IMG/VR virus record: IMGVR_UViG_3300009412_000025
Span: 1 to 28,161 of that record
DNA length: 28,161 nt
Source: a virus
Reading direction: 5' to 3' (one strand)
A program made the translations under genes and the position numbers. The notes beneath the pieces are model-generated. The model saw nothing but the letters and a program-made list of their open reading frames with translations. It made no database searches and had not been told where the DNA came from. Shown one piece after another: positions 1 to 28,161 of this stretch (positions are counted from its first letter, which is position 1; each line of letters begins with the position of its first letter).

Positions 1-1004
1 CTCCTGTAGGTTCGGAAACAGGGGATCCTATTACGGGAGTAAATTACGGAGACTATTTCCTTGATGATCTTTTCGACGCATTTGGCGGAGGTGCTTTACC
101 AGAAGCAACATATGATCCAGTAACGGGAGTAGGAACAGGAACAGGAACAGGAACAGGAACAGGAACAGGAACGGGAACAGGAACGGGAACAGGAACGGGA
201 ACAGACGAAGACCCAGAAACTGGACCCTTTGGAGGTCAATTTGGTCCTTGGTTAAGAAATCTTTTCTTAGGATCAGGTGAAGGCGGAGGCGGTATACTGG
301 GCACCCTCCTTGGCGGAGGCGGTGAAGGCGGAGGACTTGGAGGCTTATTCGGTAGCAATCCACTAATGGCTTTTTTGATGGCTAAGTCTTTGATGAAGGA
401 CGAACAAACTCCCTCTAGTCTAGTTCCCATAGGACAACAAGCTTATGGTGCACCTGAGGCTTACAATATGCCCGATTACAGAGTAACGAATTTAGAACCC
501 GCTTTAATGCCGGGAGTAGGTTACGCTAATATGGCTCAACCTCAACAACCAATAGGCATGGAGCAAGGTGGACTAGCTGGACTAATGGAACTTATGATTC
601 CATCGGCTAATGCAGAAATAGTTACAGGCATAGGTGAACTTCCCGGACGCAGTCCTTGGTATAGCATTATTAGTGATCTTGGGTCAAAACGGTACCGTTT
701 AAGGCAACAGATAAAAGAAGAACTAGATCCAATAAGTAAAAAAGAACTGCAAACAGAGATAGATGAGTTGACCAAAAGAATGAAAAAATTTCAAGATTTG
801 GAAAATAAATACTTCAGCGAGAATCCAGCAAGGGCAATAGAGCGTTTTCAAACTGGAGGTCTAACTTCTCTAGAGGGTCCCGGAGACATTACTTTAGCCA
901 AATTGGAACCCGGTGAATTTGTGATCAGAAGGGAAGCAGTGGATAAAGTAGGTCTTCCAGCACTAGAAAGAATTAATAATATGGGAAGAGGTAGAAGTGG
1001 CTAG
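1..1004 (+). CDS. Putative virion structural protein, 5' end cut by window edge
   Basis: The reading frame is open from the left edge (first whole codon at base 3), so the ATG at 366 is internal and the true start lies outside the window. About 333 residues are visible. They begin with an acidic, Gly-rich part, then (Gly-Thr)12 at bases 132-203, then Gly-rich loops (GEGGGG type), a charged helical stretch (bases about 700-830), and a C-terminal region reading FQTGGLTSLEGPG...LEPGEFVIRREAVDK. I recall that last motif from virion-associated proteins of marine phages, but no function is known to me. The stop (TAG, 1002-1004) overlaps the GTG start of the next gene by 8 bases, which indicates translational coupling in a rightward virion operon. 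I am confident it is coding; the role is inferred from context. Confidence 0.8.
   Translation, partial: PVGSETGDPITGVNYGDYFLDDLFDAFGGGALPEATYDPVTGVGTGTGTGTGTGTGTGTGTGTGTGTDEDPETGPFGGQFGPWLRNLFLGSGEGGGGILGTLLGGGGEGGGLGGLFGSNPLMAFLMAKSLMKDEQTPSSLVPIGQQAYGAPEAYNMPDYRVTNLEPALMPGVGYANMAQPQQPIGMEQGGLAGLMELMIPSANAEIVTGIGELPGRSPWYSIISDLGSKRYRLRQQIKEELDPISKKELQTEIDELTKRMKKFQDLENKYFSENPARAIERFQTGGLTSLEGPGDITLAKLEPGEFVIRREAVDKVGLPALERINNMGRGRSG
132..203 (+). repeat. (GGAACR)12 hexanucleotide tandem repeat coding Gly-Thr
   Basis: Twelve consecutive six-base units, GGAACA or GGAACG, are present. The first six are all GGAACA, and the last six alternate GGAACG/GGAACA, which suggests a twelve-base secondary unit. 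Each unit adds one Gly-Thr dipeptide, so slippage changes linker length without breaking the frame. Confidence 0.95.
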
Positions 1005-2181
1005 TTACGCAGATCCGAAAACAATAGCCCAATACGAAGAGCCGTATGCAGGAGCAATGCGTCGTGGATTCTTGGAATCCGCCCATGGGCTCGCACAACA
1101 GCCTATACCCGTTCCTGTTCAAAAATTTGCAGGATTAGATCCTTATGAAATGAGAGCTCGTGAAATGGCCAGTGGTCTTGGAGGGTTTACTCCCTATTTA
1201 CAGCAAGGCGCACAAATGGCACAGCAAGGGTTTGGTTCCATGCAACAAGGAAGAGAAGCCCTTGGCGGTGCTCAAGGAATGTATGGACAAGGAGCTGGAA
1301 TGGTTGGACGAGGAGCCGATGTTCTGGGTCAAGCTCAAGGAATGTATGGACAAGGAACAGGACTCGTAGGACAAGGTACTGGTATGTATGGACAAGCAGC
1401 GGGCATGACAGGTCAAGCTGCACAGATGTATCGTCCCGGTGCTGCACAACAGTTTTACAATCCCTATGAACAAGATGTAGTACAGCAAACGCTACGAGAT
1501 TTAGAAAGGTCAAACCTTCAACAAGGACAAGCAGACAGAGCACGGGCAGTTTCTTCAGGTGCTTTTGGTGGTTCGCGTGGAAGATTAATGGAACAGGAAC
1601 GCGAAAGAGCTTTTGGTCGTGGTGCAGCCGAAGCGGTTGGTGGTCTACGACAAGCAGGATATGCCGGTGCACAGCAACAAGCACAACAAGCAGGACAAGG
1701 ACTTGGAGTTCTTGGTGGACAACTTGGACAATTCGGACAAGGACTTGGACAGCTCGGCGGACAACTAGGACAATTCGGTCAAGGACTAACAAGCACTGGT
1801 GGACAGTATGGACAACTAGGCGGTCAACTTGGACAATTCGGTCAAGGGCTTGGAGCAATTGGTGGACAATATGGAAACCTTGGTCAGGCAATGGGTCAAG
1901 CTGGAACAGGCTTTGGACAACTTGGCATGACTGGACAACAAGGATTAATGAATCAAATTGGTGCTTTTGATAAGTTTGGACAAACTGGAAGAGGAATACA
2001 GAATCAAATGTTCGGTGCACAATATGGCGCTGCTCAACAAATGGCACAAGAACCTTGGAAACGAATGCAAGCGTATCAAGGTATGTTGGGAATGTTGCCT
2101 CCAACAATATCTCAAACAACTTATGGAGCTCAGAAACAGCCCGGTGCATGGGACTGGTTATACCAGTCGGGTATGATCTAA
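997..2181 (+). CDS. Gly/Gln heptad-repeat virion-type protein (394 aa)
   Basis: The start is GTG at 997, inside the end of the previous gene, with a GGAAGAGG ribosome binding sequence just upstream. The N terminus (1-90) is ordinary. Residues 94-149 form an array of seven-residue units of GMYGQGA type. Residues 150-230 are a charged helical core containing FYNPYEQDVVQQTL and SSGAFGGSRGRLMEQERER. Residues 233-309 are a second heptad array (GQGLGQL / GGQLGQF) with hydrophobics at positions 4 and 7. I recall this core with flanking Gly repeats from structural-module proteins of marine podoviruses. An extended, repeat-built virion part is an inference. The stop TAA overlaps the next ATG (TAATG). 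Confidence 0.85.
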   Translation: MASYADPKTIAQYEEPYAGAMRRGFLESAHGLAQQPIPVPVQKFAGLDPYEMRAREMASGLGGFTPYLQQGAQMAQQGFGSMQQGREALGGAQGMYGQGAGMVGRGADVLGQAQGMYGQGTGLVGQGTGMYGQAAGMTGQAAQMYRPGAAQQFYNPYEQDVVQQTLRDLERSNLQQGQADRARAVSSGAFGGSRGRLMEQERERAFGRGAAEAVGGLRQAGYAGAQQQAQQAGQGLGVLGGQLGQFGQGLGQLGGQLGQFGQGLTSTGGQYGQLGGQLGQFGQGLGAIGGQYGNLGQAMGQAGTGFGQLGMTGQQGLMNQIGAFDKFGQTGRGIQNQMFGAQYGAAQQMAQEPWKRMQAYQGMLGMLPPTISQTTYGAQKQPGAWDWLYQSGMI

Positions 2182-3758
2182 TGAACTGGAAAGGCAGACA
2201 AATGTTCTCTCCCATCAATATGACAAAAGGTGGAGGCGTTCCTTATCCCAGTTACGAAGGAGGGGGAATAATAGGTGCAACCCCTAGAGAACGCAAAAGA
2301 ATGTTTACCATTTGGGACAAAATGACTCAAGGACAAAAAGAAAAAGTCATGGACGGTAAGCGTTATCAAACGGGCGGCGAAATCATGCCAACACAACTAT
2401 TTGAAGAAGGCGATCAGGACATTAACATGGCCCTGAATAACATGGTGGGCACAACCAGTCCTTCTATAGGGCAACTTTCAGAAGAAATTTCCTTTGAAAG
2501 AGAGACCATGGGCGAAGAACCAAGGACCATGGACATAAAGGAAAAGTATAAAAATATTCTAAGACAATATGCTTCCCAGTTATCTGAAACAGAAGAGGAA
2601 ATTGGAAGGCTTTGGGAACAGGTAAAAAAAGTGGAAGTAGCTTATGCCAATGAACTAAAAGAAGCGGGACAAGAAATTACCGCCGAAAACCAATTGATAA
2701 CTGAAGAATTTCTTCAAGAACTAGAAACATTGTTTTCTAGTGCGATTCCAGCCATGCAAGCGGGATCAGTGGTTAAAGACTCAGAATCTGCTATGTTGGA
2801 GCGTTTAGAAGCTCTAAAAGAAATAAAAGATCTAGGTATACAGTTACCACTAGATAGATGGATGGAAATACGTAAAGACCCCACTGCAAAACAAAAAGTT
2901 ATAAATATTTTTAGTCTGATGACAGCACAACAACAGCAAGGGACTCAAGCCCAAACTGATTTAATGAATCGAATTAGTGATATTGTCGGGGAACGACAAG
3001 GCTTGGCTAAAACAATTTCTGGCGCTACCACAACACAGGCGCAGCAGATAAAAGACATTTTTGAAAAACGACGGGATCCAGCACATCTTAGAGACATAGG
3101 AGCTGCTGCTGGTGCACAAGCTGTCACAAAAGGAGGAGGGTTTGGCAGTTTTCTTGCTCAAAATGCTGCCGCTAGAGGAGCAATAGCTGCAACCAAAGAA
3201 GGTACATACGCAGATCAATTAAAATACCTTACTCAGGATCCAGAGGCAGCAGAAGCTATGTTAAAAGATGCAATACTTAAAGATGAACTTGCCGCCCTTA
3301 ATCGTACAATGACTGGAGCAGGAGGCGTTACAAAAATGCCCGCAGCTGTGATGACAGATTTGTATGAGACACTGGCTCCCACAGATGTTACTCAAACAGA
3401 TGTTGATGAAGCATGGGAGGATTTTCAAAGAGGACAAAAAATTGGCACTGAACGAACAAACACATTTAATGACTTAGGTAACTTTATAAATACATTTGCA
3501 GCAGTGCCTTCTGTGTTTATAGGGCCTCATGGTTTAGGAGGAACTATAGAGATGGCGGGGAACACAATAGATTTTGCTAGTTACTTCAAAACAAAACTGC
3601 CTAGTTATAGAGATAAATGGTCTAAGATTAAATCTTCGCAAAACACACCAGATGTGGAAACAGGTCTTGTAAAGAAATCAAATAGAACGGTTATGCCTAT
3701 GGAATATGCATGGATCTTGGCTAAAAAAGAATGGCAAACACTAAAAGCATCTACGTAA
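2181..3758 (+). CDS. Putative virion-associated protein (525 aa)
   Basis: The chosen ATG at 2181 overlaps the upstream stop by one base (TAATG). Codons upstream in this frame are only the out-of-frame shadow of the heptad-repeat gene. An alternative ATG at 2202 has a better ribosome binding sequence (GGAAAGG, 7 bases away). The N terminus is rich in GG motifs (KGGG, EGGG, RYQTGGEIMPTQLFEEGDQD), echoing the FQTGG motif of the first gene. The middle, roughly bases 2540-2960, is a long charged helical, coiled-coil-like region (KYKNILRQYASQLSETEEE and on). No catalytic motif is seen and the protein is soluble. I do not recognise a specific function. Position between virion-type genes makes a structural or ejected internal protein most likely. 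Confidence 0.75.
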   Translation: MNWKGRQMFSPINMTKGGGVPYPSYEGGGIIGATPRERKRMFTIWDKMTQGQKEKVMDGKRYQTGGEIMPTQLFEEGDQDINMALNNMVGTTSPSIGQLSEEISFERETMGEEPRTMDIKEKYKNILRQYASQLSETEEEIGRLWEQVKKVEVAYANELKEAGQEITAENQLITEEFLQELETLFSSAIPAMQAGSVVKDSESAMLERLEALKEIKDLGIQLPLDRWMEIRKDPTAKQKVINIFSLMTAQQQQGTQAQTDLMNRISDIVGERQGLAKTISGATTTQAQQIKDIFEKRRDPAHLRDIGAAAGAQAVTKGGGFGSFLAQNAAARGAIAATKEGTYADQLKYLTQDPEAAEAMLKDAILKDELAALNRTMTGAGGVTKMPAAVMTDLYETLAPTDVTQTDVDEAWEDFQRGQKIGTERTNTFNDLGNFINTFAAVPSVFIGPHGLGGTIEMAGNTIDFASYFKTKLPSYRDKWSKIKSSQNTPDVETGLVKKSNRTVMPMEYAWILAKKEWQTLKAST

Positions 3759-3770
3759 CAATAATGTACC

Positions 3771-6700
3771 ATGGCTACACAAACAGCAGAAGAGCTTGAA
3801 CAAGAATTTCTCGAATTATTAAAAGCACAAACAACAGCAGCACAACCTTTTGTAGCTACAGAAGGCGAGGTTGATCAAACGTATCCAGATGCTGATGAAC
3901 TAAGACGGCAATATCAAGCAACAATAGATTACCAGTCGCAATCCATTAATACTCCCGAAGACGAAGAAGACTTTTTAAAGTTTTTAGAAACGCTTGGTCG
4001 TTCTGTGGACTCAATGCAACAAATGGGATATTCCTTTGCTGGAGTTATTGGAGAAGCAACCGAGTGGGACAGATTAAAGGAATGGTCACGAGCAGGAGTA
4101 GAACAACAAAAGCAAGACATGGCAGAATATGCCAAAAAAGGTGAGACCATACAAGCTACCGACTTGTTAAAAAAATTCAATACAGAAGACGAAGACCTAA
4201 AAATAGGAGATGTAGGTATTTGGTTAAGACAAACCGCTGGAGATGTTGTACCTCCTTTGGTTGTTTCTGCCTCGTCTATGTGGGCTGGTGCTGCTATAGG
4301 CGGTGCTATTGCGGCACCTATTCCTATACCGGGAGCCAGAGCGGTTGGTGTTGGTGTTGGTATGGCTGCTGGAATGCTTCTTCCTTCGTATGTTCTAGGC
4401 GTAGGAGAAATAGACGTAACTATGAAAGAAAGAGCAGGAGAGGATTTTGAAGCTCCAGCACAAGCACTTATAGGCGGAATTCCAATAGCACTATTGGACG
4501 CTGCTTCTTTAGCTCTTCAACTTAAACCAATTATATCCCCTGCCGTTAAAAAATTTGGTGCCAAAGCTGTAGTAGATCAGTTGGTAAAACAAGGAGTGAA
4601 AAAGAATGTTGCAAAAGTGGCAACAGTCAGTGCGATTAAAAACATGCCTGTTGAAGGTGTAACTGAAGCCTCTCAAGAATATATAGCTGATTTAATAGCA
4701 GAAGTGGCAACAGGAATTGCTTCAACTGACCAAGAAAAAATCGACATGATGATAAACGCTGGCTCTAAAGGAGCTGTCGGAGGAATCCTTGGAGGAGGAA
4801 CATTTGAAACCATAGCCGCCGTGCAACACAACAAGATGGCCGCAGAACAAGAAGAAATAGAAGGTTGGAGAGACGCGAGGGAAGAAGAAGTAGAAAGAGG
4901 AGTAGAAGAGTGGAAAGCAGCGCAACCAGAGCAAGGACTAGATAACCTAGATGCCAATCAATTACGTAATTTTTGGGAAGGAGAAACAAAAGAAAAACTT
5001 ATTGCTCCACCCGGATCCACCAGAGAAGAGGTATTAAACGAAATTCTTTCACTAAAACGCGAAGAGCTCTGGGGAAATGTTCTTGCCAAGGAAGTCAGTA
5101 AGGACACTTTAGCTGATGTAACCAGAGAAGAACTCATCAGAAAATATCTTTCTGAATTTGACGAAATGACCTCTAACGAAGTTGCATCGATCATTGATGA
5201 AGAATTCATGGTCGAGTCCTTTTTTGATGATATTAGTTATGCCAATCCTACTCAGCAATTAGTTATCAAACTAGGAACAACCCTTGGAATAAATACTCCA
5301 GATACTTTAAATATTTGGTTGGATAAGCATGGCATAGATCGTATGAGTGAGCAAGACATAAGTGGAGCAACTGCTTCTGGTTTTCTACACCCAGAAATTG
5401 AAAAAATTAAAAAAGCTATGGCTGAAGACATGGCCGATAGGATAATGGAACAAAAAGGAGATACAGCTGTAAGTAAACTAGGTTTGTTTCAGTTTAATCA
5501 ATGGGTAAATGATCTTATGGAAAAATACACTCTTGCAGAGCTAAGATCCATTGCTAAATTAGCAGACATGTACGGTTCTACTAATAAAGAACAAAAAATG
5601 ACTAAGTTTGAGCTGGCTACTCATATTGCAGAAGAAAAAGCACAAATAGAACTACAACGACAAAAACTCGGTCCTTATTTAGACGCTAAAAGTAAACAAA
5701 CCTTTCTTATAAACCTACAAACAGATGAAATGGGAACCATAACCAAAGAAAAAGTAGCAGATGGTTCTAATATGATGGGTACAGGAGCGCCTACAGATAT
5801 GAAACTTAATGATTTGATTGGTGTTCAAGGAAACGCTCACGAAGTTTCTGTTGATGTAATTGATCCTAATGTACCAAGGGGGTCTCCCGGAAGACGGTTA
5901 GATACAATTGTTTTTAAAAGATATGGACCTGCGGAATTTGAAAGAATAAAAGGAAGAGAAATAGTAGACAAGGAACAAACAGAATACAGTAGGGATCTCC
6001 CTCAAAGAAGCCGAGAAGAGTTTGCACAAACTGCTTTTGATATATACAACGAAACAGAAGCGGTGCAAGAAGGCATTATGCCTAGACGAGAAATGTCTCA
6101 GGAAGAAAAGGATTTCATCCAACAAAAGAGAAGGCGTGGAGGAGAGCTCTCGACTCAACATCCTTTATATCAAGGCATGACTCTTGATGAGTTTATGAAC
6201 ACAAAAGCCGAGAATGAATATGAGCTTGTCACTGCGCGTATTACTAAAGGGCAATTAATGCATGAACAATTTACTAATAAGTTCCTTTCTTTTTTGTCCA
6301 CCCGCTTTAGACCTTTTGGTCCAATGGGATTAGTCGGGGGATTAGCACGTAGACAAATGATTGCCAACACAAGAGTCATAGATAATTTAGCGAAAGATTT
6401 AGGAGTAGCAATAGGAAAAGCCATGGTTTATGCACATCAACAAGGAGACATTTCTGGCTTGGAAGACGGCAATAGATTATTAATGGCTTATCTTAAAAAA
6501 ACAGGATCCTATAGAAAAGTAACTGCTAGAGAAAAAGAACTCTGGAAGAATGAGATTGAAAGAATGGAGATGGAACTAGGTAGCTTGTATGTTGGAACCA
6601 CTGATTATGAAAACTTACGAAGCGACATTGAAACCCAAAAATTTATGCTGGAAGGAGGCGAAACAAGACAAAGAAGAAGAATCGCATTGGAACAACTTCC

Positions 6701-9632
6701 AGAAAGTCTGCATGAAATTGCTCTGCGTTCAAGAAAAACCGTGGATTCTCTTTCAGAGCGTATATTAAAAGAAATACCAGAAGAGCTTTTACCCACTGAA
6801 CAAAGACCAATAGTGCAAGAAAATCTTGGAAGATACCTTACTTCTTCTTTCCGTATTTTTGAGCCTTCTTTAGGATGGAACCCTAGAATCTCTAGTGCAT
6901 GGAATCCAGAACATCAAAAACTTATTGATAATGCTATTGTGTCTTTAGATGCAATAAATGAAAACAATCTTGCATGGAGAACGAACAAAAAAGAAGTTAA
7001 TGAAAAAGGGATAGTTCAAAATTATGGGGATGCTATAAATGAAATAGATGCCATATTAAAAATGGAGAAATTTTCTTCTGCCTCTGATGTTGCTCGTTTG
7101 CCCGGTATTCTTAAAGCAGTAAGTGCTGATCAAGCCATAGGACTTCCTAGTAAAACAGGTTTATTAAGAGAAAGATATGAAATCCCTTATGCTATTAAAA
7201 AACTCATGGGCGAGGAAACCGATCCCGCACTGGCTATAGCAACTTCTGTTTCTCGAATAGGAAAGCTTCTTGAAATGGCAAAATTTTACCAAGAAATGAA
7301 ACAAATAAATGAAATGCCGGGAGAAATGCATTTCTCCCCTGTTTCTTATGGAAACTACAGCGTTCCAATAAGTGCTCTTGGAGACTGGAATCCATTACAA
7401 GGATATTACACAACTCCTGAATTTGCTAACGAGCTGGAAATAGCTGGAGGACGCGACTCTTTTTTTGATACAGATACTATAGCATGGTATAGAACATGGA
7501 TTTTAGCTCCAAAAGCAGCAGTGCAGTTTGGAAAAATAGTTCTAAGTCCTGCTACCCAAATGAGAAACTTTATGGGTGGTGCAATTATGTTTTTAGGAAA
7601 CGGACATTGGCGACTGGGTTCTTTTCCCATAGCCATGGATGCAGTAGCCAAAGAGTTGTTTGGAACAGGAATTATAAGAGATTGGGTTCTTGAACCCGGA
7701 CAAGAAGGTAAATACTACAATAAAGGAGTTCTTACCGACAAAGGAGCAAGAGCAGAAAGAATGTATAGAGCCATGCAAAGATTAATGATAGTAAACACAA
7801 ACGTAAGAATGAACGATATATTAGGGATTTTTGGTCGTGCAGCAAGCGGTGAATATAATTCTTATAATCAATTTGTAGACGCTCTTTATGTAATAAAGAA
7901 CTCAAAAGGTGGAAAAATAGGTAGTGCTCCGTTTGAAAAAATACTTACAACGGCTAAAGAATTTTATGCAGCAGCAGATGACTTTTGGAAAATAGCTGCT
8001 TTTGCGGCAGAACGCATAAAGCTCAAAGAGGGTTTAAGAAAAGCAGAAAGTTTTTCTGATGGTCCGTTATCTGAACAAGCGAAAATGGATATTCTAATGG
8101 AGTATGCTGAAACATTGACTACGAAAACATACGGCACAGTACATAATCAAAACATGAAAACTGCGTTTAGAAATGTAACAGATCTCGAAACTTTGATGGA
8201 TGAAATTGCAGCTTATCATGTAAGAATGGGAATACCCAACTACGACTATGTGGGTAGGTTTGCGAGAACATGGAGACAAATAGCTGTGGTTGGAAACTTT
8301 ATTGCCTTCCCAACAGAAATGGCTAGGGTGTCCTTTAACATTCCACAGATAGCAATGAAACAAGCCACTTTTAAAGTTTCTCCTAAGACCATGGAAAAAT
8401 ATGGTCTAAGAAAAGAAACTATTTTATACAGATACTCCAACGGACAAATAGGCTCTCAGGAAAGAAACTTAAAACCTTTTACTTTTTCCAGTCTTGAAAA
8501 AGGAATAGGTTTTAGCCTAGCTGCAGGAGGACTAGGTTCTATAGCAGTAGCAACTGGAAAAGCTATATTTGATGTTGATGATGATGAACTTGATGCAGCT
8601 AGATTAATTAGTGCTGAATGGGCTCAAAATGATTTATTAATACCTATAGGTTCTGTGCGTTCCCAAGAAGATGGAGGAGGGTTTCCAGCTCTTAATGGTA
8701 ATTATATTCTTCCTTGGAGCGAAATATCAAAACTATGGCCTATTATTGAAAAAAATATTAGAGAAGCAGACAGACTAGGAAACGATGATTGGACAGTAGG
8801 AACCATGGAAGGAATTGTAGAATGGGTAGCAGAGTACACAGATCAATATTTAGGACAAGCAATTTCTGTTAAAACACAACGCGCTCTTAGAAACAATAGA
8901 GATCCTGATAATGGAGATCAAATCTTCAATCCCGATGCTCCTCTTGGAGAAATAGTAAAAGATATATTAAGTTATGCGTGGAAAGATGTGGCTTTTGGTG
9001 CTTATTTCCAAGGGAAAACTTTACGTCGTGCCTTTGCTAAAGGAGAGGAACGGTTTGATAAAAATAATAGAACTGTTGATAAAAAAGAAGCTATTATGAA
9101 AACTTCTGGTTTGAGTCCTGTTCTTTCTGATCCCACTGAAAGTATGCCTTATATCGTTTCTAACACTCTTAATTACAGAAGATTTACGGTTCAGCCTACG
9201 ATGCAGCAAGCAATTGGGGGAGGACCAATGCCTGTAGATGAAATCTTTAAATATTATAAAGACGCACAATCTTTTTGGTTCATAGAACAACAAAGACTTT
9301 ATGAACTTTTACAGGCAGTTAAAACACTAAACATTAATGAAGAAGTGTATACGGAACAAATGAAACGTTTTAAAGGAATGGGCAAGGATTTTGTTGAAAA
9401 TATTGAAGATGGAATATTTACTCCTTGGAAAATGCCTGATTTTTATAAAGAAAAATTTGAAGAAAATACGGAGGAGATGATAGAAAAACAAATAAAAGAC
9501 GGCAGAGATCCAAATTTAATTACTAGATATTGGCCAGAAGAAGATCTTGACTTTTTTTATGACATTTTAAAAGAAAGCGAAATTAGTCTTCTTGGGAATT
9601 CTGAACTTCCGTTTCCTTGGGAAGAAGATTAA
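3771..9632 (+). CDS. Giant internal virion / ejection-type protein (1953 aa)
   Basis: At 1953 residues this is the largest gene in the window. The start ATG at 3771 has no clear ribosome binding sequence, 12 bases after the preceding stop. Residues 158-212 are strongly hydrophobic with a glycine-zipper (GAAIGGA at 173-179) that could insert in a membrane. An E-G-V-T-E-x-x-Q-E motif follows at 295-303. Residues 350-1150 are mostly charged and helical. Near bases 7480-8400 lie SPATQMRNFMGG and FARTWRQIAVVGNF, a pattern I associate with large polyvalent-protein-associated domains of phage giant proteins (LPD38-like, from memory). No lysozyme or transglycosylase motif was found. The size, membrane-active segment and location fit an internal core or ejection protein that travels into the host with the DNA. 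The last 50 bases overlap the convergent exonuclease gene. Confidence 0.75.
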   Translation: MATQTAEELEQEFLELLKAQTTAAQPFVATEGEVDQTYPDADELRRQYQATIDYQSQSINTPEDEEDFLKFLETLGRSVDSMQQMGYSFAGVIGEATEWDRLKEWSRAGVEQQKQDMAEYAKKGETIQATDLLKKFNTEDEDLKIGDVGIWLRQTAGDVVPPLVVSASSMWAGAAIGGAIAAPIPIPGARAVGVGVGMAAGMLLPSYVLGVGEIDVTMKERAGEDFEAPAQALIGGIPIALLDAASLALQLKPIISPAVKKFGAKAVVDQLVKQGVKKNVAKVATVSAIKNMPVEGVTEASQEYIADLIAEVATGIASTDQEKIDMMINAGSKGAVGGILGGGTFETIAAVQHNKMAAEQEEIEGWRDAREEEVERGVEEWKAAQPEQGLDNLDANQLRNFWEGETKEKLIAPPGSTREEVLNEILSLKREELWGNVLAKEVSKDTLADVTREELIRKYLSEFDEMTSNEVASIIDEEFMVESFFDDISYANPTQQLVIKLGTTLGINTPDTLNIWLDKHGIDRMSEQDISGATASGFLHPEIEKIKKAMAEDMADRIMEQKGDTAVSKLGLFQFNQWVNDLMEKYTLAELRSIAKLADMYGSTNKEQKMTKFELATHIAEEKAQIELQRQKLGPYLDAKSKQTFLINLQTDEMGTITKEKVADGSNMMGTGAPTDMKLNDLIGVQGNAHEVSVDVIDPNVPRGSPGRRLDTIVFKRYGPAEFERIKGREIVDKEQTEYSRDLPQRSREEFAQTAFDIYNETEAVQEGIMPRREMSQEEKDFIQQKRRRGGELSTQHPLYQGMTLDEFMNTKAENEYELVTARITKGQLMHEQFTNKFLSFLSTRFRPFGPMGLVGGLARRQMIANTRVIDNLAKDLGVAIGKAMVYAHQQGDISGLEDGNRLLMAYLKKTGSYRKVTAREKELWKNEIERMEMELGSLYVGTTDYENLRSDIETQKFMLEGGETRQRRRIALEQLPESLHEIALRSRKTVDSLSERILKEIPEELLPTEQRPIVQENLGRYLTSSFRIFEPSLGWNPRISSAWNPEHQKLIDNAIVSLDAINENNLAWRTNKKEVNEKGIVQNYGDAINEIDAILKMEKFSSASDVARLPGILKAVSADQAIGLPSKTGLLRERYEIPYAIKKLMGEETDPALAIATSVSRIGKLLEMAKFYQEMKQINEMPGEMHFSPVSYGNYSVPISALGDWNPLQGYYTTPEFANELEIAGGRDSFFDTDTIAWYRTWILAPKAAVQFGKIVLSPATQMRNFMGGAIMFLGNGHWRLGSFPIAMDAVAKELFGTGIIRDWVLEPGQEGKYYNKGVLTDKGARAERMYRAMQRLMIVNTNVRMNDILGIFGRAASGEYNSYNQFVDALYVIKNSKGGKIGSAPFEKILTTAKEFYAAADDFWKIAAFAAERIKLKEGLRKAESFSDGPLSEQAKMDILMEYAETLTTKTYGTVHNQNMKTAFRNVTDLETLMDEIAAYHVRMGIPNYDYVGRFARTWRQIAVVGNFIAFPTEMARVSFNIPQIAMKQATFKVSPKTMEKYGLRKETILYRYSNGQIGSQERNLKPFTFSSLEKGIGFSLAAGGLGSIAVATGKAIFDVDDDELDAARLISAEWAQNDLLIPIGSVRSQEDGGGFPALNGNYILPWSEISKLWPIIEKNIREADRLGNDDWTVGTMEGIVEWVAEYTDQYLGQAISVKTQRALRNNRDPDNGDQIFNPDAPLGEIVKDILSYAWKDVAFGAYFQGKTLRRAFAKGEERFDKNNRTVDKKEAIMKTSGLSPVLSDPTESMPYIVSNTLNYRRFTVQPTMQQAIGGGPMPVDEIFKYYKDAQSFWFIEQQRLYELLQAVKTLNINEEVYTEQMKRFKGMGKDFVENIEDGIFTPWKMPDFYKEKFEENTEEMIEKQIKDGRDPNLITRYWPEEDLDFFYDILKESEISLLGNSELPFPWEED

Positions 9633-10302
9633 ATTTTTCCACTCTCTCGAACCACTGATCCACAGCTCGTTTGAATTCATCTCCTTCAAGAATAAATTCC
9701 TGATATAAACAATCAACTGAGCACATCAGGATAACTCCTTTCTCTATTTCGGTGCCATAGAGTTCATTGTGTGCCAGTGCATAGGCTGCGAGTTGTTGAA
9801 AATAGTCCCAGACCCATTGTCTGCGTTTGGGTTTGTTGGTTTGCTTGAAATCCATGATCGACAGTTCATCTTCATGTATGCCAATAGCGTCTGTTCTTCC
9901 CGCATATTTATTTGGATAGTACAAAGCAACTTCGCAACCATAGATTTGTGAAATTTTAGGGAACCCTTGGTCCATGACCGTGCAAGCCATTTTATAAGCA
10001 CGTTTTTGCTCGGCATTTTCTGGTTTATAATCCCAAATTTCACCGTTGACAATCTGTTTTTCAAGAATATTATGCATATAACTGCCTCTGGTTGCCGCTT
10101 CGGTACGAATACGTTCCGCTTCTTCCTCTCCTACCCTTGCAATCCATTTCTTTAGTCCGTCCCCTTCTTTGGTTCCAGATAAAATAGTTGTTACAGAAGG
10201 TAGTTTCTGGCCCTCACAGTCGTAGAAACGACCATTTTTTCTGTCTTCACTGGAAAAAATGCCGTATTCGTAGGGAGATTCATAAAGTATTTTATTCTTC
10301 AT
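9583..10302 (-). CDS. PD-(D/E)XK exonuclease, RecB/Cas4-like (239 aa)
   Basis: This is a single-domain nuclease of the PD-(D/E)XK fold, probably a 5'-3' or ssDNA-processing exonuclease acting in phage recombination or replication. Visible motifs in order are RGSYMHN at 72-78 (the helix motif with the conserved His), E124 in the CEVALYY strand, GRTD with D138, the DFK core at D151-K153 followed by Q154, and QLAAYA at 169-174. This is the full metal-binding and catalytic set of the Cas4/RecB-type family. The length is normal for phage members. The start is ATG at 10302 with a weak AGGGAC upstream. It is the last gene of the leftward replication run, and its last 16 codons are antisense to the end of the 1953-residue gene. 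Confidence 0.85.
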   Translation of the reverse strand: MKNKILYESPYEYGIFSSEDRKNGRFYDCEGQKLPSVTTILSGTKEGDGLKKWIARVGEEEAERIRTEAATRGSYMHNILEKQIVNGEIWDYKPENAEQKRAYKMACTVMDQGFPKISQIYGCEVALYYPNKYAGRTDAIGIHEDELSIMDFKQTNKPKRRQWVWDYFQQLAAYALAHNELYGTEIEKGVILMCSVDCLYQEFILEGDEFKRAVDQWFERVEKFNLLPKETEVQNSQED

Positions 10303-10315
10303 GTCCCTGTTTTGG

Positions 10316-10486
10316 TTACTGTTTCGGTACGTCGTTCAGTCGCCCGGCATCAAGATCTTCTTTTAGCCGTTTAACTGCAAATGCGAACACATTGCTGGTT
10401 GGTCTTTCTGTCTTTTTGCCTATGTCGGCCGCCATTTCAACAATTTCTCTGCGTATTGCTACGCTTTTCCATTTGTTAATGTCCAT
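10316..10486 (-). CDS. Small ribbon-helix-helix-like protein (56 aa)
   Basis: A 56-codon gene sits exactly between the exonuclease and the DNA polymerase, starting at ATG 10486 with a strong ribosome binding sequence (AAGGGAG, 5 bases spacing). The order of elements fits an Arc/MetJ ribbon-helix-helix DNA-binding fold: a short strand with alternating residues (KWKSVAIRR, 6-14), helix A (EIVEMAADIGKKTER, 15-29), and a turn and helix B (TSNVFAFAVKRLKEDLD, 31-47). If so, it would bind DNA as a dimer, perhaps as a transcription regulator of the replication operon. The fold assignment is inferred from pattern alone. Confidence that it is a gene is high because of the tight fit and ribosome binding site. 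Confidence 0.75.
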   Translation of the reverse strand: MDINKWKSVAIRREIVEMAADIGKKTERPTSNVFAFAVKRLKEDLDAGRLNDVPKQ

Positions 10487-10532
10487 GATTACTCCCTTTT
10501 GGTTTATTATACATTAAAAATTAAGACATATC

Positions 10533-12404
10533 CTAGTTTTTCTTAGGAGATACCATAGAGTCTCCCCAATTTTTTCCAAGTTCAGCATCTACCTTATTTG
10601 GAACTTCCAAAGGCACCGCTTCTTCCATAATACGGCAAATATCTTTAACTTCCTTTTTGTCTTTGACTGAAAAAACAAGTTCATCGTGTACTTGTAACAA
10701 AGGCAAATAGCCTTCTTCGTAACAATGAACCATTGCTTGTTTAGTCATGTCTGCTGCTGATCCTTGAATTAGTTTGTTGAGTGCTTTATAGACAAAAGCT
10801 CTTTTTATTTCACCGTTGTATTCATGTACCGCCTCTTTATATTTAAGCGGTCTCCCGGTTCCATATTTTAAAGGTTCCCACATATCAAAATGGCAACGCC
10901 TTCCTAAAATTGTTTTTATATACCCTTTTTGATTAGCACTTCTCATTACTGAGTCTGCTAGTTGTCTAACAAAAGGAGCATAAGTATTAAATTTTTGTAA
11001 AACTTCTACTGCTTCTTCTATTGTAACCCCTAACTGATCGGCTAGTTTGCCTTTTCCCATGCCATACATAATTCCTAGCCCAATTGTTTTTGCGGTCTTG
11101 CGATTAATTCCTACAAGATTTGCAACCTCCTGATGAAAATCTGCGTCTCCACTACAGTATGCTTCCGCAACCGTATCCGCTCCTTCGTAATGAGAACGAC
11201 TGGCATAGTGGGTTAGTATTCTTGGCTCTTGTTGTGAAAAATCTGCTGAACACCATTTGTCTTCTTCCTCTGGTAGAAATAAAGAACGCACTAATGGCCC
11301 TATTTCTTTATTACGTGCAGGAATCTGTTGTAAATTAGGATTGCTCATTGAGAGTCTTCCTGTAACAGTTCCTCCTGTTTGTCCTTTCAGCTGTCTTATT
11401 TCAGCGTGTATTCTGCCGTTGTGCTCGTGTTTTAAAATAGAATCAATAAAAGTGCTGTGTGTTTTGTTTACTTCTCTTGCTTCTCTGATCAACTGGGCAA
11501 CAGGGTGTGGATGGTTTTCCAAAAAAGCTTTGGTGAAACTTGGGAGTCCTGTCGGAGTTCTTAAATAAGTTAAATCCAAAGCATCAAAAACTTTAGACAA
11601 AGAATTGGCTGCCCAAAGTTGTACTTCTTTTGCTCCCGATTCTTTTTTTATGTTTCTAACTATTTCCCTTTCTCTGGCAATCAGTTTTTTCTTCAGTCTT
11701 TCTGCTTTCTCAAGGTCTACACGTACTCCTTTCTTTTTCATTTTCATAAGTATAGGAAGCACACTCATTTCTAAATTAAAAACATTCCACAAGTTCTGTT
11801 CTTCCAGTAGTATCTTGAACTGGTTCCAAAGTTTTAAAGTAAGCACAGAATCTTGAGTTGCATAAGTACCAACATAAGCAGACGGCAAACGCCACATTTC
11901 TGCTTTTGGATCCAGCCCCCATTCTTCAGCAGCTGCATAAAGTTCTGATTCTGTTTTTCCTTCTCCTACATAAGTTCTCCCCAAGGCATTAAGGGAAAAC
12001 CAGAACTGGTTTTCATCAATAAGAGGGGCAACTACCATAGTGTCTATAATACGTCCTTTTACTGGAACCCCTTCTTTGTCCAGCCAGCCAACGTCATAGG
12101 GAGCATTGTGAAATACTTTATCGCTATTGGTTGCACAAATTTCTTTGGTAAATTCTAAAACTCTTTTTTTAGGAAAATTAAACCCTGCTTCATGCCCAAA
12201 GGGAAAGTAGTTTGCAAAACTTTCAGTTGCAAAAGAAATACCGACAACTTCTCCATCGCCTCTAATATAACCGGGACCAAGCTTTTTTAGATTGGGGTCT
12301 CGTGTTTCAAGGTCAATGGCAATTTCTTTGGCTTCGCAAAGTTCTTTTGTTGGAAATTTATCCGGGGGTATCCACTCTGTTGGAGGCTTATATACAAAAC
12401 TCAT
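10533..12404 (-). CDS. polA: DNA polymerase family A with 3'-5' exonuclease domain (623 aa)
   Basis: This is the replicative phage DNA polymerase of the Pol I family, without a 5'-3' exonuclease. The N-terminal proofreading domain shows Exo I D31/E33 (AIDLETRD), Exo II N100-D104 (NAPYD) and Exo III Y181/D185 (YATQDS). The polymerase domain shows TGRLSMSNPNLQQIP at 348-362, motif A with D388 (DFSQQEPR), motif B R435-K439-L443-Y447, and motif C H573-D574-E575 (QVHDELVF). All catalytic residues are present. The residue matching Phe762 of E. coli Pol I is Leu443, a variant known in marine phages. The start ATG 12404 overlaps the upstream helicase stop in an ATGA. The length is usual for podovirus-type PolA. 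Confidence 0.95.
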   Translation of the reverse strand: MSFVYKPPTEWIPPDKFPTKELCEAKEIAIDLETRDPNLKKLGPGYIRGDGEVVGISFATESFANYFPFGHEAGFNFPKKRVLEFTKEICATNSDKVFHNAPYDVGWLDKEGVPVKGRIIDTMVVAPLIDENQFWFSLNALGRTYVGEGKTESELYAAAEEWGLDPKAEMWRLPSAYVGTYATQDSVLTLKLWNQFKILLEEQNLWNVFNLEMSVLPILMKMKKKGVRVDLEKAERLKKKLIAREREIVRNIKKESGAKEVQLWAANSLSKVFDALDLTYLRTPTGLPSFTKAFLENHPHPVAQLIREAREVNKTHSTFIDSILKHEHNGRIHAEIRQLKGQTGGTVTGRLSMSNPNLQQIPARNKEIGPLVRSLFLPEEEDKWCSADFSQQEPRILTHYASRSHYEGADTVAEAYCSGDADFHQEVANLVGINRKTAKTIGLGIMYGMGKGKLADQLGVTIEEAVEVLQKFNTYAPFVRQLADSVMRSANQKGYIKTILGRRCHFDMWEPLKYGTGRPLKYKEAVHEYNGEIKRAFVYKALNKLIQGSAADMTKQAMVHCYEEGYLPLLQVHDELVFSVKDKKEVKDICRIMEEAVPLEVPNKVDAELGKNWGDSMVSPKKN

Positions 12405-13954
12405 ATGACGTACCTGTAATAATCATCTTGGGCTTGAATCAAATACAGGTTTTCTATGGTACGAGTAATGGCAACATAAAATTGTCTGTGTAGCCCATCT
12501 GGTTGGAGTACAGAAGATAGTTTCTGTGCACGGGATAAATCCAAATACACAGCTACGTTCTTCGCTTCACCACCTTTTGCCTGATGAATAGTAGAAATGA
12601 CAATACGTGGCTCTTCATGTAGGTCTTCTTTTCTCGCTCTTGCTTTTTCTATAAAGCTTCTTCTTTCCACATCAATTGTTTTTTCAAAGACTTCTTTCCA
12701 ATTTTTGCCTAGAATTTCTTCTCTTAGTCCATAGTTATCGATTATTTCTTTTAAAGTAACTGTTTGTCCTTTGTTGGGTGCCTGACCTGCTTTAGTAAGA
12801 AAGCCTCGTTTGACTCCGCCTTTACCAAGATAGTTATATAAATCGTCTAATTCAGATAAGGTAATTTTTTCTTCGCTATTTAGTTTTTTCCATGTATCAA
12901 TTGCTGAAATCATTTTGTAGGGAATGTACCTGTAGTGGTTGTGGGAAAAAGGATAGCCGTTGTCTATTAGAAACTTCCGTATATTATACCCTTTCGAGGT
13001 GTCTGTTAGCATGTAATCACAGGAAGCTAAAACCAACCATTCTCCTTTATCCAACGGTAATCTTTCTATTGAATTAACGTTGTTTACTGTTCCTTCTTCT
13101 TCTCTCGGTTTGTATTCTTTTGGTTCACGACATCCAATTCGTTCTGAAATTCTTTCGGCTATGGAATGCACAAGCCCCGGTATTCTATATGACTGATCCA
13201 GCACAACTTTTTTACCCTGATACTGGACAAATCTCTGAGGTCTAGCTCCGTTCCATTCGTATATTGCCTGATCATCATCACCAGCTATATAGGTCTTTTC
13301 TGCGCTGGCTGCTAGTCTGTCAACAAGTCTCCAGTTTAGCTCTGCCAAATCTTGTGCTTCATCGACTATTAAAATATCTAATGGTGGTGGCGTTCCATCG
13401 TCCAAGAACTTTATTATCATGTCTGCAAAAGAATAGACAGGAGGCACTCTGGAATCACGAAATATCTCCCAAGCTTCGGCAATGGGATCCAATAAATGTG
13501 TAACCACTCCTTTCCTTTGTTCTGGACTCAAAGATAAACGTTCATCTTTTAAGGACTGACAGTTTGTTTTTGAGCGTTCTATGATTTCAAAATACGGATC
13601 TTGGACCACGGACCTTAGAGCTTTTGCATTGGTGCCATATTTTTTTGTTAGATTAAATTCGTATTCTTCAAGAAACTCAAATATATCTCGTCCATTCATA
13701 ACATTGGAAATCCCCATGATTCTTTTGCAAAAAGCATGGCTTGTACAAAAATAAGGCATTTCATCAAAGCCCAAACCAAAACGTACATGAGCACGGTTTT
13801 TTCCTTCGTCTGCTGCTTTTACAGAAAAAGAAATAAAAGCTATTTTTTCTGGAGAAACTCCTTGGTCTATGTGTTCCTCGATGATGTTAAGCAAGATTGT
13901 AGTCTTGCCTGTTCCGGGGGGACCGAAATATTTAGTTGTGTTTTCTATTCCCAT
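12401..13954 (-). CDS. UvrD/Rep-like superfamily 1 DNA helicase (517 aa)
   Basis: This is an ATP-driven DNA helicase of the UvrD/PcrA type. Motifs in order are Walker A GPPGTGKTT (11-19), motif II VDEAQD (197-202), motif III GDDDQAIY (225-232), motif IV QSYR (254-257), motif V STIHQAKGGE (454-463) and motif VI FYVAITR (492-498). It is shorter than cellular UvrD (about 700 residues), as is usual for phage versions. No DnaB-type or T7 gp4-type helicase is present in the window, so this protein or the SNF2-like one may serve as the fork helicase; that is inference. The start at 13954 lies 10 bases inside the end of the primase gene, and the stop overlaps the polymerase start, so the three genes are probably translationally coupled. 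Confidence 0.92.
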   Translation of the reverse strand: MGIENTTKYFGPPGTGKTTILLNIIEEHIDQGVSPEKIAFISFSVKAADEGKNRAHVRFGLGFDEMPYFCTSHAFCKRIMGISNVMNGRDIFEFLEEYEFNLTKKYGTNAKALRSVVQDPYFEIIERSKTNCQSLKDERLSLSPEQRKGVVTHLLDPIAEAWEIFRDSRVPPVYSFADMIIKFLDDGTPPPLDILIVDEAQDLAELNWRLVDRLAASAEKTYIAGDDDQAIYEWNGARPQRFVQYQGKKVVLDQSYRIPGLVHSIAERISERIGCREPKEYKPREEEGTVNNVNSIERLPLDKGEWLVLASCDYMLTDTSKGYNIRKFLIDNGYPFSHNHYRYIPYKMISAIDTWKKLNSEEKITLSELDDLYNYLGKGGVKRGFLTKAGQAPNKGQTVTLKEIIDNYGLREEILGKNWKEVFEKTIDVERRSFIEKARARKEDLHEEPRIVISTIHQAKGGEAKNVAVYLDLSRAQKLSSVLQPDGLHRQFYVAITRTIENLYLIQAQDDYYRYVI

Positions 13955-15543
13955 TCTTTTTCAAAATCTTTTATTTCAAAGTCTTTTAAAGAAACAGAGT
14001 CAGAACTAACTTCTTGAACTTTTAGTACCCAGACTTTTTTGTTGCCAACTGATTTGTCTATCCACTTGGGAACGTTAAGGGCTCCCATTTCTTTTAGGCC
14101 AGTAAAAATTTCTGCCTCTTTAATTTGTCTCATCTTTTTAAATTCTTGTACAAATACAACAACATCTCTACCAGTGAACCACCACTCTTTGACTTTTTCG
14201 TCTTCGTGTCTGTAGACACCACTAGAAACAACAGCGAGTCTGGAAGAAGATTCTGAAAGTCTGCAAAACTCTAAAACAGCTTCTCTTAAAAGACCTTTTT
14301 TCGTCATGTCAGATGGTACATCTATTATTTGTACGTCTTGTAATAAAACGTTTAGTCGCGAAACCCAGTCTATTTTTTTAATATCCGGGGGACATGTGTT
14401 AAGGACTTCTATGCATCTTTGCTGAAACATGGAAAAATTATGAAGTTGTTTTGTTTCCAAGACAATAGTTTGACCATCTACATCCAAGTGCCAGAGGGGA
14501 GGATCCGTCATGTATTTTCTAAGCCCTCCATAAATTGGTTCCCTCTGGGAAGACTCAATTCCATATCGTCGGGTTATGCAAACACCGCTCTGACAAAAAT
14601 CTACCAAAGGTTGTTTACTGCATTGGTATCTGTAGTCTGTTTTTTCTAGGCTTTGAATGATGGAATTGAGTTCGCTGTGAGACAGAGGTCTTGCACAAAC
14701 GTTTTTGTTTGTTTCCTGTAATTTGTCTTTCCATTCTTCTCCTTCTGGGTAAACTTTTCTTAAAAATATGCCATAGTTTAATAGTGCATTATTACGCATT
14801 CCTTCTGGAATGCCGTTGAGTTTCATGTGAACTAAGCAAGGAGGAGCTTCGTTCCATATGCTGTTGCCATTAGTTATTTGTTTGCGTCTATTTTTTCTGA
14901 CTGGTGTAAAGGTGTCTATGTCTTTTTCGGTAACTGCTCTTCTTTTTACAATTCTAAAAAACTCGTCTATTCCAGCTGCTTCTCCTTTTGCGTTTAGTGC
15001 ATATCTTGTTGTGTCGTCACCAGCAAAGTAGGGCATGTTTAACCAGTTCCCTGTTTGTTTTTCTTTTGGTAGTTGTTTTGACCATTCATATTGCTTTGGA
15101 AAAATTTCATCTCCAGTTCTGCCCATGGCTGCTGCTATTTCTTCGAGTTTGTTTTGTATCTTAAAAGCCAGAATAGGTTCTTTTGTGAACAAAAATAAAT
15201 GCACTCCCCCGGATTTAGTCATGCAGGGTACCAAAGGGAGTTTCATTTCCCTTATGTTTTTTAAAAGTTGTTTGGTATTAATAGGATATTCATCGACATC
15301 AATGCATCCCCACATACAGGTTTCATCATCTTTTAAAGGAATGACTCCGATGGATATTTCTCCTTTCAGGTGTCTTTGCCAAAGCTCCAAAGAAACGGGC
15401 TCTTGTAGTGTTCTGCCCCGACCATCTTTTTTTATTCCTTTGGCTGTGTTCTTTTGTCCAGTTATTTCATATATACCGTATGCTCTTTCTAGCCCAGAAA
15501 ATACCTTCATAAATTTTTGCGCTGTTTCTTCCACAAGCCTCAA
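13945..15543 (-). CDS. Archaeo-eukaryotic-type primase (PrimPol-like, 532 aa)
   Basis: This is a primase of the AEP superfamily, which makes the primers for replication and may also polymerise DNA. The catalytic DxD is D82/D84 (CIDVDEYP), followed by the nucleotide-binding SGGVH (111-115), then IFPK (147-150) and GNWLNMPYF (165-173), the order seen in phage and TOTE-type AEP domains. C236, C308, C317 and C322 follow and could hold a zinc or iron-sulfur centre; the surrounding APPCL...G...RNNALLNYG pattern is reminiscent of the C-terminal domain of PriL. Residues 335-532 are of unknown role. The first possible start is TTG 15543, with GAGG 7 bases upstream lying in a hairpin stem. GTG 15534 and ATG 15510 are alternatives. 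Confidence 0.8.
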   Translation of the reverse strand: MRLVEETAQKFMKVFSGLERAYGIYEITGQKNTAKGIKKDGRGRTLQEPVSLELWQRHLKGEISIGVIPLKDDETCMWGCIDVDEYPINTKQLLKNIREMKLPLVPCMTKSGGVHLFLFTKEPILAFKIQNKLEEIAAAMGRTGDEIFPKQYEWSKQLPKEKQTGNWLNMPYFAGDDTTRYALNAKGEAAGIDEFFRIVKRRAVTEKDIDTFTPVRKNRRKQITNGNSIWNEAPPCLVHMKLNGIPEGMRNNALLNYGIFLRKVYPEGEEWKDKLQETNKNVCARPLSHSELNSIIQSLEKTDYRYQCSKQPLVDFCQSGVCITRRYGIESSQREPIYGGLRKYMTDPPLWHLDVDGQTIVLETKQLHNFSMFQQRCIEVLNTCPPDIKKIDWVSRLNVLLQDVQIIDVPSDMTKKGLLREAVLEFCRLSESSSRLAVVSSGVYRHEDEKVKEWWFTGRDVVVFVQEFKKMRQIKEAEIFTGLKEMGALNVPKWIDKSVGNKKVWVLKVQEVSSDSVSLKDFEIKDFEKEWE

Positions 15544-15547
15544 GGAA

Positions 15548-15581
15548 GGGCCTCATTACCCCTAAAGACATAATGAGACCC
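15548..15581 (-). promoter_or_regulatory. Hairpin enclosing the primase ribosome binding site
   Basis: In the leftward transcript, bases 15581-15571 (GGGTCTCATTA) pair with 15558-15548 (TAATGAGGCCC): eleven pairs including one G-U, loop of 12. The GAGG that serves the TTG start of the primase (15551-15554) is inside the stem. No run of T follows, so it is not an intrinsic terminator. A translational switch is inferred. Confidence 0.6.
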
Positions 15582-15588
15582 AATCCAA

Positions 15589-16374
15589 TTAGTCCTCCCA
15601 GTCCTTAGAACCAGAAGAGCTTTTCTCCAGAGCAGGAGCTTTTGGCCCTTGCAGTTGGTCCATACCTCCAGTAGCACAAAACTTGGAGAAGTTTTCTGCT
15701 TCTACATAGAGGTCTCTTTCGTCTTCCTGTAACATTCGTTCTTGGCTGATACTATAGCTGTACCAAGTACCACGGTCATTGGACTCTACTTGAGTCCTCA
15801 GACGATACCAGTGGGTGAACGCAGGAGCTTCATATTTGCCCTTGCTGCCCTCCAAAAAAGTATTTTGGATTGTGGTATTCCAATTACGAGAATGCTTCAG
15901 TTGAGCTCCTGTCATGTTGATAACGCACTTTTGTGTTACGTCGTCAACGAGCGCGTAGCCATAGTGGTTTGCAGTTGTTGTCAATTGGTTTTCACCATTT
16001 GGCAATATCAGCCTACCTTGACCATCGCGTGTGCATCTATTCAAAAGATCTGAACTGGCTGGATGGACGGCTACCAAGCCTCCCCCTTTTTCACGTAAAC
16101 GCCACTCTACTAGAGTTTTGTTGTAGTAAACCGGGAGAAACATCAAGCCATCGTCACCATTTATAACGGTATTGTTGCCGGAATAAAAAAGATCTCCTTC
16201 CTCTGCATCTTCATTATAATCAGGTGAGGCTTTTTGTCTCTGGGGAGACAGTGCCTGTATAATGCTGACGCGTGGGGTACGGAGATCTTCCGCTCCTATT
16301 TCACCAAATCCTTTTTCTTCGGTGCTCTCAAAAAGGGACATTAAAGCTGCCCCATTACTTTTCTTCGTTGCCAT
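15589..16374 (-). CDS. Putative single-stranded DNA-binding protein (261 aa)
   Basis: The start is ATG 16374, with GAGG 8 bases upstream. The protein is soluble, with beta-rich segments (GLMFLPVYYNKTLVEWRLRE around 76-95, then NHYGYALVDD, WYRLRTQVES and WYSYSISQER) rich in aromatics and basics. A flexible Ser/Gly linker leads to a short acidic end containing W (SSSGSKDWED). An aromatic and basic core with an acidic C-terminal tail is typical of phage ssDNA-binding proteins such as T7 gp2.5, where the tail contacts polymerase and helicase. I recall this family next to polymerase genes in marine podoviruses. No diagnostic motif proves an OB fold by eye. Placement upstream of primase, helicase and polymerase in the same run supports the call. 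Confidence 0.55.
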   Translation of the reverse strand: MATKKSNGAALMSLFESTEEKGFGEIGAEDLRTPRVSIIQALSPQRQKASPDYNEDAEEGDLFYSGNNTVINGDDGLMFLPVYYNKTLVEWRLREKGGGLVAVHPASSDLLNRCTRDGQGRLILPNGENQLTTTANHYGYALVDDVTQKCVINMTGAQLKHSRNWNTTIQNTFLEGSKGKYEAPAFTHWYRLRTQVESNDRGTWYSYSISQERMLQEDERDLYVEAENFSKFCATGGMDQLQGPKAPALEKSSSGSKDWED

Positions 16375-16397
16375 ATCTTATTTCCTCGTCCTTAAGT

Positions 16398-16967
16398 TCA
16401 ACGGTTTATTTTTGTACGTTTGCCAGTGTAGACAGAAAAGTTTTTCTGTGTTTCAACGTCAAACGCGCCATCTCCCAATTCGATCCTTTCTCTTACGAAG
16501 GCTCGAAGTGAGCTTGGATGAACTGCTTCTTTCTGTTTAGGAGTGTGTCCTTCTGAAAAAAGCCTTTCAGCCAATTCTTTCGCGATCTCATCTTCACCTT
16601 GACCAAAAGTCAACGTTAAGGTGTTTTTTATCATATCACCGTGACCGTTTTCTCTTAGCCATTCGTGAGCAGTTTCTAGTTTCTCTGCCGTGATGCGAGC
16701 GCTATAAAAAGGTTCAGCTGAGATACGTGAGCCATCGTTTAATTTAATGTCACTCACTCCCAACTGCATAAGTTTGTCTGGTATCTGGTTTTCAGATAGT
16801 TCTCTGTATTTTTCTTTTAATCTTTTAAGGTTTTCCTCGGCATTGCCAATTCGCCCTTCGATTTCAAGAAGGTTTTTGCATAGCAGACTTAGTTCTTTGA
16901 TAGAACCGTCGTCAATTTCTTCTACTGCTTTAGTTACTGTTTTTTCAAATAGGTCTTCGATACTCAT
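16398..16967 (-). CDS. Conserved phage protein of replication module (189 aa)
   Basis: This gene has the clearest ribosome binding sequence of the run (TTAGGAGG, 5 bases before ATG 16967). The N-terminal half (residues 1-65) is a charged helical, coiled-coil-like region with leucine spacing (LLEIEGRIGNAEENLKRLK). The rest is a compact domain with DIKLNDGSRISAEPFYSARI, HEWLRENGHGDMIKN and HPSSLRAFVRERIELGDG. I recall similar sequences beside ssDNA-binding protein genes in marine podoviruses, always without known function. The start overlaps the upstream stop in ATGA. A helper of replication is inferred from position only. Confidence 0.75.
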   Translation of the reverse strand: MSIEDLFEKTVTKAVEEIDDGSIKELSLLCKNLLEIEGRIGNAEENLKRLKEKYRELSENQIPDKLMQLGVSDIKLNDGSRISAEPFYSARITAEKLETAHEWLRENGHGDMIKNTLTLTFGQGEDEIAKELAERLFSEGHTPKQKEAVHPSSLRAFVRERIELGDGAFDVETQKNFSVYTGKRTKINR

Positions 16968-17281
16968 TCTTTCCTCCTAAACGGAATTACGTTATCTTTT
17001 ATTTCTTTGGTTTCTTTGGTTTCTTTGGTTTCTGTGGAAAAAGAAGAAGGTGTGAGACTAAACTCTGCCTTAAATGAAAATTCTCCAGTAGACACTGAGG
17101 CTACATTTACTATTCCTTCCGGGTCGTCTAGTACCGAATAGACATATCTAAGAGCTTCATCCAAACTATTGAAAGGTCCAATGACGTTGGTTTGTTTCTT
17201 TTCTATGATGTCTATGAAATACAGATCGGCAGGGTCTGAGTAAACCTCCACAATTATTTTCGTTCTTCGTTCTTTTTTCAT
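16964..17281 (-). CDS. Hypothetical protein with Thr-Lys-Glu repeat (105 aa)
   Basis: This is the first gene of the leftward replication run. Its ATG at 17281 has no ribosome binding sequence and lies in a short inverted repeat (ATCGC-AA-GCGAT, 17291-17280). The candidate leftward promoter would start RNA only a few bases upstream, so the message may be nearly leaderless. Residues 1-75 form a small alpha/beta domain (TKIIVEVYSDPADLYFIDII). Residues 84-95 are a TETKETKETKEIKD linker coded by nine-base repeats (about 17001-17035). A basic end (NVIPFRRKE) follows. I do not recognise the family. ATGA overlap joins it to the next gene. Confidence 0.7.
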   Translation of the reverse strand: MKKERRTKIIVEVYSDPADLYFIDIIEKKQTNVIGPFNSLDEALRYVYSVLDDPEGIVNVASVSTGEFSFKAEFSLTPSSFSTETKETKETKEIKDNVIPFRRKE

Positions 17282-17363
17282 CGCTTGCGATAATTGTACA
17301 ACGATTATATAATAAAGATCAAGAGAAATCTTAATATATAACGAAGAATGAAGGACTTGACTT
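17282..17363. promoter_or_regulatory. Divergent promoter region between replication and helicase operons
   Basis: Rightward promoter: TTGCGA (17285-17290), 17 bases, TATAAT (17308-17313), placing the RNA start near 17320 and a 44-base leader before ATG 17364. Leftward promoter: TTGATC (read leftward, 17322-17317), 18 bases, TACAAT (17298-17293), placing the start about 5 bases before ATG 17281. The palindrome ATTATATAAT (17304-17313) gives a perfect -10 hexamer on both strands. AAGAT...ATCTT (17315-17332) could be an operator. Confidence 0.55.
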
Positions 17364-18812
17364 ATGAATTTAGAAAATTATGAATTTAAAACCGAACCTT
17401 ACGACCATCAACTCGAATCTTTAGAGATCAGTTCCCATCACAATCTTTTTGCCCTGTTTTTAGAAATGGGTTTGGGAAAATCAAAAATCCTCTTGGATAA
17501 TGCAGCCTTACTTTTTGAGCAAGGAAAAATTTCCAGTCTGTTAATTGTAACACCAAAAGGTAATTTAAGGAACTGGGATATACACGAGATAAGCAAGCAT
17601 TTGCCTGATAGAATCCAACGAAATATTTTAGTATGGCAGCCTAATCACACAAAACGATGGACCAAGGACTTCAGGAAGCTGGTAGAAGAAGACAGCACCG
17701 GGGTTCTGAATATCTTTCTGATAAATGTGGAAGCTTTTGCGACCAAAAAGGCGTGTACTTTTGTTGAAGAGTTTTTAGTGACACACGACGCAATGATGGC
17801 CATTGATGAGTCCACCACAATAAAGAATCCAAAAGCCAAAAGAACAAAAAACTTAATTAGACTAGGACCTTTAGCAGACTACAGGAGAATTCTTACTGGG
17901 TTTCCTGTTACTAAAGCTCCTTTGGATTTGTTTTCCCAGTGCTATTTTTTATCCCCTAATCTATTGGGCTTTAGTAGCTATTACGCCTTTCGATCAAGAT
18001 ATGCAGTTGTACAAGCACGCAGAATGGGTACGCATTCTTTTCAACAAATAGTAGGTTTTAGAAAACTGGAAGAACTTCAGGAGTCTATCAAGGAGTTTTC
18101 CATACGAAAAAGAAAAGAAGAGTGTTTGGATCTTCCAGAAAAGGTTTATGTCAAAAGATATGTAGAGCTTACAGAAGAACAAAAGATTGCTTACAACACC
18201 ATGAAAAAGAAAGCACTGATGATACTGGAAGAAGAACTCTTTACTACTGTAAATGTTCTTACGCAGTTAATGCGTCTACAACAAGTAGTTGCCGGGAGTT
18301 TAAGAAACCATGAGGGGGAAACAGTTATCCTGAAAAACAATCGTGTGCAAGCTGTTCTGGATCTTTTGGAAGAAACATCAGGAAAAGTAGTTATCTTTGC
18401 TGTTTTTCAAACAGACATAGAAGAACTAGAAAAAGCTATTGCTAATCGTTTTGGTAATGAATCAGTGGCTTCCTACTTTGGTAAAACGCCACAGAACCAA
18501 CGACAAGTGATCATAGATAAGTTTCAAGAACCAGAAAGTGAGTTAAGATATTTTGTAAGCAATCCCCAAACAGGAGGCAGAGGAATCACATTAACTGGTG
18601 CCAGTACCATGATTTTTTATTCCAACTCATATGATTTGGAACTACGTGTACAGGCCGAAGACAGAATTCACAGAATAGGTCAAGAACACAGTTGCACTTA
18701 CGTTGATCTAGTGTCCAAGGATACTGTTGATGAAAGAATACTAAAAAATCTGTTGAACAAAGTAAAAATCAGCAACGAAATATTAGGGGAAGTTCGCACT
18801 TGGTTCAAATGA
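17364..18812 (+). CDS. SNF2-like superfamily 2 helicase/translocase (482 aa)
   Basis: This is an ATP-dependent DNA translocase of the SNF2 group. Motifs in order are a Q-like element YDHQ (13-16), Walker A EMGLGKSK (34-41), motif Ia IVTPKGNLRNW (61-71), motif II D148-E-S-T (a DEST variant of DEAH) with following TTIKNPKAKRTK, motif III LTGFP (177-181), motif V TGGRGITLTGA (near 410) and motif VI AEDRIHRIGQ (431-440). Start ATG 17364 has AAGGA 8 bases upstream. Both RecA-like halves are complete. It is the first gene of a rightward unit with its own promoter, divergent from the other replication genes. Possible roles are fork reversal, recombination or replication start. The family call is firm; the job is not. 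Confidence 0.92.
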   Translation: MNLENYEFKTEPYDHQLESLEISSHHNLFALFLEMGLGKSKILLDNAALLFEQGKISSLLIVTPKGNLRNWDIHEISKHLPDRIQRNILVWQPNHTKRWTKDFRKLVEEDSTGVLNIFLINVEAFATKKACTFVEEFLVTHDAMMAIDESTTIKNPKAKRTKNLIRLGPLADYRRILTGFPVTKAPLDLFSQCYFLSPNLLGFSSYYAFRSRYAVVQARRMGTHSFQQIVGFRKLEELQESIKEFSIRKRKEECLDLPEKVYVKRYVELTEEQKIAYNTMKKKALMILEEELFTTVNVLTQLMRLQQVVAGSLRNHEGETVILKNNRVQAVLDLLEETSGKVVIFAVFQTDIEELEKAIANRFGNESVASYFGKTPQNQRQVIIDKFQEPESELRYFVSNPQTGGRGITLTGASTMIFYSNSYDLELRVQAEDRIHRIGQEHSCTYVDLVSKDTVDERILKNLLNKVKISNEILGEVRTWFK

Positions 18813-18820
18813 TGTATAAT
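18793..18820 (+). promoter_or_regulatory. Candidate promoter at the end of the helicase gene
   Basis: TATAAT at 18815-18820 is preceded by TTCGCA (18793-18798, 4 of 6 consensus) with a 16-base spacer. RNA would start at about 18827, the A of the next ATG, giving a leaderless message. The match could be chance in this AT-rich gap. Confidence 0.35.
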
Positions 18821-18826
18821 TGAAGG

Positions 18827-19063
18827 ATGAGAGACAAAGTAGCAGACATCCTTGATGAAATACATCCAGTAATAGAAAAAGCAATAGAGAAAACTGGCGC
18901 TTCCCATTGGGAAGTAGCAACGGCTTTAATTGTTGAGCTTTCTGGACTGTCTGTGGCTTCCCGGCTAGAAAAAGATGTTCTAGTGGGTTTACTCTCCTTT
19001 TTAATAACTACCATAGACACGCGTCCAGCTGAAGAACAAGACGCTTCCTCAACGATTCATTAA
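18827..19063 (+). CDS. Small hypothetical protein (78 aa)
   Basis: Start ATG 18827 has GAAGG directly against it, which leaves no normal ribosome binding spacing; a perfect TATAAT lies 6 bases upstream. The protein is acidic and helical: residues 1-25 (DKVADILDEIHPVIEKAIEK), then 28-67 with regular hydrophobics (WEVATALIVELSGLSVASRL, DVLVGLLSFLITTI). The last stretch is hydrophobic enough to be a weak membrane segment or a buried helix. A polar tail follows. No family is recognised. It ends one base before the start of the 1188-residue gene, so it belongs to that transcript and may be a partner of it. Confidence 0.65.
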   Translation: MRDKVADILDEIHPVIEKAIEKTGASHWEVATALIVELSGLSVASRLEKDVLVGLLSFLITTIDTRPAEEQDASSTIH

Positions 19064-19064
19064 G

Positions 19065-22000
19065 ATGCCTGAACAAGATACATCTCTAGGTTCAGCTTTT
19101 AGACATGCTGTAGATCAACCGTTTGAGAATGCAGCGGCTACATTTAAGGCTTTAGGTTGGCATGACACAGAAGAGTTTCTGCATAATTTAATAGAAGAAC
19201 CAGAAAACTATGAAGTTGCAGCAGCAAAATTCATTAATGCACAAGGCGATAAGTTTGATTGGAGATATTTTCCTAGAGCAACCTTTGAACAACTAGGACA
19301 AATAGCTGGAAGTTTAGCTACTAGAGCACTTGGTGCTGCTATAGGCGGTGCGGTTACTGCAAACCCTTTAGGTGCTGTTGCTGGAGCTCTTATTGGCCCT
19401 GCGGCTTTTGAGGCAATACAGATAGCGGGTCCGACTGCTTTAGAACACGCAAGAAACAGTGGCAGAGAAGACCCTACTTGGGAAGACTGGAAGCACGCTT
19501 TGCCAGCCACTGCTTTTAGTGCGGCTCTTAATGCTTTTGGTATAAGAAATGTAGGGGTTCTAAACAACATTGGCGGTTCTGGTGTAAAACAAGCAGCAAA
19601 ATCAATAGGAAAAGCCGGGATTTCAGAAGGAGGTACCGAAACTCTCCAATCTATTTCAGAACAAATTGGTGGTTCGGCGGGAACACCAGCTGCACATACT
19701 GCACTAAGTTTTAAAGAAGCAATAGGAGAAGGACTTTTGGGAACAGGGGCTGCGGTTTCTACGCAAACTGCTCCAGCAACACTAGAAGCGGTTATGGGGG
19801 ACATAATTGATCCATCCTTGGGAGGAGAACAGTTTGCTGGGGAAGAAATAACGGAAGAGTTTCCCATAGAAAAAGCTGTTGTTGAAGAAATAGAAGAGGA
19901 TCCAGTAGAACAGCAACGGCTAGAGTTGACAGAAAAATATCCAGAAACAACTAAACGTGTTCCTGTTGAAGAGGCTTTGTTTTTACAGCCACAAACCTTG
20001 GATACTTTGGAGCCTCAGATACTTGAGATAGAAGAACGAATCGGTAGACAACTCTCTGAGCCTACGCCTGAGGTAGCAGAAAAAAGAAAAGAAGCTCTGG
20101 CGGAGGTTATAAACGAAATTAATGCTGATCCAGCGCTGTATCAGTTGTCTGTCGATTTGGCGCATCAGAATACTAGCAGTTTAGTTGATACCACTGTGGC
20201 TCGTCTTCAAGACACAGAACGCTCGCCTGTAGAACAGGATATTCTACATTATGAAGACCCCATAAAAAAATTGGACGATCTTTATGGTAAAAGACCTGTG
20301 TGGTATGAGCATACTATGCGTGACATCTCTGGTTCAAGAAACCAGCAAGCCGTTGGCACAGTCCAACAAGAACTTACTCCCCAACAAAAAGCAATATTGA
20401 TAGAGGGTAGTAAAGGGACTATTGAACCCACTTTTCTTACACACAGCCCTTTGGAACAGTACATAATAAAAACAGTTGGGAATAAAAATATTCCTGCTGC
20501 AAAAATGATCAAGAATCTGGCTTTGTTTAAGGAAGACAGAGGCTGGTTCAAAGAGCTCAAATCCAGTAAAAAACGTTTATCGGATCAAGCTATTGACTCC
20601 GGGATTGCCGGTCTATTAAAGGGAAAAAGACTGCGTGGAGAAACAGTGAACAAACAGGATCTGTTGGATCAGCTAATAGATCACCGTTCCCGGTTTCAAA
20701 CCCTTTTGTTTTTTGATACTCCACTTAGAGCTGATGAGTATTCTGACACTTTAAACCCAGATTATCCACAGCTCACTTTAGACAGCCCACAAATAGAAGC
20801 CAGAATGGACAAGGAAGTGGAAAAAATCATAAACGAAGATCCAACAAAGGACGAAGTTGAGGAAAGAATTCTTCTGGAAGAGAAATATGCGGAAATGCTT
20901 CCCAGTCTTGGAATTGTTACCAGTGGAAACCCAGAACAAGGGAATTGGGGAGAAGTAGGCGTAGAGCCTTTTGGCACACGCCATAGAGGTGGTTATCAGT
21001 TTGAATGGGAATACTCTGATTTTATGGAAGGAGGTATACTAAATAATTTTGAGCTTTGGTCAAAGTATGATGCCAAACTGACTCCAGAGGAGGAAATAGA
21101 ACTAGCCGACACCGATTTTCCAGTGCGTAAGGAAAAAATAAAACAGGCTAGTAAAGAGATTCATAAAGATGACGATATGCACGCAGCTGCTGGGGATGCT
21201 ACAAATTTTTGGGTAAGAGGACATTTGATAAAAGATTTGCAAGGACGCGTTGGTGCTTTGTTGGGTGAAATACAGTCCAAATTGCATGGTTATGCCCAAG
21301 ATCCAAATAGACAAAGAGTATACAGATCGAGTGTTATAAAACAAACACAGGGACAGACAAGTGTAGAAGGAATAAAACACCGGAGACATGGACGTAATCT
21401 GAGAACAGCTATGGATCGTATGATAGAAGATCCCCCGGATGAGAACGTTAAACTATCAAGATGGAACGAAGATCAGCCCATGGAAGAAAGAATAGAAACT
21501 GCTAAAAAGCAGAGCAAAGAAGATAAAAAAGGTTTTCGTCGTTTTTTGTTGGAAGCTGTTTCTGATCCACAAGAAGGCTTACCGGCTAATTTTGATGATG
21601 CTATTCACGAAACTCGCTATATAACTCCTTTGGACCTTCAATTTATTCGTGCAAGAAACGGTATGACGCGTTTACAAGAGGAAAGCGTTGAACCACTTAG
21701 AGGGGAGCTTCAAAATCCTCTCGACCCAGATGCAATAAGTAACGCCATCCGAGAAGACCAAAGGAAAAAAGCGCCACAACAGGAAAGATTTGACCGACTT
21801 GTTGAAAAGATAGAAAAAGTAGAAGACAGGTTTAAAGCTAAAGTTGAGAAAAAAGAGAAAGCTCTTGTTAAATATTGGTTGCAATCCAACCAGCCTCTTA
21901 GACCGCTGGGAGTGGAGCTAAGCAAAACAGAAATAAACGAACTAGCTGGAACTTATGTTTGGCAGAATGTTAAACGTTTTCTTATGAACAAGCACGACAT

Positions 22001-22631
22001 TGATATTGAGGCGTTAAAAGAGGCTGGAGATCCTGAAGCTCTCGCCGTGTTTGAGAAGGTATGGGAAGCCGGAACGGAAATGGAGCAAAAAGCAAACCGT
22101 GCTTATTTACAGGAATCACAGGAAGCGATGCGAGAGCTGGCTCCAGAAATGGCAGCAGTATCTCCCAAAGTTTCCCTTTTGCTGTACGCTAATAAAAACG
22201 CACCGACCAGAGAACAGTATCAAGCTGCTAGAAAAGACGTCGCAGTAGACGAAAGACATGCTGTTCCCGATTATCCTTTCAAAGCCACATGGCCCAGAAT
22301 GGCTGTTATAACCACTATTAGGGAAATGCTTCGTGCTCGACCTGATATAACTCATATTTGGATTCCGGAAAAAGGCTACAGCAATGCTCCTCCGGGACCA
22401 TACAGAGATGCAATAAAAGAAGCTAAAAAGATCGCAGGGCAGTTTGATCTTGAGTTTGAACACATAGAAGGAACTGCTGGGAACCCCGGTGTGTGGAGAT
22501 TGGAAATAGCGCCTTTACGAGAGAAATTAATACCCGCTGGGGGTTTTGTAGGTATGAAAGAAGGTGGTTTGGTTTTACCTGCGGTCAATCATGTAATGAA
22601 TTATGGAAGCTACGGAAGAAAAATTCTCTGA
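19065..22631 (+). CDS. Second giant virion / ejection-type protein (1188 aa)
   Basis: The start ATG 19065 follows the preceding stop by one base, without a ribosome binding sequence, so it is probably coupled. Residues 75-125 are hydrophobic with a glycine-zipper (GAAIGGA at 90-96). An E-G-G-T-E-x-x-Q motif lies at 188-195. This is the same order as in the 1953-residue protein. The middle (250-1000) is acidic and helical, with coiled-coil stretches (ERFDRLVEKIEKVEDRFKAK). Near the C terminus PFKATWPRM and a following alpha/beta segment (DITHIWIPEKG) resemble, from memory, a domain common in large phage polyvalent proteins. The last residues carry GG motifs (AGGFVGMKEGGLV). A virion core protein ejected with the DNA is the best guess. 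No enzyme active site is identified. Confidence 0.7.
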   Translation: MPEQDTSLGSAFRHAVDQPFENAAATFKALGWHDTEEFLHNLIEEPENYEVAAAKFINAQGDKFDWRYFPRATFEQLGQIAGSLATRALGAAIGGAVTANPLGAVAGALIGPAAFEAIQIAGPTALEHARNSGREDPTWEDWKHALPATAFSAALNAFGIRNVGVLNNIGGSGVKQAAKSIGKAGISEGGTETLQSISEQIGGSAGTPAAHTALSFKEAIGEGLLGTGAAVSTQTAPATLEAVMGDIIDPSLGGEQFAGEEITEEFPIEKAVVEEIEEDPVEQQRLELTEKYPETTKRVPVEEALFLQPQTLDTLEPQILEIEERIGRQLSEPTPEVAEKRKEALAEVINEINADPALYQLSVDLAHQNTSSLVDTTVARLQDTERSPVEQDILHYEDPIKKLDDLYGKRPVWYEHTMRDISGSRNQQAVGTVQQELTPQQKAILIEGSKGTIEPTFLTHSPLEQYIIKTVGNKNIPAAKMIKNLALFKEDRGWFKELKSSKKRLSDQAIDSGIAGLLKGKRLRGETVNKQDLLDQLIDHRSRFQTLLFFDTPLRADEYSDTLNPDYPQLTLDSPQIEARMDKEVEKIINEDPTKDEVEERILLEEKYAEMLPSLGIVTSGNPEQGNWGEVGVEPFGTRHRGGYQFEWEYSDFMEGGILNNFELWSKYDAKLTPEEEIELADTDFPVRKEKIKQASKEIHKDDDMHAAAGDATNFWVRGHLIKDLQGRVGALLGEIQSKLHGYAQDPNRQRVYRSSVIKQTQGQTSVEGIKHRRHGRNLRTAMDRMIEDPPDENVKLSRWNEDQPMEERIETAKKQSKEDKKGFRRFLLEAVSDPQEGLPANFDDAIHETRYITPLDLQFIRARNGMTRLQEESVEPLRGELQNPLDPDAISNAIREDQRKKAPQQERFDRLVEKIEKVEDRFKAKVEKKEKALVKYWLQSNQPLRPLGVELSKTEINELAGTYVWQNVKRFLMNKHDIDIEALKEAGDPEALAVFEKVWEAGTEMEQKANRAYLQESQEAMRELAPEMAAVSPKVSLLLYANKNAPTREQYQAARKDVAVDERHAVPDYPFKATWPRMAVITTIREMLRARPDITHIWIPEKGYSNAPPGPYRDAIKEAKKIAGQFDLEFEHIEGTAGNPGVWRLEIAPLREKLIPAGGFVGMKEGGLVLPAVNHVMNYGSYGRKIL

Positions 22632-22758
22632 GTCCCCAGAGGAACTCAGTGTATACTGGTTTTCCCAAGGATACCGGGGCAGGGATCTTCATATGAAGGT
22701 GCTGGAAACATTGGAACAAAGAGAACCTATGGAGGACTTTTGTAGTTTTTGTGACTAA
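22603..22758 (+). CDS. Small acidic protein with C-terminal CxxC (51 aa)
   Basis: The ATG at 22603 lies 29 bases inside the end of the giant gene, in the +1 frame. No ribosome binding sequence is seen, so re-initiation after the giant gene's stop is likely. The 51 residues start acidic (MEATEEKFSESPEEL), then YWFSQGYRGRDLHMKVLETL, and end DFCSFCD, a possible half-site for zinc. Gene-like composition and exact fit between neighbours support it, and its stop overlaps the next small gene. The family is not recognised. Confidence 0.55.
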   Translation: MEATEEKFSESPEELSVYWFSQGYRGRDLHMKVLETLEQREPMEDFCSFCD

Positions 22759-22843
22759 AAAGAAGAAAAAGGTAAAAAAGAAAATAGCCAGAGGTTGCGG
22801 AAAGGTGATGAAAAAGCGTAGGAAATACACTACGTATACTTAG
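22751..22843 (+). CDS. Tiny basic protein (30 aa)
   Basis: GTG at 22751 overlaps the previous stop by 8 bases. A GGAGG lies 15 bases upstream, further than ideal. The product begins with a lysine run (TKKKKKVKKK) followed by IARGCGKVMKKRRKYTTYT. I recall very similar tiny proteins with an RGCG-VM--RRK core in marine podovirus genomes, usually unnamed and near virion genes. The extreme basic charge suggests binding to DNA or to the acidic inner capsid. The core motif and coupling make it a likely gene despite its length. Confidence 0.65.
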   Translation: MTKKKKKVKKKIARGCGKVMKKRRKYTTYT

Positions 22844-22846
22844 TGC

Positions 22847-22866
22847 CCTTGGACCAAGGACCTTGG
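22847..22866 (+). repeat. Three alternating inverted hexamers, CCTTGG / CCAAGG / CCTTGG
   Basis: CCTTGG (22847-22852), CCAAGG (22854-22859) and CCTTGG (22861-22866) are each separated by a single A. Each adjacent pair is an inverted repeat, and the outer two are direct repeats 14 bases apart. Loops of one base rule out RNA hairpins from neighbours, so a protein-binding DNA site is more likely. It covers the start of the zinc-ribbon gene. Confidence 0.6.
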
Positions 22867-23078
22867 ACTACTCGACTGAAATAATCCATCATTTTACCTG
22901 TGAAAAGTGTGATCTGTGGTGGAGTGTTGCTGCTACAAACATAAAGGCCGACCGGACATGGTTTTGTCCTTGGTGTGGGCATAAACATGTTCCTCCTTAC
23001 AGAGATAAAATTACGCAAAAACTCCCCAATGAAGTAGCAGATCAAAGATCAAATAACCGAACAAAATACGAAACATAA
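22863..23078 (+). CDS. Zinc-ribbon protein (71 aa)
   Basis: Four cysteines in two CxxC knuckles are visible: CEKC at 13-16 and CPWC at 35-38. They are separated by 18 residues with aromatic residues (LWWSVAATNIKADRTWF) and followed by GHKH, a typical small zinc ribbon. The C-terminal 25 residues are polar. The only start candidate in frame is TTG 22863, with AAGGA only 2 bases away; the start is therefore uncertain. It sits on the alternating CCTTGG/CCAAGG hexamers. The role is unknown; such ribbons bind nucleic acid or protein. It is transcribed with the virion-type genes upstream. Confidence 0.65.
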   Translation: MDYSTEIIHHFTCEKCDLWWSVAATNIKADRTWFCPWCGHKHVPPYRDKITQKLPNEVADQRSNNRTKYET

Positions 23079-23211
23079 TTTTTGTGTTGTTTAACGCTTG
23101 TAGCTCTTTTATGCCGATGAAGGTCCAATTTTTCTTGTTGATTTTTGTCGGTTCCTCGTGGTTTTTCTTTGCTTCTATCGCTGGTTCGTGCGTTTCTATG
23201 ATGTTTTTCAT
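23011..23211 (-). CDS. Possible small tail-anchored membrane protein (66 aa)
   Basis: This frame is open for 66 codons, convergent with the zinc-ribbon gene and overlapping its last 68 bases. The N-terminal two thirds is hydrophilic (KNIIETHEPAIEAKKNHEEP). The C-terminal third has one hydrophobic span (IMFRILFGYLIFDLLLHW) that could anchor it in a membrane. No ribosome binding sequence precedes ATG 23211. The hydrophobic part is partly antisense to the polar tail of the zinc-ribbon protein, which is how shadows often look. A weak case. Confidence 0.35.
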   Translation of the reverse strand: MKNIIETHEPAIEAKKNHEEPTKINKKNWTFIGIKELQALNNTKIMFRILFGYLIFDLLLHWGVFA

Positions 23212-23241
23212 TATTTCTAGGGGTTTTTGGTCAGTTTCTCC

Positions 23242-23513
23242 ACATAACCTGAAAAATCCGTAGAAGTTATGTAAAAGTTATGTGATTTAGCATACATGGT
23301 AGCCTTGAAACCCTTTAGAATCAAGGGGTTTAGTTTTCCCTATATAACAATACTTACATAACCTGTACCTGAGATTTTGAGATTTTTCAAAAAGTAAATA
23401 CAAATTTTATTTCAAAAAGTCGGGTGCGTAGGTGCGTTTAGACTGAAACCCTTGTTATATAGGGTTTCCCACATAACCTGAGAGAGGTGCGTTTGAGGTT
23501 ATGTAGGTTATGT
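23242..23513. repeat. Seven iteron-like elements (ACATAACCTG and its inverse)
   Basis: Forward copies: 23242-23251, 23356-23365 and 23471-23480, spaced 114 and 115 bases. Inverse copies in adjacent pairs: 23263-23272 and 23274-23283 (GAAGTTATGT, AAAGTTATGT), and 23495-23504 and 23504-23513 (GAGGTTATGT, TAGGTTATGT). The block thus reads forward, pair of inverse, forward, then forward, pair of inverse. The 23471/23495 pair can fold as a 9-base stem. Confidence 0.8.
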
Positions 23514-23533
23514 GAAGATACTTCATTTTACTG

Positions 23534-23542
23534 TGGTATACT
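23534..23542 (+). promoter_or_regulatory. Extended -10 promoter before holin-like gene
   Basis: TGG followed by TATACT (23537-23542) matches the TGnTATAAT extended -10 pattern, which does not need a good -35; none is seen. RNA would start near 23549, just before ATG 23555. Confidence 0.4.
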
Positions 23543-23554
23543 TTGCCTAAGAAA

Positions 23555-23818
23555 ATGGATGAGAGAGAAAAAAACACAGCGACGTTTATAATAAATCCAG
23601 ATGCGCCAACTTGGTATAATTACGCTGAAGGATTTGATAAATGGCGTGTTTTCCCCCGGCTTTTAATCACTCTTTATGGAGTGGCTTTTTACAGAACAAC
23701 TGAGTGGTTTATGACACTGCCTGATCCAACTAATGCCCAAAGTGCTTTTGTATCTGTGGTTGTTGGCGCTGGAGCTGCTTGGTTTGGACTCTATATTGGA
23801 GGGGGAAGCAGAAGATAA
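23555..23818 (+). CDS. Holin-like two-span membrane protein (87 aa)
   Basis: The protein has a polar N terminus (MDEREKNTATF), an aromatic amphipathic stretch (TWYNYAEGFDKW), a membrane span at about 32-54 (VFPRLLITLYGVAFYRTTEW), a short loop (PDPTNAQ), a second span at about 62-82 (SAFVSVVVGAGAAWFGLYIG) and a short basic tail. Size and two spans fit class II holins, which open the inner membrane for lysis. I recall similar VFPR...FVSVVxGA proteins beside terminase genes in marine podoviruses, variably called holin. TTG 23543 is an alternative start, but the candidate promoter favours ATG 23555. The role is inferred; a general membrane protein is possible. Confidence 0.7.
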   Translation: MDEREKNTATFIINPDAPTWYNYAEGFDKWRVFPRLLITLYGVAFYRTTEWFMTLPDPTNAQSAFVSVVVGAGAAWFGLYIGGGSRR

Positions 23819-23820
23819 CA

Positions 23821-24327
23821 ATGCCAAAAGGAACATCTGGAAATATCTCAGGGCGTAATGAAAAACATTTGACACACAAGCAAATTCGTTTTGCGAAGGA
23901 GTTTGTTTATAACGATGGGTCTAAAACGCAGACTGAGTGTGCGCTTGCTGCTGGATACGCAGAAAGTTCTGCAAAAGTACGTGCATCTGAACTCTTAAAT
24001 CCTAAGAGGTATCCACTTGTAGTTAGATTTGTCCGGGAGCTTCAGCAAGAAGTAGATAAAAAGTATGAAGTTACCTTTGCTAGACATGTTAGGAAGCTTG
24101 CCGATATTCGTGACCATGCTCTGGAGAAAGGAAACCTAACAGCTGCAGTTTCAGCAGAAGTACAAAGAGGAAGAGCAGCAGGTCTTTATGTAGAAAGAAA
24201 AGAAGTTCGTACCGGGAAGTTAGAATCTCTTAGTGAAATTGAAATTAAAAGTAGAATTGAAAAACTACTGGGAGACTATAAGCCTTTGTTGGAGATAGAA
24301 GACGGTAGTTTTACACACGAGAACTAG
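23821..24327 (+). CDS. terS: Terminase small subunit (168 aa)
   Basis: ATG 23821, two bases after the holin-like stop, is preferred over an upstream in-frame ATG at 23779 inside that gene. After a Gly/Ser-rich start, LTHKQIRFAKEFVYNDGSKTQTECALAAGYAESSAK matches the Terminase_2/TerS DNA-binding region. A helix-turn-helix lies in TQTECALAAGYAESSAKVRA. A helical oligomerisation region follows (FVRELQQEVDKKYEVTFARH, LADIRDHALEKGNLTAAVSA), then a basic and acidic tail. TerS recognises the packaging site and loads the TerL motor. No TerL follows: the next genes run the other way. Its last 17 bases overlap the convergent DUF3310 gene. The repeat block 23242-23513 is a candidate target. Confidence 0.85.
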   Translation: MPKGTSGNISGRNEKHLTHKQIRFAKEFVYNDGSKTQTECALAAGYAESSAKVRASELLNPKRYPLVVRFVRELQQEVDKKYEVTFARHVRKLADIRDHALEKGNLTAAVSAEVQRGRAAGLYVERKEVRTGKLESLSEIEIKSRIEKLLGDYKPLLEIEDGSFTHEN

Positions 24328-24580
24328 TAAATTTTTTTTCGTGCTCTTTAAAACGTTTTTCATACCACTCTGCTTTGTCTATGTCTTGCATACCATCCTT
24401 GTATTGATAACGCCAACGATATTTTAAGCTAGTACCACGTAAGTATCCTCTGAATTCTTCGGGTGAAAGCATTGCACGTATTGCATCAATACATTCAATG
24501 TCTCCTTGATTATAATGTGGGGGATGATTAACCATATCGGGTTGTTCGTGGTCTTTTCCAAATTGATCTTTTATATTCAT
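24311..24580 (-). CDS. DUF3310 family phage protein (89 aa)
   Basis: The signature of the family is clear: VNHPPHYNQGDIECIDAIR, then LRGTSLKYRWRYQYKDG and DIDKAEWYEKRF. DUF3310 proteins are short, common in tailed phages and of unproven function; they have sometimes been linked to nucleotide metabolism. ATG 24580 is preferred over upstream ATG 24631 because AGGAG lies 6 bases before it and the upstream extension would cover a separate tiny gene. It is the last gene of the leftward accessory operon and is convergent with the small terminase gene, with a 17-base overlap and no terminator visible. Confidence 0.85.
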   Translation of the reverse strand: MNIKDQFGKDHEQPDMVNHPPHYNQGDIECIDAIRAMLSPEEFRGYLRGTSLKYRWRYQYKDGMQDIDKAEWYEKRFKEHEKKFTSSRV

Positions 24581-24594
24581 AATCGCTCCTGATA

Positions 24595-24678
24595 TTATTT
24601 TAATAAATAAACCACTAAACTCATGAGGCAAAGTATGAACAGTGGACCAACAATAATTATGAAGTCTTTTGGGCTCAT
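24595..24678 (-). CDS. Single-span membrane micropeptide (27 aa)
   Basis: A 27-codon frame fits exactly between the SET gene (3 bases upstream) and the DUF3310 ribosome binding site (14 bases downstream). Starting MSPKDF, it continues as one uninterrupted hydrophobic helix (IIIVGPLFILCLMSLVVYLL) and ends in a single Lys. That is a textbook single-pass membrane peptide, of the size of small spanins, antiholins or host-membrane modulators. The ribosome binding sequence is weak (GAGA). No family is recognised. The tight placement is the main support. Confidence 0.55.
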   Translation of the reverse strand: MSPKDFIIIVGPLFILCLMSLVVYLLK

Positions 24679-24681
24679 TTC

Positions 24682-25098
24682 TCAGATATGTTTTAGTTTA
24701 TTTCCTTTTATCCAACGTCCGTGACAATCACATTTGAAGGAATAAATTAATTCTTCTTCTGTGGTTTCGTAATCAAAAGTGATTTCATCTCCTTTTTTTA
24801 TGTCCCTTTTCGCAGTCACCAGTATTACTTGGTTTGTTTCACATTGAGCAACTGGATTAAAACCCACAAAATTTGAGTTTATTTTGATCTCAGCACTTGG
24901 ATTACAATGATGATTCATGTATCCCCCTTTTGGATCTTCAATGTGCTTGTCTCCGATCTGTATAGAAGTTCTGCTGGGCTTAGAAAACTTTTCTCCCTGT
25001 AACATAAGTATTATATTTCCTTTTTTAACAGATTGATTAGCGAAAAGTCCTTTTGCACCCTTCTTTATTTTTTTTATTTTAACGTTAGCGTTGTTCAT
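24682..25098 (-). CDS. SET-domain protein lysine methyltransferase (138 aa)
   Basis: This is a minimal SET domain that uses S-adenosylmethionine to methylate lysine. Visible elements are KGAKGLFANQSVKKG at 12-27 (the SET-N strand), NHHCNPS at 62-68 (the NHxCxPN pseudoknot motif), VTAKRDIKKGDEITFDY at 94-110 with the catalytic Tyr110, and a post-SET-like CxC (C123, C125). At about 138 residues it resembles stand-alone viral and bacterial SET proteins rather than multidomain eukaryotic ones. SET is uncommon in bacteriophages, so the substrate is open: a host protein, a nucleoid protein or the phage's own proteins. It overlaps its upstream zinc-knuckle neighbour by 14 bases and shares an operon with the DNA methyltransferase. 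Confidence 0.85.
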   Translation of the reverse strand: MNNANVKIKKIKKGAKGLFANQSVKKGNIILMLQGEKFSKPSRTSIQIGDKHIEDPKGGYMNHHCNPSAEIKINSNFVGFNPVAQCETNQVILVTAKRDIKKGDEITFDYETTEEELIYSFKCDCHGRWIKGNKLKHI

Positions 25099-25261
25099 TT
25101 ATTCTATTTATTAAATGTCTTGTCATTTCTGTCCACACTTCACCATCGTTTAGGTTATAACAACGTGCACACATGGACATGGAAGCTCCGTGTCCACCGC
25201 CTCCTCTAACTAATCTTGTTCTTACGGAGGGAGAAGTAGTGCAACACTCACAAGTCGACAT
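25085..25261 (-). CDS. Small zinc-knuckle protein (58 aa)
   Basis: The start is placed at ATG 25261 (MSTCECCTTSPS), with AGGGG about 10 bases upstream; ATG 25279 adds six residues and is possible. Two cysteine pairs, one near the start (C4, C7 with C6 between) and CARC near residue 31, would hold one zinc. A Gly-rich loop (RGGGGHGASMSM) lies between. A C-terminal helix (EVWTEMTRHLINRINEQR) follows. It overlaps the end of the methyltransferase gene upstream only if the longer start is used, and overlaps the SET gene start by 14 bases. The family is not recognised; it may bind nucleic acid or protein. Confidence 0.65.
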   Translation of the reverse strand: MSTCECCTTSPSVRTRLVRGGGGHGASMSMCARCYNLNDGEVWTEMTRHLINRINEQR

Positions 25262-25268
25262 TTGGGTT

Positions 25269-26771
25269 TTACCCCTCATTTCTTGATGTGATTATAGCCA
25301 GTCCAACGTAGTAAACGAGCTGGGGGACAACTGCGTTTCCAAGTGCTTTTAGTCTTGGAACCCTAGTTTTATCTGTTTCAACTACTCTTGGGATTCCTTG
25401 TTCCCAAGATCCGTCCAGCCATGAGGAAACCCCATTAAGACTTCCACCCAAGAAGGATTTAAATGCTTCGTGATTTTTGATGGTTTCTTCTTCAAATGAA
25501 TTTCCCCCGGAAGATCCAGCTGTTTGCCCAGATCCTTTCTCCTTTGGTGATATTCCTTGTTCGGAACGTCCATCTTGTGCATTCCCTGATTCGGTGTCGG
25601 AAACATTTTTTGTTGCTCCTCTACCATTACTACTCCCGCTAGTTTTCCCTTCTTTGCTACTTTCTCGTAGTTTGTGTTCTCTCCTGTATCTTTCCAATCT
25701 CTCGCCGCTGGAGAAGGCAACATTTTCCTGACTATTACTTCCGTTTCCAGACGTTTTTTTGGGTTGCCCTCGTCTATTTCTTTCTGACTCGGACCGTTTG
25801 CCATGCTCACCCTTGGAGTCGGCCACATCTTTTGTTTTTCCATGTGGTTCACTGCGTCTTTCAGTTTCACTCCCCATCTCACTCCTTGTTTGTTCTTCCG
25901 GGAGAACGAGCCGTTGTTCAGCTCCACGTTCTTGACCAGTCCCCCTTCGGTGTCGCTCACTCTCGGAGTCGGCCACATTTGTTCGTATTCTGGGTTGTGT
26001 ACTGCTTCCCTCAGGTTTGAGCAACCGCCTTTTTTCGCTGCCTCTGACAACTCCTCTCGTTTCCGTATCTGTCCGCTCCTCATTCCGTCCATTGCTTGTG
26101 GAGTCGGCCAGAGTTTCATTGTCTGTGGATTCACTTGTTCTCTCAAATTTGAAGGTTTCGTGCGTCCTTTTCTTGTTGTTGTCGCTTGTCTTAGTAATGC
26201 TTCCTTTGATCTTTGTGGAAGGTGATCCATTGTGTTCGGTGTCGCCCACATTTTCTGCGACCCAGAAGATTCTTTCGCGCCTGTGCGGGGCACCGATACT
26301 CGCTGCTTCAACACTAAAGCACCTTGTGGAGTAGTTCTCGCTGTCCAGATCCGAGAGAACGGAATCAAGACCGAGTCGAATATGCCCGCCCACGTTTTCT
26401 CCAATGGCGTAATCTGGACGGAGTTCTCTAATGAGTCTAAAATATTCTGGCCAGAGGTGACGCGGATCTTTTTCACCTTTTTGATGTCCTGCAACGGAAA
26501 ACGGCTGACATGGGTACCCTCCACAGATAATGTGGATTCTTCTTCTGTCAGAGATAATTCCATCTGTTTGTAATCTTTCATAACTTAACTCCTTTACGTC
26601 GTTATATATTGGCACATTCGGCCAGTGTTTGTTTAATACTTGGCATGGAAACTTCTCGATTTCGCAGAAAGCAACAGTCTCAAAATGTCCTGTGCTGTCT
26701 AGTCCTAATGAGAAGCCTCCAATACCACTAAAAAGATCTAATACTCTTAGTTTTTCAATAGTTGTGCTCAT
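25269..26771 (-). CDS. dcm: DNA (cytosine-5) methyltransferase (500 aa)
   Basis: The enzyme methylates cytosine C5 in DNA. The catalytic motifs are intact: I DLFSGIGGF (12-20), IV PCQPFSVAG (87-95, nucleophile C88), VI ENV (125-127), VIII APHRRERIFWVA (161-172), and X GNAVVPQLV (478-486). Between VIII and the C terminus, where the target recognition domain belongs, residues 173-430 are low complexity, rich in S, E, R, G and N, with six repeats of an NVADS type (NVGDT, LADST, NVADS, DVADS, NVAFS, NVSDT). That part is overprinted by a second frame. Residues 440-470 (SFLGGSLNGVSSWLDGSW) are ordinary for the family. The start overlaps the upstream stop (ATGA). It likely protects phage DNA from host restriction; its target is unknown. 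Confidence 0.9.
   Translation of the reverse strand: MSTTIEKLRVLDLFSGIGGFSLGLDSTGHFETVAFCEIEKFPCQVLNKHWPNVPIYNDVKELSYERLQTDGIISDRRRIHIICGGYPCQPFSVAGHQKGEKDPRHLWPEYFRLIRELRPDYAIGENVGGHIRLGLDSVLSDLDSENYSTRCFSVEAASIGAPHRRERIFWVAENVGDTEHNGSPSTKIKGSITKTSDNNKKRTHETFKFERTSESTDNETLADSTSNGRNEERTDTETRGVVRGSEKRRLLKPEGSSTQPRIRTNVADSESERHRRGTGQERGAEQRLVLPEEQTRSEMGSETERRSEPHGKTKDVADSKGEHGKRSESERNRRGQPKKTSGNGSNSQENVAFSSGERLERYRREHKLRESSKEGKTSGSSNGRGATKNVSDTESGNAQDGRSEQGISPKEKGSGQTAGSSGGNSFEEETIKNHEAFKSFLGGSLNGVSSWLDGSWEQGIPRVVETDKTRVPRLKALGNAVVPQLVYYVGLAIITSRNEG
25382..26581 (-). CDS. Overprinted WPTP-repeat protein within dcm, +1 frame (399 aa)
   Basis: This gene lies wholly inside the methyltransferase gene, same strand, +1 frame. 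ATG 26581 has a strong ribosome binding sequence, AAAGGAG, 7 bases upstream, hard to explain by the methyltransferase reading alone. Residues 1-110 run opposite methyltransferase motifs IV-VIII. Residues 111-340 hold six units opening with a WPTP-type motif (M111 MWATP, L157 LWPTP, M202 MWPTP, M252 MWPTP, M287 MLPSP, M326 MFPTP). They are spaced 35-50 residues, several ending in LREQVN, LREAVH or LKDAVN. The C terminus has LNPSWVEVLMGFPHGWTDL. I recall stand-alone and overlapping proteins of this WPTP...GFPxGWT type in phages, without known function. A target-recognition partner for the methyltransferase is a guess. Confidence 0.65.
   Translation of the reverse strand: MKDYKQMELSLTEEESTLSVEGTHVSRFPLQDIKKVKKIRVTSGQNILDSLENSVQITPLEKTWAGIFDSVLIPFSRIWTARTTPQGALVLKQRVSVPRTGAKESSGSQKMWATPNTMDHLPQRSKEALLRQATTTRKGRTKPSNLREQVNPQTMKLWPTPQAMDGMRSGQIRKREELSEAAKKGGCSNLREAVHNPEYEQMWPTPRVSDTEGGLVKNVELNNGSFSRKNKQGVRWGVKLKDAVNHMEKQKMWPTPRVSMANGPSQKEIDEGNPKKRLETEVIVRKMLPSPAARDWKDTGENTNYEKVAKKGKLAGVVMVEEQQKMFPTPNQGMHKMDVPNKEYHQRRKDLGKQLDLPGEIHLKKKPSKITKHLNPSWVEVLMGFPHGWTDLGNKESQE
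26589..26595 (-). promoter_or_regulatory. Ribosome binding site for the overprinted gene
   Basis: AAAGGAG reads leftward here, 7 bases before ATG 26581. In the methyltransferase frame the same bases code for Val-Lys-Glu in DVKELSYE, a non-conserved stretch before motif IV. It decides the start of the internal gene. Confidence 0.7.
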
Positions 26772-26962
26772 ATTTCATCCCAAACTCTGCTACAAGCATC
26801 TCCAATCCCTATATTAACTGCTCGTGGATCTCCTCTTTTCAAAAGTTCTGATATAACTCTTTGATAGAAGTCGTGTCTGTTTTTTGATTTTTTAGCTACT
26901 TCTTCGGCTACTTCCCATACCGCATATTCGGCTTCAATCAGTGCGTCTTTAATTAAGCTCAT
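26768..26962 (-). CDS. Small hypothetical helical protein (64 aa)
   Basis: ATG 26962 has GGAGAG 8 bases upstream. The protein is an acidic helix (IKDALIEAEYAVWEVAEEVA) followed by KKSKNRHDFYQRVISELLKR and DPRAVNIGIGDACSRVWDEI, compact and soluble. The stop overlaps the methyltransferase start (ATGA), so translation of the two is coupled. The start directly follows the TAA of the amber-split gene. No family is recognised. Confidence 0.75.
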   Translation of the reverse strand: MSLIKDALIEAEYAVWEVAEEVAKKSKNRHDFYQRVISELLKRGDPRAVNIGIGDACSRVWDEI

Positions 26963-27112
26963 TTATTCTACTCTCCCTATTAGTTTTTCGTAGTTTTTAG
27001 GATCTGAAAGTCCTCTGTGAAATCTAGGTATCAGCTAAGCAATAATCTTGGTCATCCTTTTTATTTTCTTTCTTATTTTTTCTTCGTTTGGTTTACTAGA
27101 CTCTGGTTTCAA
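26963..27112 (-). pseudogene. Small basic gene split by an in-frame amber codon (25 or 49 codons)
   Basis: TTG 27112 overlaps the upstream stop (TTGA), with AAGGAG 8 bases before it. A 25-residue lysine-rich peptide (KPESSKPNEEKIRKK...) runs to TAG at 27035-27037. The same frame then stays open for 23 more gene-like codons (LIPRFHRGLSDPKNYEKLIG...) to TAA 26963-26965, which abuts the next ATG. Read through, it fills the gap exactly. TAG is a genuine stop in other genes here (1002-1004, 24325-24327), so general recoding is unlikely. A nonsense mutation (CAG to TAG fits), programmed readthrough or a sequencing error are the options. Confidence 0.5.
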
Positions 27113-27297
27113 TGTAGTTTCTCCTTTCTGCATTTTGGACAACCATAGGCAATTCCTTCTTCGTTCATACCAAGGTGGTTTTTTGGGGTTACAAAGAAAG
27201 AGCCATGCTTTTTACAGATGATCTCAACTTCTTCGTCTTCGTCTAAAAATTCTTCCATTCCAAATAAAAGACGCATTAGCTCAAGTACGTTTTTCAT
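27109..27297 (-). CDS. Small zinc-binding protein (62 aa)
   Basis: The N-terminal half is an acidic helix (MEEFLDEDEEVEII). The second half has C28, H31 in CKKHGSFFVTPKNHL with H41, and C53/C56 in GCPKC. That C-x2-H-G-x-F...H-L...C-P-x-C arrangement is typical of small zinc ribbons seen alone in phages and attached to HNH nucleases. No nuclease domain is present. Starts and stops overlap both neighbours (ATGA upstream, TTGA downstream), so it is a cotranslated operon member. The role is unknown; DNA or protein binding is likely. Confidence 0.75.
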   Translation of the reverse strand: MKNVLELMRLLFGMEEFLDEDEEVEIICKKHGSFFVTPKNHLGMNEEGIAYGCPKCRKEKLH

Positions 27298-27701
27298 GGT
27301 TCAAGTCTGTAAGGAACGTCCCCGGTTTCTGGATCTATTTTTTCCTTGAGTGTAATTTCTGTTTCCCATTCTCCGTTATCTCCTAATACAGGAAAAACCT
27401 TTACAAGCTCACACAAACTGGATCTATCGTCTTTCTGTAAATAGAAAGTAATTTCGTCAGTTAGTTTTCCTACTTTTGCGAGCTGTTCTGCAAAGTCTTT
27501 TAAAGAGAGCTTGGTCTGAGCACCTAGATATTTTCCAGCAAGAAAAGGTTTTTCTAGGTACTTATTGATTATGAAATCTCTATTTTTTCGGTAGTAACAG
27601 AAAATATTTTTGAATGGTTTTTGGTTTTGGTGTTGTCTTTCTACAACATTTTCGCTGAACATCATGTTCACGAAAGTTTTAAACTCTTTTTCTAGGAGCA
27701 T
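27294..27701 (-). CDS. Hypothetical protein (135 aa)
   Basis: ATG 27701 with GGAG about 9 bases upstream lies inside the end of the preceding small gene. The composition is basic and aromatic in the first half (FKNIFCYYRKNRDFIINKYL). The second half holds helical and beta segments (LSLKDFAEQLAKVGKLTDEI, SSLCELVKVFPVLGDNGEWE) and ends DPETGDVPYRLEP. No signal peptide, membrane span or catalytic motif is seen. The family is not recognised. It is cotranslated with neighbours by ATGA overlap. Confidence 0.7.
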   Translation of the reverse strand: MLLEKEFKTFVNMMFSENVVERQHQNQKPFKNIFCYYRKNRDFIINKYLEKPFLAGKYLGAQTKLSLKDFAEQLAKVGKLTDEITFYLQKDDRSSLCELVKVFPVLGDNGEWETEITLKEKIDPETGDVPYRLEP

Positions 27702-27865
27702 TCAGACCGCTCCCAGTATTCTTTTTGTTGTTCGTTTATTTTACGTATTACAGTATCGGCGATTTTTTTTGCTTCAACCAGACTCAGTTTATGTTCTCTG
27801 AATATAGCCATTAATATTGGGAGTTTGTTGATGTCGTCAATAGACATTTTGTTTGGTTCACTCAT
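27692..27865 (-). CDS. Small hypothetical helical protein (57 aa)
   Basis: ATG 27865 (MSEPNKMSIDDINK) is preferred; an in-frame ATG at 27886 lies deeper inside the upstream gene. The chosen start overlaps the upstream stop by 8 bases. The product is helical with regular hydrophobics (LPILMAIFREHKLSLVEAKK, IADTVIRKINEQQKEYWE), soluble, with no cysteine motif apart from one near the end. No family is recognised. Confidence 0.65.
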   Translation of the reverse strand: MSEPNKMSIDDINKLPILMAIFREHKLSLVEAKKIADTVIRKINEQQKEYWERSECS

Positions 27866-28139
27866 TTTCTTTACGCTCAAAAACATCTTCGTCCATTACA
27901 TAGTATTCACCGCTGTCTGCTAGTCTTAAAGCCATGATAAGCGGAAGAGCCACAAACTCTTCGTTTGGAAAAGAAGGCTTCAAAAAATCTTTGGTAAAGT
28001 CTTCTGCTTCTTTTTCATCAGCAAACTCTCCGAATATGGTTCCTAGACCTTCTTCATTTACCATTGCCACACAAACCTTTTTGTGTTGACCTCGGTTTTT
28101 GTTTTCTTGGCTAGGCAATCTTGATGTTTGGGTTGTCAT
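27858..28139 (-). CDS. Hypothetical protein (93 aa)
   Basis: ATG 28139 has GGAGAAAG with 4 bases spacing after it, a good ribosome binding site. After a polar, basic start (TTQTSRLPSQENKNRGQHKK) comes a small alpha/beta domain: VCVAMVNEEGLGTIFGEF, a helix DEKEAEDFTKDFLK, then EEFVALPLIMALRLADSGEY. The layout of strand, helix and acidic loops recalls small phage regulators, but no family is recognised. It is the first gene of the accessory operon visible here; its promoter would lie at or beyond the right edge. Confidence 0.7.
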   Translation of the reverse strand: MTTQTSRLPSQENKNRGQHKKVCVAMVNEEGLGTIFGEFADEKEAEDFTKDFLKPSFPNEEFVALPLIMALRLADSGEYYVMDEDVFERKENE

Positions 28140-28161
28140 ATTACTTTCTCCAGCATCACGA

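Follow-up and report, generated by a model that had tools for sequence, protein, structure and literature searches.

A ten-site array upstream of the small terminase gene of marine phages, with spacing kept to the base, is a candidate packaging site and operator

Our question was what function is served by a cluster of short, two-orientation sequence elements close to the small terminase (TerS) gene of a marine phage. The DNA analysed, hereafter the window, is a 28,161-base IMG/VR virus record that lacks end repeats. The DNA polymerase encoded in the window shares 49-54% identity with its counterparts in phages 023Pt_psg01 and DSL-LC04 and in the Pelagibacter phages HTVC023P and HTVC027P. The TerS protein is 51% identical to its HTVC027P equivalent. 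The elements, with the neighbouring landmarks, promoter and genes, are listed below; inverse sites are labelled R and forward sites F.

23242..23251, minus strand: R1, ACATAACCTG, module A; slot kept in relatives, often as ACCGCACCTC
23264..23272, plus strand: F1, AAGTTATGT, module A
23275..23283, plus strand: F2, AAGTTATGT, module A, 11 bases after F1
23308..23331, plus strand: terminator-like hairpin AAACCCTT-AAGGGGTTT between modules A and B; not kept as a hairpin in the second clade
23338..23350, plus strand: dyad arm CCCTATATAACAA, a landmark before R2; CCTATATA is conserved across clades
23356..23365, minus strand: R2, ACATAACCTG, module B; decayed in 11 of 30 arrays with the clade-1 layout
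23422..23429, plus strand: F3, GGGTGCGT, second spelling
23430..23438, plus strand: F4, AGGTGCGTT, second spelling
23452..23464, minus strand: dyad arm TTGTTATATAGGG, a landmark before R3; TATA(A)GGGTTTC is conserved across clades
23471..23480, minus strand: R3, ACATAACCTG, module C
23485..23493, plus strand: F5, AGGTGCGTT, second spelling, 13 bases after R3
23496..23504, plus strand: F6, AGGTTATGT
23505..23513, plus strand: F7, AGGTTATGT, 9 bases after F6
23526..23542, plus strand: putative promoter of the TerS transcript, TTTTACTGTGGTATACT, with the -10 element at 23537-23542; assigned from the alignment of relatives, with a start codon very near
23555..23818, plus strand: inserted small gene (ATG at 23555; 91-aa frame from TTG at 23543), phrog_10198
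23821..24327, plus strand: TerS, terminase small subunit and candidate array binder (ATG at 23821); Pfam Terminase_2 at 2.9e-7, phrog_51, SF6 TerS structures

The array comprises ten sites, three inverse and seven forward, if a second spelling is counted. Their make-up is three copies of ACATAACCTG, four inverse copies reading ARGTTATGT and three inverse copies with the second spelling AGGTGCGT. The exact ACATAACCTG copies start at 23242, 23356 and 23471, and so are spaced by 114 and 115 bases. Relative to this 10-mer, the inverse AAGTTATGT copies at 23264 and 23275 have two mismatches, and the inverse AGGTTATGT copies at 23496 and 23505 have one. An earlier note, made from the window alone, had described these seven elements; its coordinates are all right, as is the 114/115 spacing. 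The count is ten because three more sites have the second spelling: a pair (GGTGCGTAGGTGCGTTT) at about 23422-23439, after the middle R, and another AGGTGCGTT at 23485. Hence, the middle ACATAACCTG copy, which had been thought to stand without a pair, does have one. Alignment with relatives shows that several spellings (AGGTTATGT, AGGTTAGGT, AGGTGCGGT or AGGTGCGTT) fill identical slots.

The elements are concentrated well beyond expectation. With one mismatch or fewer, the 10-mer ACATAACCTG has 6 matches in 28 kb, against 1.47 expected, and five of these fall within 272 bases; none of 100 shuffles reached 6 matches. For the best 8-mer, 9 copies are counted in the region and no more than 7 in any of 40 dinucleotide shuffles. 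A pattern combining the spellings matches the window 11 times, with 10 matches inside the array (272 bases) and one outside. On the plus strand of the window, GGTGCGT is confined to the array. Furthermore, the array is the window's sole gap of more than 250 bases between open reading frames, in agreement with its earlier description as the only long non-coding stretch.

Separate observations were made elsewhere in the window. On the minus strand (25269-26771 and 25382-26581), a 399-aa open reading frame with repeated MWPTP motifs is wholly nested, in a different frame, in a cytosine methyltransferase gene on that strand. Also on the minus strand, 24682-25098 is a gene for a small protein with a SET domain (Pfam SET, 4.5e-12), a fold typical of lysine methyltransferases. 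In left-end genes, near a tape-measure-like match, the short repeats AGGAACAGG, GGACAAGGA and TGGACAACT occur at 131-277 and 1285-1940, with spacings that are multiples of three.

The position of the array is shared by related phages. Relatives were collected from viral contigs by TerS, 235 at first and more later; the non-redundant set consists of 91 closer and 74 HTVC027P-like sequences. Among close relatives whose upstream sequence is long enough, nearly all have the array before TerS. Exceptions include L038, L006 and L041, where other coding sequence directly precedes TerS and the array was not located. The distance from the first base of the last F site to the TerS ATG is 52-55 bases in most relatives, with about 45 bases between array and gene. 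The earlier note had placed the elements beside TerS. This is true of most other relatives, but in the window the 91-aa frame (23543/23555-23818) intervenes. That gene separates TerS from the promoter in both the window and relative L005, with the array still beside the promoter. The 91-aa gene has 443 homologous stretches in IMG/VR, and at 78 loci with homologues, which are not close relatives, no TerS was found in the stretch examined. It is a small auxiliary gene that moves between phages.

Between the last site and TerS, the alignment of relatives reveals a TTACT...TATAAT-like stretch that stops a few bases short of the start codon. We regard this as a putative sigma70-like promoter directly downstream of the array. 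Note that it escaped a simple consensus scan. In L008-L022 and others, only a few bases separate the putative -10 box from the TerS start codon, and such proximity suggests that the TerS mRNA is leaderless or nearly so.

Logically, an array at a promoter might be purely an operator. It would then be bound by a regulator from phage or host, perhaps TerS, which sets the timing of the TerS transcript and maybe also of divergent genes on the left, with no packaging role. That the array in most relatives ends close to the putative -35 element, a short distance before TerS, fits this explanation, as does the divergently transcribed left neighbour in L009. However, the genes left of the array differ between relatives and no adjacent regulator gene was recognised within the window. 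Moreover, ten sites over 272 bases, with fixed spacers of 82 and 65 bases, exceed the expected need of one promoter. We consider a solely regulatory role unlikely.

Spacing between the sites is conserved among relatives. The layout R-21-F-11-F-82-R-65-F-8-F-42-R-13-F-11-F-9-F is base-exact in 18 non-redundant arrays. A further 11 arrays lack only the middle R; seven of these are otherwise exact and four have one base less. One more array (L020) deviates slightly from the layout. In the L170 group the array is a variant with the last module unchanged. Between genomes of identical spacing, the spelling of the sites varies. In a second clade (L054, L060, L076 and others) the landmarks CCTATATA and TATAAGGGTTTC are kept, the sites read AGGTTAGA or AAGTGAGG, and the R-13-F-10-F core is preserved (seen in G006). 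Where TerS genes are more distant (67-75% identical), arrays read by eye consist of TCTAATGTT/CATCTAAG (L282-L288) or ACTGAGGTT (L289, L290), and the landmarks are again present. A separate array, of six CACTAGGAA-like copies immediately before TerS, is present in HTVC023P, a more distant phage. In the HTVC027P-like clade TerS is present, and there is no comparable array directly upstream. Note that the count of the best 8-mer, compared with shuffles, is significant in the window and not in many relatives with mixed spellings. Since this statistic is weak in such relatives, our argument rests on the conserved spacing. The available literature passages on the HTVC023P-type pelagiphage group make no mention of such an array.

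The same comparisons bear on an RNA element, in which the region would act as a structured leader or attenuator. Two hairpins can indeed form, at 23308-23331 and 23445-23468. Conversely, Rfam has no match anywhere in the window, and the second clade, inspected by eye, keeps the DNA landmarks and sites but not the hairpins. In addition, the putative TerS promoter is downstream of the array. We rejected this explanation, as very improbable, because of the negative Rfam result and because the second clade does not keep the hairpins.

The earlier note had also pointed to replication origins, which can use iterons, and to a possible switch in GC skew at the array. Here, a phage initiator would bind the sites and melt the AT-rich stretch between modules B and C. 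The sites are indeed clustered and iteron-like, with inverted repeats and an AT-rich spacer at 23380-23420, and the origins of phage SPP1 consist of direct repeats with an AT-rich region (PMC6316719). Nevertheless, skew does not single out the array: it follows gene orientation in the window and in complete relatives, tracking the coding strand with no independent switch at TerS in HTVC023P, HTVC027P, 023Pt or G003. The polymerase, helicase and primase genes are more than 7 kb away in the window, and the single observed swap, described below, exchanged the array together with the TerS helix-turn-helix (HTH) segment. An origin is therefore improbable. Even less probable is attP, a phage attachment site to which an integrase would bind at arm-type sites. 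Clustered sites in two orientations around an AT-rich core are similar in outline to such a site. However, profiles PF00589 (tyrosine integrase) and PF00239 (resolvase) match none of six records, comprising the window and five relatives, two of which are about 60 kb. We rejected attP for this lack of an integrase or resolvase.

We turn now to TerS, the protein expected to recognise packaging signals. The protein belongs to the Terminase_2 family, with an SPP1/SF6-like HTH domain. A profile from the TerS alignment matches structures of the SF6 TerS DNA-binding domain (4zc3, 2cmp and 3zqp, at ~2e-4) over residues 14-62.

A natural exchange connects the sites to this domain. Relatives L286 and L289 have homologous flanks: identity is 83-89% on the left, and on the right is 92%, rising to 94-100% from about codon 100. 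Between these flanks, positions 1090-1536 of L286 have no blastn match to L289. This interval contains the array, the promoter and the first TerS codons. While TerS residues 62-160 differ by 3%, the HTH stretch 42-58 differs at 7 of 17 positions. The sites also differ in type, being TCTAATGTT-like in L286 and ACTGAGGTT in L289. We conclude that the array, the promoter and the 5' part of TerS have been replaced jointly, and that new sites arrived with a new recognition helix. Note that this is one event, and that the promoter was carried along too.

Covariation across the wider set of relatives was less specific. In a partial Mantel test there was no HTH-specific signal; after mutual correction, most TerS segments show a correlation with element distance (partial r is 0.30 for residues 41-60, 0.26 for residues 61-80 and 0.32 for residues 81-100). 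The claim of HTH-specific covariation was dropped, the signal being equal in other TerS segments. Residue 52, which ranks 9 of 89 columns, was also considered as the sole setter of that type. Near-identical helices are found with different sites (TATGT in L022 and TAGGT in L008), and a similar H52 helix occurs with TCTAA sites (L284 and L286). Residue 52 alone, although suggestive at first, was rejected; it is contradicted by L282-L293 and is not top-ranked. TerS as a protein is the likely reader of the sites.

Taken together, conservation of spacing, position, precedent in the SPP1 family and the one joint replacement lead us to favour a dual function. We propose, with a probability of about 0.58, that the array is the TerS recognition site: a packaging-initiation region, similar to pac or cosB, that doubles as an operator for the TerS transcript. 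Counting against this are the unspecific covariation, the similar helices paired with different sites, the HTVC027P-like TerS genes without an array, the SF6 domain that bound without sequence preference, and the fact that the joint replacement is one event. The earlier note had already suggested a cos or pac site linked to TerS. That idea is now the best-supported reading, given that position and base-exact spacing are kept upstream of TerS and that the array was once swapped with the HTH-coding part. We infer TerS binding, cutting, autoregulation and the role of the dyad.

In such a mechanism, a TerS ring or multimer, with several HTH domains, would bind the ten sites at once. The spacing is rigid, with about one site per helical turn in clusters, an inverse site 13 to 21 bases away and modules 40 to 80 bases apart. 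This could wrap or loop the DNA into a single complex. The complex would then position the large terminase subunit (TerL) for its initial cleavage, perhaps at the conserved CCCTATATA / TATAGGG dyad; naming the dyad CCCTATATAACAA / TTGTTATATAGGG as the cut site is a guess. Occupancy of the array, beside the promoter, would limit synthesis of TerS. A broader proposal, which we make tentatively, is that the array is part of a packaging-specificity system. The geometry of the ten-site TerS array would be frozen to the base and site sequence would be free to change type. Related marine phages would thus form packaging types, which swap the array and the TerS DNA-binding domain as one cassette.

Contig ends were also considered. 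Both ends of G018 (~60 kb) are inside TerS and their overlap is near-identical, indicating that the contig is close to a complete circle. For G003 (~60 kb), a contig end is found ~5 kb downstream of TerS. The ends of these contigs are at different places, neither in the array, and give no pointer to a fixed end there, assembly breaks being weak evidence. A pile-up of contig ends was likewise rejected as evidence for a terminus. Ends upstream of TerS are spread out, with a mild excess within 300 bases and no shared coordinate.

The proposed site can be compared with known packaging systems. In SPP1, pac overlaps the TerS promoters and the start of the gene, and is bipartite, with pacL and pacR contacts around the cut site (PMC6316719). 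According to a study cited in that paper, SPP1 terminase represses its own synthesis. As with the pac sites of SPP1 and SF6, TerS is from the same Pfam family and has an HTH domain, and our candidate recognition region would be at the TerS promoter, a putative one assigned by alignment. The difference is that our candidate has ten short, base-exact sites, wholly upstream of the gene in close relatives. Furthermore, cutting and headful packaging belong to the SPP1/SF6 system, whereas ours is a candidate site. For SF6, binding of the purified DNA-binding domain to pac DNA showed no preference for sequence (PMC4737164).

A second precedent is cosB of the lambda type (lambda, 21, N15 and Monarch). 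Packaging specificity among lambda, 21 and N15 is set by the recognition helix and the R sites, which vary jointly (PMC4669245); in our phages, helix and sites differ together in one pair, L286/L289. Lambda cosB also has R sites in mixed orientations (PMC4669245), near the TerS gene, like our candidate TerS sites. Hence, the earlier view that the layout (forward and two inverse, repeated) is unusual for either a packaging site or an origin holds in part: mixed orientation has this precedent, while the rigid, ten-site layout in three modules is more elaborate than the examples found. In contrast to our array, lambda-type sites have one or three R sites, with or without a site for IHF, and fixed cohesive ends. 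There, TerL directly follows TerS; in these marine phages TerL is ~8 kb downstream, as seen in relative G001, and the window ends before TerL would appear. As a separate observation, the noncoding gaps between TerS and TerL contain many copies of a dispersed repeat, (G)CTTGCTTGTCTTTTCTATCTAAAA (L202/L203 in G002, and L198 in G003). The copies are partly inverted pairs, often before terminator-like hairpins. HTVC027P and 023Pt have GCTTG-rich repeats in the TerS-TerL region. Among HTVC023P-type pelagiphages, which by DNA polymerase and TerS are the same phage group, the TerS-adjacent array of HTVC023P has another sequence; the HTVC027P-like TerS clade is unlike the window in its lack of an upstream array.

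How TerS recognises DNA in headful phages has been called unclear and controversial (review PMC9611059). In vitro, the homologous SF6 TerS seemed to bind regardless of sequence (PMC4737164). The many natural variants with the same geometry and different sites, together with one exchange of array and HTH segment, are a ready experiment on whether and how such a TerS reads DNA. The array would also supply a widespread group of ocean phages with candidate packaging signals, none being described in the literature passages. Most likely, this marine phage array, with its base-exact spacing and changing site letters, serves both to mark phage DNA for packaging and to control the TerS gene.

Follow-up and report, generated by a model that had tools for sequence, protein, structure and literature searches.

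The window analyzed here, a viral sequence of 28,161 nt taken at its full length (IMG/VR record IMGVR_UViG_3300009412_000025), encodes a 500-aa C5 cytosine methyltransferase (the outer ORF), and a second ORF of 399 codons (the inner ORF) lies inside it on the same strand (Table 1). The inner frame is +1 relative to the methyltransferase frame, such that inner codon position 1 corresponds to outer codon position 2, and the two frames overlap for ~1.2 kb. An earlier note, made from the letters of this DNA, had described a nested 399-codon ORF with its own ribosome binding site, six WPTP-type units spaced 35 to 50 residues apart, and a distinct C terminus (LNPSWVEVLMGFPHGW), and all of these features are borne out: a Shine-Dalgarno site (AAAGGAG) lies 7 nt before the ATG, the six units start at inner residues 112, 158, 203, 253, 288, and 327, and their heads read WATP, WPTP (three times), LPSP, and FPTP. 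The same note placed the overlap where the outer frame is of low complexity and a target recognition domain would be expected. The low complexity is indeed there, but the overlap is not confined to it and also covers outer motifs IV to VIII.

Table 1. Features of the nested gene pair in the window
Feature	Position	Strand	Basis
Outer ORF, catalytic chain of C5 cytosine methyltransferase, 500 aa	25269..26771	-	PF00145 E 9e-41; phrog_363; Foldseek best = M.HhaI structures
Outer motif I, DLFSGIGGFSLG	26703..26738	-	Sequence
Outer motif IV, GGYPCQPFS (catalytic Cys)	26496..26522	-	Sequence
Outer motif VI, GENV	26391..26402	-	Sequence
Outer motif VIII, GAPHRRERIF	26265..26294	-	Sequence
Outer residues 185-461, disordered near-neutral passage	25389..26219	-	pLDDT <50 over most; substitution classes
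Motif X, RLKALGNAVVPQ, outer frame only	25320..25355	-	Sequence; model helices at residues 470-478 and 483-499
Inner ORF, 399 aa, +1 frame, proposed chain for target recognition and motif IX	25382..26581	-	phrog_1008 E 2.4e-31; constraint
Shine-Dalgarno AAAGGAG, 7 nt 5' of inner ATG	26589..26595	-	Sequence
Inner N-terminal domain, residues 1-111, over outer motifs IV-VIII	26249..26581	-	Kept across relatives; dual constraint
Module 1, WATPNTMDHLPQRS...NLREQV	26111..26248	-	38-member cluster
Module 2, WPTPQAMDGMRSGQ...NLREAV	25976..26110	-	Present in L008 too
Module 3, WPTPRVSDTEGGLVKNVE...KLKDAV	25826..25975	-	7-member cluster
Module 4, WPTPRVSMANGPSQKE...RLETEV	25721..25825	-	Present in L056 too
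Module 5, LPSPAARDWKDTGEN...KLAGVV	25604..25720	-	13-member cluster
Module 6, FPTPNQGMHKMDVPNKEY	25463..25603	-	Present in L008 too
Motif-IX-like signature, LNPSWVEVLMGFPHGW, inner residues 374-389	25415..25462	-	Invariant residues in relatives; weak hhalign match

The outer chain carries C5 methyltransferase motifs I, IV (PCQ), VI (ENV), VIII, and X, and its family profile aligns to M.HhaI residues 5 to 174 (motifs I to VIII) and then weakly to residues 300 to 318 (the motif X helix). Neither the M.HhaI profile alignment nor the AlphaFold2 model revealed a target recognition domain or motif IX in this chain. The model, built, as were all structure models here, from alignments excluding rows from annotated phage records, is confident at residues 1 to 180 and at about 480 to 500, with pLDDT mostly <50 over residues 185 to 461, and a Foldseek search with it returned M.HhaI structures as the best matches. 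In bacterial genomes carrying the nested class of locus, PF00145 matches are largely full-length or end near profile position 165 to 230.

The inner protein falls within phrog_1008 ("DNA methyltransferase") and has no match in Pfam or NCBIfam. Its best-conserved part is the C terminus, LNPxWVEWLMG[FY]PxGWT, in which the L, P, V, E, M, P, and W are invariant in 63 relatives. The form LxPxxxxxLMG[FY]Pxx[WF] resembles methyltransferase motif IX in both shape and spacing, as illustrated by LTPRECARLMGF, the motif IX pattern of a standard methyltransferase from one of the same genomes. When profiles are aligned with hhalign, the inner C terminus lands on motif IX, weakly and over eight columns, with 2 of 100 column shuffles scoring equally high. 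A PDB profile search found no relative of the inner protein and Foldseek found nothing with its AlphaFold2 model, which is poor (mean pLDDT 60, pTM 0.32), and a recognition domain is therefore not established by structure.

The inner ORF is a real gene, as is evident from its start signals, its selection pattern, and its distribution. In relatives, the inner start is mostly 12 or 13 codons 5' of the outer PCQ motif (20 codons in the window). Shine-Dalgarno matches of at least 5 nt are found at 65% of first-ATG inner starts, compared with 2 to 5% of control ATGs in the overlap; the 65% refers to first-ATG starts only, and becomes 74% when GTG/TTG starts picked for their sites are included.

We counted substitutions in nine independent pairs of loci with divergence up to 15%. 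Upstream of the overlap these are distributed 54/34/113 over outer codon positions 1, 2, and 3, the normal pattern for the outer frame, and in the module half the same nine pairs give 162/41/35, with changes concentrated at the inner third position (module half versus nonoverlapping flanks, P about 3e-24); the window's twin, L006, compared with L007 gives 35/3/1 in the module half. Module-half substitutions that are synonymous in the inner frame and change the outer protein occur at 2.4 times the expected number, and those synonymous in the outer frame that change the inner protein at 0.45 times. Because changes altering the inner protein stand at 0.45 whether the outer protein is altered or not (0.45 in both cases), the outer frame is close to neutral in the module half. 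Over the catalytic half, selection acts mainly on the outer frame and mildly on the inner, and the constraint on the inner N-terminal domain is already present before motif VIII. Where the two frames share bases, the amino acid signature of the inner is also better conserved than that of the outer.

Frame openness was evaluated at 77 loci. The third frame over the module half is open in none of these, and under outer-synonymous shuffles the inner frame stays open in 11.7% of cases on average and in 0.5% for L006. The outer frame is expected to be open in about 1.5 of the 77 loci under inner-synonymous shuffles, a figure that shows only that openness is not free, because the loci were preselected for carrying both frames. 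The check for synonymous-site constraint in both frames that the earlier note had suggested thus finds purifying selection on the inner frame. Its picture of one DNA stretch serving a catalytic protein and a repeat protein stands as regards dual coding, with the amendment that constraint in the module half lies on the inner frame, the outer one being a near-neutral passage to motif X. Dual coding is well supported, as is the note's suggestion that the inner product might supply target choice to the methyltransferase.

The nested arrangement is shared by hundreds of viruses and bacteria; after further searches, the pair was located with identical phase at no fewer than 169 loci in phages, prophages, and bacterial genomes. 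Among the matches listed, the inner C-terminal signature occurs at 148 distinct sites in the first 257 loci, of which 125 share this phase and fall within an ORF bearing methyltransferase motifs, with most of the others interrupted by contig ends. Pattern scans covering viral contigs and a GTDB set with one genome for each species gave at least about 600 matches each, and hosts among the matches listed include Paenibacillus, Clostridia, Bacteroidota, Alphaproteobacteria, and Actinomycetota. When loci were picked by the outer protein, 56 of 80 had the inner motif by a strict pattern; the loci seemingly without it mostly carry a diverged version, with the frame still open. The inner frame remains open in relatives, and its ATG and ribosome binding site are both conserved; the earlier note had considered that relatives might show stops in the frame or loss of these start signals.

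In annotated phages, tblastn matches to the inner protein lie solely under methyltransferase genes, and at about 390 loci, bar edge-cut contigs or masked sequence, the inner protein is accompanied by the methyltransferase N-terminal half. Inner ORFs that seemed to stand alone were explained by contig edges, masked sequence, or a separate upstream ORF for the methyltransferase N terminus. The earlier note had suggested that the inner protein might oligomerize or counter host defenses; such a role for this protein alone is left without support, since it is not clearly found without the methyltransferase N-terminal half. The pair is also present in Mycobacterium phage SG4. Many annotated records, and most of those checked here, give the outer frame only; the Paenibacillus larvae phages annotate both, with phage Shelly using the label "g55 internal gene."

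Several individual loci are of separate interest. In a Roseovarius assembly, L127, L128, L129, L132, and L133 match the pair with identical scores among the matches listed, presumably reflecting repeated prophages. In an Actinoplanes locus (L170, 2515-4740) the inner frame continues in frame into the downstream protein, giving a 741-codon open frame, and on a Bacteroides finegoldii plasmid (L288) a short methyltransferase N-terminal ORF accompanies an intact inner-type ORF of 353 aa, with the motif X pattern unmatched. The pattern did not match the inner motif in the enterobacterial P2-like phages ESSI2 (L382) and SEN5 (L385) or in Xanthomonas phage PhiXhv-5 (L384), and the inner frame of all three was matched by tblastn. 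These P2-like and other phages carry a diverged version with the outer end DWL.CRDGKWRPV...YGNA, and the PhiXhv-5 annotation contains two nested methyltransferase ORFs.

Between the inner N-terminal domain and motif IX, relatives mostly have one to seven WPTP-headed units of 30 to 50 aa, with six in the window. We found that 267 of 425 units group into 25 clusters of at least four members. In the best cases a module is 87 to 98% identical between proteins whose N-terminal 90 residues are <40% identical, and it sits at different positions in the two; at a 60% module threshold there are 388 such protein pairs sharing a module behind diverged N-terminal 90 residues. The window's six modules precede the motif-IX-like end, and modules recur in shuffled order across relatives. 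Multispecific phage C5 methyltransferases carry tandem target recognition domains in their variable region, and because a shuffled deck at the site of the variable region resembles such an array, we propose that each module may read one target. Extra WPTP modules also occur downstream of the first motif IX in L092 (2998-4806), L033 (2120-2353), and L330/L331 (near 3298), with those of L033 and L330/L331 ending in another motif-IX-like end; these resemble a reserve cassette with the potential to recombine into the deck.

A second class of locus, represented by at least 13 examples, is split rather than nested. Here the N-terminal methyltransferase ORF stops after motif VIII, and an overlapping second ORF of the inner type holds the N-domain, modules, motif-IX-like signature, and motif X together, with IX and X in canonical order. 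The outer frame of the split class contains 118 stops in 1,968 codons, compared with none in the nested class, where this is partly by definition. Parsimony on a tree of the N-terminal domains indicates that loci have switched between classes eight times. The natural reading is that in nested loci the outer frame stays open through the modules solely to deliver motif X.

The conserved dual coding, the selection pattern, the domain missing from the outer chain, the motif-IX-like end, the split variants, and the sharing of modules are all consistent with the reading that we favor, at a probability of about 0.83, in which a heteromeric C5 methyltransferase has both of its chains, one catalytic (outer) and the other for target recognition and motif IX (inner), encoded by a single DNA stretch. 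The outer ORF would yield the catalytic chain, composed of motifs I to VIII, a disordered linker, and motif X; the inner ORF, translated from its own ribosome binding site, would provide the missing small domain in a chain with the N-terminal domain, modules, and motif IX. The two chains would come together as an active enzyme and methylate the phage genome, probably at multiple targets with one per module, and this methylation may shield the genome from host restriction. An alternative is that the inner ORF specifies a small protein that acts independently, such as a regulatory or anti-restriction factor, and is merely nested within the methyltransferase gene. Its own start and ribosome binding site and its lack of a recognizable fold would fit, but this is unlikely in light of its association with the methyltransferase N-terminal half at the loci counted above, the fusion of motif X to an inner-type protein in the split class, and the absence from the outer chain of the very domain that the inner protein would supply.

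A single chain, with motifs I to VIII linked to the modules and motif IX, would result if ribosomes underwent a programmed +1 shift out of the outer frame and into the inner one past motif VIII, and in one locus (L096) the N-terminal half is indeed joined in frame to the inner reading frame. Nonetheless, the inner start before PCQ is conserved together with its Shine-Dalgarno site, the inner N-terminal domain is constrained upstream of motif VIII, and the frameshift product would be devoid of motif X in the nested class, and we consider this mechanism quite improbable. It is also conceivable, since about 12% of outer codon shuffles keep the inner frame open and repeats in one frame yield repeats in the other, that the inner frame is untranslated and open simply because outer composition and repeats avoid stops there. 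This is extremely unlikely, as substitutions fall on inner third positions, the inner signature is more conserved than the outer over the same bases, and the split class keeps the inner frame while its outer frame is full of stops. Returning to the two-chain methyltransferase, we lean slightly toward the broader view that such enzymes are very widespread multispecific C5 methyltransferases of phages and prophages, with an overprinted recognition deck of 30- to 50-aa modules that are swapped and vary in number, and a catalytic frame that drifts almost neutrally but remains stop-free to reach motif X.

The nearest precedents are two-chain methyltransferases. M.EcoHK31I (YGGCCR) is a naturally split methyltransferase (PMC3439449) with motifs I to VIII and X on a large chain and motif IX on a small one (PMC3404938). 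Compared by motif layout, the window's large chain likewise has motifs I to VIII and X without motif IX, and the signature and position of the motif-IX-like end fit placement of motif IX on the second chain, with a weak profile match. The systems differ in that the large chain of M.EcoHK31I is predicted to contain a target recognition domain, which the window's large chain lacks, and in that the window's small chain carries a multimodule deck. Lee, Kam and Shaw (1995) reportedly found the M.EcoHK31I small chain to be nested within the coding sequence of the large one, in a different frame. In M.AquI (CYCGRG), also split, the second chain contains the distal variable region and motifs IX and X (PMC3404938). 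This two-chain arrangement would be shared, with IX and X both on the second chain in split relatives such as L303, L291, and L209; unlike M.AquI, the window has motif X on the catalytic chain and a second gene that is wholly nested.

The methyltransferases of phages SPR, phi3T, and rho11 carry a tandem series of short target recognition domains between motifs VIII and IX. The window's modules are similarly tandem and of similar size, but those enzymes are single chains in a single frame, whereas the deck here is in trans and overprinted. We note that the phrog_1008 name is silent on nesting and function, and that phage Shelly and other records with both frames contain the same nested pair in GenBank with the mechanism not given. 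The literature searched contains no description of this nested family. With M.AquI and M.EcoHK31I as precedents, the principle of a two-chain C5 methyltransferase is therefore known; the literature searched offers no match for the scale, the modular nested deck, or the neutrally drifting outer frame.

If the two-chain reading is correct, many phage and prophage genes annotated as cytosine methyltransferases represent only the catalytic half, with the specificity half absent from many annotations. This would account for any lack of activity in cloned outer ORFs and for the fact that they do not allow specificity to be predicted. The pair is also an unusually large and old same-strand overlap, with one frame conserved and the other drifting, for which the split class offers natural escapes as controls. 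Should the modules be target recognition domains, they would form a natural system for dissecting sequence-specific DNA methylation module by module. A 138-aa protein with a SET domain (PF00856, E 4.5e-12) is encoded near the methyltransferase pair, at window positions 24682-25098 on the minus strand; SET-domain enzymes generally have proteins as their methylation substrates and are uncommon in phages.
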